Shown: in pieces, positions 1 to 64,000 of the stretch | Layout: the number at the start of each line of letters is the position of its first letter | Numbering within the stretch: the stretch's first letter is position 1 | Source of the DNA: Reichenbachiella agarivorans | GTDB lineage: Bacteria; Bacteroidota; Bacteroidia; Cytophagales; Cyclobacteriaceae | Reading direction: 5' to 3' | Length of the DNA stretch: 64,000 nucleotides | Assembly: GCF_025502585.1 (NCBI RefSeq) | Contig: NZ_CP106679.1 | Coordinates: 3,503,501-3,567,500 of the forward strand | The notes under the pieces: model-generated | What the model saw: the letters and a program-made list of their open reading frames with translations, nothing else | The model's database searches: none | Told to the model about the DNA's origin: nothing | Translations under genes and position numbers: made by a program

Positions 1-1
1 C

Positions 2-91
2 GTCACTGAGTACAGCATCGCAGAAGATGAATGGGCAGAAACAGAAATCAAATTCCGAACGCTACTAAACGTGTTTGAAAGTAACGCATGA
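2..91 (+). CDS. menF: C-terminus of probable isochorismate synthase (partial)
   Basis: The open frame enters from the left edge and ends at the TGA at 89-91, which overlaps the ATG of menD by 4 bases (ATGA). Only 29 residues are present. They include EDEWAETEIKFRTLL, which resembles the conserved EWxETxxKxxTLL ending of chorismate-using isochorismate synthases. The tight overlap with menD, the next enzyme of menaquinone synthesis, supports this reading. The catalytic part lies outside the window, so the assignment rests on a short tail plus context. Confidence 0.6.
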   Translation, partial: VTEYSIAEDEWAETEIKFRTLLNVFESNA

Positions 92-1749
92 ATTTACAAT
101 CCATATTTGACATCCCCGAGCTCTGCTACCAATATGGCGTGAGACAAGCTATAATCTCACCTGGATCACGCAATGCTGCTTTGACAGTGGCATTTGCGAG
201 ACATGCTGGTATTCGCTGTCTCAGCGTGCCAGACGAGCGTTCAGCTGCTTTTGTAGGATTGGGCATGTCATTGGCATCCAAGCAACCTACAGTGCTGATT
301 TGTACTTCTGGTTCTGCAGGTCTTAACTATGCCCCTGCTGTAGCAGAAGCCTATTTTAATCAAGTACCATTATTGATACTGACTGCTGATCGACCGCCAG
401 AACTGATCGGCAAGAGAGATGGACAAACAATCTATCAGTCGGCTCTATTCGGCAGACATGCCAAGGCATCTTTCGATTATCCCTCATTTGATCAGAACCT
501 CCAAACACAACATGCTTGTATGATTGAGGCTTTGAATAGTTGTATCGATGGTGCACCAGGCCCAGTACATGTGAATGTACCCTTTGCGGAGCCCTTCTAT
601 CCTGAGTCAGGAAAGATTTACACTGCGAGTCCCGACTTAATTGTAAAAAAGCCAACAAATAAGTCACTACCAGTTAAACTCCCAAAAGCACTCTCAACGT
701 TCCGAAAAATATTAGTTGTCATAGGACAACAGCCTAAGGATGACCAACTTTTGCAGGTACTGAGTCTGTTGAGTACCGATTGCCACATCCCCGTCATTGC
801 AGACGTCATTGGTAATTGTCACGGGCTAAAACCTCTCATCTCTCACCAAGATTTGATTCTGGTCAATCGTGATTCAAACCTGGCTCCTGATTTATTGATT
901 ACTTGTGGGCTGTCAGTAATTTCTAAAAATCTTAAACTCTTCTTGCGTGACAGTCCACACAGTACGCATTGGCATATCAGTACTCATGATGATGCCGCAG
1001 ACACTTATGATTGGAGCCCGTTGACCATTGACTCAGAGCCATTTGACATCTTTGAAACTATGGCTGATCAATTGACTGAAGAATCCATACCTCAGAAAGA
1101 ATACTTTACCCTTTGGCAATCCAAAGAGGCACGAGCCAAAATGGTGTTAAAAGAAGCAGATCGATCTACATGGACTGAAACCAGTATTTACCAAGAGGTG
1201 CTAGATCAATTGCCTACTGCCATTGACCTGCATCTCGCCAACAGCATGGCAGTGCGTTATGTCAACACTCTAGGGATTTCTTCTACCAAGGACATACAAG
1301 TGTACTGCAACCGTGGCACCAGCGGAATCGATGGCTCCAATAGTACTGCGGTAGGTGCCTGCATTGCTTCTAGTCGCGATACACTTCTATTGACGGGAGA
1401 CATGGCTTTTCTCTATGATAGAAATGCCTTCTGGCATAATCATATGCCAACCAACTTGAAAATCATTGTATTCAACAATCATGGAGGAGGAATTTTTAGG
1501 ATGATTGAGGGACCGTCGGCCCAACCTGAACTGAAGGAATTTTTTGAGACCGACCAGCGCTCCTCTGCCAGAAGTACAGCACGAGACTTTGGTTTTGCCT
1601 ATTTCACTGCCCGCAACATGCCAGAACTAAGGGAAACATTAGCCAGCTTCATGAATTTTCAAGATGGTCGCTCAATCTTGGAAATCTTCACAGATGCTGA
1701 AGAAAACACAACTGCCTACAAACAATTGTTCAAAAAGATGAAGGATTAA
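88..1749 (+). CDS. menD: SEPHCHC synthase (menaquinone synthesis)
   Basis: This is the thiamine-diphosphate enzyme that joins 2-oxoglutarate to isochorismate, giving 2-succinyl-5-enolpyruvyl-6-hydroxy-3-cyclohexene-1-carboxylate in the cytoplasm. At 553 residues it has normal length. The N-terminal pyrimidine-binding domain shows ISPGSRNAALTVAFA near residue 24 and CTSGSAGLNYAPAV near residue 72. The C-terminal diphosphate-binding motif runs from GDMAFLYDRNAF (about residue 437) to NNHGGGIF. The start overlaps the stop of the upstream gene, so the two are probably translationally coupled. menB follows 41 bases after the stop, making a menaquinone operon. Confidence 0.95.
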   Translation: MNLQSIFDIPELCYQYGVRQAIISPGSRNAALTVAFARHAGIRCLSVPDERSAAFVGLGMSLASKQPTVLICTSGSAGLNYAPAVAEAYFNQVPLLILTADRPPELIGKRDGQTIYQSALFGRHAKASFDYPSFDQNLQTQHACMIEALNSCIDGAPGPVHVNVPFAEPFYPESGKIYTASPDLIVKKPTNKSLPVKLPKALSTFRKILVVIGQQPKDDQLLQVLSLLSTDCHIPVIADVIGNCHGLKPLISHQDLILVNRDSNLAPDLLITCGLSVISKNLKLFLRDSPHSTHWHISTHDDAADTYDWSPLTIDSEPFDIFETMADQLTEESIPQKEYFTLWQSKEARAKMVLKEADRSTWTETSIYQEVLDQLPTAIDLHLANSMAVRYVNTLGISSTKDIQVYCNRGTSGIDGSNSTAVGACIASSRDTLLLTGDMAFLYDRNAFWHNHMPTNLKIIVFNNHGGGIFRMIEGPSAQPELKEFFETDQRSSARSTARDFGFAYFTARNMPELRETLASFMNFQDGRSILEIFTDAEENTTAYKQLFKKMKD

Positions 1750-1790
1750 GACTCCAGAGATTAATTTTGAAATACTAAATATTACACATC

Positions 1791-2612
1791 ATGAGTACAT
1801 TCAACTGGGAAACCATCAAAGAATACACGGATATCAAATTCGAATTTTTCGAAGGGATAGCCAAAATTACCATCAACCGACCTGAGGTGTACAATGCCTT
1901 TCGTCCCGAGACTAATTTCGACATGCTAGATGCCATGGAGATCGCCAGAGAAAGAGGAGATATTCGAGTGGTAGTTTTCACGGGTATTGGAGACAAAGCC
2001 TTCTGTTCGGGTGGAGATCAAAATGTAAAAGGTGTCGGAGGATACATCAGCGAAAATGGTGTACCACGCCTCAACGTACTAGACCTACACAAAGCGATCC
2101 GTTCGCTACCTAAGCCAGTAGTTGCCATGGTCAACGGATATGCGATCGGTGGTGGGCATGTACTGCACGTCGTATGTGATCTGACGATTGCATCTGACAA
2201 TGCTATTTTTGGTCAAACAGGACCTAAGGTAGGTAGTTTTGATGCTGGATTTGGTTCCTCCTACCTGGCAAGGCATGTAGGTCAAAAGAAAGCCAGAGAG
2301 ATATGGTTTCTCTGCAACCAATACAGCGCCAAGGAAGCAGAAGATATGGGCATGGTCAACAAAGTAGTGCCTTTGGATCAGTTGGAAGCCACCACAGTAG
2401 ATTGGTGTAGAACGATGATGAAGAGAAGCCCTATGGCGCTCCGAATGATCAAAAGAGGCCTAAATGCTGAGCTGGATGGTCAAAGAGGTTTGATGGAGTT
2501 TGCAGGTGATGCTACCTTGATGTACTACCTCATGGAAGAAGCTCAGGAAGGAAAAAATGCCTTTCTGGAAAAAAGAGATCCAGATTTCGACAAATATCCT
2601 AAGTTTCCGTAA
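1791..2612 (+). CDS. menB: 1,4-dihydroxy-2-naphthoyl-CoA synthase
   Basis: This crotonase-fold enzyme closes the second ring of the naphthoquinone nucleus from o-succinylbenzoyl-CoA. The 273-residue protein carries [18 protein letters not shown] for the oxyanion hole and CoA site, and the very characteristic MenB segment [20 protein letters not shown] followed by [12 protein letters not shown]. The length is typical. It lies directly behind menD in the same direction. menC, menE and menA are not in the window. Confidence 0.96.
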
Positions 2613-2620
2613 ACCATCTT

Positions 2621-3169
2621 ATGCGCAACATAAGATTGGTTACATGGATGCTATTGATCACTCTAGCTGCTGCTTGTGCACCCGTTAGAGTGATCGAGTT
2701 TGTCAATGAAGACATGGATTTTAGCGACTACCATAGCTACCGTTTGATCAATTTTCAGACCGACAACAAGTCTTATTCTGACGAAGGTACTGCGTTCTTT
2801 ACCAGTATGGAAAGTGAAATTCATCGCAATATGGTCTTGAAAGGATTTGAAGAACAGCGCAAGTCTCCAGACCTTATCGTTCGCTACGAGCTGATGTCAA
2901 CCACCACAGCAGACACACCAAACATCAACTACTACGACCCATATTATTACTACAGCCCCCCTCCTAGGACAACTTATCAAACCGAAGGTATATTACTCAT
3001 CGAGTTTCGAGATCGTCAAAAAAAGAAACTCGTATGGCAGGCTAGTCTGGACTTGAAGTACTCCAAGAAAATGACACCAGATATGGTACTCAAGAAAACC
3101 ATTGATCGCATCTTCGAAACCTATCCTTACTTGGCAGGCTCAAAGGAAAGGATTGTAAGAGAGAAATAA
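2621..3169 (+). CDS. DUF4136 lipoprotein, copy 1
   Basis: A 182-residue protein with a lipoprotein signal peptide: hydrophobic residues 9-18 end in LAAAC, with Cys19 as the probable lipidated residue. The mature part contains a DUF4136 domain. Conserved family features are a YxSYRxxNFxTDN segment near the N-terminus and GILLIEFRDRQKKKLVWQAS near residue 120. DUF4136 proteins are envelope proteins of unknown biochemical role. It starts 8 bases after menB but is probably functionally unrelated. The next gene is a paralogue with the same layout. Confidence 0.85.
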   Translation: MRNIRLVTWMLLITLAAACAPVRVIEFVNEDMDFSDYHSYRLINFQTDNKSYSDEGTAFFTSMESEIHRNMVLKGFEEQRKSPDLIVRYELMSTTTADTPNINYYDPYYYYSPPPRTTYQTEGILLIEFRDRQKKKLVWQASLDLKYSKKMTPDMVLKKTIDRIFETYPYLAGSKERIVREK

Positions 3170-3385
3170 TTTTTATTGAGATACTTGTATGCGATTTTCC
3201 TCTCTCGATTAAATATGAGTCTATCCATTGTTCGATCCAATCAATTTGATTTAATAGCCCATTTTTTTACCTGATATCGGAATCATCACTATGTTCGGCA
3301 TTGATTATCAGGGGTTTTTAATTATTTTCTGCGAAATAATGGGTTTACACATGGACTAAAACATAATTTCTTCGTAAATTATTTC

Positions 3386-3928
3386 ATGCGTTTTTTATGG
3401 ATGATTTATATACTATTGATCACACTGGTATCTTCATGTGCAGGCACCAAGGTGATTGAGTTTGTCAACAATGACTTGGATTTTGAGGAGTACAAAACAT
3501 ATCGCATCGTCAACGTCCAAACTGACAATAAGACCTATTCCGAAGAAGGTCATGCCCTCTTTGCGAATATTGAAGACGAAATCCGACTCAATATGGAGTT
3601 GCGAGGTTTCGTAGAACATACCAATGCTCCAGATCTAATAGTGGGATACAAAATGTCTTCGGTAACTACTGTTGATTCTCCTAGACAAAGTGTGTACAAA
3701 GACACCTATTACTATACTGAGCCACCCAAAACCAACTATCACCATGAAGGATTGATGTTGATAGAGTTTCGTGATCGACACAAAGAAAAATTGGTATGGC
3801 AAGCAAGTTTAGATTGGAAGCATTCTCCAAAAAACACTCCTGATACGATCCTGAAAACCAGCATAGATAAGATCTTTGAAACCTACCCCTATAAAGCTGG
3901 TATGAAAGATGGAATGGTAAGATTATAA
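3386..3928 (+). CDS. DUF4136 lipoprotein, copy 2
   Basis: A 180-residue paralogue of the preceding gene. The two share most of their length, including VIEFVNxDxDF after the lipid Cys (Cys18, in LVSSC), QTDNK, APDLIV versus SPDLIV, LIEFRDRxKxKLVWQASLD, and IxxIFETYPYxAG at the end. The 216-base gap suggests an old tandem duplication. A strong hairpin terminator follows at 3961-3998. The function of the family is unknown. Confidence 0.85.
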   Translation: MRFLWMIYILLITLVSSCAGTKVIEFVNNDLDFEEYKTYRIVNVQTDNKTYSEEGHALFANIEDEIRLNMELRGFVEHTNAPDLIVGYKMSSVTTVDSPRQSVYKDTYYYTEPPKTNYHHEGLMLIEFRDRHKEKLVWQASLDWKHSPKNTPDTILKTSIDKIFETYPYKAGMKDGMVRL

Positions 3929-3960
3929 GTCAGTCGAATTTTTGAACTCATTAAAATGAA

Positions 3961-3998
3961 AAAGGCCTGCAAAATTACTTTTGCAGGCCTTTTTTTTG
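3961..3998. terminator. Bidirectional intrinsic terminator
   Basis: A perfect 14-bp stem (3961-3974 with 3979-3992) closes a TTAC loop and is followed by a T-run on the plus strand. An A-run before the stem gives the minus strand a short U-tract as well. It sits between two convergent genes, the second DUF4136 gene and the basic protein gene, so it can serve both. Confidence 0.9.
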
Positions 3999-4062
3999 AT
4001 CTTAGCAATCAAGTACTCTCAGAGAGCAACTCTATCCTCGATCTTATATTTTAGATATTCTA

Positions 4063-4374
4063 TTACTCTTCAGTTTTCTTGGCTGCTTTTTTTGCAGGTG
4101 CCTTTTTCTCAGCAGCTGGTGCATCAGCAGTTTTCTTAGCGGCAGCTTTCTTTGGCTTCTCTTCAGCCACAACTGCTTCAGCTTTCACTTCTTCAGTTTT
4201 TTCAGCTTTAGCAGCCTTTGGTTTTGACGCAGCAGCGGCAAATTCAGCTTTCATTGCTTCTACATCAACTCCTTTTATTACTGGTTGTTTGCTCAATCTT
4301 TTGACGCTAGCCACTTTTTGTTTTGCAACAACTTTATTCCTTCTTCCTTTTCTTTTTAGTCTTGTTACAGCCAT
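4063..4374 (-). CDS. Small basic protein with Lys/Ala-rich histone-H1-like tail
   Basis: A 103-residue protein. The first 40 residues form a conserved-looking basic head (MAVTRLKRKGRRNKVVAKQK, then PVIKGVDVEAMKAEFAA). The rest is low complexity, built from K, A, E and P with KKAAAKK and KKAPAKKAAKK blocks like those of bacterial histone-H1-like proteins. Short proteins with this head and tail occur in Cytophagales but have no assigned role. A nucleic-acid-binding function is inferred from charge only. The gene is monocistronic and ends against a bidirectional terminator. Confidence 0.75.
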   Translation of the reverse strand: MAVTRLKRKGRRNKVVAKQKVASVKRLSKQPVIKGVDVEAMKAEFAAAASKPKAAKAEKTEEVKAEAVVAEEKPKKAAAKKTADAPAAEKKAPAKKAAKKTEE

Positions 4375-4465
4375 TTTTCCGCTATGAATTATTTTTGGAG
4401 GTGCAAATGTATGAGATAATTATTTTATATCAAAAGCATTTACGGAAATGAATCTCTATTTAATG

Positions 4466-4499
4466 AAAAAATCCCTAGCAATTTGTGCTAGGGATTTTT
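4466..4499 (-). terminator. Terminator of the aromatic amino acid operon
   Basis: The 14-bp arms 4467-4480 and 4486-4499 enclose a five-base loop, with a U-run on the minus strand. It lies 23 bases after the stop codon of the DAHP synthase/chorismate mutase gene, the last gene of the pheA operon. Confidence 0.88.
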
Positions 4500-4521
4500 G
4501 TATAACCTACTTCAAGCTATT

Positions 4522-5631
4522 TTACGCATTTTCTGTAGACTCAGAACCATTCATGATGGCCGTCTGACGCTTGATCGAGTTGTTGTGAATCATCTCGTAC
4601 AAGTCATGTACAAATTGCTCTTGTAGTAGAAGACTCTTGCCTTTTGCTACTCTGTTTTCCATGATTTCTTCATATCTACCCACTTGCAAGATAGTGATGT
4701 TGTGCTCCTTCTTATGCATCGCTATTTCTTCAGCTACTTGCATCCTTTGCGCCATTACCTCTAGCAATTCATTGTCGATCTTGTCGATTTTACCTCTTAG
4801 ATTTTTCAATCTCAATTCAAAATCTACATCCTCAGAATTAGGTTCTCTGATGATCAATCTGTCAAGAATCCCAGCCAAAGTCTTTGGTGTGATTTGCTGT
4901 TTAGCATCACTCAAAGCATTGTCTGGATCGATGTGAGACTCGATCATCACACCATCCATTTGCAAGTCAAATGCCTTCTGTGAGATAGGCTCGATTAATG
5001 CTCTGTTGCCCGCGATATGACTTGGATCACATACCATTGGCAAGTTAGGGATCAACCTCTTCAACTCGATTGCGATCTCCCAAGTAGGATCGTTTCTGTA
5101 TTGTGAACCGCTCTTCGCAGAGAACCCTCTGTGGATTGCACCCAATTTGGTGATACCTGCTTGGTTGATTCTTTCCAATGCTCCTATCCACAACTGGATA
5201 TCTGGGTTGATTGGGTTTTTGACCAAGACTGGTACATCGTGTCCTTTCAAGGCATCAGCTACTTCTTGTACTGAGAATGGATTCACAGTAGTTCTAGCTC
5301 CTACCCAAAGTATGTCTACGTTGAATTTCAACGCCAACTCTACGTGCTCAGCATTAGCAACTTCTACAGCTGTCAAAAGTCCCGTTTCTTTCTTCGCTTT
5401 TTCCAACCATTTCAAACCTACCACACCAATTCCTTCAAAGGCTCCTGGTCTAGTTCTTGGTTTCCAAATACCTGCTCTCAATACCTGAATATTGGTATTG
5501 GCTTTGATCTGACGTGCTGTTTCTAATACTTGTTCTTCGCTCTCTGCGCTACATGGACCGCCGATGATTAACGGAGTGTTTAATCCTTCGATCCAGTTTT
5601 CGATCGGTGATAAAGTCAAATTAATTTTCAT
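4522..5631 (-). CDS. aroG: Bifunctional DAHP synthase / chorismate mutase
   Basis: A 369-residue fusion. Residues about 1-265 form a class I DAHP synthase of the short KDPG-type branch, with GGPCSAESEEQV, VLRAGIWKPRTRPGAFEGIG, KNPINPDIQLW, RGFS and CDPSHIAGNR. It condenses PEP and erythrose 4-phosphate. Residues about 275-360 form an AroQ-type chorismate mutase helix bundle (LRGKIDKIDNELLEVMAQRM, then EEIAMHKKEHN). The protein therefore links entry into the shikimate pathway with the branch to prephenate. It is the last gene of the operon, 105 bases after tyrA. The aroG symbol is by function; other names are used for this fusion. Confidence 0.93.
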   Translation of the reverse strand: MKINLTLSPIENWIEGLNTPLIIGGPCSAESEEQVLETARQIKANTNIQVLRAGIWKPRTRPGAFEGIGVVGLKWLEKAKKETGLLTAVEVANAEHVELALKFNVDILWVGARTTVNPFSVQEVADALKGHDVPVLVKNPINPDIQLWIGALERINQAGITKLGAIHRGFSAKSGSQYRNDPTWEIAIELKRLIPNLPMVCDPSHIAGNRALIEPISQKAFDLQMDGVMIESHIDPDNALSDAKQQITPKTLAGILDRLIIREPNSEDVDFELRLKNLRGKIDKIDNELLEVMAQRMQVAEEIAMHKKEHNITILQVGRYEEIMENRVAKGKSLLLQEQFVHDLYEMIHNNSIKRQTAIMNGSESTENA

Positions 5632-5736
5632 GTGTATTCAATTTGTTTTTATTGGCCACATGGAGTTCACAAGAGGATTTTTGTCCACAGCTTGGAGGTT
5701 AACCAATCCTGTTCCTTCCATATCTTCAACAATGCG

Positions 5737-6627
5737 TTAAACTATTTCTTTAATGTGATTGTCATTTTTCTTTTTACTCTCTATTCCATTCAAGACCCTA
5801 CGGATCTCGTTGGCATTGTCCATACATGCGATCATGGCATCTTCTTCTCCTTGATCTAGCAAGGCTTTGAATGTTGCTAAATTATCTATATATGCACCCA
5901 GTGCTGTACTAATATGCTTTTTGTTTTGCTTGAATATAGGAGCCCACATCTGTGGTGAACTCTTTGCTAACCTGACAGTTGATGCAAACCCACTTCCTGC
6001 CAGATTGAATATATTTGCTTCGTTTTTTTCAATCTCCAATACCGTCTGTCCCAACACAAATGAGCTAATGTGAGAAATGTGAGAGACATAAGCGATATGT
6101 AAGTCATGAGACTTGCTTCCCATTTCAATCACATGCATACCCAACTGATCTAAGCATGACTTAGCCAACTCATAGGAAGAAACTTGCGACTCTTCCGCAT
6201 CACAGATAATTCCTGTTTTGCCCTCAAACAAAGTTGAGAAAGCGGCCTCTGGACCTGAATTTTCTGTACCAGCAATTGGATGAGCTGCTACAAAGTTCTT
6301 TCTGTTAGGATGTCCTTGTACTGCCAAACATATTTGTTCTTTGGTTGATCCCAAATCCATCACTGTCGTCTGATCGCTGATTTGACTGAGCAATGATGGC
6401 AGCAACTTGCTCATTCCATCTACTGGTATTGCCAAAATGATCAAATCGGATACACTTACCGCTTGCTGGTACGCAACCGCTTCATCCACCAAACCTAACT
6501 GTACCGCCTTTTGGGCATTCTCGTCGCTGAGATCTACCCCTAGAATCTGATCTGCAAAGCCTACTTCCCTAAGCCTTTTACCTACGGATCCTCCTATCAG
6601 TCCCAACCCTATAATTGATACGATCAT
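5737..6627 (-). CDS. tyrA: Prephenate dehydrogenase
   Basis: A 296-residue NAD(P)-dependent enzyme that makes 4-hydroxyphenylpyruvate from prephenate. It has an N-terminal Rossmann motif (IIGLGLIGGSVGKRL), VMDLGSTKEQI, and the conserved HPIAGTENSGPEAA segment of the family. Its ATG overlaps the stop of the aminotransferase gene by 4 bases, so it is part of the same transcript. No ACT domain is visible, so feedback control must lie elsewhere in the pathway. Confidence 0.93.
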   Translation of the reverse strand: MIVSIIGLGLIGGSVGKRLREVGFADQILGVDLSDENAQKAVQLGLVDEAVAYQQAVSVSDLIILAIPVDGMSKLLPSLLSQISDQTTVMDLGSTKEQICLAVQGHPNRKNFVAAHPIAGTENSGPEAAFSTLFEGKTGIICDAEESQVSSYELAKSCLDQLGMHVIEMGSKSHDLHIAYVSHISHISSFVLGQTVLEIEKNEANIFNLAGSGFASTVRLAKSSPQMWAPIFKQNKKHISTALGAYIDNLATFKALLDQGEEDAMIACMDNANEIRRVLNGIESKKKNDNHIKEIV

Positions 6628-7781
6628 GCTTTTACTGTTTCCAATCTATTGATCACTTTTTTCAACGCTTCCTGTGTCGAACACAAAGAAATCCTGATAT
6701 ACCCTTCTCCATTAGATCCGAAAATAGTTCCTGGAGTGATAAATACATGTCTTTCTTGAAGTATCTCATCTACGAATTCTTCACTCTGTCTACCCGATGG
6801 AATTCTGGCCCAAAGGAACATGCCTGACTGCTCTTCGTCATGTTTACAACCCAAAACATCCAGAATTTGTTCAGCCAATTTTCTTCTTTTGGCATATTCC
6901 TGATTGATAGAATCAAACCATGATCTGGGCAGACTCAAGGCTTTGACAGCTGCATCCTGAATCGGACGAAACATCCCAGAGTCTACATTGGATTTTACTC
7001 TCAATATCGCATCGATGTATTCTTTGCGACCACTGACCATACCCACTCTCCATCCAGCCATATTGAATGCCTTGCTCATGGAGTTTAACTCCAAACAATT
7101 TTCCATACTGCCTTCTACAGACAACATACTCAAAGGCTTTTCATTGAGAATAAAGCTGTATGGGTTGTCGTTCACGATCAAAATATCATGCTGACCTGCA
7201 AACTCAACCAAGCTCCTCAAAATTTCCTTGTTGGCTCTTTTGCCAGTGGGCATATTGGGGTAGTTCACCCACATCAACTTGGCAGCTTTTAGATCTGCCT
7301 TATCGATGGTACTGAATTTAGGCACCCATTCATTTTCTTCTTTCAGATCGTAAAACGCCACTTTAGCTCCCATCATTTCAGCAGCGGTCTTGTATGCTGG
7401 ATAGCCTGGATTAGGAATCAAAACAGTATCTCCAGGATTCAAAAATGCCATAGAAATATACATCACCCCCTCCTTAGAACCTAGCAAAGGCAGTACTTCA
7501 TTGGCAGGATCAACAGTCACACCATAGTGTGATTGGTAGAATCCAGCAATCGCCGATCTCAATTCTGGTATCGATCTATACGATTGATATGCATGGTTGG
7601 CTGTATTGCTCGCACTCTTAATTAATTCCTCAGCCACCTCTGGTGCTGGAGGCATGTCTGGGCTACCAATCCCAAGATTGATAACGTCTTTTCCTGATGC
7701 AACCATGGCTCTTATCTCGTCCAATTTTTTGGAGAAATAGTACTCTTGTACATCTGCTATTCTATCTGCTACCTTTATCAT
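6624..7781 (-). CDS. PLP-dependent aminotransferase of the phenylalanine/tyrosine operon
   Basis: A 385-residue fold type I class I/II aminotransferase. Visible features are NLGIGSPDMPPAP near the N-terminus, the PNPGYPAY segment, NDNPY, and the PLP lysine in SMSKAFNMAGWRVG. Sequence alone does not fix the substrate. Its position between pheA and tyrA, overlapping both, argues that it works on prephenate, phenylpyruvate or 4-hydroxyphenylpyruvate. It would then supply the transamination step of Phe and Tyr synthesis. LL-diaminopimelate aminotransferase-like annotation is the likely alternative by homology. Confidence 0.9.
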   Translation of the reverse strand: MIKVADRIADVQEYYFSKKLDEIRAMVASGKDVINLGIGSPDMPPAPEVAEELIKSASNTANHAYQSYRSIPELRSAIAGFYQSHYGVTVDPANEVLPLLGSKEGVMYISMAFLNPGDTVLIPNPGYPAYKTAAEMMGAKVAFYDLKEENEWVPKFSTIDKADLKAAKLMWVNYPNMPTGKRANKEILRSLVEFAGQHDILIVNDNPYSFILNEKPLSMLSVEGSMENCLELNSMSKAFNMAGWRVGMVSGRKEYIDAILRVKSNVDSGMFRPIQDAAVKALSLPRSWFDSINQEYAKRRKLAEQILDVLGCKHDEEQSGMFLWARIPSGRQSEEFVDEILQERHVFITPGTIFGSNGEGYIRISLCSTQEALKKVINRLETVKA

Positions 7782-8607
7782 AATCAGGCATTAAACCTTT
7801 TTCATATTCACCATGTATTTCTATCAGCTCCGAACTCTTAGCTATTTCCTTGAGTGATTGCTGGTACTCATCATAATCCTCCCAAGTCACATCGATATTG
7901 AATGCGTAGCGATAGGGTTGGCCCAAAACTGGCATAGACTGTATCTTGGTCAGGTTGATATTGTGCTCCTTAAACGCCACTAAAACATCAGACAATCTAC
8001 CTGGATCATGTTTGGTCATGACTCTCAATGATGCCTTTTCTGGCACTTTGGTCTGACCGTTCATACGACTTTTGATTATTAAAAATCGCGTATAATTTTG
8101 TTTATTGGTTTCGATATTCTCTTCCAAAATCGGCATATCAAACAACTGTGCTGCCTTTTTACTAGCGATCGCAGCAGCATTGGTCATATTTGACTCTTTG
8201 ATCAGCCGTACACTGTCTGCAGTATCTTCATATTCCGTCAGTTTCATATTAGGATACTGTGTCAAGAAATCCGAACACTGCAACAGCGCCATCGGATGGG
8301 AAAACACCTGATTGATGTCTTCCAATTTGACTCCTGCATGTGCGATCAAATTCATCTCTATCCTGATATATACCTCTCCGGTTACTTCTAAATCAAATTC
8401 CGAAATCAAAGCATAGTTTGGCAGGATGCTACCAGCTATTGTGTTTTCGATGGCCATCACGCCATAATCCAATTCTTTGGCCTGTATCGCTTTGGCCAAG
8501 GATCTAAAACTACTAAACGGCTTCAAATCCAAGTCATGCCCATTAAAATACTTGCTAGCTGCCTGATCGTGAAACGAACCTAAAACACCCTGAATTCCAA
8601 CCTCCAT
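7762..8607 (-). CDS. pheA: Prephenate dehydratase
   Basis: A 281-residue protein converting prephenate to phenylpyruvate. The N-terminal periplasmic-binding-like catalytic domain starts with GVLGSFHDQAA and contains the NYTRFLII (TRF) motif. The C-terminal ACT domain (about 190-275) starts SLRVMTKHDPGRLSDVL and carries IQSMPVLGQPYRYAF, the region that binds Phe in the family. It is the first gene of the operon and overlaps the aminotransferase by 20 bases. Upstream lies a Tyr/Phe-codon leader peptide and a terminator, so expression is probably controlled by attenuation. Confidence 0.95.
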   Translation of the reverse strand: MEVGIQGVLGSFHDQAASKYFNGHDLDLKPFSSFRSLAKAIQAKELDYGVMAIENTIAGSILPNYALISEFDLEVTGEVYIRIEMNLIAHAGVKLEDINQVFSHPMALLQCSDFLTQYPNMKLTEYEDTADSVRLIKESNMTNAAAIASKKAAQLFDMPILEENIETNKQNYTRFLIIKSRMNGQTKVPEKASLRVMTKHDPGRLSDVLVAFKEHNINLTKIQSMPVLGQPYRYAFNIDVTWEDYDEYQQSLKEIAKSSELIEIHGEYEKGLMPDYDKGSR

Positions 8608-8624
8608 TTAATCCTGTTTTTATC

Positions 8625-8654
8625 AAAAAAAAACCCCGATGCTCTCGGGGTTTT
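8625..8654 (-). terminator. Attenuator terminator upstream of pheA
   Basis: On the minus strand, AAAACCCCGA, a five-base loop and TCGGGGTTTT form a strong hairpin followed by a run of U. It ends about 18 bases before the pheA ATG, so it stops transcription before the operon rather than after a gene. A competing segment in the leader ORF (GGGGTT, 8693-8688) is complementary to the 5' arm (AACCCC, 8652-8647). That is the arrangement expected for translation-coupled attenuation. Confidence 0.85.
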
Positions 8655-8678
8655 CATATTTCTTATCACTATAAAGAA

Positions 8679-8750
8679 CTATTCTTTAACCCCTGATGCC
8701 TCTGCATAGAAATAAAAATAATAGTTACGATATGCTTTTGATTTTTCCAT
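8679..8750 (-). CDS. Tyr/Phe-rich attenuation leader peptide of the pheA operon
   Basis: A 23-codon ORF from ATG (8750-8748) to TAG (8681-8679). Its core reads YRNYYFYFYA, so seven of nine consecutive codons from Y7 to Y15 are Tyr or Phe, with an unbroken run of six at positions 10-15. The next codons (GCA TCA GGG GTT) hold the GGGGTT that can pair with the 5' arm of the terminator at 8625-8654. Stalling at scarce Tyr or Phe would leave that segment free and prevent termination. Rapid passage to the stop codon would cover it and allow termination. No protein function is expected beyond its own translation. Confidence 0.85.
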   Translation of the reverse strand: MEKSKAYRNYYFYFYAEASGVKE

Positions 8751-8767
8751 TTGTGTATTTCGTACTC

Positions 8768-8798
8768 CAAAGGTGAAAATTGATTAAATAATATCAAA
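8768..8798 (-). promoter_or_regulatory. Candidate promoter of the pheA operon
   Basis: On the minus strand TTTG (8798-8795) and CACCTTTG (8775-8768) are 19 bases apart, matching the Bacteroidota TTG-N19-TAnnTTTG pattern except for C in place of T at the first position of the -7 element. Transcription would start just before the leader peptide ATG at 8750. Confidence 0.5.
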
Positions 8799-8933
8799 GC
8801 GTTTGCTAGAAAATGTTTGAAGATTTTCAAAATTCTAATTAATAGCTATAGAATTTTGTAAAAATTTCATCTTTTACCGTTGCAATCTCTTTCTTTGCAA
8901 CCTATTTCATCTCTTTTACATTAAGCTATATAA

Positions 8934-9524
8934 GTGGATAGATTAAAGATAGTATTGGTTTTCGTAGGGCTTGGTATATCGCTTAGCACTTTTGGTCAAG
9001 GAATTTTGCAAAGAGATGGTCTGTCCAAAATGGATCAGGGAGCTCAGGCCATGTATGATGGTCATTATGAAGAGGCGGATCAGTTGTTCAGAGAGTCTAT
9101 GAACCTACTGGGCAAGCTTCCTAGTGAGATGGCATATTACTTCGGTAGGAATTCCTACCACCTTGCCAAATACAAGCAGGCCATCAACTGGCTCACCAAA
9201 TATGTACAACTAAAAGGCACATCTGGACAATATTATGATGAAGCCGTACTGTATCTTGACAGATCTAATGAAGCCTATAAAAAGATCAAAGAGCAAGAAG
9301 TGCATGAAACAGAGAATAAGTTGACCACAGATGGCTACTATGATTGTCCAAGCAGCTATGTCATGTGCCCTATCTGTCATGGCGGTGGTGTCTTGATCAA
9401 ACAAGGGAAATTTGGTGCTGAGTATCAGACCTGCCCCTACTCTGGCATATCTGGCAAATTGACTTGTGAGCAATACAATCAATACTTGATGGGCGAACTA
9501 GGTATGGAAATGAGTGATGAATGA
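8934..9524 (+). CDS. Secreted TPR protein with C-terminal DnaJ-like cysteine motifs
   Basis: The 196-residue frame uses GTG at 8934, which gives a good signal peptide ending in TFGQ. Residues about 30-115 look like two to three TPR helices (AMYDGHYEEADQLFRES, then GRNSYHLAKYKQAINWL). The C-terminal part has CPICHGGG and a later CPYSGISGKLTC, resembling a CxxCxGxG DnaJ zinc-finger repeat, but there is no J domain. It is probably a periplasmic or surface protein of unknown role, not a chaperone in the strict sense. A 7-bp inverted repeat (GTTGCAA/TTGCAAC, 8879-8901) lies just upstream. Confidence 0.8.
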   Translation: MDRLKIVLVFVGLGISLSTFGQGILQRDGLSKMDQGAQAMYDGHYEEADQLFRESMNLLGKLPSEMAYYFGRNSYHLAKYKQAINWLTKYVQLKGTSGQYYDEAVLYLDRSNEAYKKIKEQEVHETENKLTTDGYYDCPSSYVMCPICHGGGVLIKQGKFGAEYQTCPYSGISGKLTCEQYNQYLMGELGMEMSDE

Positions 9525-9586
9525 TTTTTTACCTTCTGTCAGTTATTGATCGCTCCCTACTCATAGAACATGTCCATTCAGGTAAT

Positions 9587-10228
9587 TCAAGGTGCTAATC
9601 GCTTGGATACCCAATGATCCTGGTTCCAACTATAGACAATGCGGTCATGCAATCTACTGGATCGACCTTGCCAAAATTCTACCTCAACAGGAATCAAAAG
9701 ATATCCTCCCCAAAAATCTGGCCTTGGGATGTCTGTAGGGAATTTCTCTCTTATTTGTTTTACTCTCTGTTCTAGAAATTCACGATTAGGTATTACTTGG
9801 CTTTGTGGCGATGCCCAAGCCCCTATCCTGCTACCTTCTGGCCTTTCTTGAAAATAGGCATCCGAAATCTCTGCGGGTACTTTTTCGATTTTACCTTTGA
9901 CCCGTACTTGTCGCTCCTTAGTTTTCCAATAAAAGGTCATTGAAGCATAAGGGTGTGAAGCCAATTGTTTGGCTTTATTGCTTTGATAATTGGTGTAAAA
10001 AGTAAAACCGTCGTCTGCATAGAATTTTAGCAAAACCACCCTACCCTCGGGATAGTTGTTTTCGTCCAAAGTTGACAGCACACATGCATTGACCTCACTC
10101 CCTTCGGTCTTGGCTGCATCCTTGAACCACAATTCAAATTGATCAATAGGGTTCTCCAAAATATTGGACTCTACTAGCTCTCCTATTCCGTAGTCTTTTC
10201 GGACTCCTTGTATATTTTCTTTCGCCAT
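9587..10228 (-). CDS. pdxH: Pyridoxine/pyridoxamine 5'-phosphate oxidase
   Basis: This FMN enzyme oxidises PNP or PMP to pyridoxal phosphate. I chose the start at 10228 (MAKENIQGVRKDYG), giving 213 residues as usual for the family; the open frame runs further upstream without recognisable sequence. Conserved parts are GRVVLLKFYADDGFTFYTNY, RQVRVKGKIEKVP, GSRIGAWASPQSQVI and the terminal FWQGRSSRLHDRIVY with W-VSKRLAP. It faces the preceding TPR gene tail to tail. Confidence 0.94.
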   Translation of the reverse strand: MAKENIQGVRKDYGIGELVESNILENPIDQFELWFKDAAKTEGSEVNACVLSTLDENNYPEGRVVLLKFYADDGFTFYTNYQSNKAKQLASHPYASMTFYWKTKERQVRVKGKIEKVPAEISDAYFQERPEGSRIGAWASPQSQVIPNREFLEQRVKQIREKFPTDIPRPDFWGGYLLIPVEVEFWQGRSSRLHDRIVYSWNQDHWVSKRLAP

Positions 10229-10465
10229 TGCCTTCGTTTCAATGTACTGCAAATATCCATTATTAATGGATGAATGAAAAATGCTGGAGATTTTCACTCC
10301 CTTACTTTTCGAATACAGTGATTCGCACCAAAACAACTGTTTTTTCAGCTATTTGATACCAAATCCCCTCAAATGAGCAGGGTGAATTTGATCGTCTCAT
10401 AGAAATAAATGAAATTGGAGGAGAATTTATACGGCAGAAAGGCCATGAACGTGCATTGATTAAAT

Positions 10466-11044
10466 ATGGATTATTTTCATTCAAAACAAATATTCTCACC
10501 CAACCAAGGAGATTTACTCATCTCTGAGCCCTATCTTCCAGATCCTAATTTTGAGCGAACTGTGATTCTACTTTGCAATCATGGAGAAGACGGTTCATTT
10601 GGCTTTGTGTTGAACAAAGAAGCCAATTTGAGGTTTGATGATGTGATCCGAGATGTAGATGGATTTGAAGAAAAGCTATACATAGGAGGACCAGTACAAC
10701 AAGACACGTTGCATTTTATTCATAGATCAGAAGACCAGGAGATTGGAGGCAAAGCAATAGGTGGTGGTTTGTATTGGGGAGGTGATTATGAGATGCTTTT
10801 GAGCAAAATCAAGTTGGGACAACTAGACTCTATGGATTTCCGATTCTTCATTGGTTATTCTGGTTGGGGTCAGGGTCAACTGCAAGAAGAAATACAAGCA
10901 AAATCCTGGATTGTGTACAAGAATGTACAGGCCAGTCAAATATTAGATATCCGTACAGAGAATCTTTGGAAGGAAGCTTTGAGTAAATTAGGAGGTAAAT
11001 TCAAGATGTTTGCCAATTACCCTTCCGATCCTCGAATGAACTAA
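10466..11044 (+). CDS. YqgE/AlgH family protein
   Basis: A 192-residue member of the DUF179 (YqgE/AlgH) family. Recognisable parts are GDLLISEPYLPDPNFERTVI, GSFGFVLNK, the LYIGGPVQQDTLHFIH stretch, GGGLYWGGDYE and GYSGWGQGQLQEEI. The family is widespread and cytosolic, but its biochemical role is not settled. It precedes the DUF349 gene in the same direction by 42 bases, so the two may be co-transcribed. Confidence 0.93.
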   Translation: MDYFHSKQIFSPNQGDLLISEPYLPDPNFERTVILLCNHGEDGSFGFVLNKEANLRFDDVIRDVDGFEEKLYIGGPVQQDTLHFIHRSEDQEIGGKAIGGGLYWGGDYEMLLSKIKLGQLDSMDFRFFIGYSGWGQGQLQEEIQAKSWIVYKNVQASQILDIRTENLWKEALSKLGGKFKMFANYPSDPRMN

Positions 11045-11086
11045 AATGGAATTTTTACTAAATTGCAGTAAGAGAAAAATAGAGTT

Positions 11087-13084
11087 ATGAGCGATAAAAA
11101 AGAAATAGCTGACAACCATGCGGAAAATGCATTGAAGTCAGATGCTGTTCAGCCTACAGCTGAATTGAAAGAGAACACACAAGAGGAACAACCTAAAGCT
11201 ACACCAGAAGAACCTGTAGCAGAGGCCGCTCTTGCCGAAGAAAAAGTAAGTGAAACGACTATTGAAGCACGAGATGCCGAGTCAGATGCCGTCACAGCTT
11301 CGAATGATGAGGACGGAAAAGAAGAGGATAGTGATGATCACGAGGAGTTGCATGAGGATGAGCATGAAGATGAAATCGACTACTCCAAAATGTCCAAAGC
11401 AGAATTGCTCGATCACTTGGCAGCCTTTGGACAGTCAGAGCAAGGTTTCAAAAAAGGCAAGGCGATCCATGCTATCAAAGACGCTTACGACAATATTTTT
11501 GAGAAGGAAAAGGAAATTGCTTTAGGGAAATTTATTCAAGACGGTGGCGAAAGTGACGACTTTGACTACAAACTGGATGAAATCAGTGAAAATTTTGAAG
11601 CCTACTACAAACTCATCAAAGAAAAGCGCTATAAAAACGCCAAAGAACTAGAAAAGCAAAAGGATCTCAATCTCAAGCTCAAAACTGATCTCCTAGAAAG
11701 ACTCCGACACTTCGTCGACAATGACGAAAACACCACGAGCATCAAAGACCTGCGTAGCATTCAGGACGAATGGAAAGCAATTGGCCCTGTACATCCACAA
11801 CACAACAAAACCTTGTGGGCCAACTACAATGCCCTCTTAGATCTCTATTATGATCACAGAAGCATCTATTTTGAACTCAAAGAACTAGACAAGAAAAAGA
11901 ATCTCGAAATGAAAATTGAGCTTTGTGCACAAGCCGAAGCTCTTGACCAACTAGAAAACCTCAATGAAGCGATCAAAAAGCTCAATGAGCTGCATGAGGA
12001 ATACAAACATATAGGACCTGTTCCTAATGACAAACAAGAAGAAACGTGGCAGAGGTTCAAAAATGCCTCCGACCAGATCTATCAGAAGAGAAAAGAATTT
12101 TATGGTCATCTCAAAGAGGAATTCAAGGAGAACTTCATCAAAAAATCTGGTCTAGCTGAAAAAATTCAGGCTTTTACGGAATTCAAAGCAGAGAAAATCA
12201 GTGAATGGAACGCAAAGACCAAGGAAATTCTCGCCCTGCAAAAAGAATGGGACGCCATTGGCAGTATGCCTAAAGAACAAGCTAAAGAAGTCAATAAGAA
12301 ATTCTGGGCGGCGTTCAAAAACTTTTTCCATAACAAATCTGCTTTCTTCAAGACTTTGGACTCACAGCGAGAAGGAAACTTGGAACTAAAGCAAAAGTTA
12401 GTAGAAAAAGCAAAAGAACTATCTGTAAGCGAGGATTGGGCAGGCACTACCCATAAGCTGAAAGACCTACAGCAGGAATGGAAAAACATCGGTCCTGTCC
12501 CAGAAAAGTTCAGAGAAAGTATCTACAAGGAATTTAAAGCTGCTTGTGATGAATTCTTTAACAGAAAGAGAGGTCACAGCAAAGAGATGGAATCTTCATA
12601 TGATGACAATCTGCTCAAAAAAGAAGAAGTCTGTAAAAAGCTCGAAGACCTCGCGCAGGTAGAGGATTTGAATCCTGAACAAGTATATGAATTACAAGAT
12701 GAATTTAATGCAATTGGGTTCGTACCCAAAAAAGCGATCAAGAGTATCCAAAACAGGTACCAAGCTGCCTTGAAGAATGTGATTCGAAACACGGACAACT
12801 TTGAAAAGGATGAACTTGACGAACTGAAATCTCTTATCAGCATACATAAGATCAAGGCAGGTCCTCACGGAGATCAAAAATTGCAGAGAAGAGAGCATTC
12901 TTTGAAAAGGAAAATTCAATCCTTGGAGAGTGATGTCTCTACTTGGAAAAATAATATTGGATTTTTTGCGAGCTCCAAAAATGCCACAGAATTGCTTAAG
13001 GATTTCGAAGAAAAAATACAAAATGCTGAGAATCAACTAGAAGAATTGAAAGAAGAATTGAAGTTGATCAACTACGCTGGCTAA
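11087..13084 (+). CDS. DUF349-repeat protein
   Basis: A 665-residue, highly charged, almost fully helical protein. The first about 100 residues are acidic and low complexity (E, A, D rich, ending in a DDHEELHEDEHEDEIDY stretch). At least five DUF349 repeats follow, each with an E(W/Y/F)xxIGxxPxxxxxxxxxxFxxAxxxFxxxR pattern; LQQEWKNIGPVPEKF is a clear example. A coiled coil ends the protein. There is no signal peptide or membrane segment. The molecular function of the family is not established. Confidence 0.9.
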   Translation: MSDKKEIADNHAENALKSDAVQPTAELKENTQEEQPKATPEEPVAEAALAEEKVSETTIEARDAESDAVTASNDEDGKEEDSDDHEELHEDEHEDEIDYSKMSKAELLDHLAAFGQSEQGFKKGKAIHAIKDAYDNIFEKEKEIALGKFIQDGGESDDFDYKLDEISENFEAYYKLIKEKRYKNAKELEKQKDLNLKLKTDLLERLRHFVDNDENTTSIKDLRSIQDEWKAIGPVHPQHNKTLWANYNALLDLYYDHRSIYFELKELDKKKNLEMKIELCAQAEALDQLENLNEAIKKLNELHEEYKHIGPVPNDKQEETWQRFKNASDQIYQKRKEFYGHLKEEFKENFIKKSGLAEKIQAFTEFKAEKISEWNAKTKEILALQKEWDAIGSMPKEQAKEVNKKFWAAFKNFFHNKSAFFKTLDSQREGNLELKQKLVEKAKELSVSEDWAGTTHKLKDLQQEWKNIGPVPEKFRESIYKEFKAACDEFFNRKRGHSKEMESSYDDNLLKKEEVCKKLEDLAQVEDLNPEQVYELQDEFNAIGFVPKKAIKSIQNRYQAALKNVIRNTDNFEKDELDELKSLISIHKIKAGPHGDQKLQRREHSLKRKIQSLESDVSTWKNNIGFFASSKNATELLKDFEEKIQNAENQLEELKEELKLINYAG

Positions 13085-13131
13085 GACAAAGTACTCGTCT
13101 TAAAAGTTTAATTATTTTTTTATTCAGAAGC

Positions 13132-13161
13132 TTGCATAAGATAAATTCTCACCTAATTTTG
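13132..13161 (+). promoter_or_regulatory. Promoter of tRNA-Thr
   Basis: TTG (13132-13134), a 19-base spacer and TAATTTTG (13154-13161) match the Bacteroidota housekeeping promoter pattern exactly. Transcription would start about 60 bases before the tRNA. Confidence 0.75.
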
Positions 13162-13227
13162 CACTCGCATTTAACCAATAGAGGTTGAATAAATAGGATC
13201 ACGGTTCTATTTCTTGATAAAGGCATT

Positions 13228-13300
13228 GCCTCCATAGCTCAGTTGGTAGAGCACCGCACTTGTAATGCGACGGTCGTTGGTTCGAGTCCGACTGGGGGCT
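13228..13300 (+). tRNA. tRNA-Thr (anticodon TGT)
   Basis: A 73-base cloverleaf. The acceptor arms GCCTCCA and TGGGGGC pair with one G-T pair, the D-loop has AGTTGGTAGA, the anticodon loop CTTGTAA puts TGT at 13261-13263, and the T-arm GTTGG-TTCGAGT-CCGAC is canonical. The discriminator base is T and CCA is not encoded. A terminator follows at 13312. Confidence 0.96.
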
Positions 13301-13311
13301 CTTTAGAGTTC

Positions 13312-13349
13312 AAAACCCCTTGTAAATCAGAGATTTGCAAGGGGTTTTT
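13312..13349 (+). terminator. Terminator after tRNA-Thr
   Basis: The 17-bp arms 13312-13328 and 13332-13348 (one G-T pair) enclose a three-base loop and are followed by a T-run. It is the only hairpin directly behind the tRNA. Confidence 0.9.
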
Positions 13350-13455
13350 GTTTGAAATGGTACTTGTGATTTTTTTAAGATCGTCAGGTAACCTTTCTCC
13401 TATTTTCGGTACTGATTTGCACTTCCCTCTATCCTATAATACACCTATAAAACAG

Positions 13456-13507
13456 AATATCGGTCTATTTTACGATATTTGTGATTATCGGTTTTTTTGA
13501 CGATATT
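13456..13507 (+). promoter_or_regulatory. Two tandem dyads upstream of the SatD gene
   Basis: AATATCG-N10-CGATATT (13456-13479) is a perfect 7-bp inverted repeat. ATTATCG-N10-CGATATT (13484-13507) repeats it with one mismatch, 28 bases further on. They end 24 bases before the chosen ATG at 13532. The repeated dyad looks like a pair of binding sites for a dimeric regulator, possibly the SatD protein itself, which ends in a helix-turn-helix-like segment. Confidence 0.55.
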
Positions 13508-13531
13508 CATGCTTCTATTACAAAAAGAACT

Positions 13532-14134
13532 ATGATTGCTGTCATCACTGGAGATATTGTCAATTCACGAAAAGTAGAGCCCAAAGAATGGATGCCCCTA
13601 CTCAAGTCTACACTTGCGTATTATGGTCAAGAACCTAGCGACTGGGAGATTTATCGAGGTGATAGTTTTCAGTTGATTCTAGCCCCAAAAGAAGCGCTCA
13701 AAGCAGCCTTTCATCTCAAAGCAAGCATCAAGCAATTCAAATCACTCGATCTACGCCTCTCCATCGGGATAGGCCAAAGAGAATACGATGCTCCAAAGAT
13801 CACCGAGTCCAATGGAGAAGCCTTTGTCAATTCTGGAGCTGGATTTGAGAATCTCACCAAAAGAAGAACCTTGATCATTCATACGCCTTGGCCTGCATTT
13901 GATCAGCAGATGAACTTATATATTGACTTGACACTGCTGACTATGAACAATTGGCCAGCCAGTCGTGCCCAGATTATAAAAACTGCCTTGGAACACCCAG
14001 ATTGGAAACAACAGGAAATTGCTGATTACCTCAATAAAACCCAAAGCACCGTCAGCGAAAGCTTGGGTAAGAGCGGGTATGAAGAAATCCTACGTTTAGA
14101 AAAAATGTACCGTGAACTAATTACACAACAATGA
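13532..14134 (+). CDS. SatD-family protein
   Basis: Start chosen at ATG 13532, giving MIAVITGDIVNSRKVE, the normal beginning of SatD-like proteins; the frame is open slightly further upstream through the dyad region. The 200-residue protein has an N-terminal SatD core (GDIVNSR, YRGDSFQLIL, LSIGIG). Its C-terminal segment HPDWKQQEIADYLNKTQSTV resembles a helix-turn-helix, which is why DNA binding is plausible. The last codon overlaps the ATG of the DUF3307 gene. SatD and DUF3307 genes are often paired; the pair's function is not known. Confidence 0.82.
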   Translation: MIAVITGDIVNSRKVEPKEWMPLLKSTLAYYGQEPSDWEIYRGDSFQLILAPKEALKAAFHLKASIKQFKSLDLRLSIGIGQREYDAPKITESNGEAFVNSGAGFENLTKRRTLIIHTPWPAFDQQMNLYIDLTLLTMNNWPASRAQIIKTALEHPDWKQQEIADYLNKTQSTVSESLGKSGYEEILRLEKMYRELITQQ

Positions 14135-14862
14135 TCATACTTAGCCTCAAACTCCTATTGGCTCATCTCATTGGAGACTTTCTCCTCCAACCCAACCATT
14201 GGGTCAAAGACAAAGAAACCAAGCAACACAAATCAAAGTATCTCTATTGGCACATTGCAATTCATGCCGCAACCCTATTGGTACTGCTGTCATTCAATCG
14301 TTCTTATTTATTTGCGATAACAATAATCGTATCCTCACATTATCTCATTGACCTGACCAAAATCAAACTTAGCACATTGCTCAACGCAAGGGTACTGTTC
14401 TTTGCTGACCAGACTCTTCATCTGTTGGTCTTAGCACTGGTCATCCACTGGCAAGAACCCTACTCTATAGATATCAACAAACTCCTATCCGAAGAGGTCT
14501 TACTGCTAGCAGTCGCTCTTTTGACTGTGACAATAGTGACATCCGTCATCATGAAAATAATCATAGCCAAATGGCAACTAGATGAAGCAGAAACTATCCC
14601 TAACCAACAATCATTGGATCAGGCAGGCAAATACATTGGTATGTTGGAGCGATTATTTGTGTTTGGGTTTATTGTAGCGAATCAGTGGCAAGCCATTGGC
14701 TTTCTTCTAGCTGCTAAATCAGTCTTTAGATTTGGAGATCTATCCAAATCTAAAGACCGAAAGTTGACTGAATACATTTTGATAGGAACACTTTTGAGTT
14801 TTGGGTTTGCTATGCTCACAGGATTATGCTACAACTACCTGAGAGCGCTTATTCTAAGCTAA
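14131..14862 (+). CDS. DUF3307 membrane protein
   Basis: A 243-residue integral membrane protein with the family start LLLAHLIGDFLLQPNHWVKDK and SHYLIDLTKIKL. About six hydrophobic segments are visible. It overlaps the SatD gene by 4 bases and is presumably made with it. No catalytic motif is evident. Confidence 0.85.
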   Translation: MIILSLKLLLAHLIGDFLLQPNHWVKDKETKQHKSKYLYWHIAIHAATLLVLLSFNRSYLFAITIIVSSHYLIDLTKIKLSTLLNARVLFFADQTLHLLVLALVIHWQEPYSIDINKLLSEEVLLLAVALLTVTIVTSVIMKIIIAKWQLDEAETIPNQQSLDQAGKYIGMLERLFVFGFIVANQWQAIGFLLAAKSVFRFGDLSKSKDRKLTEYILIGTLLSFGFAMLTGLCYNYLRALILS

Positions 14863-14945
14863 CCTACCTTCAGCGAGGCAAGCACCATGAAAGAAAGCCC
14901 ATGGGGTTAGAGTGAACTCAAATTCTTCACCTCCGAATCAAGACC

Positions 14946-15629
14946 TTAATCTTTGCGTACACTCCCACTGCTAGAAGTATCAGCCATCACTTTCTCAGGA
15001 GTACCACGATAGGTGACCTTTCCACTACTACTCGCATCCGCAAAAAGCTCCTTGCTCACCGAAATATCAACTTTTCCAGATGAACTTACATCTACTTTTG
15101 CACCTTCGGACACCATATCAAACCCATCGTACTTGCCAGAGCTGCTTGCTTCGACTACTTGGGTTTTGGTCTGTCCCGACAATTCCACCTTGCCTGAGCT
15201 AGACACATCTACTTTTAGTTGGTTGGCACTCACGTCCAAATACACTTTGCCAGAACTACTCGCTTTGACGTACAATTCATTGGAAACCAATTTGTTGTCG
15301 CTTTTTATTTGACCTGATGAACTAGCCTTGATTTTACTCAATTCACCACTGTACGTCAAAATCACCTCAACAGAATTGTTCATATAAGAACCTCTGGTCA
15401 TGTGTATATTGAGAGATTCACCATTGATGTCAGTCAAGACCTTATCAGTATCTACATTGCTGGTGATGATTCTCGCTTCATTTTTATTCCCTTTTACCAA
15501 AGTTACTTTGATAGATTCCGATGTACTCACTTCACTAAATGATTCAAGCGATCTGCTTTCTTCGTTTTGCGCGTAGGTGCAACTCGCTCCTACCAAGATC
15601 GCTACTGCTAATATGTATATTTTCTTCAT
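14946..15629 (-). CDS. Secreted GIN-domain (DUF2807) protein
   Basis: A 227-residue exported protein with a signal peptide ending about TYAQ. The rest is a beta-helix-like GIN domain built from the recurring phrase SSSGKV, which occurs about seven times at roughly 20-residue intervals. It is a small, isolated copy of the putative auto-transporter adhesin head domain family common in Bacteroidota. The Ser/Gly-rich turns suggest a cell-envelope location. The binding partner is unknown. Confidence 0.85.
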   Translation of the reverse strand: MKKIYILAVAILVGASCTYAQNEESRSLESFSEVSTSESIKVTLVKGNKNEARIITSNVDTDKVLTDINGESLNIHMTRGSYMNNSVEVILTYSGELSKIKASSSGQIKSDNKLVSNELYVKASSSGKVYLDVSANQLKVDVSSSGKVELSGQTKTQVVEASSSGKYDGFDMVSEGAKVDVSSSGKVDISVSKELFADASSSGKVTYRGTPEKVMADTSSSGSVRKD

Positions 15630-15716
15630 GATTGAATTTGTTTATCCATGAGACAAGTTCTCTGACTCAATGGTTGCATCTCTTGGTGATTTATTACATC
15701 TGATTTGATATTTGAT

Positions 15717-15724
15717 TAGTTTTG
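15717..15724 (+). promoter_or_regulatory. -7 element upstream of mtaB
   Basis: TAGTTTTG matches TAnnTTTG exactly, 16 bases before the ATG at 15740. No clear TTG lies at the right distance upstream. Its position makes the TTG at 15722 an unlikely start codon. Confidence 0.4.
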
Positions 15725-15739
15725 CACAAATTCCTAAAA

Positions 15740-17053
15740 ATGAAAAAGGTCGCATTTTACACATTGGGCTGCAAACTGAACTTTTCAGAAACATCTGCTA
15801 TCAGTAGATTGTTTGAAGAGGAAGGCTACAGCAAGGTTGCATTCGAGGATCAGCCTGATATTTTTGTAATCAATACTTGTTCTGTCACGGACAATGCAGA
15901 CAAAAAATGCAAACAGATTGTAAAAAGTGCTAAAAAAATCTCTCCTGGTTCATTTGTAGTCATCATAGGTTGCTTTGCTCAGCTGAAACCCCAAGAAATA
16001 TCTCAAATCCCAGGCGTAAATGCTGTTTTAGGAGCTGCAGAAAAATTCAAACTCTTAGAACATCTCAAGGATTTTGAAGCCAACAAAGAAACCATTGTAT
16101 GTGCCTCTGAGATTTCAAATGCAACAGAATTTAACAACGCCTACTCCAAAGCAGACCGTACCCGCACTTTTCTCAAGGTACAGGACGGTTGCAACTACGG
16201 CTGTGCATTTTGTACCATCCCCCTCGCCAGAGGAAAAAGCCGCAGTGACAGCACAGCGAATATCATTCGATCAGCCCAAGAAATTGCAGCATTGGATGTC
16301 AAAGAAGTCGTACTTACGGGTGTCAACATTGGTGACTATGGAGTCCAGAATGGCAAAAGGAGAGAAAATTTCCTTGATTTAATCAAAGAACTGGATCAAG
16401 TAGAAGGAATTGAAAGGTTCAGGATTTCTTCTATCGAACCCAACTTATTGAGCAATCAAATCATTGAGTTTGTAGCCAACAGTCAACGATTCGTGCCTCA
16501 CTTTCACATCCCTCTTCAATCAGGCAGTAACAAGATTTTGAAATTGATGAACCGTCGTTACTTGCGTGAATTGTATGTGGAGAGAGTCGAAAAAATCAAA
16601 ACTCTGATGCCAGATGCATGCATTGGCGTGGATGTGATCACAGGCTTTCCTGGCGAAACACACGAGGATTTTTTGGACACTTATAATTTCATCAATGAAC
16701 TAAATATCTCTTATTTACATGTATTTACTTACTCTGAGAGAGACAATACGAAAGCAATTGAGATGGATAACCCCGTTCCATATGCCGAGCGTCAGGAAAG
16801 ATCCAACATGCTAAGAATACTCTCTGAGAAGAAGAAAAGGGCTTTTTATCAGTCGCAAGAAGGGAAAATAGCTGAAGTCTTGATGGAAGGAGATGTAAAA
16901 GATGGAAAAATGCATGGATTCACAGCCAACTACATCAAAGTAGAGTTGCCGCATGACGAAAATCTTGTCAATCAATTGATGAAAATTTCCTTAGAAAGAA
17001 CCACAGATGAATTGACTATGCAAGTCAATCCGATAGAAGCGTTACAGCCCTAA
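15740..17053 (+). CDS. mtaB: tRNA t6A37 methylthiotransferase
   Basis: A 437-residue radical-SAM enzyme that adds a methylthio group to t6A37 of ANN-reading tRNAs. I start at ATG 15740 (MKKVAFYTLGCKLN) rather than the in-frame TTG at 15722. The N-terminal UPF0004 domain has three Cys (TLGCKLN, NTCSVTD, IGCFAQ) for one Fe-S cluster. The radical SAM motif CNYGCAFCTIPLARGKSRS holds the second. GEVVLTG-like VVLTGVNIGDYG, PHFHIPLQSGS and the C-terminal TRAM region complete the MiaB/MtaB family. KLNFSE at the start is typical for MtaB rather than MiaB. Confidence 0.92.
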   Translation: MKKVAFYTLGCKLNFSETSAISRLFEEEGYSKVAFEDQPDIFVINTCSVTDNADKKCKQIVKSAKKISPGSFVVIIGCFAQLKPQEISQIPGVNAVLGAAEKFKLLEHLKDFEANKETIVCASEISNATEFNNAYSKADRTRTFLKVQDGCNYGCAFCTIPLARGKSRSDSTANIIRSAQEIAALDVKEVVLTGVNIGDYGVQNGKRRENFLDLIKELDQVEGIERFRISSIEPNLLSNQIIEFVANSQRFVPHFHIPLQSGSNKILKLMNRRYLRELYVERVEKIKTLMPDACIGVDVITGFPGETHEDFLDTYNFINELNISYLHVFTYSERDNTKAIEMDNPVPYAERQERSNMLRILSEKKKRAFYQSQEGKIAEVLMEGDVKDGKMHGFTANYIKVELPHDENLVNQLMKISLERTTDELTMQVNPIEALQP

Positions 17054-17113
17054 TAGACGTTGACGGTGAATTACTAGATGGTAACGGAATAATACCTTTG
17101 TGATTTGATCAAA

Positions 17114-17698
17114 TTATTGAGCAGTGAGCTGAAATTGAAACTGTAAGTATTCCCAAGAAAACGTCACCAATCCATTTGGGGCAATGTTGAAGTTCATGCG
17201 CTCCTGTAATTCCTCTCGTTTAGTCGGATAGACTTTGAAGCGCAACACGTCAAGACTTTCGTCATAGTCGTATGCTCCCCATACATCATACTTTTTATTG
17301 AGAATTACCTCCCATTCATTTTCAGAAGGAATGGTGTACAAGGCATAATTGCCAGGGTTGATAGTTTGACCTTCTATCGTGATTATTTGATCTGTAGAAA
17401 ATACCGTGGCTTCATTAGCTCCTGTCCTCCATATTTTGTCATATTTGACCAAATCGCCCCATATCTCACGATCCTTTACACCTGGCTGACTATAGGTGAT
17501 ATATACTTTAGCAGAATTGATGACCTGACTGGTTCGTGCAGGTGGAGATGGACGATTGCTTGCATTTTCTCTGTACTCCTCAAAATCGGAGGAGTCCTCT
17601 GATACGTAATTGTGTGAATATTCTGGTCTATGACACCCCATACCAAACACCAATACAGAAATCAATACCCATCCACCAAATCTCTCCTTGTTCATCAT
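17114..17698 (-). CDS. DUF2911 lipoprotein
   Basis: A 194-residue protein with a lipoprotein signal (VLVFGMGC, Cys22). The DUF2911 domain covers most of the mature part: YITYSQPGVKDREIWGDLVKY, the WRTGANEATVFSTD motif, PGNYALYTIPSENEWEVILNK and WGAYDY. Such proteins are exported in Bacteroidota; their role is unknown. Confidence 0.88.
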   Translation of the reverse strand: MMNKERFGGWVLISVLVFGMGCHRPEYSHNYVSEDSSDFEEYRENASNRPSPPARTSQVINSAKVYITYSQPGVKDREIWGDLVKYDKIWRTGANEATVFSTDQIITIEGQTINPGNYALYTIPSENEWEVILNKKYDVWGAYDYDESLDVLRFKVYPTKREELQERMNFNIAPNGLVTFSWEYLQFQFQLTAQ

Positions 17699-17932
17699 AT
17701 CTTCTCTTTGACCATTCCAGTTTAGACAGTTCTACGAAGATTATCAAAAATATGTTTAAACACACATCAAATAGTCCAACAATATTAACCGTTTGCAGAG
17801 AAGATTATCAAATCAACCCATTTACTTGACTCAAATGCTAACAACTTAGAACACGATAGACCAAATGAACGCATGTCCATCTACTTTACAAAAAGCACTT
17901 TTTCACTGTATTCGAATGGTATAAAAAAAAGG

Positions 17933-17960
17933 TCAAAAAAAAGCGGGATAAATCCCGCTT
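17933..17960 (-). terminator. Terminator of the cold-shock gene
   Basis: AAGCGGGAT and ATCCCGCTT arms (17941-17960) with a two-base loop. The A-run 17933-17942 gives a U-run on the minus strand. It lies 26 bases after the stop of the cold-shock gene. Confidence 0.88.
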
Positions 17961-17985
17961 CAGTAATCTAAAATGTCATTTATGA

Positions 17986-18177
17986 TTAACCGATCACTTT
18001 TACATTTACGGCGTTCATTCCTTTTCTTCCTCTTTCAACGTCAAAATCGACTTTGTCATTTTCTCTTACTTCGTCAACTAGACCTGATGTGTGAACAAAA
18101 ATATCTTCACTTCCATCTTCTGGTTTAATGAATCCAAATCCTTTGGAATCATTGAAAAACTTAATTACTCCTTGCAT
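17986..18177 (-). CDS. Cold-shock domain protein
   Basis: A 63-residue single cold-shock domain. It carries the RNP1 motif KGFGFIKP and RNP2-like DIFVHTSGL, as in CspA-type single-stranded nucleic acid chaperones. It is monocistronic with its own terminator. A candidate promoter about 270 bases upstream would give the long untranslated leader typical of cold-shock mRNAs. Confidence 0.93.
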   Translation of the reverse strand: MQGVIKFFNDSKGFGFIKPEDGSEDIFVHTSGLVDEVRENDKVDFDVERGRKGMNAVNVKVIG

Positions 18178-18593
18178 TATTATTATTTATATTATTACAC
18201 TTTCAAAGATGCAGAGTTCAACAAACAAGCCAAATTCTGCATTATACTGCTTCTCTTTTTTTCCTTTCGGAATAGATTCCAAAGCAGCGCTACTCAAAAT
18301 TTTGTAGATGATCTCATCTACATCATTCGTCCATAACATAACCTAGTAAGACTCTTTCCCTTACTTTGAACAAATAAATTCCTCTAAAATTGAATGAAAC
18401 TACTTGGAGAAGTCCATGTATGTAGAAGTGATATTACTAATTCTTGACACAAAGGTACGTTTAATATTGGTAATATCTAGTGTACTAGAAAATATCTATA
18501 AAATCTTCAATAATAAATATCAATATAGTAGTAAAAAAATCCCTGATCTCAAGAAGAAATCAGGGATTCGAAATTTTGTTAAGAGAAATATGA
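18178..18593. other. Non-coding gap between the cold-shock gene and leuB
   Basis: About 415 AT-rich bases. On the minus strand TACCTTTG (18457-18450) matches the TAnnTTTG promoter element and would give the cold-shock gene a leader of roughly 265 bases. CTAGT-GT-ACTAG is a short palindrome at 18477-18488. The leuB terminator occupies the right end. I see no convincing gene; short frames here have no homology features. Confidence 0.45.
18533..18568 (-). terminator. Terminator of the leucine operon
   Basis: AATCCCTGAT (18538-18547) and ATCAGGGATT (18559-18568) form a 10-bp stem, with a U-run on the minus strand from the A-tract at 18533-18539. It lies 26 bases beyond the leuB stop. Confidence 0.88.
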
Positions 18594-19649
18594 TTACAAA
18601 TTCTCAGCCAACCAAGTACCTACTTCTGAGGTCTTGTATGCTTTTGAATCACCTGCTATATCGACAGTCACTACTTCTGCGTCAATCGATCTGTTCACCA
18701 CATCTCTTACAGCCTGTGCCTCTTCTAGCAAGTCAAGTGACTCTAGTAGCATGGCAGCTGAAAGTACAGTTGCCAATGGATTGGCGATGTCCTTACCTGC
18801 AGCTTGTGGGTATGAACCGTGGATCGGCTCAAATACAGAAGTCTCACGCCCTACGGATGCAGAAGGCAACAAGCCCATTGATCCTGTGATCACTGACGCT
18901 TCGTCAGAGAGGATATCTCCAAACATGTTTTCGGTCACCATTACGTCAAACTTTTTTGGCCACTGGATCAATTGCATCGCAGCATTGTCCACCAACATAT
19001 AATCAGTTTCGATGTCTGTGTATTCCTTTTCGATGCGTTGTGCTACTTCTCTCCACAGTCTTGAAGAAGCCAACACGTTGGCTTTGTCTACGACAGTCAC
19101 ACGCTTGTTTCTTTTGCCTGCGTACTCATAAGCCAATCTCAAGATTCTTTCGATTTCTTCCACAGTATAAACACAAGTATCAAAAGCAGAAGTCAAATCT
19201 TCTGATCTACCTCTTGCTCCAAAATAGATACCTCCAGTCAATTCTCTGATCACAACAAGGTCAGCACCCTCAACAATATCCTGTCTCAATGGACTCTTGT
19301 GCAACAATGAAGGGAAAGTCGTCACAGGTCTGATATTGGCATACAATCCCAATTTTTTTCGCATTCCTAGTAATCCTTGCTCAGGTCTTACTTTGGCAGC
19401 AGGGTTGTTGTCGTACTTTGGATCGCCGATAGCTCCAAAAAGCACTGCATCAGAATCCATACATACCTGATGAGTAGCATCTGGATATGGATCACCTGTT
19501 TCATCAATAGCTATTGCACCTACAAGTGCTTTTGTGTAGTTGAAATTATGTCCAAATTTAGCACCAACGGCATCCATTACCTTGATTGCTTGTTCTACTA
19601 TTTCAGGTCCGATACCATCACCGGCCAAGACTCCAATCTTAAAATCCAT
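18594..19649 (-). CDS. leuB: 3-isopropylmalate dehydrogenase
   Basis: A 351-residue NAD-dependent oxidative decarboxylase of leucine synthesis. It starts with [17 protein letters not shown] and carries [17 protein letters not shown] and [15 protein letters not shown] followed by the [10 protein letters not shown] segment that binds Mg-isopropylmalate. It is one base from the leuA-like gene and is the last gene of the operon. Confidence 0.95.
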
Positions 19650-19650
19650 C

Positions 19651-21171
19651 TTATATATTATTTTCTATGATATTCAACATTTTAATTGTGGCTTTGATAG
19701 CAGCCACAGTCTGATCAGAGTCCAATCCTCTGGTCGTAAATCTCTTTTCTGCTTGCCAAGTGATACTCGTAATCACCAAAGCATCTGTTTCTCCTCCTGG
19801 AGGAATTTGCACTTCGTAATCCACCAACTTTGGCAACTCTTTCCCTAACTCTTTGTAGATCATGTTCAGGGAATTCATGAAGGCATCATACTGACCATCA
19901 CCTGCAGCAGTCTTCTCAAACAGCTCCCCATGTACCTCTATCGACAAGGTAGCCATGGATTTCAATCCTTGAGCTACGGAGAGTGAATAGTTCTTGATAC
20001 GAATAGATGGATCAACAATCTGAGTACCCAATACATCTTTGATGATGAATGGCAGATCTTCTTTGGAGATGGTTTCTTTTTTGTCTCCTAATTCAATGAT
20101 CTTGGCAGTGACTTTTTTGGTTTCTTCTGGACTCAATTGTATGCCGAGTTCATCCAAATTCTTTTTGATACTAGCCTTACCTGACATTTTACCCAAGGCG
20201 TAGGAGTATGTACGTCCGAAACGCTCCGGATTGATACTGTTGTGATACAGATTGTCTTTGTTGTCTCCATCGGCGTGGATACCGCTAGTCTGAGTAAAGA
20301 CAAACTCTCCGATGAGTGGTTTGTTGGCGGGTATTCTAATACCAGAAAATGACTCCACTAGCTTACAGGTCTTGTACAGCTTGGTTTCATCGACTTTCAT
20401 CTGATACCCCAAGTGATCATTCACAATCCCTATCACACTCGACAGAGGCACATTACCAGCTCTCTCTCCGAGTCCATTCAAGGTTGTATGCACTCCTGAA
20501 AAACCACACAAAAGTGCAGAATACACATTGGCAACAGACAAATCGTAATCATTGTGCGCATGAAAATCGAACCTCATCTCTGGAAAATTAGAAGTCATGA
20601 TGCCGCAATATTCAGTCGTCTGAATATGGTTGAGCATCCCCAAAGTATCAGGCAGCATGATCCGATTAATCTTCATGTTTTGCAGGCCTGTGACCATGTC
20701 TATGACGTAATCTTGCGAATCCTTCATGCCGTTGGACCAATCTTCCAAATAGACATTCACCTCGATACCCATTTGCTCTGCAATAGAGACAGTATTGGCG
20801 ATATCAGCTAGATGTTCTTCCAGGGTCTTTTTGAGCTGTTTCTCACAGTGCTTTCTTGATCCCTTACACAGTAGATTGATGACATGTCCGCCAGCATTTT
20901 GAATCCATTTGAGCGAAATATCTCCATCCACAAAACCTAATATCTCAACTGCTTGCCCATATCCATTGGCATTGGCCCAATCCAAAATTAGTTTGGCGGA
21001 TCTAAACTCGCCATCCGATACACGTGCAGATGCCACCTCTATCCTATCCACTTTGAGTTCGGACAAAAGCATCTGAGCCACACGTAACTTTTCGCTCTCG
21101 GTAAACGAAACCCCTGAGGTCTGTTCACCATCTCGCAAGGTAGTATCAAGAATTTCTACTTTTCTAGACAT
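19651..21171 (-). CDS. 2-isopropylmalate synthase-like enzyme (LeuA/CimA family)
   Basis: A 506-residue HMGL-like TIM-barrel enzyme. It has [35 protein letters not shown] and [14 protein letters not shown], the metal and acyl-CoA site motifs of the family. The C-terminal 120 residues form a LeuA regulatory dimer domain ([20 protein letters not shown], then [14 protein letters not shown]). It condenses acetyl-CoA with a 2-oxoacid. Whether that acid is 2-oxoisovalerate (leucine) or pyruvate (citramalate route to isoleucine) cannot be decided here. Operon position favours leucine; the divergence from typical LeuA leaves citramalate synthase open. Confidence 0.85.
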
Positions 21172-21282
21172 GGATTTGAATTAATTACGCTTTATTCAAG
21201 CAGCAAAGTCCATTTAGGACAGTGTGTTAGAACCTAAGTCCTATTGTAAATATCGAAATACTTTCATTGAAAGTATTTTTTA

Positions 21283-21345
21283 TCATTTCAATGCTAGGAG
21301 AAATCTAAACGATTATGCCTTAGATTTCTCCTAGTGTCGAAATGA
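21283..21345. repeat. Palindromic intergenic repeat in the leuD-leuA gap
   Basis: A 15-bp perfect inverted repeat (CTAGGAGAAATCTAA 21294-21308; its complement 21320-21334) is enclosed by outer arms TCATTTC (21283-21289) and GAAATGA (21339-21345). The wording TCATTTC...GGAGAAATCT...GAAATGA is that of palindromic repeats scattered between genes in Bacteroidota genomes. It divides the operon between leuD and the leuA-like gene, in a 256-base gap with no other gene. Confidence 0.7.
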
Positions 21346-21427
21346 CAGCTTTGTATATCAAAACCACCTTCAAATCACCCCAAAACACACAGAGTGTTAC
21401 TTTGATGATCTCTAACTCAGGTTTAGA

Positions 21428-22024
21428 TTATAAAGGCAATTCTTTGGCGAACTCTACGATCTCACCTTTGATGTTTTGTAGGTAATCAATATCATCAAAA
21501 CCATTGAGCATGTTACCCTTTTTGTAACTATTGATTTCAAAGCTCTCAGACTCACCAGTAGCCAACAAAGTCACCGTCTGAGCAGGAAGATCCACTTTGA
21601 TCTCCGTCTTTGGATCTGCTTCGATAGCTTTGAATATTTTGTCCAAAAAGGCAGCACTTACTTGTACTGGCAACACGCCGATATTCAAACAGTTGCCTTT
21701 GAAAATATCAGCAAAAAAGCTTGAAATCACACATCTGAAGCCATAATCATACACAGACCATGCTGCATGCTCTCTTGAAGAACCAGAACCGAAGTTCTTG
21801 CCTCCTACTAGGATTTTGCCAGAGTAGGTTGGGTTGTTCAGTACGAAATCCTGTTTTGGACTTCCGTCAGTATTGTATCTCCAGTCTCTGAAAAGATTAT
21901 CTCCAAAACCTACACGCTCGGTAGCTTTGAGGAATCTCGCTGGTATAATCTGGTCAGTATCCACATTTTCGATTGGCAATGGAACTGCAGTACTTGTCAA
22001 TATTTCGAATTTATCGTAGGCCAT
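21428..22024 (-). CDS. leuD: 3-isopropylmalate dehydratase small subunit
   Basis: A 198-residue swivelling subunit that pairs with LeuC to isomerise isopropylmalate. Conserved parts are VDTDQIIPARFLK and GGKNFGSGSSREHAAWSVYDYG. It is separated from leuC by an inserted small gene and from the leuA-like gene by a palindromic repeat, although all lie in one direction. Confidence 0.95.
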   Translation of the reverse strand: MAYDKFEILTSTAVPLPIENVDTDQIIPARFLKATERVGFGDNLFRDWRYNTDGSPKQDFVLNNPTYSGKILVGGKNFGSGSSREHAAWSVYDYGFRCVISSFFADIFKGNCLNIGVLPVQVSAAFLDKIFKAIEADPKTEIKVDLPAQTVTLLATGESESFEINSYKKGNMLNGFDDIDYLQNIKGEIVEFAKELPL

Positions 22025-22042
22025 GTTTTCGCTATACGTTTT

Positions 22043-22063
22043 ACGCTAAACGCTAAACGCTAA
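22043..22063. repeat. Left inverted repeat of the inserted four-helix-bundle gene
   Basis: ACGCTAAA followed by CGCTAAACGCTAA (22051-22063), a run of about three 7-base words. It is the inverse of TTAGCGTTCAGCG at 22472-22484 with one mismatch. The two copies flank the inserted gene. Confidence 0.5.
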
Positions 22064-22119
22064 CTGCTTTTCGTTTTAAAAATTACAACGATCTGTTAGC
22101 GATATGCGGCAAGCTATAT

Positions 22120-22467
22120 TTATAATTTCTTAATCAAATTTGTTATACTCCTATTTACTTTGTTTACTTGATCAAAAAGAACATCAAACTCTGTTTGATC
22201 TATAAAACTTAAATCTCTTGACAAAATCAAGAAGTATTCTAATTCATTCGCAGAACCTCTGGAAACGACCAAATACCTTTTAAACTCAACATCAGATTCT
22301 CTGCCACATCCTTCCACAATATTAGAAGGAATAGAATATGCCGCTCTTCTTATTTGATCAACTATTCTGAACTTTTCACTCTCTGGAAACTTGTCGGTTA
22401 TTTTATAAATAGCCAAAGTTAATTCATGACCCAATTTCCAAACATCGTATTTCTTATAATCTCTCAA
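22120..22467 (-). CDS. Four-helix-bundle protein (23S rRNA IVP / S23 family)
   Basis: A 115-residue protein with the family signature: MRDYKKYDVWKLGHELTLAI, KFPESEKFRIVDQIRRAAYSIPSNIVEG, and SANELEYFL. Relatives are found inside 23S rRNA intervening sequences and scattered between genes; Avd of diversity-generating retroelements is a distant member. No catalytic residues are known. Here it sits inside the leuC-leuD junction, flanked by an imperfect inverted repeat, so it appears to have been inserted. It should not affect leucine synthesis directly. Confidence 0.92.
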   Translation of the reverse strand: MRDYKKYDVWKLGHELTLAIYKITDKFPESEKFRIVDQIRRAAYSIPSNIVEGCGRESDVEFKRYLVVSRGSANELEYFLILSRDLSFIDQTEFDVLFDQVNKVNRSITNLIKKL

Positions 22468-22471
22468 GTTT

Positions 22472-22484
22472 TTAGCGTTCAGCG
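22472..22484. repeat. Right inverted repeat of the inserted four-helix-bundle gene
   Basis: TTAGCGTTCAGCG, the inverted counterpart of 22051-22063. More related words (GCGACTAGCGACTAAGCG) fill the rest of the gap up to the leuC stop at 22507. Confidence 0.5.
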
Positions 22485-22506
22485 GATTGCGGTAAGCGAC
22501 TAGCGA

Positions 22507-23907
22507 CTAAGCGGTCATCAACTCCCTTGGATCACTCACCACGCCATTTACTGCTGATGCTGCTGCTACGAGCGGACTAGCCAAAAGCGTCCTTGAACCT
22601 GGACCTTGTCTTCCTTCAAAGTTTCTGTTGGACGTACTGACTGCCAATTTACCCGCTGGCACTTTGTCATCATTCATCGCCAAGCATGCAGAACAACCTG
22701 GCTCTCTCAATTCAAATCCAGACTCAGTCAAAATATCCAAGATACCTTCTTCTTTGATAGCAGCTTCTACCTGGTGTGATCCAGGAACCAACCATGCTGT
22801 CACGTGATCTGCTTTTTTTCTACCTTTGACGATAGAGGCAAATGCTCTAAAGTCTTCTATTCTACCGTTGGTGCAGCTTCCCAAGAATACATAATCAATT
22901 TTCTTTCCGATCATTGAATCTCCCTGATTGAAGTTCATATATCCTAAAGATTTTTCATACGTGGCTACACCACCATCCAAATCTTCAGCCTTAGGAATAT
23001 GCTTGCTGATACCCATTCCCATACCTGGATTGGTACCATACGTGATCATTGGCTCAATGTCTGCAGCATCATAAGTGTACTCTAGATCAAACTTCGCATC
23101 AGCATCAGTTTTCAAAGTACTCCAATATGCCATAGCCTTGTCCCAAGCTGCTCCAGATGGCGTAAACTCTCTGCCTTTCACATATTCGAAAGTAGTCTCA
23201 TCAGGAGCGATCATCCCTCCTCTTGCACCCATTTCGATACTGAGGTTACAAACAGTCATACGACCCTCCATAGTCATGTTTTCAAACACATCACCTGCAT
23301 ACTCTACAAAGTAGCCTGTCGCACCCGAAGTAGTCAATTTGGAGATAATATAAAGAGCCACGTCTTTTGGAGACACCCCTTTTTGCAAGGCTCCATTGAC
23401 ATTGATTCTCATTTTCTTAGGCTTTGGCTGCATGATGCACTGAGAAGAGAGTACCATCTCAACCTCAGAAGTACCAATGCCGAACGCAATCGCTCCGAAC
23501 GCACCGTGAGTAGATGTGTGTGAATCACCACATACTATAGTCGCTCCTGGCTGAGTGATACCATACTCTGGACCTACTACGTGCACAATACCATTTTTGG
23601 CATGACCTAATCCCCAATGTGAGATACCATGAGCTTTGGCATTTTCTTCCAACGCTTTCAATTGGCTGGCAGATAAAGGATCCTCTACTGGTAAATGTTG
23701 GTTGATCGTTGGTGTGTTGTGATCTGCTGTCGCAAATGTCTTCTCAGGGTGCAGTACCTTCAACCCTCTCGTCTTCAATCCCAAAAAAGCAACGGGACTT
23801 GTCACCTCATGAACCATGTGTCTATCAATAAACACAACATCTGGCCCACCTTCTATTTTCTTAACCACGTGTGCATCCCACACTTTGTCAAACAACGTAT
23901 TGCCCAT
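22507..23907 (-). CDS. leuC: 3-isopropylmalate dehydratase large subunit
   Basis: A 466-residue aconitase-family Fe-S protein. It has [20 protein letters not shown] and GTSEVEMVL, and the cluster cysteines in [12 protein letters not shown] and [11 protein letters not shown]. With LeuD it isomerises 2- to 3-isopropylmalate. It is the first gene of the leucine operon. No leader peptide or attenuator is seen upstream; CAAAGCTA at 23982-23989 reads TAGCTTTG on the minus strand and is a possible -7 element. Confidence 0.96.
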
Positions 23908-24128
23908 AGTTTGTATGTATTCTTATGTTTTAATTCCAGTCTATCAAAGATTGGCATGCAAAAGCAGCCAAAATCGAAGCGCAAAGCTAAGGAATTATCA
24001 ACTATTATGGGAGTTTAGTCCGAATTATGGCGATGATAGAAGTGATAAATGAAATTTTATCAAATTTTACTTTTGAATTTTAACAATTTCAAAATTGAAG
24101 ATTCATGGATTGATACAAAGTTCTGAAT

Positions 24129-24473
24129 TCATCCCAACTCCATCATGAGGACAAAGAGACTATTTTCTAGTCCTAGTACCTCATGTAGCACTTCCACAGG
24201 AATATCCCACTCATCCAATTTACTTAAAATTGTCTCCTCTCCTTTTTGTGAATATTGGATTTGTCCTTCTATAACAATCATTTTGGTGGGCACTTTGGTC
24301 AGATGCTCGGCCAACATTACCCCTTTCTTTAAACCAACACCTACAATTTTGGTTTTGTCTGTTTTGTGCAGCACTTTGACAACTGGCTTGTCCGCTGTTT
24401 GGAGTTCTTGCCAAATACTTTTTGTGATGGATGTTTTCATAGTTGCAGGCTTAGCGTGTTTGTCGTGCTTCAA
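24129..24473 (-). CDS. Small cupin-like protein
   Basis: A 114-residue protein; the more likely start is the internal Met at residue 12 (MKTSITKSIWQELQ). The beta-rich segment KKGVMLAEHLTKVPTKMIVI with the later WDIPVEVLHEVLGLENSLFVL fits a one-domain cupin. Ligand histidines are few (AEHLTK, VLHEV). It overlaps the truncated haemoglobin gene by 23 bases and would be co-transcribed with it, suggesting a shared role in oxygen or nitrogen-oxide response. Confidence 0.75.
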   Translation of the reverse strand: MKHDKHAKPATMKTSITKSIWQELQTADKPVVKVLHKTDKTKIVGVGLKKGVMLAEHLTKVPTKMIVIEGQIQYSQKGEETILSKLDEWDIPVEVLHEVLGLENSLFVLMMELG

Positions 24474-24843
24474 AAAGTCTCATAAAGGTAATATGAGCGA
24501 TATTTCTGGCTCTTTCCTTGGCCAAAGTGGCCTTTTCACCTTCGAAAAGCTCGTCCATGGTCTCGAACCACAACTGCAACCAATTGCCAAAATGCTCTTG
24601 TGAAATAGAATGGTCAAACTGCTCATCGACCTCCAAGTGTGCCTTCATTGGATTGCCTTTGAACTTCTGCACGAAAAATAAATTGGTCTCCCAAAAATCA
24701 GCCAATTTGGACAGGTGCTCTGGCCAATCATTAATCACAGTATTGAAAATTGGTCCCAACATCGCATGTCGACGTACCTTGCCATAAAATGTATTGACTA
24801 GCAGTTCCAAGTCCTCTCTCGATGATATGTCATTCTTGTTCAT
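24451..24843 (-). CDS. Group III truncated haemoglobin
   Basis: A 130-residue haem protein of the group III (P) truncated haemoglobin family. It has the family beginning REDLELLVNTFYGKVRRHAMLGPIF and the WPEHLSKLADFWETNLF helix. The proximal histidine is probably the one in SISQEHFGNWLQLWFETMDELF. Such proteins are linked to low-oxygen or NO metabolism. A perfect ATGAC-TTGT-GTCAT palindrome lies 35 bases upstream. Confidence 0.9.
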   Translation of the reverse strand: MNKNDISSREDLELLVNTFYGKVRRHAMLGPIFNTVINDWPEHLSKLADFWETNLFFVQKFKGNPMKAHLEVDEQFDHSISQEHFGNWLQLWFETMDELFEGEKATLAKERARNIAHITFMRLFEARQTR

Positions 24844-24877
24844 GTTTCGAAATTAAAGCATCCTAACAAGTACAAAC

Positions 24878-24891
24878 ATGACTTGTGTCAT
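24878..24891. promoter_or_regulatory. CRP/FNR-type palindrome before the haemoglobin gene
   Basis: ATGAC-TTGT-GTCAT is a perfect 5-4-5 palindrome of the shape bound by CRP/FNR-family regulators. It ends 35 bases upstream of the haemoglobin ATG and abuts CATGTTTG, a possible -7 element on the minus strand. Confidence 0.5.
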
Positions 24892-24997
24892 ATTTTGAAC
24901 TATGTTTATCACAGAACACCATTAGGACATCATATTATTGTAACCTCATTGCTATCAAACAGTATGAAACATAGAACCTTTTAAAAATTAACAACAA

Positions 24998-25711
24998 ATG
25001 AGATCCATAGAAAACAAAGTAGCCCTCATCACAGGAGGCACCAAAGGCATTGGATACGGTATTGCAGAAGCGATGCTCAAAGACAATATGAAAGTAGCCA
25101 TCACTGGACGTACGCAGGAAGGAATCGATGTAGCGGTAGCTGAGTTGAAAAAATACGGAGAGGTAATGGGGATCGTAGCAGATGTACGCGAAGCTGCCGT
25201 GATGAGGTTAGCCACCACCACAGTCGTCGATAAATGGGGACAACTGGATGTACTGATAGCCAATGCTGGTGTAGGTCACTTTGGCTCTATCACCGAATTG
25301 AGTGACCAGCAATGGCAGGAGACGATCGATATCAACTTGACAGGAGTGTTCAACTCGGTCAGAGCGGCTATTCCTGCGCTCAAGGAAACCAAGGGATATA
25401 TATTTACCATTGCCAGCTTGGCAGGTGCCAATTTCTTTGCAGGTGGATCGGCCTACAATGCCAGCAAGTTTGGACTGGTAGGTTTCACACAAGCGATGAT
25501 GCTGGATCTGAGACATGAAGGTATCAACGTAAGTACCATCATGCCTGGGTCAGTCGCCACCTACTTCAACAACCACATCCCTAATGAGCAAGACGATTGG
25601 AAGATTCAAATCGAAGACCTAGGTCAGTTGGTGGTCGATGTATTGAAACTAGACCCAAGAACTCTACCATCTAAAATCGAGGTGAGACCAAGTCAACCAC
25701 CTAAGAAATAG
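24998..25711 (+). CDS. SDR-family oxidoreductase
   Basis: A 237-residue classical short-chain dehydrogenase. It has the nucleotide motif TGGTKGIGYGIAEA, ANAGVGHFG, the catalytic Ser in IASLAGANFF and the YNASK motif with active-site Tyr and Lys. VAITGRTQEGIDVA suggests an NADP preference because of the Arg after the second strand. The substrate cannot be told. It is transcribed alone, divergently from the haemoglobin gene. Confidence 0.92.
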   Translation: MRSIENKVALITGGTKGIGYGIAEAMLKDNMKVAITGRTQEGIDVAVAELKKYGEVMGIVADVREAAVMRLATTTVVDKWGQLDVLIANAGVGHFGSITELSDQQWQETIDINLTGVFNSVRAAIPALKETKGYIFTIASLAGANFFAGGSAYNASKFGLVGFTQAMMLDLRHEGINVSTIMPGSVATYFNNHIPNEQDDWKIQIEDLGQLVVDVLKLDPRTLPSKIEVRPSQPPKK

Positions 25712-25836
25712 TATTGAGTATTGAGATATTTATGATGTAAAACATACGTTCTATAAAGATTTTGAGGCAGACAAAATGTAGCTTTACATCCCTTAAAGCC
25801 CACAAAGCACTTGTTGGCTATTAAATCCTCGACACC

Positions 25837-26520
25837 ATGAATCCTGAGATCGCAGATAACATACGATATTTTCACCAACTCCTCAAAAATAGCCCTGCAC
25901 AACTCATAGCGGTCAGCAAGACCAAGCCCAATGAAGACCTTCTGGTCGCCTATGAAGCAGGACAAAGAGCCTTTGGTGAAAACAAAGTGCAGGAGCTGGT
26001 GGACAAGTACGAATCGCTACCCAAGGATATTGAGTGGCACATGATCGGCCACCTGCAACGCAACAAGGTGAAATACATCGCGCCCTTCGTGCATTTGATC
26101 CACGGCATAGACAGCGAGAAGCTACTCCGTGAGGTCAACAAGCAAGGAGAGAAAAATGACAGAGTCATCAATTGTCTCCTGCAGGTACACATCGCACAGG
26201 AAGAAAGCAAGTTTGGATTTGACGAAGAGGAAATCAGCGTCATGTTAGATGCGGGTATCCTAGACGAACTACAGCATGTCAAAATCTGCGGACTGATGGG
26301 CATGGCGACAAACACTGAGAGTGAAATGCAAGTGTCCAAGGAATTTGCAGGACTGAAGACCCTACTCGACCAACTCCGACTCCACTACCAACATGACAGA
26401 TTACAACTCGACGAACTCTCCATGGGCATGAGCGGAGACTACTCCCTCGCCCTAGACCATGGCAGCACCATGATCAGAGTCGGCAGCACCATCTTCGGTG
26501 GTAGGAATTATGGGGTGTGA
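25837..26520 (+). CDS. YggS-family PLP homeostasis protein
   Basis: A 227-residue alanine-racemase-fold protein of the YggS/PLPBP family. The PLP lysine lies in LIAVSKTKPNEDLL. Other conserved parts are FGENKVQEL, WHMIGHLQRNKVKYI, SMGMSGDYSLAL and STMIRVGSTIFGGRNYG. It balances free pyridoxal phosphate rather than catalysing a known reaction. The last 72 bases of the gene are duplicated 1.1 kb downstream at 27557-27628. Confidence 0.93.
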   Translation: MNPEIADNIRYFHQLLKNSPAQLIAVSKTKPNEDLLVAYEAGQRAFGENKVQELVDKYESLPKDIEWHMIGHLQRNKVKYIAPFVHLIHGIDSEKLLREVNKQGEKNDRVINCLLQVHIAQEESKFGFDEEEISVMLDAGILDELQHVKICGLMGMATNTESEMQVSKEFAGLKTLLDQLRLHYQHDRLQLDELSMGMSGDYSLALDHGSTMIRVGSTIFGGRNYGV

Positions 26521-26641
26521 GGTGACTCAACCATCTGTTGTGTGATTTCATTGTTAGACAACTCTATGGGATGATCTTGTTGCTGCCAAAACTGAAAGTC
26601 ATTGTTGTTTGATTTTTTCTTCCCCGTCTGCGTACAAATAA

Positions 26642-26676
26642 CAGGGTCTCAGCAAGACACTAAGATCAGTGGGGCA
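26642..26676. repeat. Palindromic repeat, copy 1
   Basis: CAGGGTCTCAGCAAGACACT followed by AAGATCAGTGGGGCA. It resembles copy 3 at 27772-27806 and the inverse of copy 2 at 27655-27685. The core GTCTC-AGC-(G/A)AGAC is a near palindrome. No gene lies around it between yggS and the next minus-strand gene. Confidence 0.6.
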
Positions 26677-26727
26677 AGATAGACCGAGTATTCCCTTCTC
26701 AGATCAAGACAAAACCCAGTCATTTTT

Positions 26728-27114
26728 CTAATTGCTATAAACTGGCAAGTCCAATTCTTTATATGATTTTACTACTTTGGATTCATAAGAAAATGCCTGT
26801 AGTATTAACCTGGCTGCACCTCTAATTACTATATTATCAGAGATTACCATTACTCTTTGTATTTGTGAGGCATGCTTATTCATGCACTTGACCCATCTCT
26901 TTTGGGCATTTAACTCAAAACCAGACATCTCGGTGCAGTCCCATATAAGCGATATCTTGTGGTCAAGATCTCTTTTTTCAAATTCACTCTCCCAAAATAA
27001 GCAAGCTTTTTCACTGGCTTCTTCTGTAAACTTATTTCTAAATTTAAACAACAAACAATTTTCTTCATATTCATGAAAAACCTTTGCTTCCATCTCCTCT
27101 GATTGATATCTCAT
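26728..27114 (-). CDS. Small STAS/SEC14-like protein
   Basis: A 128-residue cytosolic protein of unknown role. The alternation LISLIWDCTEMSGFELNAQ-like (IWDCTEMSGFELNAQKRWVK), HASQIQRVMVISDNIVIRGA and a final short strand fits a STAS/SEC14-like alpha-beta fold, as in SpoIIAA-like proteins. No phosphoserine motif is evident. It sits between two direct repeats of the yggS 3' end, in the disturbed left edge of the island. Assignment is by fold pattern only. Confidence 0.6.
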   Translation of the reverse strand: MRYQSEEMEAKVFHEYEENCLLFKFRNKFTEEASEKACLFWESEFEKRDLDHKISLIWDCTEMSGFELNAQKRWVKCMNKHASQIQRVMVISDNIVIRGAARLILQAFSYESKVVKSYKELDLPVYSN

Positions 27115-27209
27115 TCGTCTCTTAATTATTTAAAGTCTGCAAGGCTACCCATCGTAATGAAAGATAGAAGTAATTCTCGTTGAAATAGCCACTTTTATCG
27201 TCGAATCAA

Positions 27210-27485
27210 TCACTCACCAAGGCAAGTGCCTGATGTATACGCTTTGATCTCCACACAATGGGTTCCAGATAAGTACAGAATCAAGCGACTGGCACTGCGC
27301 TTGGTCGTCACAGGCTTGTCAGATTCTTTAGTCGATTGGTTCGTATCCTCGTTCTTTTTGGACTCTCCCTCGGTCTCAGCCAGCAGGTTGGCCAAGTTTA
27401 CATGCTGATCTCTGAGTCTAGCTCGCCTGACCCGCATAACAATGACAAAAATTAGTATGGGAGCCCGTACTATAAAGGCTTCCAA
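27210..27485 (-). pseudogene. Truncated copy of the island membrane protein
   Basis: A degraded paralogue of the 129-residue membrane protein at 31590-31979. Both have GAFIVLAPILIFVIVM / EAFIVRAPILIFVIVM, then RR, a short acidic linker, and KKSASRLILFLSG / TKRSASRLILYLSG. The copy lacks a convincing start codon. After LYLSG it diverges and stops, losing the second membrane half. It therefore probably makes no working protein, and shows that island genes have been copied or lost at this edge. Confidence 0.7.
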
Positions 27486-27556
27486 GACCCCACCTATTTC
27501 AGCATAGTGAAGCCAATGTTTGATAATACAATTACAGCTATAACCTGACGGCTATG

Positions 27557-27628
27557 GCCCTAGACCATGGCAGCACCATGATCAGAGTCGGCAGCACCAT
27601 CTTCGGTGGGAGGAATTATGGGGTGTGA
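27557..27628 (+). repeat. Duplicate of the yggS 3' end
   Basis: Seventy-one of 72 bases equal 26449-26520, the last 23 codons and stop of yggS; the single difference is G for T at the position equivalent to 26502. No start codon or upstream part of the gene accompanies it. The two copies are direct repeats 1.1 kb apart. Confidence 0.9.
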
Positions 27629-27654
27629 TTAACGGGCACTTGGAGCACCCACCT

Positions 27655-27685
27655 AGTCTTAGCGTCTCGCTGAGACTTTGCTCCA
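27655..27685. repeat. Palindromic repeat, copy 2 (inverted)
   Basis: TAGTCTTAGCGTCTCGCTGA followed by GACTTTGCTCC. Read on the other strand it matches copies 1 and 3 (GTCTCAGCGAGACG-TAAGA). Copies 2 and 3 form an inverted pair about 100 bases apart. Confidence 0.6.
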
Positions 27686-27771
27686 CACTCCACACACTCT
27701 TGATCACGAATGGTATATTTGCATCCCCTAGATAAACTACTGATTTTAATCCTTATTCTACATACAATTAG

Positions 27772-27806
27772 CAGGGTCTCAGCGAGACGTAAGATCAATG
27801 GAGCAT
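27772..27806. repeat. Palindromic repeat, copy 3
   Basis: CAGGGTCTCAGCGAGACGTA followed by AGATCAATGGAGCAT; core GTCTC-AGC-GAGAC. It lies just past the end of the KAP NTPase gene, in the right part of the non-coding stretch 27629-27860, which holds no other feature I can support. Confidence 0.6.
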
Positions 27807-27860
27807 TTCTGTCTTTTTGCTTTTCATGAGCTACAAATAGCTCAAAATACATGTCAGAAT

Positions 27861-30254
27861 TTATAAATAATTCAAAATCAATTCAGTTGTCAGCCCATCA
27901 CCTATTAGATCATTAATTTCCGAATTTTCAATTTTCAGATCTTCTAAAGTCTTTATCCCCTGCCTTATTTCTCTATCAAAGTCTGGATACATTGATGAAA
28001 AAATAATATACTGAACCAAAGCATCATCGCTAATTTGGACTTTGGAATTGTAAATAATCAGTACTTGATTTTTGATAATGAATTGGTTAATTAACCGCTT
28101 CATATGCCTAGGATTTTTGGGTATTTCCTTAATATAGTCAATCAATAAATGACCTTTTCTCTTATTAATAATTTTCTCAACCTTCTTTGCTGCCACTACT
28201 CTTTGACTAAGTGTGGTAGCTCCCTTTATGGCACTTTCCAGTTGCTCACTAGTTTCTGCTTTATCAATGTCTGCCTCCACTTCTTGGTCTGATCTTGCTG
28301 GTTCTTCTGGAAGATCTTCTTCGATTCGCAAGAATTTTTTCAAAAGCTTATCATGCTGATCTGTTCCTATTTTTGGAACATCTAGTACCAATTGAAAGCT
28401 CTTTTGTAAAAACTGATTACCAATGGTATGCCCCTTTTTCTTTAATTTCTCAAATTCTTCATATTTCTTATCGAAGCAATTACTTACCCAATTACCATCT
28501 GCAGCAATTACATATAACACCTTGCTCTGCTTGAACAGATTCTGAATTCCTTCCAATAACTTGACAGTAGGTTCTATTTCACAGCGATCTAAATCATCTA
28601 TGAAAATGGCAACCTTACGATTCTTTGTTACTTGATTAAATCGATCCTTGATTGGCCTATATGGATCAGATGAATGATTTCTTGCCAATTCAGCAGTGGT
28701 CACTCTCCTCTTGAATATATTTTGAACCATTCCGCTAAAAGTGACCCAAATACTACCTAGTAGACCTATTAAGCTTCCATACAATGCCAATTCACTTCCT
28801 CCTTTGGTAAAAAGTCCATAACCACTAAATAAGAAAATTCCAGCAAGAAGAAATACAACTATTGTATTGTGATTTTGTAGTCGAAATGACCACAATCTGT
28901 GTGATTTGATCGAAGGAGGTTTGTTTGCTAAAGAGATTTGTTGACTCACTTTATTGACCAAAACCCACCATTGGTCATCTAGATGCTGATGTGTCCAAGC
29001 ATTGTATTCTACTACTTCCCAACCGGAATTATTTAAAAACTCCTTATAATAAAGTAACATCGAAGATTTACCACTTCCCCATTCTCCATTAAGTAATATA
29101 GTATAGGAGTCTTCCTTGCCTAGTTCAGGCCAAAGAGCTTCAACTTTATCATGAATAATTTCCATGATCGATTTTCTTCCTAAATCGTCATCCTTTGAGG
29201 GATTATCTGGTTGAAAATCTGCATCAGTATCCAAGTTCACAACAGGAGTACCCACTGTCATTGGATGATCTACCATTTCAATCATGTCTGAGTCCATAAT
29301 CAATGTTTGCTCCTCGTAACCTTGTTCCTTACGCACTCTCAGTATTTTGGAAAGCATCGAATTAAATTTCTCATCAGAAATTTCGAATTCTTTTGTCAAT
29401 CCATACTCGTTTATTATTGAATCAATTTTGGGTTTATCTTGCTCTAAAAATACCCTTAGAGCTTGCTGCCATGAACCGTAATTATAGTAATGAAAGTGTT
29501 TCTTCTTACTTTTAATATTTCTATGAAATGTTAAAGCAATCGATTTATAGCAATCCAAAATCTCTGGATTACCCTCATCAGGATAGGCTAATTCAAAATA
29601 TATCTCCTGTATTTGATCATCCTTGAATGTTACTACAAAACCTATCGTTTTGGTTTTGTTCTTTGAGTCTCCTTTTCTTGTGAATCCAACAAAAATATAA
29701 TCCGAGCCCTGAAACCATTGGCCTTTGCTTAATCTACCCTCATTATCTTGATTTCTTAACCAAAACTTAAGACTAGGGTCTTTTACTTCCCTCCACTTTA
29801 AAAGGAATAGGAGAATTTCGTCGCTGAGTTTTGTTATTTCACTAAGTTGTGAGGGTTTAGCTTGATTTAATGAATCTTCTTTGTTCTTTTCATCATCTAA
29901 CAAAGGTTTAAGCTGCTCTGATATCGGTCTAGATTTCTTTTCTATATTCTCAATAAGTTCTTTCTGAGCTTCCTGAGTTGTGTGAAATGATTCAAAATCT
30001 CCCCAATTCTCCTTCACATACTTTATACCTTTAAATGAAATTTTAGCAAAGGTTTCAAGCCTATCATTCTTTTCAATTAAACCTTCATCTAGCAGATGAT
30101 TAATCCAGAACTTAAGCTGAGTGATTTTAAAATCATAGTTATTATCCTTAAGTAACCTCTCTAAGTCAATCCAATTATCAACCCCCTGTTCATTCTTGTC
30201 ATACAGAAACCATAAAATGAACAACTCCTCCTTTTCAAATTTCAATTTCGCCAT
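27861..30254 (-). CDS. KAP-family P-loop NTPase
   Basis: A 797-residue protein. Residues about 1-90 contain winged-helix-like elements (LKFWINHLLDEGLIEKND). A middle region of unknown fold follows. The KAP NTPase core starts near 385 with Walker A GEWGSGKSSMLLYY and the family's YNAWTHQHLDDQWW. Two hydrophobic membrane segments lie at about 460-510 (VVFLLAGIFLFSGYGLF and GSLIGLLGSIWVTF), an insertion typical of KAP proteins. Walker B is VAIFIDDLDRCEI near 550, and the late IPKNPRHMKRLINQF is the usual KAP C-terminal signature. KAP NTPases include the phage-exclusion protein PifA. Here it is the last gene of the island; its role is unknown. Confidence 0.88.
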   Translation of the reverse strand: MAKLKFEKEELFILWFLYDKNEQGVDNWIDLERLLKDNNYDFKITQLKFWINHLLDEGLIEKNDRLETFAKISFKGIKYVKENWGDFESFHTTQEAQKELIENIEKKSRPISEQLKPLLDDEKNKEDSLNQAKPSQLSEITKLSDEILLFLLKWREVKDPSLKFWLRNQDNEGRLSKGQWFQGSDYIFVGFTRKGDSKNKTKTIGFVVTFKDDQIQEIYFELAYPDEGNPEILDCYKSIALTFHRNIKSKKKHFHYYNYGSWQQALRVFLEQDKPKIDSIINEYGLTKEFEISDEKFNSMLSKILRVRKEQGYEEQTLIMDSDMIEMVDHPMTVGTPVVNLDTDADFQPDNPSKDDDLGRKSIMEIIHDKVEALWPELGKEDSYTILLNGEWGSGKSSMLLYYKEFLNNSGWEVVEYNAWTHQHLDDQWWVLVNKVSQQISLANKPPSIKSHRLWSFRLQNHNTIVVFLLAGIFLFSGYGLFTKGGSELALYGSLIGLLGSIWVTFSGMVQNIFKRRVTTAELARNHSSDPYRPIKDRFNQVTKNRKVAIFIDDLDRCEIEPTVKLLEGIQNLFKQSKVLYVIAADGNWVSNCFDKKYEEFEKLKKKGHTIGNQFLQKSFQLVLDVPKIGTDQHDKLLKKFLRIEEDLPEEPARSDQEVEADIDKAETSEQLESAIKGATTLSQRVVAAKKVEKIINKRKGHLLIDYIKEIPKNPRHMKRLINQFIIKNQVLIIYNSKVQISDDALVQYIIFSSMYPDFDREIRQGIKTLEDLKIENSEINDLIGDGLTTELILNYL

Positions 30255-30336
30255 AACTCTAATTTAAAGCAATTGACCTCACTCTACGGGGTGTTTGATC
30301 CCAAAGAGAGAGGCAATCCGTGTTATATAATGTGTT

Positions 30337-31593
30337 CTACCGTAGATACCCGACCAACAAGCGGCCAGCCTCTGTGATCTGAATCCGTATGTGGTCGTCG
30401 AAAGAACCATCTGTCTCGGTATCTAGGTTATTTCGTCCTATCCATTCATTGTTGCAGGGGTTGCTGTCCGTATCTATGGGAGCTTTCCCGACATCTGTGC
30501 GATAGATATTCTCCAGAGGCACACCGCCATAGCTTTGGTAATTGGTGGCAGTGAGCTGATGAGGATGCTTGTGGGTATTGCCCGCAGAGAAGATGACATA
30601 CTCGGCATTGACTGCCTCGATGAACCGTGGACAACTGGCATTGCGCGCACCATGATGAGGTGCTATGATGACACTGGATTCTAGGTACTGACTCATGGAG
30701 TCCAGCAAGAAGCGCTCTGTAGAGATGCATTCGTATTCGCAGGCACAATCTGCCTTTTTACATTCGTCCAGCCCGACAATATCTCCTGTGAATAGCACCG
30801 ACTGATCCGCATAGTCTAGCTTGATAACGATGCTGGCAGCATTCCTCAGTTTGGAGGCATTGTTTCCCAGCTCCGCCGCAAATGCTTCGTCTCTCTTGCC
30901 AAAGCCTGACAAAAAAGTGAGACTAAAATCTCCTTCGCTATAAACAACAGTCCCGGGTGTCAGTGCTGCCTCAGTCAAATCCTGAATCACTATGCCTGGC
31001 TCTGCCTTGAGGGAATCAATTGCGCCCTTCACCGTCCCAGGTAGTCCGTCGGGTCGATAGCTGGTAAATAGCGCACGTTTGATTTGATAATCAGCAGTGA
31101 TTTCATCCACCGCTCTCCAATGATCCGAATCCGTATGACTCAGGATCATCAGTTCTATGTCTTGCCCCACTGGGTATAGACTATTGAGGAAGGTGTTGAC
31201 ATAGTCACTGTTGCCTCCATCATAGATGATGTACTTGCCTTCGGGAGTTTTGATGATGCAGCCGAGCCCTGCTCCTACATCTACTACATAGACCTCAGCT
31301 CCCTTCTTGTTGGGATAGAATCTGGGCAACTGTCCCGACTCCCTTTTGACCTGTGATCGATAGATCCAACCCTTGATATTCGTACCGAGGATTTTTGCAT
31401 GATAGTAGCCGTTATTTTGTTGTCCACTATCGAGTAGCTCCAAGATCTCTCCAGGCTTCATGTCGCCACCGATCACTTGGTCAGCACCACTGTGATGGTC
31501 TACTCTGAGAGCGGTGTTGTTGTAGGTAGTTAGGTATTGCGCTTGAGATATCCCTGCACTCAGCAGGAATATCACTATATAGCAAAGTTTCAT
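30337..31593 (-). CDS. Secreted SH3 + metallo-beta-lactamase-fold hydrolase
   Basis: A 418-residue exported protein with signal peptide to about SQAQ (residue 19). Residues about 20-85 form a bacterial SH3 domain (ALRVDHHSGADQVIGGDMKPGE...GWIYRSQV). Residues about 100-400 form a metallo-beta-lactamase domain of the ComEC/Rec2-like kind: VVDVGAGLGCIIKTPEG, the metal motif SHTDSDHW, SVLFTGDIVGLDE and IIAPHHGARNASCP. An extra Cys-rich stretch (CKKADCACEYEC) is inserted after the GD motif. The substrate is unknown. Its start overlaps the end of the 129-residue membrane protein by 4 bases, so they form a unit. Confidence 0.87.
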   Translation of the reverse strand: MKLCYIVIFLLSAGISQAQYLTTYNNTALRVDHHSGADQVIGGDMKPGEILELLDSGQQNNGYYHAKILGTNIKGWIYRSQVKRESGQLPRFYPNKKGAEVYVVDVGAGLGCIIKTPEGKYIIYDGGNSDYVNTFLNSLYPVGQDIELMILSHTDSDHWRAVDEITADYQIKRALFTSYRPDGLPGTVKGAIDSLKAEPGIVIQDLTEAALTPGTVVYSEGDFSLTFLSGFGKRDEAFAAELGNNASKLRNAASIVIKLDYADQSVLFTGDIVGLDECKKADCACEYECISTERFLLDSMSQYLESSVIIAPHHGARNASCPRFIEAVNAEYVIFSAGNTHKHPHQLTATNYQSYGGVPLENIYRTDVGKAPIDTDSNPCNNEWIGRNNLDTETDGSFDDHIRIQITEAGRLLVGYLR

Positions 31594-31979
31594 AACCGTA
31601 TTTTTTTGACTTGATTGACAGAATACGGTATCACTCCTATGCCCAAGGCCAGAATCACATTGGTGAAATCAGAGAGATCAAGACCCACAGAGCAGTTGAC
31701 ACAATATACCTTCATATAAAAGTAAAAGGTGGTAATACACACACTGAGTATCAAACTGGTCACACCAGATAAGAATAAGATCAAACGACTGGCACTCTTT
31801 TTATGCTCAGCAGGATTGTCACCTTCTGCTGGTACTGATACTTCCATCTCAGTGAGCATGTCGGTCAGGTGGATGCCATTGTTCTTGAATGACCGCCTTA
31901 CGATCATCATCACAATCACAAAAATAAGTATGGGAGCCAATACTATAAAGGCTCCCAAGATTTCGGATAGGTTTTCCAT
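31590..31979 (-). CDS. Island membrane protein (unknown family)
   Basis: A 129-residue membrane protein. Three or four hydrophobic segments are visible: FIVLAPILIFVIVMMIV near the N-terminus, LILFLSGVTSLILSVCITTF and FTNVILALGIGVIPYSV. A charged linker (about 37-65) sits between the first two. It overlaps the secreted hydrolase gene and is 39 bases from the upstream helical-protein gene. A broken copy is present at 27210-27485. I recognise no family. Confidence 0.75.
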   Translation of the reverse strand: MENLSEILGAFIVLAPILIFVIVMMIVRRSFKNNGIHLTDMLTEMEVSVPAEGDNPAEHKKSASRLILFLSGVTSLILSVCITTFYFYMKVYCVNCSVGLDLSDFTNVILALGIGVIPYSVNQVKKIRL

Positions 31980-32018
31980 TTGGTTTAATTGAATTATTTT
32001 AATGGTTCAATTGGATAT

Positions 32019-32669
32019 TCAACTCGGTTCTACTATTCCTAACATCTCCAAGAGCTGCGGATCATCCTCCAGTGCTACTCGGGCTATGCCGATATAGTCA
32101 GACATCCAATCTTGGAGTGCATCGAGTGCCTCATCTCGTTTTTCGGTGGCATCTTGTGCTTCGCCTTTTTCCTTGAGTTGCTTGTTGTACTTCTTTTCTA
32201 ACTCTACGAGTTCTAGGCTGGCCGCTGTGAGTGCTTCTTGAGGGATGTTGACCTTGGCAAGTTCGGCAAGCACGATAGGTGAAAGCAGAGAATTGGTGTA
32301 AAAGGTCTTGGCTTGCTGTAGCCAACCGGGAAAAGCCTGCTTGCGATCACCACTGAGCTGGAGTGCCTCTTCGGTGGCCTTGTTGCCCTTCAGTGCGATG
32401 CGGGCCAGCTTTATATGTCGCATGTAGGTTTTGTTCAACGCAGCTCGGGCAATCCGAAACTCATCAGAGGCGGCATACTGCTCTCCATATTCTAGTTTTT
32501 GTTTGACATGAAGGGCATCTGCAGTTTCGTAGAGTGCCATGCCCGAATTCATGGTCTCTGCATCATAACCATACTCAGTCAATACTGAGCTAATAGCGTC
32601 AACATCTCGACCGTTGGTAATGGCATTCTTATCAAAGAGTAGTTTGCCGTCGATTGTTTCATTTTCCAT
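32019..32669 (-). CDS. Alpha-helical protein of unknown function
   Basis: A 216-residue soluble protein, predicted almost entirely helical, with no signal peptide or membrane segment. Recurrent phrases such as ARAALNKTYMRHIKLARIAL and DWMSDYIGIARVALEDDPQL hint at an internal repeat of helical hairpins, one near residue 75 and one near the C-terminus. I do not recognise the family. It lies directly behind the 21-bp repeat array, which occupies its upstream region. Confidence 0.7.
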   Translation of the reverse strand: MENETIDGKLLFDKNAITNGRDVDAISSVLTEYGYDAETMNSGMALYETADALHVKQKLEYGEQYAASDEFRIARAALNKTYMRHIKLARIALKGNKATEEALQLSGDRKQAFPGWLQQAKTFYTNSLLSPIVLAELAKVNIPQEALTAASLELVELEKKYNKQLKEKGEAQDATEKRDEALDALQDWMSDYIGIARVALEDDPQLLEMLGIVEPS

Positions 32670-32720
32670 AGTTTTAATATGTTTTTAGTTTAGAATAAAT
32701 TCGGTTGTATTGCGATTCCT

Positions 32721-32951
32721 TGCGTTTTTGTCGTTTTATCTAGCGTTTATATGACTTTTCGCAGCGTTTTTGTTGTTTTGGATAGCGTTTTTGTCATTTT
32801 CTTCTGCGTTTTTGTGACAATCGCTAGCGGTTTTGTCATTTCCCTCTGCGTTTATTTCGTTTTCCTGAGCGTTTTTACCATTTTGGCTAGCGGTTTTGTG
32901 ACTGACTGGATCGGTTTTGCGGTTATGGTTAGCGTTGATGTGATTGTTTTC
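32721..32951. repeat. Eleven imperfect 21-bp tandem repeats
   Basis: Units start at 32721 and recur every 21 bases without an indel to 32951, each beginning (A/T)(G/T)CG(T/G)TT and often continuing TTGT-CATTTT. No two units are identical. Twenty-one bases equal two turns of B-DNA, so the T-runs are helically phased. In one minus-strand frame the array encodes heptads ending in KNA or KTA, rich in Asn, but that frame has no ATG and stops inside the array at 32737-32739. The array fills the gap between the barrel-protein gene and the helical-protein gene. Confidence 0.9.
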
Positions 32952-32971
32952 ATTGTTGGAAGAAATGACAT

Positions 32972-34186
32972 TTATTTGATATCCGTAATTGTCGTGGGTC
33001 GGAATAGATTGTAGTTAACTCCCAGAATGCTAAAAAAACCTGATTGCTGTGTAACGCCGTTGGCATAGTTGCGACCAAAACTCGCATTGACGAAAATGGA
33101 TTTACTTAGTTTATAGTTTGCATTGACAGACAGTCTGTAGGTGAAATCATCTTCAATTCTATCAATGAATTGCCCTCCAGCATTGACGTCCTTAAATTGA
33201 ACCTCGTACCATCTTGCCACCGCTTCAAAAGATAAACTGATATTCTCTACGTCTTTGACAAAACTCAGCCCGACATCAAAATTGGACTCTACAGAATCAA
33301 CGTTGGCCTTCATGTACCGAGCAGAAAACACAAATTGGTTTTGCTCATTAATTTTCTCCGAGGCAGTAGCCCAAAAGCCCAATTTTCTAATTCCACCGTC
33401 CTGCCCAGGCTGCTTTGTTTGAAAAGATGATGCTCCACCTAGCTCTATAATCAGTCCTGCTTTTTCTCTCGTTTGATCGATGAGTTCATCATTGATATTC
33501 AGTGCTAGGTATTGGTCATAGATAGAGGCAGCAAAGGCTTGAATTTCACTTCTGGTGTTGGTCGTATCCTTTGCATATGAAGGATCTACATCTTCAGCGA
33601 TTGTATACAATTCTGCTATTGCAGCATCACTGCAATCTTGTGACCTAGCCTCTAGCACTATTTTATCAATTGCAGACTGCTTGTTTATAAAGGTTTGCGC
33701 CAAGGCTCGAATGCCTAAGATAACAGAAGCGAGTTTGGATCTTGATTGAATTAATTGAATTGCATCTGTAGCACTCTGTGGCAGCTTTCCTTGGATCAAT
33801 TGAAACCTAAACCCTACTCCCATTAGCGATTGATCAATAGCGGTGTCTTGGACATTCGCAAATGATAGACGAAAAGTTTGCTGAATAGTCTGCCATGTGT
33901 CTGGATCATTGAATTGTTCTAAAGTCAATTCAGGTTTACTTTTCAACCAGTAGGGAGCAAATTCTAATCCTATGTTTGGATTCAATTTCCCATTTTCATC
34001 AAAGGATGTTAAAATATTAGTGGTTAGTTCTGAAGGACTAGTTGGACGAAGGACAGACGTAGGTTCAAAATCTAGTATTGAAAAAGCAGGGCTACTAGGT
34101 ACATCATGGTGAATCTTTTCTTCTTGAGCATATCCTCCATAAGAAATCGTAAACCCTATTAGAAATATGAGAATAGATTGCTTCAT
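32972..34186 (-). CDS. Probable outer-membrane beta-barrel-like protein
   Basis: A 404-residue exported protein with signal peptide to about GYAQ (residue 21). The last about 150 residues alternate polar and hydrophobic residues as barrel strands do (KLGFWATASEKINEQNQFVF, YRLSVNANYKLSKSIFVNAS). The sequence does not end in a classical terminal aromatic residue. The middle is helical (about 130-235). I recognise no family. It overlaps the small upstream gene by 4 bases, so the two are probably translated together. Confidence 0.65.
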   Translation of the reverse strand: MKQSILIFLIGFTISYGGYAQEEKIHHDVPSSPAFSILDFEPTSVLRPTSPSELTTNILTSFDENGKLNPNIGLEFAPYWLKSKPELTLEQFNDPDTWQTIQQTFRLSFANVQDTAIDQSLMGVGFRFQLIQGKLPQSATDAIQLIQSRSKLASVILGIRALAQTFINKQSAIDKIVLEARSQDCSDAAIAELYTIAEDVDPSYAKDTTNTRSEIQAFAASIYDQYLALNINDELIDQTREKAGLIIELGGASSFQTKQPGQDGGIRKLGFWATASEKINEQNQFVFSARYMKANVDSVESNFDVGLSFVKDVENISLSFEAVARWYEVQFKDVNAGGQFIDRIEDDFTYRLSVNANYKLSKSIFVNASFGRNYANGVTQQSGFFSILGVNYNLFRPTTITDIK

Positions 34187-34539
34187 ATCAAATCAATGAT
34201 TAGTGTGTATGAAACAATATCTTTATCCTTATCTACCTTTTTGCTATACGGCCCAAAGGTCTTCAATTCCTGTTGATCACAGCTAATCGTCACTTTAAAA
34301 CTTGTCCAATTGGTATTAGGATTGGTATCCACTACGGTACAGGTGACTATCAGCATCTGACCATGTAAGTTAGAAACCTCACCCACTGTGACTTCATTGC
34401 CTTGTCCTAAAAGAGAACTGCCCAAAAACACACTGTGTCCTCCAGTCTGTCCATTGCCTATTGTCATAGAAGCAGTCATGCTACCAGAGTCAGGCAGATC
34501 TAATTTGTCTTCAATATCGATATAAGTGTTCTTGCTCAT
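34183..34539 (-). CDS. Small beta-rich protein of unknown function
   Basis: A 118-residue protein without signal peptide. It starts MSKNTYIDIEDKLDLPDSGS and is rich in short strands (MLIVTCTVVDTN, TSFKVTISCDQQ, VSYTLIIDLI), suggesting a beta-sandwich. No family is recognised. It lies between the patatin gene (47-base gap) and the barrel-like gene (4-base overlap), which makes it a likely partner of one of them. Confidence 0.7.
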   Translation of the reverse strand: MSKNTYIDIEDKLDLPDSGSMTASMTIGNGQTGGHSVFLGSSLLGQGNEVTVGEVSNLHGQMLIVTCTVVDTNPNTNWTSFKVTISCDQQELKTFGPYSKKVDKDKDIVSYTLIIDLI

Positions 34540-34585
34540 GATTTAGTTTATGGTTTTAAAAAAATTGTTTTACATTTTTTTATCT

Positions 34586-35572
34586 CTACAACCCCAACCA
34601 CTCGGCAAGGGCGTCTTTGTTGTCTTTAAATAATTGTTGTCCATACTCCTTCAAAGCTTTCATATTCTGATGAGTGGCACAGTCCATCTCTGGGTCGACA
34701 GAGCTTCCTTTCAGGTCTCCATCTAGCCGTAGATACTGCTTTGGTTGAGGAGTCGTATCATAGATTTTTCGGAGCTGATAATCGGCCACTTCAGCAGAGC
34801 CAGACATCATGATGTCTATGATGGGCTGCACCCATTCGGCCATCCCGTAGTTGCGGGCTTTGCTGTAGTGATAGGTCTTGTGTGTATAGCCAGTGCCGAG
34901 AGACAGGATTTTCATATCCTCTGCCTTGGCCTTTCTCTTATTGATATCGAATAACTCCCTCCCCTCGGCATAAGCCACTAGTGCAGGGTTGTTGACAAAT
35001 ACCCCTCCGTCAATCAAAGGGTAGTCTTCTCCGGATTTGGAGGTTACTTTCTCACATTCAAAATACGTAGGTGCAGCTGATGTAGCGCGACAGACGTCTT
35101 TGACTTTAAAATTATACTCGTCTGCAACTGCCTTGTGCTGGTAAAAGAAATGCCCTTTGCGGTTTTTGATATCATAGGAGGTGATCACGGTAGGTTTCAG
35201 CAGATTTGATAACCAGACATCCCCAAAATAATCCTTCAAAGCATCCTCGATCCCATCTGCGGGATATTTTTCGTCTAGTATACCTCCCATGGTTTTGATC
35301 TTATGAAAGGTCGGGATGTCAAAAATCTCATCTCCCCTGTCAAAATAAAGATCGACCACTTGCTCTGCGCTAAACTTGGGCTTTTTGCTTTTTCCGTCAG
35401 GACATAAATAGGCACAAGCCAAGATTCCTCCTGTACTGGTGCCAGCTACCAGGTCAAAATAGTCAGAGACTTGGATTCTAAATTCCTTCTCGATTTCGAC
35501 AATAATCTGTCCAGGGATGATTCCTCTGATTCCTCCCCCGTCAATGGATAATATTCTTTTTAGTGGATTCAT
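34586..35572 (-). CDS. Patatin-like phospholipase
   Basis: A 328-residue cytosolic serine lipase of the patatin family. The oxyanion motif is DGGGIRGIIPG (residues 11-21). The nucleophile is Ser46 in GTSTGG, and the catalytic Asp lies in PLIDGGVFVNNP, about residue 188. Patatins cleave acyl chains from membrane lipids, and in several bacterial immune systems they act as membrane-damaging effectors. No signal peptide is present. The start is 11 bases beyond the restored end of the amidase frame. No cyclic-nucleotide cyclase gene of the CBASS kind is adjacent. Confidence 0.9.
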   Translation of the reverse strand: MNPLKRILSIDGGGIRGIIPGQIIVEIEKEFRIQVSDYFDLVAGTSTGGILACAYLCPDGKSKKPKFSAEQVVDLYFDRGDEIFDIPTFHKIKTMGGILDEKYPADGIEDALKDYFGDVWLSNLLKPTVITSYDIKNRKGHFFYQHKAVADEYNFKVKDVCRATSAAPTYFECEKVTSKSGEDYPLIDGGVFVNNPALVAYAEGRELFDINKRKAKAEDMKILSLGTGYTHKTYHYSKARNYGMAEWVQPIIDIMMSGSAEVADYQLRKIYDTTPQPKQYLRLDGDLKGSSVDPEMDCATHQNMKALKEYGQQLFKDNKDALAEWLGL

Positions 35573-35606
35573 TTTATTCCTATTTATACTTTCAGATAAT
35601 CACTGA

Positions 35607-36428
35607 TCACCCAGCCCTCTTGCACGATTTTACTTTGCTCCATTTGCCTTTGGTCTCTAGGATCTGTACCATTTCGCCCTTGGTGAGGGGTTCTATGACG
35701 AGATCGCTGTTGGCGGAGGGTTTGCTGCGGACGTTGAGCTGGTAGGCGGTGACGGTGGCAGTTGGGTAGTCTGTGGTTTGACCTGCTGGGTCGAATGCTG
35801 CGGGATCATCCTGCTGTCTGTTCGCATAGAGGATGTTATTGCGCAATTTGTCGAGCGGGAAAGCAGGTCCTGGATCGATCTTCCTATCTGGAGAAATCTC
35901 CTCATGACCAAGAATGAGTTTGATCCCATAGGTCTCGCACAGCAATCGGACGATCTGCTCGACGATCTCTATCTGCTCTGGGGTATAGCGGTGCCAGTAG
36001 CTGGCTACACTTTCGTTGCGATGGATTCCCTGAAACACTTCCACAGCAGCATAAGACTTCTTGAACCACGACAGGTATTCCTCTCCTTGTTTGTCGAGGC
36101 GACCGGCATTGTCGATCTCTATCCCGATGCTGTAGGCGTTGAGTCCTGATCGATCCGCCCAGCTACTTTTGCCTGCGTGCCAAGCAACGGTATTGAACGG
36201 CACCAACTGGGTAATACTGTTGTCCCTGCCTATGACGAGGTGAGCACTGGCTGGTACATTGGGATCAGTCAAGGTCTGAATCGAGGACTTGGCATCTCTA
36301 CCTGCGGTGAAGTGGATCACCACGGTATCAGGCAGGCTGTCTCTGAACTGTCCACTGGTCTTGTTGGTCAGCTGATGGCTCACCTGAGAGCCAGAGGATG
36401 GTACCAATAGATGGTTTTCGATTTTCAT
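35607..36428 (-). CDS. Cytosolic amidase_2-type N-acetylmuramoyl-L-alanine amidase with SH3 domain (frameshifted)
   Basis: A 273-residue frame. An amidase_2 domain occupies about 30-205: VVIHFTAG, AWHAGKSSW, SIGIEIDNAG and LGHEEISPDRKIDPGPAFPL contain the zinc and catalytic residues of T7-lysozyme/AmpD-like enzymes. A C-terminal SH3 domain follows (TAYQLNVRSKPSANSDLVIE). The frame ends early at SCKRAG. One base added in the A-run at 35628-35631 would continue it as KIVQEGWVISDYLKV, a typical SH3 end, with stop at 35584-35586. So the gene is frameshifted by one base, or the sequence has an error, or frameshifting occurs. There is no signal peptide, which is odd for a wall hydrolase. It is the first gene of the island operon. 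Confidence 0.85.
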   Translation of the reverse strand: MKIENHLLVPSSGSQVSHQLTNKTSGQFRDSLPDTVVIHFTAGRDAKSSIQTLTDPNVPASAHLVIGRDNSITQLVPFNTVAWHAGKSSWADRSGLNAYSIGIEIDNAGRLDKQGEEYLSWFKKSYAAVEVFQGIHRNESVASYWHRYTPEQIEIVEQIVRLLCETYGIKLILGHEEISPDRKIDPGPAFPLDKLRNNILYANRQQDDPAAFDPAGQTTDYPTATVTAYQLNVRSKPSANSDLVIEPLTKGEMVQILETKGKWSKVKSCKRAG

Positions 36429-36865
36429 GGTTTCCTGTCCTGTAAATAATCACTTATTAAGAACTTCAAAAACCAAAATAAAAGAGGCACAGCAATCATA
36501 TTCTAGTCAAGTTAGGAGTTAGGTTTTCTCACTTAAATAGATGCTGCATTTCTAAATTAGAAAATTATTTTTCAATAAAAAACAATGTTACCCTTCAAAA
36601 AAGTATGAATTAAGGATTATTTATATCCAATCTCAACATATTAACATTCTATAAAATTACCCCTTAAACATTGATAGCTAAGTTGTTATCATTTCAAATC
36701 ATATATATCCTAAAAATCATACTTATTAGTTGAGGACAAACGCATCGAAAAAACTGAATCCCTCCAAAGGGGAAAACCACTCACTTTTTGGGGCAGTAGA
36801 AAATTTCAATTTTTATTCTACCATTAAATCTTGGTTGTAACTTTTGCAAGTTTGATTTCAATGCA
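36429..36865. other. AT-rich intergenic stretch upstream of the island operon
   Basis: About 437 very AT-rich bases between the end of the kinase gene (stop at 36866) and the start of the amidase gene (ATG at 36428), both on the minus strand. I find no TAnnTTTG element matching well on the minus strand, no strong hairpin and no gene. It must contain the island promoter if the island is transcribed from its own start. Confidence 0.4.
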
Positions 36866-38656
36866 TTAACTCTTCTCTACCTCATGAAACGACACTACAA
36901 AAGCCGTCCCCTTCCCTACTTCAGATTCGCAGCGCAACTGACCATTTAGGAGGTCGGTATATTTGCTGACGATGGATAGACCGAGTCCGTTGGACTTTTC
37001 TCCTCCAGTGGCTTTGGCTGTCAATACTTGAAATTTCTTGAACATCTTGACTTGATCGTCTGGGGAGATACCTGGCCCTTCATCTCGGACGCTTACTTCT
37101 ACTTGTTGACCGACTCTGGTGGTACTGATGTAGATGTGTTTGTTCAAGGGCGAAAACTTGATGGCATTGGACAGTAGGTTATCAAACACATGATAGACAA
37201 ACTCCTCTAGGCCTAAGATGTGGATATCAGGTATCAAATCTGTTTGGATTGTGATGCCTTTGATAGCAGCACCAGAGGCAAAATTATGAGCTATAGCAGA
37301 CAGTATTTTGCTCAAACCTACCACTTGGTATTCTTCGGTTGTGCGAGACTCTATCTTTTCCACATCGAGGATGCGGGTCACCATGTCACTGAGACGCTTA
37401 GACTCGGTCGTGATGTGGTTGAGCATCTTTGCCTCACTTTCCTCCAACTTCAAATCATCCATCAACATTCGTGAAATACTGTTGATGTTGTTGATCGGTG
37501 CTCGAAGATCGTGGGACAGGATATGAATGAAGTTGTTTTTGTCTTCATTGACAGCAATCAGCTCTTTGTTTTGTTGGTTGAGTCGCTCATTTTGTTGCTC
37601 TATCAACTCTTGATGCTTGAGTAGCTGCTTGTTGGCATTGGATTTTATTTTGCTCCTGTTGTACAGGAAAAAGGCAATCACCACGGCGAAGGACATACTG
37701 ACCAAAAGTATGTTTCGAACCAATGCTTGTCTCTCTACCTCCTGCCGATTCAACTCTAGTTCCTCATCCATAAACATCTTCTCTTGCATCAGCAGGACTA
37801 CTTCCTCATCTTGGTGGTTGGAGAGGTTCTTGATAAACTCGTTGAATTCCGAACCAAAATAACGTTGGATACTGCCTTTTTTGATTCTTGCGAATTCAGG
37901 GCTCGCCAAGTATTCATTGAATGGCTCATCCCAATCTGAGTTTTTGTTGAAAATCACACCCAAGCCGTGCCCCTTGACTGCATAAGCATTGAGGCGCTTG
38001 ATGGGCCAGTTTTGATTCAATGCCAATAGGTATCGAGTCAGATCACTGTATCCAAAACTGCGCTCGGTCTCAACTACTTTTTGAACGATCTGCGTACTTT
38101 GATCTATGTATTTTAGATCAAAATTGAAACCATTGGCATCCTTGATGTTCTTGAGGTTTTGATCATAGGTGGTACCCAATACAGATATGGCAGTATAGTC
38201 TGAATATGGATACCTAAAATCTTCTTCATGTAACACTGTAGGATTGGATCTGTGAGTTACCAAAACTTGAAAGTCCGGGAAATATGGGTTAGAAAATTTT
38301 ACATTTTTGTCTCGGTCTGCCGTCCAAGAGATGATATCTAGTCCGATATCTCCTGCCTTTTCTTCTATTTGGATTTGTTCGAAGATTTCGGCCATGGTAT
38401 TCCACTCTATCCATTTGTACTTGATCTTTATACCGTACTTTTTTGACAAAAATCGTTGAAAGCCGATCATCATCTCGTACTCTAGACCTTCGAGAATGCT
38501 GTCATTGGAGATCAAAAAAGGTTCATTGAGCTTGTATTGTATGGCTATCAAACCTTTTTTGTCACGCTGGGCTTGAGCCCAAGTCAGATCACTGGCATGA
38601 ACTGTCACTCCTGACAATAGGAACACTCCCATAATACAAAATATCACTCGTTTCAT
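36866..38656 (-). CDS. Histidine kinase with N-terminal solute-binding domain
   Basis: About 596 residues from the chosen ATG at 38656 (MKRVIFCIMGVFLLSG); an in-frame start nine codons earlier is less likely. A signal peptide leads to an SBP_bac_3-type periplasmic sensor (about 25-290; YKLNEPFLISNDSILEGLEY). A transmembrane helix near 318-335 and a coiled coil (QQNERLNQQNKEL) join it to the kinase. The H-box is FIHILSHDLRAPINNI near 379. The N-box sits in VFDNLLSNAIKFSP and the G-boxes are VRDEGPGISPDD and SNGLGLSIVSKYTDL. The ligand is unknown. No response regulator is adjacent; the next gene is a TPR-LuxR protein. Confidence 0.9.
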   Translation of the reverse strand: MKRVIFCIMGVFLLSGVTVHASDLTWAQAQRDKKGLIAIQYKLNEPFLISNDSILEGLEYEMMIGFQRFLSKKYGIKIKYKWIEWNTMAEIFEQIQIEEKAGDIGLDIISWTADRDKNVKFSNPYFPDFQVLVTHRSNPTVLHEEDFRYPYSDYTAISVLGTTYDQNLKNIKDANGFNFDLKYIDQSTQIVQKVVETERSFGYSDLTRYLLALNQNWPIKRLNAYAVKGHGLGVIFNKNSDWDEPFNEYLASPEFARIKKGSIQRYFGSEFNEFIKNLSNHQDEEVVLLMQEKMFMDEELELNRQEVERQALVRNILLVSMSFAVVIAFFLYNRSKIKSNANKQLLKHQELIEQQNERLNQQNKELIAVNEDKNNFIHILSHDLRAPINNINSISRMLMDDLKLEESEAKMLNHITTESKRLSDMVTRILDVEKIESRTTEEYQVVGLSKILSAIAHNFASGAAIKGITIQTDLIPDIHILGLEEFVYHVFDNLLSNAIKFSPLNKHIYISTTRVGQQVEVSVRDEGPGISPDDQVKMFKKFQVLTAKATGGEKSNGLGLSIVSKYTDLLNGQLRCESEVGKGTAFVVSFHEVEKS

Positions 38657-38815
38657 AATAAAATTTTCATCTGCTACTACCATTTGACCGTTACACCATC
38701 TTGTTAATTTGAACCAACAAAATAGGATACTCTAATTGAACTACCCAATTTGCGAAAGGATAATGAGTCTACTTTTGATATCTAAAATTTTCAATAGTGG
38801 TATTAGAAAAGTGTA

Positions 38816-40318
38816 CTAAGATGTCTTGATCACATACTCCATTGCCTCCTTTTTGTTGCTGACACCGAGCTTATTATAGATATTGCCAAGATGAAACTTG
38901 ACCGTACTTAGACTGATAAATAATTGATCAGCCAACTCTTGATTGGTTTTTCCTCTCAGACTTAAGTCCATGATTTCATATTCTCTACTTGTCAATGGGT
39001 TGAAGAGCCTTTTGTTTAGTTCCTCTCTATCCAACTCCAATTTGAAACTATTTGGCCCATTGAGTAGCTCGATGTATCTAGTTTGAAGGGCCTCCAATTG
39101 ACTCTCTTGGGCTAGTCTTTCTGCCTTGTAGTACTTGATACGCAATACATATATGATAACCGCTGCGATCAGCACAATTACAGCAAAAACACTGATTACC
39201 AACATTATAATCCTTGTGTGATTCAATTCTACCCGCTGCATCTCATATTCAAGATTCAATCGTTCTATTTCAGCTTCCTTGAGTGAGGTTTCAAATTTCA
39301 AATGAAGATTGGCTATTTGTTTGGACTTTTCGTCATTGAATATTTGCTCATACAAAGAATGGTATCTGGCCATAAAACTGTAGGCACCTTGATAATCACC
39401 CATCTCCAGATATATGCTTTTAAGCAATTCTAAACTATATGCGAGTTCTGATGGGGTATGATTGTCTTCAAAAATATCCATGGCTTTCTTTGCCATATCG
39501 AGGGCTTCAGGATATTTCTGTTGTGCTAGGTAATTTTCGGCCATACTACCCAATACCTGACCATAGGCTGATTTATATCCTAGATTGTCATACACTTTCA
39601 GTGCACGTAGATAGTATGATTCTGCTTGCAAGTATGATTGACGTTCCATAAAATGCGTCCCGATATTGAGTAGGGCATTGCCAATGCCTTCTTCTTCATT
39701 CAATTCTTCAAAAATGGCCAAGGCTTGAGAGTAATATTCCAACTCCATGTCTATCTCATTTTGATAGTATGCAATCATTCCCAAATTATTGAGTGCATGA
39801 CCTTTGCGGTATCGCTCACCCATTTGATCAGCTTTTTGTACTGCTCTTTCGAAATAGATTCTCGCCTGCTCATAATCCTCATTGTACATATAATCAATGC
39901 CTAGATTATTGTATGCGTCAAATATAATTTGATTATTTTGGTGTTTTTCACCTTGTATCAAGGCCTGATACGAGTAATGCACAGCACTATCATATTGTGC
40001 CTTGTAACTATAAATTGCAGATTTGACGATGTAAGCTTCTCCCTTATACTCATCCAAATCTGCAGTATTCAAAAGTTTTAGGACTTGATTGATTACAATC
40101 ATGGCACTATCAGGACTGGCATCCATCATTTCTCTCGCCTGCTCTATATCCGATTGTATTCTATCTGTGGATACCAATTGCGTAGCACTTGGATGAGCAA
40201 TCAAGCTATCAGTATTTTCACCTTTTCGATCATTTGAGATCACAGCCCCTACAATCGGGTGAATATCCAATAGCACTACAAGGCAGACCAGTCGAAAGGT
40301 TAGGTTTAAGATCGACAT
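38816..40318 (-). CDS. TPR protein with membrane anchor and LuxR-type DNA-binding domain
   Basis: About 500 residues from ATG 40318 (MSILNLTFRLV); an in-frame ATG four codons earlier also exists. After a signal-like N-terminus, five to six TPR repeats follow (about 60-330; for example AYNNLGIDYMYNEDYEQARIY). A transmembrane helix IIMLVISVFAVIVLIAAVII comes near 385-405, then a coiled coil. The C-terminal GerE/LuxR helix-turn-helix starts near 435 and includes LTSREYEIMDLSLRGKTNQE and STVKFHLGNIYNKLGV. The architecture, periplasmic TPRs joined to a cytosolic helix-turn-helix, is common in Bacteroidota. Its target genes are not evident. Confidence 0.88.
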   Translation of the reverse strand: MSILNLTFRLVCLVVLLDIHPIVGAVISNDRKGENTDSLIAHPSATQLVSTDRIQSDIEQAREMMDASPDSAMIVINQVLKLLNTADLDEYKGEAYIVKSAIYSYKAQYDSAVHYSYQALIQGEKHQNNQIIFDAYNNLGIDYMYNEDYEQARIYFERAVQKADQMGERYRKGHALNNLGMIAYYQNEIDMELEYYSQALAIFEELNEEEGIGNALLNIGTHFMERQSYLQAESYYLRALKVYDNLGYKSAYGQVLGSMAENYLAQQKYPEALDMAKKAMDIFEDNHTPSELAYSLELLKSIYLEMGDYQGAYSFMARYHSLYEQIFNDEKSKQIANLHLKFETSLKEAEIERLNLEYEMQRVELNHTRIIMLVISVFAVIVLIAAVIIYVLRIKYYKAERLAQESQLEALQTRYIELLNGPNSFKLELDREELNKRLFNPLTSREYEIMDLSLRGKTNQELADQLFISLSTVKFHLGNIYNKLGVSNKKEAMEYVIKTS

Positions 40319-40360
40319 AGCACAAAGCAAACATTAAAAAGACAAATCTACAACTGACGA

Positions 40361-41797
40361 TTACTCATTGCTCAATTTATCAAATTGCTCTTTCTTTCGG
40401 ATTTTGATCAATGAATCAAATTTTCTTTTGACGGAAATGTTACTATGGATTAAATCATTGACCACTTTGTATGGAATGGACATCAATTCCAAATCAGTGT
40501 ACGCTGAAACAGTACCTTCATTGGCAGAATTGTTGATCAACTCCATTTCTCCAAACAATTCTCCTTTTTTAGCTGTCCCTACAAAAACCTTTTTTCCTTC
40601 ATCATTGACATGAATAGCCGCCTTGCCCTTGACAATCATGTGGACATGTTCAGAAAAATGATCCTGTTGCACAACTACTTCCCCTTTGCCGTAAATATTG
40701 TACTCCGAATTATTGATTAACTCCTTGAGTTCATTGACGCTGAGGCCTGAGAAAACAGGTGAATTCAAAATCAACTTGCTCTTGCCAAGAAGATAACTTT
40801 CTTTGTCAAAATCCTCGACAGTCCATGGCTTGCTAAAGGAGACGGCATTAGGCAGGCGAATGTTGTTTCTCTTCGCTCCATACCATATCTTGGTGTACAA
40901 CTCATCCTTGATCATTTCGGATTCCCAAAAGTCATCGATAAAGTAAAGTACTTCATAGTCTACTTTGTGCATGTCAAACTTCACGGTCTTGACTTCATAC
41001 GCTGGGGTCTTTCTGATTTTTTCAGTATTGACGATTATTTCTTCTATGATTTGTTTCACCTGATTGGGAGGAGATATATTATTGAACGAAACCATGATCG
41101 TCTCTGCATGGAACTTGTTGGGTCGTGAATAATTGAGAAACACCTGCTTGCTCAAGAATGAGTTGGGTACGCTGATCATGTCATTCTGACGATTGACTAT
41201 CCTGATAGCTCTCCAGTTGATCTCCACGATCTTGCCATAATGAGTTCCTACCTGAATCCAGTCCCCAGTCTGAAAGGGACGCTCATAGACCAGTGAGATA
41301 CCAGCAAACAGGTTGCTCAAAGTGTCTTGCAAGGCCAGCCCCAACACCAATGAAGTCACCCCTAACGCCGTAATCAAACTGCCTAAATCAGACCCCCAAA
41401 TCTCAGAGGCAACTACTGCAAAACCAATCGCTATGACTATCATACGCATGATCTGTTGGAGCAACTTTGGCACACGCGCCTTATGATCTTCTTTGATGTC
41501 CGAATCCGTAAAGAAAATTTGATTGATGAAATTAATGAATAGGTATAAACCTAATATCCAAAGTACAGTCTCGTACAGTTTGATAAACACAGAAGGAAAA
41601 TCGTAAGGGATAATATTGACCAATGCCAAATAGACGGTTAGCATTGGCAGGAATACATTTTTTAGCAGACTCAGGGTCGCTACCGAGGGATGGTTGACTT
41701 TTTTGAGTCTGTTGTTGATCTCACTGGTGAGAATAGCCAATAAAGGATACAACGTGGCAATCAAAATGCCCCAAAAGGTGATGTTATCTTTTTCCAT
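40361..41797 (-). CDS. MscS-type channel with C-terminal cyclic-nucleotide-binding domain
   Basis: A 478-residue protein. Four to five transmembrane helices lead to the MscS pore helix (LGSLITALGVTSLVLGLALQ) and the beta domain with GDWIQVGTHYGKIVEINWRA. The C-terminal 130 residues are a cyclic-nucleotide-binding fold (SPVFSGLSVNELKEL; GELFGEMELINNSANEGTVS). In the phosphate-binding cassette the usual Arg (RxAxV) is replaced: NEGTV. The ATG shares one base with the stop of the adenylate cyclase gene (TAATG). Coupling of cyclase and channel is therefore likely, but canonical cAMP binding is uncertain. Confidence 0.9.
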   Translation of the reverse strand: MEKDNITFWGILIATLYPLLAILTSEINNRLKKVNHPSVATLSLLKNVFLPMLTVYLALVNIIPYDFPSVFIKLYETVLWILGLYLFINFINQIFFTDSDIKEDHKARVPKLLQQIMRMIVIAIGFAVVASEIWGSDLGSLITALGVTSLVLGLALQDTLSNLFAGISLVYERPFQTGDWIQVGTHYGKIVEINWRAIRIVNRQNDMISVPNSFLSKQVFLNYSRPNKFHAETIMVSFNNISPPNQVKQIIEEIIVNTEKIRKTPAYEVKTVKFDMHKVDYEVLYFIDDFWESEMIKDELYTKIWYGAKRNNIRLPNAVSFSKPWTVEDFDKESYLLGKSKLILNSPVFSGLSVNELKELINNSEYNIYGKGEVVVQQDHFSEHVHMIVKGKAAIHVNDEGKKVFVGTAKKGELFGEMELINNSANEGTVSAYTDLELMSIPYKVVNDLIHSNISVKRKFDSLIKIRKKEQFDKLSNE

Positions 41798-43980
41798 TAT
41801 ACTATTTCTCTATTGACAGCCTCTGTTACATTCCACACTTGCATTCCTTTGAGATCTTTGACACCTACCTTCTCCTCCATCTCAAAAATATCAACTAGAT
41901 TTTCATGAATAATGGTGCTTACCAAAATCTCACCATCTTCTGCATACTCTGACAGGTATTTTACAGTGTTAATTGCTTCACCCCAAACATCATATTTGGC
42001 TTTCCTTCGTCCTACCAAACCTGCAAATACATCTCCTGAATGGACGGCTACAGCAAGACCCAGTTTTAAATCATTAGTATCACAATAATGTTCGACAATT
42101 CTCCTCATTTCTATCGCATAATTGACGATGGTTGTGCTATGATCCAGTTTGGGCATCTCTACCCCGCTCACTGCGAGATAGTTGTCTCCTATACTTGTGA
42201 CTTTTTCAATATCATACTGTTCGCCTAGATTATCAAATGCCTCAATCAAGTCATTCAGGATACGGATGGATTCACGGGGAGGTAGTTCCCTTGCCAAAGC
42301 GGTAAAGCCTGTAATGTCTGCATACAGTGCAGTCACATTGCTCTGTCTGATGATCAAATCTGTTTCTCCTGATTTCCATCGTTCGATAAACAACTCAGGC
42401 ATAAGGTTGGCCACCAAACCATCAAATCTATCATTGACATGTGTCAATTTCTTGTCGTAATCTTTGATACTATCAGCTATGATGTTGAATGATTTTGCCA
42501 ATACTTCAAACTCATCAAAAGTCTGAATCTTTACTTTGGCATTGAGATCACCCTCACTGATTCTTTTGGCACTTTCTATCAACTTAAATATAGGTCGCGT
42601 GAACAAGGAAGAAGAAAGCATCCCTATCGCTGTGAAGAGTATAATGGCGATAACCAATATCGTAATCACAAATTGTCTATATCTATGCAAATCTTTCAAT
42701 CCTTCGTCAGCATCTTGCTCTGCGATGATAGCCCAATTCAATCCGAATTTTTCGAACGGGGCGTACGAGCTCAATACTTCCTCGCCTCTGAAGTTTTCTA
42801 TGATCTTGTGACCCGTGATACCTGACAGTGCTTCTTCCACTGCTTCAGTTTTGACGTGTTGAAAGAATACAGAAGTTTTGAATCGCTCGATCATCTGAAT
42901 TTTGGTATCGACATCACCTACTTCCTTGATCATTTTCACATAGGTATCAGGATCTTCCAAAAGCATGCGGTTATCGTTTCGCATATAAAAATCTGACCCT
43001 ACCAAGTATATCTCCCCTGTCTTGCCCAGACCATCATCTTCCCAATCTTCACCAGCACTCATGATTTGATTGACACGACTGATAGGCATTTGCAAGGCTA
43101 CAATCCCTACAAAGTCGTCGTTGTTGTACACAGGACAAGCGACAAACGAAGATGGCGCGCCATAAGAAGGTCGATACAATTCGAAATCCACAAACTTTCC
43201 TCCATGAATATCCTTGTTGTTAAGGATTGAGTTGACCAATTGTCCCAGATTGCTAGTACTGTAAGGGCCTTCTTTGAGGTTGGTACCAAAGTCTGCTTCC
43301 TTCTTAACGGTATAGACCACATTGCCTTTGGTGTCTATGAGTAACACATCGTAGAACTTCATCTCACTCATGAAATTTTTCAACCTTCGATGAGCCACCG
43401 CAGCGACCTTGTCATATTCCAGACCAGAATCTATTCTATCCAGATTTTCCTTCTCTCCTATGGGATGAGGGTTGTTGGCGATGTACTTGTATTGTAGCAG
43501 CTTCCCGGCTGGACTTTTAGGGATATAAAGCTTCTTACTTTTATAAATATCAATATTAGATTCTAACCGATCCAAATACTCCTCATAGAAATCATCCAAT
43601 TTCTTCTCTTGATTCCAAGTGATCTTGGTGTTGTTTAAGTCTTCGTACAAATCGCCAAACTTGCTGAGAGCCATCGAAACAGTAGAATCCTTGCCGAGAT
43701 ATTCTACCTGATCCTTGATACTCGCAAAATAGCCATCGATGTGGTATTCTCTACTACTACGCAAAGAGGTCAACTGAGCGTAGACACCTTCGGTGATCGC
43801 ATTTTTGGCACGATAGTAACTAAACAAAGACACAATCAAAGTACTAACTACACTTACCAATACAACGATAACTGTGAGTTTGGACTGGATACTCACAGAG
43901 ACCAGTCCCCTACTTTGCTGATACATTAATTTGAGTTTGTTGATCATAGGTTGTGAATGATAAGGAAGCAAATTAGCCAA
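41797..43980 (-). CDS. Adenylate cyclase (class III) with extracellular sensor and HAMP
   Basis: A 727-residue membrane sensor. One N-terminal transmembrane helix (VSIQSKLTVIVVLVSVVSTLIV), an extracellular dCache-like sensor (about 60-420), a second transmembrane helix near 440 (FVITILVIAIILFTAIGML), a HAMP domain, then the cyclase domain (about 545-715). The metal Asp residues are in LYADITGFT and SIGDNYL. The Lys in EKVTSIGD and Asp in YDVWG are the adenine-specifying pair. Asn of INTVKY is kept, but the transition-state Arg (four residues on) is Tyr. An alternative start is Met12 at 43947. It is co-transcribed with the MscS channel. Confidence 0.88.
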   Translation of the reverse strand: MANLLPYHSQPMINKLKLMYQQSRGLVSVSIQSKLTVIVVLVSVVSTLIVSLFSYYRAKNAITEGVYAQLTSLRSSREYHIDGYFASIKDQVEYLGKDSTVSMALSKFGDLYEDLNNTKITWNQEKKLDDFYEEYLDRLESNIDIYKSKKLYIPKSPAGKLLQYKYIANNPHPIGEKENLDRIDSGLEYDKVAAVAHRRLKNFMSEMKFYDVLLIDTKGNVVYTVKKEADFGTNLKEGPYSTSNLGQLVNSILNNKDIHGGKFVDFELYRPSYGAPSSFVACPVYNNDDFVGIVALQMPISRVNQIMSAGEDWEDDGLGKTGEIYLVGSDFYMRNDNRMLLEDPDTYVKMIKEVGDVDTKIQMIERFKTSVFFQHVKTEAVEEALSGITGHKIIENFRGEEVLSSYAPFEKFGLNWAIIAEQDADEGLKDLHRYRQFVITILVIAIILFTAIGMLSSSLFTRPIFKLIESAKRISEGDLNAKVKIQTFDEFEVLAKSFNIIADSIKDYDKKLTHVNDRFDGLVANLMPELFIERWKSGETDLIIRQSNVTALYADITGFTALARELPPRESIRILNDLIEAFDNLGEQYDIEKVTSIGDNYLAVSGVEMPKLDHSTTIVNYAIEMRRIVEHYCDTNDLKLGLAVAVHSGDVFAGLVGRRKAKYDVWGEAINTVKYLSEYAEDGEILVSTIIHENLVDIFEMEEKVGVKDLKGMQVWNVTEAVNREIV

Positions 43981-44180
43981 AAATTCTAATGGTCATTGAA
44001 TTTATAATTTGAGAATTTAAAAGCAAAGCAAATTCAAAATTTATGAGTTAAAAACCTTAAAACCAGCTGACGTAATGTCTCACTAAAAATGGTGATTTTT
44101 TTCTTTAGCCATTTTTGGCGATGTATAGCAGATACCTAATGTTCATTTTTGCACTATAGTCATATATAATATGAAAATAA

Positions 44181-47100
44181 ATGAATAGAATCCCTAGATT
44201 GATCGTCCTCGCTCTGATTTTTCTTTCTCCCTTCTTTTTACAAGCTCAGTGCTTTGATGTGCCAGAACCAGACATCAATGGGCTGAATGGAATACGACTC
44301 AATGAAATTAATATTGGCGACAAATTTGGCAATGCAGTGAGTAGTGCAGGTGACATCAATGGTGACGGAATAGACGATATCCTCATCAGTGCACACCAAG
44401 CCCACGATCTCATCAATTCCGTAGATGATGTTGGAAAAGTCTATGTGGTATTTGGACAAGCTGGATTGGTATCCCCCTACGACCTCACATCACTAGATGG
44501 ATCCAATGGCTTTGTCATACGTGGAGTAAAAAACACAGACTACTTAGGTACTTCGATCAGTAAATTGGGGGATTTTAATCAGGATGGAATCGACGATATC
44601 ATCATTGGGATTCCCAACTACATTAAATCCACATCTGTTAAATCTGGAGCTGCGATGATCTTGTATGGAAAATTGGGTGCATTCCCATCAGAAATAAGCT
44701 ATGAAGATCTGGATGGAAGCAACGGCTTTATAATTGAGGGAGAAGCCGCAGGAGACAGGTTTGGTTCGTCAGTCAATGAATTGGGGGATGTCAACGGTGA
44801 TGGTCATCCTGATTTAATTGTAGGTGCACCCAATACTACCAATAGTTCCATCTATGCCGCTGGAAGTGCGTACGTGATTTTTGGAAACAGCAGCATGCCC
44901 GCCATCTTCAATAGCAGTGATATCAATGGTAGCAATGGCTCTGTCTATAAGGCAAACATCTCCTCCTACCTAATGGGCAATGCAGTATCTACAGTTGGGG
45001 ACATCAATGACGATGGCATCAATGATATAGCCATATCATCGCATAGTGCCTCCAATGGTGCTCTAACGTACGCTGGATTGACCTATGTGGTCTATGGCAA
45101 GAGTAGTTATACTCCTGTATTTGAGTTGTCAACCGTAAATGGCAGCAATGGATTTCTTGTGAGAGGAGCATCACAAAGTGCCTATCTAGGGTTAGAAGTA
45201 GGCTTTGCAGGTGATCTCAACAATGATGGCATTGACGACATGGTGATTGGCGCTCGTGGTGCCAAAGTCAACGACAAGCAAACAGGGTCAGCTTATGTAA
45301 TATTTGGGAGCACCAGTCCAACTGCTTTCCCTCTCAATTATGATTTAACAAACCTGGACGGTAGCAATGGGTTTGTTATCCAAGGTAGCGAACAAAACAA
45401 TGATAATCTAGGATATAGTGTAGCCTATGCTGGAGATATCAACAATGACGGTATGGACGACTTGATCATAGGTGCTACATACGGTGGTCGAGGTTTTGTG
45501 GGTACTAGCTACGTCCTATTTGGCAAAACAGGAGGCTGGTCATCGTCGATTACAGCCAATAGTTATATAAATGGCAGCAATGGTTTTCAGGTGTTCAATA
45601 CTGAAAGATTCAGATCCCTTTATGGGGCATCTGTAGCAGGTCTTGGAGATGTCAATGGGGATGGAAACGATGATTTCATAATAGGAGGACCTAGTCCCTT
45701 CGCATCATTTAATGGCAAGGTAACCGTCGTGTACGGGGAAAGTATGGATTTGATCGACGACATAGACCCAGCCATCACTTGTCCCTTGGACAAACAATTA
45801 TTCATAGGATCAACCCTCCCTGATTACACAGATGATGTCAGTGCCACTGACAATTGTACCTACAAAGAAAACCTAATCATCACCCAATCTCCAGCCCATG
45901 GGACGCTATTTACAGGTACCATGACAGTGACGATCCATGTCTCTGATTTGAGTGGAAACTCGTCCTCTTGTGATTTTTCTGTCACACCCAATACCCCCAA
46001 TCCTGACAGAACATGTGCAAGCACAAGTCTAAATACAAGTAAGCTAAATGGAACAGATGGATTCTTGGTGGAAGGAAAAAAAACCACTTCTAACCTAGGT
46101 TCTGATGTCAACTATGTGGGTGATTTCAATGGAGATGGAATAGATGACTTCATCGTTGGAGCCCCAGGAGCGACAGCTTCATTTGTCGGAGAATATAGCA
46201 GCATGTCAGAAACTGTATCGGGCACTGCCTTTTTGGTATTTGGTAGAGCTGATGGCTTTCCAGCTTACCAAGACATGGCCTTCTTAGATGGTACCAACGG
46301 TTTTGAGATCGGAGATTTCAGCAATGCTTTCACCAATAGTATGCGTCCAGGTTATACTGTCAATGGCATTGGAGATATCAATGGTGATGGGTTGAACGAC
46401 ATTGCTATCGCTGACCCGTTCGAATATTGTGTACTGGGCCAAGAGTGCGGTTATACCTTCGTCATATTTGGCAGCAGTACATTTTCAGATGCCACCTTTG
46501 ATATTGGCAACCTTGATGGCAGCAACGGATTTATCTTGACAGGACAAAACTGGAGTCAATCTGGCATGGGAATGAGTGGCATGGACATCAACGCAGATGG
46601 TTATTCAGATCTAGTCATAGGTGCCAGAAGTGGGTCACTTAGCCTAGATGGTAAAATTTATGTACTATTTGGCAAGAGTTCACCTTTTGATGCTTTGATT
46701 AGTTATGCCAGTTTAGATGGTTCCAATGGATTTATTATTGAGGGGGACAATAGCGTCATGGGTGACATAGGCCAATACCTAACCAACCTTGGCGATATCA
46801 ATGACGATGGGATTGATGATTTAGCCCTTTCTAATAACAACAACCGTATCTACATTTATTACGGTCATACTGGAGTCTTTACCTCTCCATTTCAAATAGC
46901 CGATCTGGATGGCTCTAATGGATTTACCATTGATGAAACGTCTGGTATTACAAACTTGAAAATGGTTTATCATGCAGGAGACATCAATGATGATGGGATC
47001 AACGACGTACTCATCAGAACTTCCAGTAGTTCAATATATGCCCTATTTGGAAAAAACACCTTCACGAGTTCGGTCATGCTCAATGACCTAGATGGTAGCA

Positions 47101-50054
47101 ATGGATTTGTATTAACTGGTTTTGGATCGAATAGTTATGACATTCAAGGCGGTGGGGATTTTAATGGAGACGGAATAGAAGACTTTGTGATTGGCCCCAA
47201 AATCATTTATGGCAGATCATCATGGCCAGCAACCCTAATACCAGGTGATTTGAAACCAGGTCAATACTACCAAACAACCACTCATAGTGAATCGGTCAGT
47301 ATCCTAGGAGATATCAACCATGATGGATTGAGTGATTTACTAAGTGGCAAATCCACCTATCATCAGTATTCGGCAAACAGTCAATTTAATGACCCTGGGT
47401 ACATGTATGTCATATTTGGTTTTGCAGCTACTGATGTGACTGATCCTGCCATCACCTGTCCTACTAATCAAGTGGTGACCGCTGGTTCTGCGCTGCTAGA
47501 CTACACTGGTGACGCAGTTGTATCTGATAATTGTGATGATGCACCAACCGTAAGTCAATCGCCAGTAGCGGGCACGATTGTCACTGGTTCTACTGACGTC
47601 ACACTCACGGTCACTGATGCTTCTGGGAACTCATCATTTTGCACATTCAATGTGAACACCACTGTAGATTTGGAAGATCCTGTAATCACCTGTCCAGCTG
47701 ATCAAAATGTAGATTGTAATACTGTACTAGTAGATTACACCAGTAGTGCTACTGCCACTGACAACATGGACACGAACCCTGTGATTACTCAATCTCCTGC
47801 TGTAGGTACAACCATAACAGACGGTATGACAATCACCATGACAGCAACTGACGATGCTGGCAATACAGATCAATGTACCTTTGTGATCCACATCAACGCA
47901 GACAATACAGATCCAGTAATCGCCTGTCCATCAGATCAAACAGTCATCTTGGGGGATGTACTGCAGGATTACGCCAGCACAGTGACTGTCTCGGACAACT
48001 GTGATTCAGCACCAGTAGTCACGCAAGCACCCTCTGTAGGATCAGCTATTACAGATGGTATGTTCGTTACCTTGACTGCTACTGATGCCGCTGGTAATTC
48101 CAAACAATGCTCCTTTCAAATCAATATTACAACTGATGTCACCAGCCCAGTAATCACCTGTATACCAGACCAAAATGTAGATTGCAATACTGTGTTACTG
48201 GATTACACCAGTAGTGTAATTGTCACAGATGATCTAGATCCGAATCCAGTGATTACACAATCACCAGCTGCAGGATCTGCTATCACAGCAGGCATGACAA
48301 TCACCATGACTGCAACAGATGATGCCGGTAATACGAATCAGTGTACTTTTCTCATCGACATCAATCCAGACACAACTAAGCCAATTATGACTGGTGTAAG
48401 TAATCAATCAGTAGATTGTCATGAGACACTTCCTGATTACACTACTTTATTTACCGTCTCAGACAATTGCGACACCAACCCTGTCGTGACTCAATCTCCA
48501 TCGCCTGGAACCAGTGTCTCAGATGGCATGACCGTGACCTTAACAGCCACAGATGTAGCTGGAAACCAAGATGATTTCACCTTTCTTGTCACAATTATTG
48601 CTGATACAGAGGCTCCCGTGCTCTCAGGAGTCACTGACCAAACGCTGGACTGTGATGATATACTTCCAGATTACACTGCTACATTTACGCTCACTGACAA
48701 TTGTGATGCTTCGGCACATGTAAATCAATCTCCAGCAGCTGGTAGCCCTGTCACTTCTGGCATGACTGTCACGTTGACTACAGAAGATACGAATGGAAAC
48801 ACCCAAGATTTTACCTTTGGCATTGTATCCCAAGACCTCATGGCTCCTACATTCACTTGCCCGACTGATCAAGTAGTTGCTTGTGGCTCTTTGATTCAGG
48901 ATTACACTTTGATTAGCATAGCTGATAATTGTGATCCTTTCCCTACGCTTACACAGTCACCAGCTGCTGGGTCTGCCATCACTGCAGACATGGTTATCAC
49001 TTTGAAAGGTCAAGACGCTACAGGAAATGAAACGGTATGTACATTCAATCTCACAACTGTAGATGATCAAGACCCAAGTCTTGTGTGCATGCCGACTCAA
49101 TATGTGGCTTGTGGTAGCACAGTCATAGATTATAGCACAGCAATCCAAGCTACTGACAACTGCTCCAGTTCATTGGTTTATACACAAACACCTACAGTTG
49201 GTAGCCCAGTCGTAGATGGTATGACCCTCTCAATCCAAGCTACAGATGAAGAAGGAAACACCGCCAGTTGTGCGTTTCAGATCCAAGTTGAAGCTGACAA
49301 CATCGCACCTACTATGGACTGTATGGACAGTTTTGAAATCACCTGCGGAGATAGTTTGGAAGACCTTGCTTCCAAAATCCGCGGTACCGACAATTGCTCT
49401 GAAACAGTGCTTATCACTCAATCTATCCCTGCAGGGACTAGCATCATTGATCAGACAGAACTCACATTGACTGCAGTTGATGAGGCAGGGAATAGCAATA
49501 GTTGCAACATCACCATATATGTCTCAGATATCGAAGTAGAAGCTGGTGAAGATCGTGTCATCAGTGAAGGTCAAAGCATACAATTGACGGCACTACCCGA
49601 CCAAAATGGCAGCTACGAATGGAGTCCAAACTACAATCTGTCTGACCCCAATGCAGCCAATACAAAGGCATCACCAGCACTGACCACCACATATTACCTG
49701 CATTTCATTTCCGACAAAGGTTGTGAGGCTGGGGACTATGTAACCATAGAAGTAAATGAACCAGGTTACCAAAACGGCTTCTCTCCAAACAATGATGGAT
49801 TCAATGATGCATGGCATATCAAGGGTATTGAAAAGTACCCCAATAATACAGTCACTATTTACAACAGATGGGGAAACAAGGTATTTGAAATATCTGGCTA
49901 TGACAACCAAACACGGTATTTCGATGGACATGCCAACAAACTTCAAGGGCTGGGTGCAGGTCTGTTGCCAGAAGGTACCTACTTCTATCATATTGCTATA
50001 GATGGTGAAAATGAATTGGTAAAAACAGAAGGTTACTTGATTGTCAAAAAATAA
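44181..50054 (+). CDS. Large secreted FG-GAP/HYR protein with type IX secretion C-terminal domain
   Basis: A 1957-residue surface protein. Signal peptide to about LQAQ (residue 22). Two blocks of seven FG-GAP calcium-binding repeats each (GDINGDGIDDILIS-like) at about 50-525 and 640-1080, separated by one HYR-type domain (ITCPLDKQLF). Nine further HYR domains follow at about 1085-1780, each with (A/V)xITCPxDQxV and a DxAGNxxxCTF end; two of them lack the first Cys. A PKD-like region and a type B gliding-motility-associated C-terminal domain end the protein (NGFSPNNDGFNDAWHIKGIE, then IYNRWGNKVFE and EGTYFYHI). Export by the type IX system with the adjacent PorP/SprF protein is expected. Ligand unknown; the repeats suggest adhesion. 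Confidence 0.93.
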   Translation: MNRIPRLIVLALIFLSPFFLQAQCFDVPEPDINGLNGIRLNEINIGDKFGNAVSSAGDINGDGIDDILISAHQAHDLINSVDDVGKVYVVFGQAGLVSPYDLTSLDGSNGFVIRGVKNTDYLGTSISKLGDFNQDGIDDIIIGIPNYIKSTSVKSGAAMILYGKLGAFPSEISYEDLDGSNGFIIEGEAAGDRFGSSVNELGDVNGDGHPDLIVGAPNTTNSSIYAAGSAYVIFGNSSMPAIFNSSDINGSNGSVYKANISSYLMGNAVSTVGDINDDGINDIAISSHSASNGALTYAGLTYVVYGKSSYTPVFELSTVNGSNGFLVRGASQSAYLGLEVGFAGDLNNDGIDDMVIGARGAKVNDKQTGSAYVIFGSTSPTAFPLNYDLTNLDGSNGFVIQGSEQNNDNLGYSVAYAGDINNDGMDDLIIGATYGGRGFVGTSYVLFGKTGGWSSSITANSYINGSNGFQVFNTERFRSLYGASVAGLGDVNGDGNDDFIIGGPSPFASFNGKVTVVYGESMDLIDDIDPAITCPLDKQLFIGSTLPDYTDDVSATDNCTYKENLIITQSPAHGTLFTGTMTVTIHVSDLSGNSSSCDFSVTPNTPNPDRTCASTSLNTSKLNGTDGFLVEGKKTTSNLGSDVNYVGDFNGDGIDDFIVGAPGATASFVGEYSSMSETVSGTAFLVFGRADGFPAYQDMAFLDGTNGFEIGDFSNAFTNSMRPGYTVNGIGDINGDGLNDIAIADPFEYCVLGQECGYTFVIFGSSTFSDATFDIGNLDGSNGFILTGQNWSQSGMGMSGMDINADGYSDLVIGARSGSLSLDGKIYVLFGKSSPFDALISYASLDGSNGFIIEGDNSVMGDIGQYLTNLGDINDDGIDDLALSNNNNRIYIYYGHTGVFTSPFQIADLDGSNGFTIDETSGITNLKMVYHAGDINDDGINDVLIRTSSSSIYALFGKNTFTSSVMLNDLDGSNGFVLTGFGSNSYDIQGGGDFNGDGIEDFVIGPKIIYGRSSWPATLIPGDLKPGQYYQTTTHSESVSILGDINHDGLSDLLSGKSTYHQYSANSQFNDPGYMYVIFGFAATDVTDPAITCPTNQVVTAGSALLDYTGDAVVSDNCDDAPTVSQSPVAGTIVTGSTDVTLTVTDASGNSSFCTFNVNTTVDLEDPVITCPADQNVDCNTVLVDYTSSATATDNMDTNPVITQSPAVGTTITDGMTITMTATDDAGNTDQCTFVIHINADNTDPVIACPSDQTVILGDVLQDYASTVTVSDNCDSAPVVTQAPSVGSAITDGMFVTLTATDAAGNSKQCSFQINITTDVTSPVITCIPDQNVDCNTVLLDYTSSVIVTDDLDPNPVITQSPAAGSAITAGMTITMTATDDAGNTNQCTFLIDINPDTTKPIMTGVSNQSVDCHETLPDYTTLFTVSDNCDTNPVVTQSPSPGTSVSDGMTVTLTATDVAGNQDDFTFLVTIIADTEAPVLSGVTDQTLDCDDILPDYTATFTLTDNCDASAHVNQSPAAGSPVTSGMTVTLTTEDTNGNTQDFTFGIVSQDLMAPTFTCPTDQVVACGSLIQDYTLISIADNCDPFPTLTQSPAAGSAITADMVITLKGQDATGNETVCTFNLTTVDDQDPSLVCMPTQYVACGSTVIDYSTAIQATDNCSSSLVYTQTPTVGSPVVDGMTLSIQATDEEGNTASCAFQIQVEADNIAPTMDCMDSFEITCGDSLEDLASKIRGTDNCSETVLITQSIPAGTSIIDQTELTLTAVDEAGNSNSCNITIYVSDIEVEAGEDRVISEGQSIQLTALPDQNGSYEWSPNYNLSDPNAANTKASPALTTTYYLHFISDKGCEAGDYVTIEVNEPGYQNGFSPNNDGFNDAWHIKGIEKYPNNTVTIYNRWGNKVFEISGYDNQTRYFDGHANKLQGLGAGLLPEGTYFYHIAIDGENELVKTEGYLIVKK

Positions 50055-50055
50055 C

Positions 50056-50970
50056 ATGAAGAAAATAATCAAAGCAAGCATTATCAAAATCATAGTTGGT
50101 CTATGTGCTGTCATCTCGGCAAATGCGCAACAAAATCCAGTGCTCTCTACCTACACTTACAATTTGATGACTGTCAATCCAGCCTACTCAGGTTATCACC
50201 AAACGCTAGATATCAATTTGGAAGCTACCCGCACACTTCCACAAACCGAAGGAACTCCTCAATTCAGCAGTTTCACTATCAACGGACCACTTGGAGACAA
50301 AAGGGTGGGCATAGGCGGCAGCATTCTCAATGACAAAATTGGGGTGTATCAAAACACAGAGATCATGGCTTCATACTCCTACAAGCTTTTTTCAAGGAAC
50401 AGAAATTCCTATACCAGTTGGGGTTTCTACCCCAAGGTTGTTTCTTTTGGGATTCAAGCAGGGTTGAGTCATATTCAAGAAGATTTGCTTAGCCTAGGCA
50501 TCAGCAATGATCCTGAATATGCTCAAAACATCAATGAATACACACCAACTATCGGTGCAGGGATATTTGTGAGTCAAAAACATTTTTATCTGGGTCTATC
50601 GGCTCCTAGGATAGTTGGTTCGGTATTTACCAGTAAAAACAATGTGGAATTGCAAAACCACTATTATCTACAAATGGGATACAAAGCCCTGATCCATCAG
50701 GATGTTTTTATCAAACCTGCCCTACTCGTTAAGTATGTAAAAGGAGCACCTGTACAATTTGACGGCAATTTCGTCTTTGAGTTTTATAGAAAGGTTGAAG
50801 TTGGAGTAGGATATCGCTCCATAGCAGGTATCAATTTCTTGGTAGGTATTCACCTTTCGGACAAATTTCTGCTCGTATATCATTATGATACCATCATTGA
50901 CAACAACCAGCCAGAAATTGGCAATTCTCATGGACTCATGCTCAATTTCAAACCATTCAACCAAAACTGA
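50056..50970 (+). CDS. PorP/SprF-family type IX secretion outer-membrane protein
   Basis: A 304-residue protein from ATG 50056, one base after the stop of the large secreted protein. Signal peptide to about SANA, then the family beginning QQNPVLSTYTYNLMTVNPAYSGYH and the barrel-like remainder with LGLSAPRIVG and HYYLQMGYK. SprF-type proteins are specific partners for secretion of cargo carrying type B C-terminal domains, and cargo and partner genes are commonly adjacent. Pairing here is thus well supported by position. A terminator follows at 50997. Confidence 0.93.
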   Translation: MKKIIKASIIKIIVGLCAVISANAQQNPVLSTYTYNLMTVNPAYSGYHQTLDINLEATRTLPQTEGTPQFSSFTINGPLGDKRVGIGGSILNDKIGVYQNTEIMASYSYKLFSRNRNSYTSWGFYPKVVSFGIQAGLSHIQEDLLSLGISNDPEYAQNINEYTPTIGAGIFVSQKHFYLGLSAPRIVGSVFTSKNNVELQNHYYLQMGYKALIHQDVFIKPALLVKYVKGAPVQFDGNFVFEFYRKVEVGVGYRSIAGINFLVGIHLSDKFLLVYHYDTIIDNNQPEIGNSHGLMLNFKPFNQN

Positions 50971-50996
50971 ATGAAACTTGACCCGCTATAAAAACC

Positions 50997-51019
50997 AAAA
51001 CCCGGTGAAGCCGGGTTTT
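50997..51019 (+). terminator. Terminator after the PorP/SprF gene
   Basis: AAAACCCGG (50997-51005) and CCGGGTTTT (51011-51019) with a five-base loop, ending in Ts. Confidence 0.85.
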
Positions 51020-51194
51020 GGGCTGAGTCAGTACGAAACCAATCTCCTCCATGTCGATCGAACCGTGTCGATCCTGTATTTAAATTTAGCGAAAACATAG
51101 GAAATCGAAAAATAGATTCCTGACTTATCTTGAAAAAATCATGAGCCTCTCTGTTGATTCAAAGTCCGTTTCATTGGTTGAGTACAATAGGATC

Positions 51195-51228
51195 AAAAAA
51201 AAGCACTTGAGTCTTTCGATCAAGTGCT
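51195..51228 (-). terminator. Terminator of the first GPxAKN-repeat gene
   Basis: AGCACTTGA (51202-51210) and TCAAGTGCT (51220-51228) form a 9-bp stem, followed on the minus strand by a run of U from 51195-51201. A diverged copy at 51858-51890 follows the paralogous gene. Confidence 0.85.
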
Positions 51229-51327
51229 AGTATGAGATAACAACCTATCAAGTTATCTTTCCGTGTTTCCGTCAAACCAATCAGAAAGTTTATAAAACAA
51301 TCCCATTGAGTTTCCTTATTTCTAAAA

Positions 51328-51630
51328 TTAATCAGCCCAAACCTTATGGTTTTTAGCTGCAGGACCTTTCAGGTTCTTTCTGTTTGACACCAAAGTCACC
51401 TCAGTGTACTCTTCTTTGTTCTTCTTATCCCAAGCTTTTTGGTTCTTGGCAGTAGGACCTTGTACCCTTTCAGCATCTTTAGACTTCATGCTTATAGTCG
51501 TTTCAGTTTTTTCCTTATCCTTCCAAGGTTTATAATTTTTTGCAGCGGGTCCTTTAAGTCCATTTCTTCCTTGTGCAAAACTGAATGATGCAACAAGTAC
51601 CAATGCGAGTGTTATTATTATAGTTTTCAT
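51328..51630 (-). CDS. Small secreted GPxAKNxKxW-repeat protein, copy 1
   Basis: A 100-residue protein with a signal peptide ending in SFAQ (residue 19). The mature chain is three repeats of a GPxAKNxKxW motif separated by about 33 and 31 residues: GPAAKNYKPWKDK, GPTAKNQKAWDKK and GPAAKNHKVWAD. The pattern is Lys- and Trp-rich and carries no known domain. The neighbouring gene 0.3 kb upstream is a paralogue with the same repeats. A palindrome related to that before the paralogue lies at 51749-51764. The function is unknown; I do not recognise a named family. Confidence 0.85.
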   Translation of the reverse strand: MKTIIITLALVLVASFSFAQGRNGLKGPAAKNYKPWKDKEKTETTISMKSKDAERVQGPTAKNQKAWDKKNKEEYTEVTLVSNRKNLKGPAAKNHKVWAD

Positions 51631-51748
51631 AGCTCTATATTTAAGTCTTTACGTTTTTGCTTTCTACTCAATTATACGAGCTATATGGGGCTATTCCTCT
51701 CTAAGAATTTTTGTAAATTTTTCTACCACCATATCCCTACGCATGACA

Positions 51749-51764
51749 TCAGTATAAATACTGA
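51749..51764. promoter_or_regulatory. GTATAAATAC palindrome upstream of copy 1
   Basis: TCAGTAT-AA-ATACTGA, a perfect 7-bp dyad, about 119 bases upstream of the first repeat-protein gene. The neighbouring bases CATC.GTATAAATAC.GA match the site before copy 2 at 52417-52444. Confidence 0.6.
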
Positions 51765-51857
51765 GTAACTCTAAAAACATGGCTTTTCGGGGCTATGAGC
51801 ATGAATTTGTCAGATGTCGTTGAGCAGCCAAATTGATGAAGATCAGCAGTGAAAAAC

Positions 51858-51890
51858 AGAAAAAGCACTTGATCCTTCCAACCAAGTGCT
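51858..51890 (-). terminator. Terminator of the second GPxAKN-repeat gene
   Basis: AGCACTTG (51864-51871) and CAAGTGCT (51883-51890) form the stem, with a short U-run on the minus strand. It is a diverged duplicate of the hairpin at 51195-51228. Confidence 0.75.
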
Positions 51891-51930
51891 AGTTTCAGAT
51901 AACACCTATCACGCTATCTTTCCGTACTTC

Positions 51931-52305
51931 TTACTTTTGATTTGCAGTACCAGAATCCTTTGCTTTTTTAGTCATCATGGTACCTTCACTGTTGTATGAT
52001 TTGCTATCTGACCATACTTTGTAGTTCTTAGCTGCTGGTCCTTTTAGATCGTTCTGACCAGAAACAACCGCAACCTCAGTGTACTCAGCTTGATTTTCTT
52101 TATCCCAAACTTTCTGGTTTTTGGCTGCTGGTCCTTGTACGCGTGTAGCGTCTTCAGATTTCATAGCAATGGCTTGTTCAGTTTGGTTTTTGTCTTTCCA
52201 AGGCTTGTAGTTTTTAGCTGCTGGACCTTTGAGGTCAGTTCTTGTTTGTGCGAAACTAAATGAAGCAACTAGTGTCAATGCGAAGGCAATTATTAAGGTT
52301 TTCAT
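51931..52305 (-). CDS. Small secreted GPxAKNxKxW-repeat protein, copy 2
   Basis: 124 residues from ATG 52305 (MKTLIIAFALTLVASFSFAQ); the frame is open 21 codons further upstream. It is a paralogue of the 51328-51630 gene with the same signal peptide and three repeats (GPAAKNYKPWKDK, GPAAKNQKVWDKE, GPAAKNYKVWSD). A Lys/Ser-rich tail of about 25 residues follows. The upstream regions and terminators of the two genes are also similar, so the whole transcription unit was duplicated. It lies behind the NarL-type response regulator. Confidence 0.85.
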   Translation of the reverse strand: MKTLIIAFALTLVASFSFAQTRTDLKGPAAKNYKPWKDKNQTEQAIAMKSEDATRVQGPAAKNQKVWDKENQAEYTEVAVVSGQNDLKGPAAKNYKVWSDSKSYNSEGTMMTKKAKDSGTANQK

Positions 52306-52416
52306 AGCTCTATATTTATGTGTGTATTTTTTATTCTCTACACAATTATACGAGCTATATATGGCCACTTTTCTCTAAGAAATTTTGTAATTATTTCTCC
52401 ATATAAATCCTGAGTT

Positions 52417-52444
52417 AAATCATCCGTATAAATACGGATGATTT
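52417..52444. promoter_or_regulatory. GTATAAATAC palindrome before copy 2
   Basis: AAATCATCCGTAT-AA-ATACGGATGATTT is a perfect 13-bp dyad with two central bases. It overlaps the stop codon of the response regulator and lies about 112 bases upstream of the second repeat-protein gene. Without a U-run it is unlikely to be only a terminator; related sites lie at 51749 and 57815. Confidence 0.65.
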
Positions 52445-53072
52445 AGATAATACTTAGCTTGGTTGCCTTTTTGATCAATTCAGCAGTGTTTTTCACGTCC
52501 AACTTCTTCATCATGTTGACTCTGTGCGTCTCAACAGTACGTGTACTGACAAACAATTTTTCCGCAATTTCCTTGGTTGTCAAGCCATTGGATATCATTT
52601 CTAGGATTTCTGACTCCTTTGCTGATAGTTTTTTGGGTTGATTTCCTTCCATTGCCATGATGTTGATCATGCGTTCTGAAATTTCGGAGTTAAAATACTT
52701 TTGTCCTTTAAATACAGCATTGATAGCTGTGGTCAGCTCCTCTTCATCCGTATTCTTGAGCAAATAACTATAGGCACCGCCTCTGACACACTTCACGATA
52801 TAGTTGCCATCGTCATGCATGGACAGGGCGATGGTCTTGATTTTTGGATAACTCTTTTTTAGTTCCTTCAAAACTTCAAAACCATTCATCTCTGGCATAG
52901 TCAGATCCAAGAGCAACACATGGGGACAATCTCCCTGTTCCAAAAACTCAAACAACTCCACGCCGTTGCTCAATCCAGCTAAGACTTCAAAATCTTCATT
53001 GCTAGATAGCAAGGCGGTCATTCCGTCACGAAACAACTGGTGATCGTCCACTAATACTATTTTAATCTTCAT
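52443..53072 (-). CDS. NarL/FixJ-type response regulator
   Basis: A 209-residue regulator. The receiver domain (1-120) has VLVDDHQLFRDGM, the phospho-acceptor Asp in LLLDLTMPEMNG, and Lys of LLKNTDEEE. A LuxR-type helix-turn-helix follows (about 145-205): LSAKESEILEMISNGLTTKE and VSTRTVETHRVNMMKKL. It starts 4 bases after the cognate sensor kinase and is followed by the two repeat-protein genes with palindromes. Confidence 0.95.
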   Translation of the reverse strand: MKIKIVLVDDHQLFRDGMTALLSSNEDFEVLAGLSNGVELFEFLEQGDCPHVLLLDLTMPEMNGFEVLKELKKSYPKIKTIALSMHDDGNYIVKCVRGGAYSYLLKNTDEEELTTAINAVFKGQKYFNSEISERMINIMAMEGNQPKKLSAKESEILEMISNGLTTKEIAEKLFVSTRTVETHRVNMMKKLDVKNTAELIKKATKLSII

Positions 53073-53076
53073 ACTA

Positions 53077-54819
53077 TCATATTGGTATTTCCACTTCTAC
53101 TTCGGTGCCCTGGTCGTCGGCATGTATCGTAAAGTAACCATTAAATACTTCTACCCTTTCGCGGATATTGCTTAGCCCCGAACCCAATTTTGCTTCATCT
53201 ACATTGAATCCCTTCCCATCATCTCTATAATATAAACTGATCTTGTCGTCAAACTCGGTCAAGGACAATCTAATGTTGTTTGCTTGGGCGTGTTTCAAGG
53301 TATTGTTGATCAATTCTTGACACACCCTAAAGATGCAAATATTCATCTCCGAATTCAACTTAGAGTCATCATCTCTTGTCGAATTGACATAGTGAATTTT
53401 CAAAGGAGATGATTTTCTAATCAATTCCACAAAATTTTCTAAGGCCTTGCCCACACCAAAATCAATCAAAGCGTGGGGCATGAGGTTGTAGGACATGCTG
53501 CGAATCGTTGAAATGGTTTCATCTACCATCTTTTTGATCTTTTGCTTTTCAATATCCTCTAGATCTGCTGACTGTACACTGAGTTTAAGTGTAGTCAGTA
53601 GAGGTCCCAGTCCATCATGTAGCTCTCTGGACAGACGCTTTCGCTCGTTTTCTTGTCCTGTGATCAACGATTGTTTGGACAACAACCTGTTCTGTTCTTC
53701 TTTCTTTTTGAAGTCAATTAGACGCTTTTGCATCAGAGTGAGTGATTGTCCCAGCACATCACTGTCTCCAGACAATTTGTGATTGGCTTCCAGATTCATC
53801 CTACCTAGCTCATGTGAAAACTGAATCGCACCATTGATAGAATTCTTTAATTCATCTAGCGCGATAAACATCTGATTGATCTCCATCGCTGGATAAAATT
53901 TGCTAAAGCTGATATCAAACTGACCCTGTGACATACTGTGCAGAAGGTCTCTCATTTTGATCAGGGGTTTGGAAAATATATCCGTGAGAAAAAAGGACAA
54001 GGCTACCGACATGATCAAAACCAGTACGGTAATCATCAGCAATTTGATCCTCAATTCACTCAGGGGTTTGTTTACTTCCTCTACATCCATCTCGGACAGA
54101 ATGCCCCAGTTGAGATTGGCAATTTCAATCCGCTGGTATGCACTGAACACCTCTACTCCCCTGTAATCTTTGAACACTCCAGTACTATCTTGACCTGCCA
54201 AAGAACTATCCACCCCTCGGGTATGAGCAAAAATACTAGAGGGAGTTTGGCCAGGAAAAAAGCGTGAAACCGACCTCAAAGAAGAGTCCCCACCTACCAA
54301 ATAAGTCTCTCCGCTATTTCCCATCCCTGTGCGTTCTAGCAAAATCTCCTGAATCCTAGGCATTCGTTTCACCTCCACTCTGTATTCTCCTCCGATTAGC
54401 GTCTGGATAAATGCCAATACAATCTCTCCTTGCTCGTCACACTTACTCACATCATAGATTCCCGAAAGAATGTCTCGCTGACCAAAACTGAACTCTTCAC
54501 AGAGATACTTTTCAGGATCAGTGGTATAAAATTCATCTTCAACCTCAGTTTCTCTCCTCGAAAGGAAGGCCTGCCACTCAGTTTCTAAATAATGCTCAAT
54601 CTGAACACATTTCAAATTCTTGATAGAAGCCAAATGCAAGAGCACACGGTCATTGAGTGCCTGCTGAAACTGCTGGTAAAAAAATACCGAAAGTGCAGAC
54701 ACGGTAAGCAAGATCAACATATTGATCATCAATGTGGTCCACAACCGAATACTGACGCTTTTCATATCAAAAGATTGGTGTTTTTGAAATTGATCCCAAT
54801 CAATCAAATTGGGTTTCAA
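53077..54819 (-). CDS. NarX-type sensor histidine kinase
   Basis: A 580-residue membrane kinase; it is the cognate sensor of the downstream regulator (4-base gap). One transmembrane helix near 30-50, an extracellular Cache-like sensor (about 55-255), another near 265-285 (LLMITVLVLIMSVALSFFL), a HAMP-like linker (DIFSKPLIKMRDLLHSMSQG), then a HisKA_3 domain with RKRLSRELHDGLGPLLTTLK near 395-415 and a HATPase (EVEVEIPI at the end; GKGFNVDEAKLGSGLSNI). The signal is unknown. It lies upstream of amtB but diverges from it, 143 bases apart. Confidence 0.93.
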   Translation of the reverse strand: MKPNLIDWDQFQKHQSFDMKSVSIRLWTTLMINMLILLTVSALSVFFYQQFQQALNDRVLLHLASIKNLKCVQIEHYLETEWQAFLSRRETEVEDEFYTTDPEKYLCEEFSFGQRDILSGIYDVSKCDEQGEIVLAFIQTLIGGEYRVEVKRMPRIQEILLERTGMGNSGETYLVGGDSSLRSVSRFFPGQTPSSIFAHTRGVDSSLAGQDSTGVFKDYRGVEVFSAYQRIEIANLNWGILSEMDVEEVNKPLSELRIKLLMITVLVLIMSVALSFFLTDIFSKPLIKMRDLLHSMSQGQFDISFSKFYPAMEINQMFIALDELKNSINGAIQFSHELGRMNLEANHKLSGDSDVLGQSLTLMQKRLIDFKKKEEQNRLLSKQSLITGQENERKRLSRELHDGLGPLLTTLKLSVQSADLEDIEKQKIKKMVDETISTIRSMSYNLMPHALIDFGVGKALENFVELIRKSSPLKIHYVNSTRDDDSKLNSEMNICIFRVCQELINNTLKHAQANNIRLSLTEFDDKISLYYRDDGKGFNVDEAKLGSGLSNIRERVEVFNGYFTIHADDQGTEVEVEIPI

Positions 54820-54962
54820 ATTATTGCCAATAATAATTCATACCAAGTAGAATTATAGCTGACACCTAAAACTATGTTTCAAATCAGGTTATTTTCTGCG
54901 ATACGTAAAATTACTTATCCTTGTGGTTGGTTTAACCGATTGTAACAATCAAATATTAGAAA

Positions 54963-56282
54963 ATGAATCGAAAATTTCTACTCTTGGTCAGTGCGGCACT
55001 GACTCTTCCACTACTTTCCCAAGCACAGACACCTACATTGGATACTGGTGACACAGCTTGGATGTTGATCTCAACTGCCTTGGTTATGCTCATGACTCCA
55101 GCTGGCCTGACACTTTTTTATGGGGGTCTGACTCGTAGAAAAAGTGTTCTGAACACAATAGGAATGAGTTATACAGCTTTCTGTACAGCTACAATTGTTT
55201 GGGTTGTAATCGGATACAGTTTGGCTTTTAGTGAGGGAAACGGTTTTATCGGTGGGCTAGATTACTTCATGCTCCATGGGATTAAAATTGATGACCTGTA
55301 CGGCAGTATACCAAATGTGCTATTCATCATGTTTCAAGGAACTTTTGCAGCGATTGCTGTTGCTTTGGTCAGTGGCTCTATCATAGAGCGTGTCAAATAC
55401 TCTACATGGTTTATATTCTCCATCCTATGGGTCATGTTTATCTATGCGCCCATTGCTCACATGGTTTGGGGTGGTGGTATCCTCAGTGATCACGGCGAAC
55501 TGGATTTTGCTGGGGGTACCGTGATTCACATCAATGCAGGTATTTCTGGGTTGGTTTTGGTTTTTTTATTAGGAAACAGAAAGGGACACAAAGAGATTGA
55601 ACACAGGCCCTCTTCTACCAAGCTCATGCTGCTGGGGAGTGCCTTGCTATGGTTTGGCTGGTTCGGATTCAATGGAGGCAGTGAACTTGCTGCTGATTTT
55701 ATAGCTGCCAATGCCTTGCTTGTGACCAACGTAGCTGCCGCAGCTGGCGGATTGGCATGGCTCATTATTGAATGGCTATCTACTGACAAAAAACCCACGC
55801 TATTGGGATCCGCATCTGGAGTGGTCTCTGGATTGGTAGGTATCACACCTGCCTCAGGATATGTAGATGTGACAGGTGCTTTGGTGATTGGTACCATAGC
55901 AGGTATGATTGGCTACTACGGTGTGGTCAAGTTAAAAAACCTGCTGGGCTATGATGATACACTCGATGTGTTTGGCATTCATGGTTTGGTTGGGATATTC
56001 GGAGCGATTGCTACTGGATTTTTGGCCAACCCGGAGATCAATGGCAAAGCGGGTCTATTCTATGGCAACCCTGGTCAAGTCATTCCTCAGTTAGTGGCGG
56101 TCGGTGCTACAATTATTTATTCTGGAGTAGGCTCAGCCATACTATTCAAAATCACTGCCTTCATCACTGGAGGAGGACGGATTGAAGGTGCGCTAGAAGA
56201 TCAAGGAATGGATCTGGGTTACCACGGAGAAGAGAGTTTTAATATAATCGAAGATTCAAACACAGTGGCAGGTACTCATTGA
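54963..56282 (+). CDS. amtB: Ammonium transporter
   Basis: A 439-residue Amt/Rh channel. A cleavable N-terminal segment (LLSQAQ) precedes about eleven transmembrane helices. Conserved parts are DTAWMLISTALVMLMTPAGL, FYGGLTRRKSVLN and GGTVIHINAGISGLVL, with one pore His in the last and one in DVFGIHGLVGIFGAIATGF. No PII/glnK gene is next to it, unlike in many genomes. It is transcribed alone. Confidence 0.95.
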   Translation: MNRKFLLLVSAALTLPLLSQAQTPTLDTGDTAWMLISTALVMLMTPAGLTLFYGGLTRRKSVLNTIGMSYTAFCTATIVWVVIGYSLAFSEGNGFIGGLDYFMLHGIKIDDLYGSIPNVLFIMFQGTFAAIAVALVSGSIIERVKYSTWFIFSILWVMFIYAPIAHMVWGGGILSDHGELDFAGGTVIHINAGISGLVLVFLLGNRKGHKEIEHRPSSTKLMLLGSALLWFGWFGFNGGSELAADFIAANALLVTNVAAAAGGLAWLIIEWLSTDKKPTLLGSASGVVSGLVGITPASGYVDVTGALVIGTIAGMIGYYGVVKLKNLLGYDDTLDVFGIHGLVGIFGAIATGFLANPEINGKAGLFYGNPGQVIPQLVAVGATIIYSGVGSAILFKITAFITGGGRIEGALEDQGMDLGYHGEESFNIIEDSNTVAGTH

Positions 56283-56448
56283 GTGTTTCCCTATTGACCG
56301 AAAAAAGAAAAGGAGACAGTTTTCAAAGACTATCTTTCCAGGTGAAAGAATCATGGCCTTCGAAACTGCCTCTAACTCAACTACTCAACGCATTAACTCG
56401 CCGATCAGATCGACGTATCGCAGTTAGTATCAAAACAACTATTACCCA

Positions 56449-57741
56449 TTAAGAGAAATACTTTTTCAGGATTTTTTTATCCTCATTCGGATTAAAAAAT
56501 CGCTCGCGCATCATCATCGGAAGAGTGAATCCTTGGAATAATATAGAACACACAATCACCACATAAGTCATCGTGATCATCATTTCCTTCCCAGTAAAAT
56601 GATCCAATGCTAAGATCAATGCAATCGGCAGACCACCCCTAAATGCGCTCCAGGTCATCACTGACACAGTGTTTTTATGAAATGCTACGTTTTGTGAGAG
56701 CATCTTGACTGGCAGGTAGACACTCAACCATCTACCAAACCATACGATATTCACCGCCAAAAATCCTACAGCAAAATAATCCATGCGCCATTCTATCACG
56801 AGCATTTCCAATCCCATCAACACAAACAAGAGCACTGCCATGGTCTGTTCCATCAGGTTCCAAAACTTGTACACATAGGCATTGACTACACCTTTGCTCG
56901 ACTCGTCTTTCTGATCCACTCTCCCCAAATTGCCAATCATCAAGCCCATAATCAATGCTACTAGCTTTGAATAAATGGCAAAATATTCTGAGATAAAAGA
57001 TCCTACCATCACCATCGCTATTGTGATCAAAACCTCAATATGCATTTCATCATTGTCAATGTAGTTGAGGATCAAATAACCGATATATCCCATACCTATA
57101 CCAATAGCTACACCACCCAGTATTTCGATCGATACGACTCTAGCTACCTCCAGTAGGATCATTTCGTGTCCCTCTGAGACTTGCATAATATGGTATAGGA
57201 CAAAAGCCAAGACTACCGAAAATGCGCCGTTGAAGAGGGATTCACCTTCTACTTTCATCTCTAGAGATTTGGGTAGAGGAAACTTGCCTGTAATATTTGT
57301 AGCTGATATGGGATCTGTCGATGAGATCACCGCTCCAAATACCAAACTAAACATATAGCTCATCTCGATGTGTAGGAAACTCAAGATAAAATAGAGCAGA
57401 GATCCAATGACAAACGTAGACAACAGTGCACTGACTATGGACAGTACGATTACCGTTACTTTCAAATTGCCTAGTCGTTTCATATTCATTTTGAGACCAC
57501 CAGCAAACAGTATCACACTGATCACCACTTGATTCAATACATCTCGGAAATCAAATTCCTTGATATGTTGTGCCAAATTGAGATGAGGAAACAAAAGAGC
57601 AATCATCAACACGGTGAAAGACATCAACAATGTGAGGATGATCATACCTACAGAAGACGGGAGCTTCAGATAAAAGGTATTCAAGAAAATAAATAGTCCA
57701 GACAGAAAGATTAATACGGCTACTACGTCAAATAAGTGCAT
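56449..57741 (-). CDS. CPA1-family cation:proton antiporter
   Basis: A 430-residue membrane protein with about 12 transmembrane helices. The CPA1 signatures are present: AVISSTDPISATNI and VEGESLFNGAFSVVLAFVLY. It exchanges Na+ or K+ against protons; the cation cannot be told from sequence. There is no C-terminal regulatory (RCK) domain. A CCGTATATATACTG sequence at 57815-57828, related to palindromes before the repeat-protein genes, lies about 75 bases upstream. Confidence 0.9.
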   Translation of the reverse strand: MHLFDVVAVLIFLSGLFIFLNTFYLKLPSSVGMIILTLLMSFTVLMIALLFPHLNLAQHIKEFDFRDVLNQVVISVILFAGGLKMNMKRLGNLKVTVIVLSIVSALLSTFVIGSLLYFILSFLHIEMSYMFSLVFGAVISSTDPISATNITGKFPLPKSLEMKVEGESLFNGAFSVVLAFVLYHIMQVSEGHEMILLEVARVVSIEILGGVAIGIGMGYIGYLILNYIDNDEMHIEVLITIAMVMVGSFISEYFAIYSKLVALIMGLMIGNLGRVDQKDESSKGVVNAYVYKFWNLMEQTMAVLLFVLMGLEMLVIEWRMDYFAVGFLAVNIVWFGRWLSVYLPVKMLSQNVAFHKNTVSVMTWSAFRGGLPIALILALDHFTGKEMMITMTYVVIVCSILFQGFTLPMMMRERFFNPNEDKKILKKYFS

Positions 57742-57814
57742 AACATTTCATTTTTTGACAATGATAGAGCTTAAATCCATCACGCTTCATGTCAGAATAA
57801 TGGTAAATTATTCT

Positions 57815-57828
57815 CCGTATATATACTG
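57815..57828. promoter_or_regulatory. GTATATATAC palindrome before the antiporter gene
   Basis: CCGTAT-AT-ATACTG, one mismatch from a perfect dyad, agrees with the C.GTATAAATAC.G sites at 51749 and 52417. Confidence 0.4.
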
Positions 57829-58013
57829 ACCTGAACTCAAAAAACTACCTCTAAGCTATTTAAACAATGATTTCATGAAAGAAAAGCAGGCTCGGTGACG
57901 CACCAAATGTACACATCGAACCTGCACGATATAAGTATAATAAACTCGGTACGAGTATTTTTAAGACCCCTGGTGCTACACAAAAAATCAAAGTACGTGC
58001 AATCATTGTGGAT

Positions 58014-58346
58014 TCAAATTTCAAAAAATAAGTGATAGATTTTAAGTTGACTGTAGCGCAAAAAAAGTCGGATTGAAAGAGAGAATGCAGGACATTCTTT
58101 GGTAAAAGCAGAATAGGTAGCGTGAAGAAATGGTATGAGATGAGTACCCTTAAAACTATCATTTCCTCCTACAATAGAGCTAATCCCTTCATTTTTGGAG
58201 TCTTCACTTTCGAGATGCTCTTCAGTATCATTCTGATCTATTTGGACAGGTTCTTTATCCACTAGCAATAGTTGACACCAAAAGAACTCCGAAGTAGTGA
58301 AAATAAGGAGGATTGATAAAAAAATACGGTGCTGTTTATTGATCAT
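58014..58346 (-). CDS. Possible small exported hypothetical protein
   Basis: About 110 residues from ATG 58346 (MINKQHRIFLSILLIFTTSE). The N-terminus reads as a signal peptide; the mature part is acidic (DQNDTEEHLESEDSKNEG) and ends with an aromatic-rich stretch FLRYSQLKIYHLFFEI. No family is recognised. Evidence is the signal-like start and length only; it could be a chance frame. Confidence 0.4.
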   Translation of the reverse strand: MINKQHRIFLSILLIFTTSEFFWCQLLLVDKEPVQIDQNDTEEHLESEDSKNEGISSIVGGNDSFKGTHLIPFLHATYSAFTKECPAFSLSIRLFLRYSQLKIYHLFFEI

Positions 58347-58548
58347 TTGCTTCATCAAAAACCTAGTATCCCGTACCTTGTGTTAGGTATGTTCAACTGT
58401 TGTCTTCTTGAACAAATTCAACAATACAATCTGTAGAAAACCTGAATTTTTATTCCAAATGAAAAATAATTTGCACCAACATGATCTGAGGCATCCTGTA
58501 CCCCAACAAATAGTCAGTGCAATTTCTTCAAAACCTAGCGATCAATAA

Positions 58549-58899
58549 TTAATCCACGTCATCCGCATACGGATCATCATAGTTGTCATTGTCTGTCAGG
58601 TAGTCTACATCTGAGTGTCTCTCTTCATAGTCGTCCCTTACTTCTTCTTTGAGCTGTCCATCATCGTCAAAATCATCGTCCTCTTCAACGATCCGTTCAG
58701 CTTCTAATATTGACATCCTAATCAAATAGATCTTGTCATCTGTTTCGAATCTGAGCGCACTGACATTGATACCATCTTTGTTGGTGTATTTGATCAAGTG
58801 ACGGCTGTATCCTCCAGGATATACCAATTTGAGTTGTTCTTTGAGATCGTCACTGAGTTTCTCGTACTCTTTGGTGACTTTCAATTTATTTGTTTCCAT
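58549..58899 (-). CDS. Conserved acidic hypothetical protein
   Basis: A 116-residue cytosolic protein. The N-terminal 70 residues (KLKVTKEYEKLSDDLKEQLK, then YPGGYSRHLIKYTNKDGINV) look folded. The C-terminal 45 residues are very acidic (DDDFDDDGQ and DNDNYDDPYADDVD). Codon use and composition support a real gene, and similar short proteins occur in Bacteroidota. The function is unknown. Confidence 0.75.
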   Translation of the reverse strand: METNKLKVTKEYEKLSDDLKEQLKLVYPGGYSRHLIKYTNKDGINVSALRFETDDKIYLIRMSILEAERIVEEDDDFDDDGQLKEEVRDDYEERHSDVDYLTDNDNYDDPYADDVD

Positions 58900-59237
58900 C
58901 TGTCGTTCTGTTTCTACGGCGGAAAGATTTATCGAAATGTCGAAAATTCAAACTCTAAAGCAAGATTTATTCTACCAAACCCAAACTTTTTTCTCTATTT
59001 CATACTTGCTAACCTATTCATAAATCTAAGGACGATTGTTCAATTTGCTCATGATCAGGCGCATATCGGAGGAAGAGAATTTTTACGACTTTTGATAATA
59101 ATTTTGAACCCATCGATCCTTCAATTACCCAAGCATTGCGTGCCATAAAAAAACTGCGTCCATCTGCCACGGAGGGTAAGATAGACGCAGTTCCATTTGG
59201 GATAATGTTAGAAACGCTCTAGTCGCCTGCCTAGCGA
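58900..59237. other. Intergenic stretch with one terminator
   Basis: About 340 bases between the acidic-protein gene and the 69-residue gene, both on the minus strand. The terminator at 59147-59192 lies here; otherwise I see no supported feature. Confidence 0.5.
59147..59192 (-). terminator. Terminator of the 69-residue protein gene
   Basis: AACTGCGTC (59152-59160) and GACGCAGTT (59184-59192) close a structured loop; the minus strand continues into a run of U from 59147-59153. It supports the small gene at 59238-59447 as transcribed. Confidence 0.8.
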
Positions 59238-59447
59238 TCAATTGACGACCGAGTTGACGAGCATTTCTAATGCTACGCGTTTCTCTTCATAATTGAGCGT
59301 TTTCCCTTTGGCGTTTTCTAACAAAGCAAGCATTTCTTCTTGGTTGCCTAGCGGTAAAATATCTTCTCTACGATCAATTTCACCTACCCATTTCACGACA
59401 TTGTGAATGGCATTTCTTTGGATTTCTCTATCGATTGAAACATTCAT
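59238..59447 (-). CDS. Small hypothetical protein
   Basis: A 69-residue soluble protein (IDREIQRNAIHNVVKWVGEI, then EEMLALLENAKGKTL). No family is recognised and no signal peptide is present. A terminator directly downstream supports that it is a real gene. Confidence 0.65.
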   Translation of the reverse strand: MNVSIDREIQRNAIHNVVKWVGEIDRREDILPLGNQEEMLALLENAKGKTLNYEEKRVALEMLVNSVVN

Positions 59448-59594
59448 GGTTTTATTATTTAAGTTAGAATTTGTAACGCAAACCGTCTACCAAGGGATGT
59501 GCCATTTCATATAGGCAAAATGCCTATTTTCCACCTCAGACCATTAAAACTGGTTTTTATTTCGATTTGAAAGGAAAGAACCTAACTTCGCCCG

Positions 59595-60098
59595 ATGAAA
59601 ATTTCAAACAACTCAGTAGTATCCATCACCTACCAATTAAAGGAAAGTAATCAGGAGGGTGAAATCATTCAAGAAGTAGACAATCAAGAGCCATTTGTGT
59701 TTTTGTTTGGAGCCAATCAGGTATTGCCTCAATTCGAAGTAAATCTTCTCGATAAAGAAGTAGGCGCAACATTTGAATTTGGCATCAAGAGCGAAGATGG
59801 TTATGGAGAAACCAATCCAGACGCAATCGTAGACTTGCCGATCAATATCTTCATGGTAGATGGTAAACTAGCTGACATGGTACAGGTCGGGACTTTCTTG
59901 CCAATGAATGACCAAGAAGGCAATCCTATGCAAGGCTTGGTTTTAGAAATTGGTAAGGAAACAGTCAAAATGGATTTTAATCATCCCATGGCAGGCATGG
60001 ATTTGCACTTTACTGGAAAAGTAATCGCGGTAAGAGCAGCCACAGCAGAAGAACTAGATCATGGCCATGTACATGGCGAAGGTGGTCACCACCACTAA
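59595..60098 (+). CDS. slyD: FKBP-type prolyl isomerase, SlyD-like
   Basis: A 167-residue protein of the SlyD family: a short FKBP core (VVSITYQLKESNQ at the start; EDGYGETNPDAIVDLPINIF) with an inserted chaperone flap (about 70-120). It ends HGHVHGEGGHHH, the His-rich metal-binding tail of SlyD. SlyD is a cytosolic prolyl cis-trans isomerase and chaperone. It is probably monocistronic; an inverted repeat without U-run lies at 60105-60143. Confidence 0.92.
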   Translation: MKISNNSVVSITYQLKESNQEGEIIQEVDNQEPFVFLFGANQVLPQFEVNLLDKEVGATFEFGIKSEDGYGETNPDAIVDLPINIFMVDGKLADMVQVGTFLPMNDQEGNPMQGLVLEIGKETVKMDFNHPMAGMDLHFTGKVIAVRAATAEELDHGHVHGEGGHHH

Positions 60099-60104
60099 AA
60101 ATTA

Positions 60105-60143
60105 CAACAGGTTTCGACAATAGGCCTCCCCTGTTGTCGAAAC
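60105..60143. repeat. Inverted repeat downstream of slyD
   Basis: GTTTCGACAA (60111-60120) and TTGTCGAAAC (60134-60143), plus CAACAG/CTGTTG at 60105-60110/60131-60136 as an alternative pairing. It lacks a U-run. The wording GTTTCGACA recalls the palindromic repeats in the leucine operon. Confidence 0.5.
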
Positions 60144-60217
60144 ACTAATACCTTGCTCCTCTCGCAAGAAATTTGACTCCCTTCATAATTTCGCAGTCCT
60201 TATATCCAGCGCAATTC

Positions 60218-62701
60218 ATGTCCTTTGACCCATATAGCATAGACCTCCCCATCACGGAGGTAATCAATCCTACCAAAGAAAATCTGCAAACGCAGAACAC
60301 CCTGATAGTACACGCTCCTCCTGGTGCAGGTAAAAGTACGCTCCTCCCTCTCGCCTTGCTCAATGAATCATGGCTGACAGGCAAAAAAATCATCATGCTA
60401 GAGCCGAGGCGACTGGCCGCTCGATCCATCGCAGAGAGAATGTCACAGCTGCTGGGAGAGCAAGTGGGTCATACTGTGGGATACAGAATCCGTTTTGACA
60501 ACCGCGTGAGCACTGATACCAAAATTGAGGTTGTCACCGAAGGAATACTCACCAGAATGCTCCACAGCGACAATGCCATCGAAGACGTAGCACTGGTCAT
60601 CTTTGACGAGTTCCACGAGCGCAGCATTCATGCCGATGTGGCGCTGGCCCTCTGCCGAGAAGCACAAGCTGTACTCAGACCTGATCTCAAAATCATGATC
60701 ATGTCAGCCACACTCAACATCACCGAACTCACCCAGTTGCTCAACGCTCCCCTAGTAGAAAGCAAAGGGCGACAATATCCAGTTGACATCCACTACGAAG
60801 GAGAACAAGACGAATGGATGATGCCAGAAATAGCCGCTCGTCAAATCAGTAAAGTTGTGAAAAAACATGAAGGAGATGTCCTCGCTTTCTTTCCTGGTCA
60901 GGGAGAAATCATGAAATGCGAGGAGATCCTGCGAAAGGAACTCAGAGACTTTGCCATCCATCCTTTGTACGGTTCTTTGCCACAAGGCAAACAAATGGCT
61001 GCCATCCTACCCAACAAACAAGGCAAACGAAAAATCGTGTTGGCTACCTCACTGGCGGAAACGAGCTTGACTATAGAAGGAATCAAAGTGGTCGTGGACA
61101 CGGGTTTTGGTCGCAGTTCCAAATTTGATCCCAAATCTGGATTGTCACGACTAGAAACCGTCCAGATCAGTCAAGATGCTGCAGATCAACGGGCAGGTAG
61201 AGCAGGACGACTCAGTGCGGGGGTATGCTATCGCCTATGGTCAAAAGCCACACAATCACGAAGACAAAAACATCTGACACCCGAAATCATGGAAGCCGAT
61301 CTGGCCTCTTTAGTTCTGGATATGGCACAATGGGGTATCAGCAACGTACAAGAAATGACTTGGCTCACTCCCCCACCTCAGGCAGCCATTCACCAAGCAC
61401 AAGATCTACTGCATCAACTCGAAGCTCTGGAGAATAACAAAATCACAGAACACGGCCAAAAGCTACATCAGCTGCCTTGTCATCCACGTATTGCACACAT
61501 GCTATTGATGGCGCAGGAGCAAGATTTGGTTCCGCTGGCCTGTGACATTGCTGCCTTATTGGACGAACGTGATCCATTGGGTAGAGAAGCTGGAACCGAC
61601 ATCAATGAAAGAATCATTGTACTCCGGAGACTGAGGGGTGAAAACCGTCTAAGCAAGAACTTTGCGCGGATAGAAAAAATTGCCAATCAATACCGACAGT
61701 TGTTTGGGGAAGCAGCAGATGACGGCAGTTTTGACCCTTACGAGACAGGCATTCTCTTGTCCTATGCTTATCCAGAACGCATCGCATTTGCCAGACCTGG
61801 CAACAATGCACAGTTTCAACTATCCAATGGCAAATATGCCATGCTGGGACACAGAGATGATCTAGCCAACGAACCCTGGCTGGCCATTGCTCACATGGAC
61901 GCCAGAGATGGATTGGGCAAGATATTCATGGCTTCACCGCTCAATCCGCGTGATCTCATGCCCTTGGTCAAGGAGAAGGAAATTATCACATGGGATACGC
62001 GTCAGGGAGGCTTGATTGCATCATTGGATATGCGAATTGGGAGCATCACGCTGCGTTCTACTCCCTTGCCTGATCCTGATGAGTCGCGCTTGGTAGAAGC
62101 CATTTGTCATGCTCTAAAGAAGGAAGGTGAACGCCTGCTCAATTTTGATAATGAAGTAAAAAAATGGCAAAACCGTGTACTCAGTTTACGCAAGTGGAAT
62201 CCCGCTCAAAGTTGGCCTGACGTGAGCACTCCCACCCTACTAGCTACCAATAGCGAGTGGCTCGCTCCCTATCTTGATGGCATCAAAAGACCAGAAGAGT
62301 TAAAAAAAATCAATCTAAAGACAGTTTTACAACACTCTTTGAATTTTGAATTGCAAAGTCAGTTGGACAAACTAGCCCCAGAAAAAATTGATGTGCCGAG
62401 CGGATCTAAAATTCAACTAGACTACCGCAGTGATGGTTCTGCACCCATCTTGGCAGTCAGGTTACAAGAAGTCTTTGGACTGGCTGAAACGCCAAAAATA
62501 AATGAAGGCAAAAATGCCGTTTTAATGCACTTGCTGTCACCAGGATTCAAGCCTGTTCAGATCACGGGTGACTTGAACAGCTTCTGGAACAATGCTTATT
62601 TCGAGGTAAAGAAAGATCTGAAAGGTCGCTATCCCAAGCACATATGGCCTGAAGACCCTTGGAATGAACAAGCCATTAGTGGAGTAAAGAAGAGGAAGTA
62701 G
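60218..62701 (+). CDS. hrpB: ATP-dependent helicase HrpB
   Basis: 827 residues from ATG 60218; the frame is open 15 codons upstream from a TTG. A DEAH-type helicase: motif I APPGAGKSTLLPLA, motif II DEFHERSIHAD, motif III SATLN, motif VI DQRAGRAGR. The HrpB C-terminal domain follows, ending with RYPKHIWPEDPW. HrpB is RNA-helicase-like and its physiological role in most bacteria is not settled. Confidence 0.93.
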   Translation: MSFDPYSIDLPITEVINPTKENLQTQNTLIVHAPPGAGKSTLLPLALLNESWLTGKKIIMLEPRRLAARSIAERMSQLLGEQVGHTVGYRIRFDNRVSTDTKIEVVTEGILTRMLHSDNAIEDVALVIFDEFHERSIHADVALALCREAQAVLRPDLKIMIMSATLNITELTQLLNAPLVESKGRQYPVDIHYEGEQDEWMMPEIAARQISKVVKKHEGDVLAFFPGQGEIMKCEEILRKELRDFAIHPLYGSLPQGKQMAAILPNKQGKRKIVLATSLAETSLTIEGIKVVVDTGFGRSSKFDPKSGLSRLETVQISQDAADQRAGRAGRLSAGVCYRLWSKATQSRRQKHLTPEIMEADLASLVLDMAQWGISNVQEMTWLTPPPQAAIHQAQDLLHQLEALENNKITEHGQKLHQLPCHPRIAHMLLMAQEQDLVPLACDIAALLDERDPLGREAGTDINERIIVLRRLRGENRLSKNFARIEKIANQYRQLFGEAADDGSFDPYETGILLSYAYPERIAFARPGNNAQFQLSNGKYAMLGHRDDLANEPWLAIAHMDARDGLGKIFMASPLNPRDLMPLVKEKEIITWDTRQGGLIASLDMRIGSITLRSTPLPDPDESRLVEAICHALKKEGERLLNFDNEVKKWQNRVLSLRKWNPAQSWPDVSTPTLLATNSEWLAPYLDGIKRPEELKKINLKTVLQHSLNFELQSQLDKLAPEKIDVPSGSKIQLDYRSDGSAPILAVRLQEVFGLAETPKINEGKNAVLMHLLSPGFKPVQITGDLNSFWNNAYFEVKKDLKGRYPKHIWPEDPWNEQAISGVKKRK

Positions 62702-62743
62702 GCTTTATTGGTTTCTAAGGCCAGTGCATTGTAGCTTGTCAAA

Positions 62744-63940
62744 CTACAAATTTTCAGGTAGACACTTCTCAGGCAGCGCATCATATTCAGTTGGAAAATA
62801 GGCTTTCAGGACTCCTACATAATAATTATGTGGCTTGTGCTGAAAGAACATGGGTGGCTTCTTGTACAAGCTATTATCCAAAAAGTAGCCGTTTTCATCT
62901 TTAGCAACTACATTAGCCAAAGAATCATAATTTACGACAGCCCAGTCTTTTAGAAGTTTAGGATAATCAAAAGGTCTCAGTTGAATACGATTACCTGTTA
63001 CAGCATAATTGATATCATTGACATAAGCAGGCAAAATCACTTTACCTAAATCTTTGATTAGCCTATCATTGGCAGATGCACTTATTGATTGGATGTAACT
63101 GGTAGCTGTTTGTTCAAAAGTCTGGAAAAAGGCACTTTTCAATAAACGTTCGGTACTGAACCCTTCTTCATCACCCAAAAGTGAAGAAATGCCCTCCTTA
63201 GAAAAAAGTTTCTCCTCCATATAATTGACAGGCAACCTAGGTACAGGATCAGCTGGATTGATAATACTGAAACTCAAATAGGTACTGGCAAAACGCTGGT
63301 TATATTCCTTGGCAAAAGCCTTGTTTCCGATCATGGGATTGGCAAATGCGTACGTTTTGAATCTATTGTGAGAGGCAATCCTGTCAGATGGTAAGCCTTC
63401 CAAATAAGCCAGCAACAAAGCTGCCAACGCACCTCCTTGGCTATGACCTGTTAGATAAATATCGTAGATACCCATGGCATTGAGGTACTTGACCTGCATC
63501 AAAATCGATTGGTGCAAAAAAGCCAGTCCCAACACATACCCTGAGTGAACTGCAGCTGCAGTGTCCTCGGCCAGTTTGTATTCAAAAACATCATTTTGTA
63601 TGATGATTTTACCTTGTGCAGGAATCATAGCTGATTCGATATTGGCCAACCAACTCTTTTGATCTGCGGTAGACCCTCTAAAGCAGATCACACCTGTTTT
63701 ACCCTTGACATAGACTTGGTATTTGTTATCCATCCCAAACACCCCCGAGGTAAATTCTTTCTTGTATCCAACAGGAATAATATCACTGTCATCGTCATAA
63801 AGATCCAAGAACGTAAAACTGTTGCTCAAGGCAATCATGTCTCGTGCTTCCTTCGGAGAAAAACCAGATTGAATCTGTGCACTGAGTGGAAACTGAAGAA
63901 TGATTAAACAATAAAGAGAGACTAGGTATTTTTTCATCAT
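62744..63940 (-). CDS. Secreted class 3 lipase-like protein
   Basis: A 398-residue exported protein, signal peptide to about LSAQ. The lipase-class-3 (alpha/beta-hydrolase) core has VICFRGSTADQKSWLANIES, the nucleophile in TGHSQGGALAALLLAYL, and a likely Asp in INPADPVPRLP. The last 130 residues are unassigned. It may act on acylglycerols or phospholipids outside the cytoplasm. No partner gene is visible before the window edge. Confidence 0.87.
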   Translation of the reverse strand: MMKKYLVSLYCLIILQFPLSAQIQSGFSPKEARDMIALSNSFTFLDLYDDDSDIIPVGYKKEFTSGVFGMDNKYQVYVKGKTGVICFRGSTADQKSWLANIESAMIPAQGKIIIQNDVFEYKLAEDTAAAVHSGYVLGLAFLHQSILMQVKYLNAMGIYDIYLTGHSQGGALAALLLAYLEGLPSDRIASHNRFKTYAFANPMIGNKAFAKEYNQRFASTYLSFSIINPADPVPRLPVNYMEEKLFSKEGISSLLGDEEGFSTERLLKSAFFQTFEQTATSYIQSISASANDRLIKDLGKVILPAYVNDINYAVTGNRIQLRPFDYPKLLKDWAVVNYDSLANVVAKDENGYFLDNSLYKKPPMFFQHKPHNYYVGVLKAYFPTEYDALPEKCLPENL

Positions 63941-64000
63941 AAACTACTTTGAATGTAAGTATTAAGAAAATACCGTACCAAGTTCACAATCTAGAATCAA

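Follow-up and report, generated by a model that had tools for sequence, protein, structure and literature searches.

A probable Tyr/Phe leader-peptide attenuator ahead of the pheA operon in Reichenbachiella agarivorans and its recurrence across Bacteroidia

The pheA operon of Reichenbachiella agarivorans is preceded by a short Tyr/Phe-rich leader ORF, a G-rich antiterminator strand, and an intrinsic terminator, and this arrangement extends beyond the Cytophagales to span the class Bacteroidia. We consider it very likely, from sequence comparison, that the element is a ribosome-mediated attenuator tuning the operon (pheA, an aminotransferase gene, tyrA, and a DAHP synthase/chorismate mutase gene) to the availability of charged tRNA-Tyr and tRNA-Phe. 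Features of the window, the whole 64-kb stretch of DNA analyzed here, are listed in Table 1.

In the proposed mechanism, transcription would begin just upstream of the leader ORF, with a ribosome trailing the polymerase. At a shortage of Tyr or Phe the ribosome would stall in the aromatic run with its leading edge just short of GGGGTT, and this segment would pair with the emerging AACCCC, such that no terminator forms and the operon is transcribed. With ample Tyr and Phe the ribosome would reach the stop codon, 12 nt past the start of GGGGTT, and cover that segment, and the terminator hairpin and its U-run would then stop transcription before pheA.

Leader region, operon genes, and RNA folding

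The intrinsic terminator lies between the leader ORF and the first structural gene, as judged from sequence and fold, and its 5' arm includes AACCCC (8652-8647), which is also the antiterminator partner in the window. A sequence-only reading of this DNA had already pointed to the 23-codon minus-strand ORF, the complementary GGGGTT and AACCCC segments, the hairpin with its T-run, and the TTTG-N19-CACCTTTG pair upstream of the leader, and the letters bear out the position of each; its distance of 18 bases between the terminator and the pheA ATG counts as 17, the ATG being at 8607. The 301-base leader region is present in one copy in a search of the whole genome.

Table 1. Coordinates of the leader, its regulatory segments, and the operon genes in the window, and of a tandem leader region elsewhere in the same genome (positions within L267)
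Feature	Coordinates	Strand	Description	Basis
Promoter-like pair	8768-8798	minus	TTTG (8798-8795), 19-base spacer, CACCTTTG (8775-8768)	
Leader ORF	8679-8750	minus	23 codons, ATG 8750, stop TAG 8681-8679, MEKSKAYRNYYFYFYAEASGVKE then stop	direct sequence reading
Regulatory codon run	8706-8732	minus	TAT CGT AAC TAT TAT TTT TAT TTC TAT (Y-R-N-Y-Y-F-Y-F-Y)	
Antiterminator 5' strand	8688-8696	minus	TCAGGGGTT, core GGGGTT 8693-8688	
Intrinsic terminator	8625-8654	minus	AAAACCCCGA / TCGGGGTTTT hairpin and T-run	sequence, fold
pheA	7762-8607	minus	prephenate dehydratase	PDT PF00800, 192.6 bits; ACT domain under cut-off
Aminotransferase gene	6624-7781	minus	class I/II aminotransferase	PF00155
tyrA	5737-6627	minus	prephenate dehydrogenase	PF02153, PF20463; NCBIfam NF006307 above cut-off
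DAHP synthase gene	4522-5631	minus	DAHP synthase fused to chorismate mutase type II	PF00793, PF01817
L267 first leader	167-235			
L267 first terminator	262-290			
L267 second leader	282-380			
L267 second terminator	405-434			

The promoter-like pair is of the Bacteroidota -33/-7 type, with the first -7 base deviating from TAnnTTTG. Leader and terminator units before pheA in relatives (133 in all) were cut to 85 non-redundant units by shared 6-mers, and 41 of these 85 have an exact TAnnTTTG in the 60 nt ahead of the leader start (shuffled mean, 4.3), compared with 1/85 in a control region from -160 to -100 of the same units. The window pair is a putative promoter, from which transcription would start near the leader ATG.

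The four-gene operon of the sequence-only reading is found downstream of the leader, and by the identities of its genes it makes both Phe and Tyr, matching the codons in the runs. For the aminotransferase the nearest NCBIfam models are LL-diaminopimelate aminotransferases, under cut-off, and its position among these genes suggests a role in Tyr/Phe synthesis. Among 40 relatives fetched, the DAHP synthase gene is on the same strand downstream of pheA in 38, and all four operon genes are present in 31; in two loci (L273 and L276, of genomes G113 and G148) the DAHP synthase gene is upstream of pheA and first in the operon. We also note a 103-aa Lys/Ala-rich ORF (4063-4374, minus strand) after the DAHP synthase gene, with no Pfam match at E <= 0.001, and a chorismate-binding domain match in the stretch preceding the window (L260) that runs to just inside the window start (1-52).

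Folding gives the two predicted RNA states in the window. An RNA ending inside the terminator loop pairs GGGGUU with AACCCC at -14.2 kcal/mol, an energy that is ordinary for its composition (z -1.66 for 69 nt, equaled by 12/200 shuffles; z -0.31 for 118 nt). Once the RNA includes the 3' arm, this pairing gives way to the terminator, and the 55-nt piece folds at -17.5 kcal/mol (z -4.15, equaled by 0/200 shuffles). The duplex of the antiterminator with its own terminator arm reaches -11.0 kcal/mol, and, counted from the first base of the final Tyr codon, this best pairing begins at 12 nt; in an 87-nt fold, a local hairpin takes in part of the GGGG. The mutual exclusion of the GGGGTT/AACCCC structure and the terminator had been proposed from the letters, with co-folding as a check, and the folds agree with it, yielding the antiterminator without the 3' arm and the terminator with it.

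Arm pairing, ribosome spacing, and amino acids in the run

The antiterminator and the terminator co-vary among relatives. For the 85 units we took the best duplex between the region after the run and the terminator 5' arm; own arms average -15.2 kcal/mol, compared with -10.45 for swapped arms (5,000 permutations, z -15.9) and -7.7 for shuffled regions, and 69/85 units pair better than all 20 of their own shuffles.

The position of the antiterminator follows the end of the run more closely than it follows the stop codon. Counted from the first base of the final aromatic codon, it starts at 12 nt (IQR 11-14) across the 85 units, and relative to the stop codon it starts at -13 with a wider spread (IQR -20 to -8; Brown-Forsythe p = 1e-13). 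The distance from the last aromatic codon is 7 to 16 nt in 75/85 antiterminators, compared with 25% of shuffled ones, and where the stop comes soon after the run the antiterminator follows the stop codon and keeps much the same spacing from the run (11 nt in L039 and 14 nt in L142). A stalled ribosome has its leading edge some 12 nt from the codon in its A site, and by this geometry a ribosome halted at the final aromatic codon would leave the antiterminator just uncovered. Once its A site holds the stop codon, a ribosome would touch the antiterminator in 80/85 units, with no touch in the other five, under assumed footprint limits. The G-rich antiterminator is unable to encode Phe or Tyr, and codon content is insufficient to explain the spacing because about three extra non-aromatic codons are included that coding does not require.

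A protector (1:2) hairpin is part of the textbook trp design and is not universal among attenuators. The corresponding pairing averages -5.86 kcal/mol for the 85 units, -5.41 for shuffled and -4.76 for swapped sequences; own pairing is better than swapped (z -6.0), but only 6/85 units are 3 kcal/mol more stable than the mean of their shuffles. A general third hairpin is not clearly supported.

The earlier suggestion that mixed codons would sense both end products is in keeping with the composition of the runs, in that Phe and Tyr occur together in 85/85 non-redundant runs, Phe making up 44.8% and Tyr 35.5% of run residues. The final Phe codon and the final Tyr codon are 1 to 3 codons apart in 80/85, and a shortage of either amino acid would therefore be expected to stall the ribosome at a useful place. 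Tryptophan may be read as well. Six of the seven other leaders from the genus have TGG (Trp) at the position of CGT (Arg) in the window, and some leaders hold Trp inside the aromatic run. Trp accounts for 18/145 of the residues interrupting runs defined by F and Y only, compared with 14/1016 of non-F/Y residues outside them, an over-representation that is suggestive of Trp sensing. Such sensing is plausible because Trp interrupts the runs and the operon includes DAHP synthase, which serves all three aromatic amino acids.

Distribution in Bacteroidia and units in series

A PheA search of 39 genomes, including that of the window, finds an aromatic-rich leader and terminator before pheA in 8/8 genomes of the genus, again with the window included. 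The sequence-only reading had held that absence of the run or terminator from close relatives would count against it, and had proposed looking in related genomes; the opposite of absence is found, and Tyr/Phe runs with terminators precede pheA in both close and distant relatives. A unit is present in 12/15 loci with the same PheA type, the window and the rest of its genus included, four of them outside the genus (L012, L013, L014, and L016); the other three, from relatives in the same family (L010, L011, and L015), have none within 450 nt of pheA or in the 1.7 to 3.7 kb scanned further upstream. Loci coding for fused chorismate mutase-PheA proteins have a unit in 0/15 over about 1,500 nt upstream (with G012 left out). 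L113 is a duplicate of L013 and was dropped from the occurrence counts, and a first "unit" in L139 (GTG start, five aromatics) appears to be false.

Two wider samples give a similar picture. Among 80 named contigs, which are the best PheA matches to the query and thus an uneven sample, 72 have a unit before pheA and 8 lack a scored unit; their names include Cyclobacteriaceae, Hymenobacter, Pedobacter, Mucilaginibacter, Sphingobacterium, Flavobacteriaceae, and Bacteroidales, together with a few labels from outside the phylum. In a phylum-wide sample, a script finds the unit in 45/50 genomes of the same class or closer, leaving out four with a weak PheA (G034, G050, G132, and G245). The five misses include two loci (L160 and L161) in which the leader is present and the hairpin, overlong for the script, is recognized by eye, and three loci of one genus (L308-L310) in which a leader and terminator are about 3.6 kb upstream of pheA, which comes after the EPSP synthase gene; the order in L308 is leader, terminator, DAHP synthase/chorismate mutase, 3-dehydroquinate synthase, EPSP synthase, and pheA. 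Among 45 hand-picked loci from other classes, with each family in the matches listed represented at least once, 4 have a unit, and the PheA of each of these is near the class type (E about 1e-98 to 1e-108). The parts of the leader that recur among distant relatives are the aromatic run and the tail coding for the antiterminator.

Several contigs or genomes placed outside the class (L042, labeled Legionellaceae; L074, labeled KSB1; L126; and L165-L167) have a class-type pheA with a leader, and these may be misbinned or transferred.

Some lineages have two leader and terminator units in series. Among 28 Hymenobacter-type loci, 21 have two units and 7 have one; these comprise 25 loci of one genus together with L016, L150, and Hymenobacter mucosus L096, and the genus name is assigned from similarity for all but L096. 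A looser fold rule is behind the first units of L016, L210, and L212 and the second unit of L220. In family f20, 10 of the 21 loci have two units, 10 have one, and 1 has none. Two units also precede pheA in L058, a contig named as a Bacteroides MAG. Phe and Tyr are present in both units of tandem loci. The survey of tandem units covered L016, L096, L150, and L209-L234; L236-L252; and L058, with L211 and L235 excluded as cut by contig ends.

The R. agarivorans genome has leaders rich in other amino acids too. In L267 (Table 1), two Ile/Val-rich leaders, MKRIIVIALTIVAVVTVAMDRE and MTLFYCPNNKDIKVITIIDILTIVTVAVLYSC, are in series before a gene for a class IV aminotransferase and ilvD, a putative tandem attenuator of the branched-chain operon. 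Each leader has its own terminator, and the antiterminators (-16.4 and -14.3 kcal/mol) start 13 and 16 nt, respectively, from the final Ile/Val codon. The second leader has its ATG inside the first terminator, and an alternative GTG start at 321 is possible. A His leader (HHHH; MKTNKQHHHHTMNAQAR) is at -310 to -256 relative to the HisG match in L257, with its terminator at -226 and an antiterminator of -14.0 kcal/mol starting 15 nt from the last His codon. A Trp leader (WWW; MTNKNMAWWWIISNQK) and terminator, at about -739 to -635, precede a 479-aa chorismate-binding trpE-like gene in L258, and this unit has a weak antiterminator (-4.0 kcal/mol) by the test used for the pheA units. No Thr leader and no convincing Leu-type leader before HMGL-domain genes was found in the stretches of this genome scanned. 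The terminator before one homoserine dehydrogenase gene belongs with a SAM riboswitch (RF00162, 77.9 bits; L261 2557-2661, minus strand).

We somewhat favor a history in which a single ancestral Tyr/Phe attenuator, reading two or three aromatic amino acids, was kept across Bacteroidia, whose ribosomes do not use Shine-Dalgarno recognition, and became a double unit in series in at least two lineages, with the Ile/Val leaders of the R. agarivorans genome doubled likewise. If so, polymerase in the double-unit lineages would have to clear two Tyr/Phe checkpoints, and the control would cover an operon holding the entry enzyme of the entire aromatic pathway.

Alternative explanations and known systems

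The attenuator reading was weighed against four others. The aromatic run could be a chance outcome of T/A-rich DNA adjoining a terminator, TTT and TAT being frequent words in A+T-rich sequence. Yet when 190 pheA upstream regions were dinucleotide shuffled five times each, a unit with at least 5 aromatics in 10 residues arose in 6/950 shuffles, compared with 133/190 observed, and one with at least 7 in 0/950, compared with 126/190; the pattern also persists in Hymenobacter-type units, which have GC-rich terminators, and antiterminators pair more strongly with the terminator arm of their own unit than with swapped arms. A scan of both strands of the 64-kb window in 450-nt steps for at least 6 aromatic residues in 10 followed by a terminator gave two units, the pheA leader and a TTG-started ORF (9848-9943, plus strand) antisense inside ORF 9587-10336, the second of which is probably chance. 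Chance origin of the pheA unit is ruled out by the shuffles, the window-wide scan, and the own-arm pairing, and we accord it a vanishingly small probability. A functional small protein, with the terminator simply ending its own transcript, is most improbable. It would account for the conservation of the leader as an ORF and the promoter-like box upstream; however, the part recurring outside the run is the antiterminator-coding stretch that co-varies with the terminator arm, leader length varies from 15 to 40 residues among the leaders listed, and in one genus the unit heads an operon with another gene order, at about 3.6 kb from pheA.

Two further possibilities concern how the amino acids would be sensed. 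The nascent Tyr/Phe-rich peptide might itself arrest the ribosome in response to free Phe or Tyr near the exit tunnel, in a TnaC-like manner with the same RNA switch, and the RNA anatomy is compatible with any cause of stalling near the end of the run. TnaC-type arrest requires fixed residues, but the leaders retain aromatic content rather than particular residues; in pairwise comparison of the last 8 run codons of 27 related leaders, 863/1390 codon changes are aromatic to aromatic, 250 are synonymous, and 277 are other. The HHHH, WWW, and Ile/Val-rich leaders before hisG, the chorismate-binding gene, and ilvD likewise match a codon-reading model, and we regard peptide arrest as unlikely. Riboswitches and T-boxes regulate amino acid genes in other bacteria, and a SAM riboswitch is present before the homoserine dehydrogenase gene of the same genome, raising the possibility of direct amino acid or tRNA sensing by such an element, with the short ORF incidental. 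We find this scarcely credible: the only Rfam element in the window at gathering score is a tRNA, and none reaches gathering score in 13 relatives scanned at E <= 1. The rows for these relatives fall in leader-peptide families in 6/11 cases, and 5 are unrelated sRNAs; the best scores, all below threshold, are 39.5 bits for Phe_leader (cut-off 55), 37.0 for Thr_leader (cut-off 55), and 25.7 for Trp_leader (cut-off 41). A riboswitch or T-box identity was accordingly rejected, with no such Rfam match in the window at gathering scores and nothing at gathering in the 13 relatives.

Ribosome-mediated attenuation of pheA is itself a known kind of control. Leader-peptide attenuation is textbook for Proteobacteria, and the Escherichia coli pheA leader (pheL, RF01859), which is a Phe-only leader, resembles the element described here in its short ORF of regulatory codons, its competition between antiterminator and terminator, and its target gene. 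It differs in that Bacteroidia runs mix Tyr and Phe, the operon adds tyrA and DAHP synthase, the phylum is another one, and the protector hairpin is unclear; the highest Phe_leader scores (39.5 bits in L012 and 38.9 in L104) do not reach the cut-off, and the window has no match at gathering. The Bacteroid-trp motif (RF01692), which we take to contain Trp-codon ORFs, has no match in the window, in the pheA loci of the 13 relatives (E <= 1), or at gathering in five loci of the R. agarivorans genome, including that of the trpE-like gene. A 2004 survey of attenuation reportedly includes Bacteroidetes/Chlorobi in its scope. Bacteroid-trp is a Bacteroidetes cis-regulatory element, with a name that points to trp genes (PMC2864571).

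Two other surveys place leader-peptide attenuation chiefly in Proteobacteria, along with a few further groups (PMC2965389, PMC3766115), and one of these, from 2013, proposes that amino acid attenuators may stem from gamma-proteobacteria, with few transfers (PMC3766115). In Bacteroides thetaiotaomicron, a map reports long 5' UTRs with short ORFs in them that are "reminiscent of leader peptides" (PMC7366714). Closest to our case, a 2021 study of Flavobacterium psychrophilum reports 5' elements before pheA and hisG that are kept in other Flavobacteriaceae genera and have no Rfam hits, and "strong clues" for leader-peptide attenuation before amino acid operons (PMC9723704). This element precedes the same gene in the same bacterial class as the element in the window and very probably belongs to the same family, and its place and kind were therefore already noticed; the section of the study concerned does not name a peptide or the amino acids sensed, and it does not describe how the antiterminator is spaced, whether the element occurs beyond the Flavobacteriaceae, or any tandem units (PMC9723704). 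In the literature searched, with subscription journals mostly outside it, we found no description of a class-wide Tyr/Phe family, of its fixed geometry, or of tandem amino acid attenuators of this kind, and the class-wide reach, fixed spacing, and tandem form exceed what we found in print.

The putative attenuator thus accompanies a single biosynthetic operon almost invariably throughout a large class whose ribosomes are reported to lack Shine-Dalgarno recognition (PMC9976891). Its class-wide presence in this setting implies that leader initiation would have to be early enough, and the ribosome close enough behind the polymerase, for the switch to work, a claim about transcription-translation coupling in Bacteroidia that lends itself to direct testing. 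The constant 12-nt spacing also provides a sequence signature by which more attenuators could be found.

Attenuators based on short ORFs are also in series in the Salmonella mgtCBR leader, as in the double units of the relatives, although the two members of the mgtCBR pair answer different signals, ATP and proline (PMC3641672). In the relatives, by comparison, both units are Tyr/Phe rich and each has its own terminator, and the pheA leader in the window is single.
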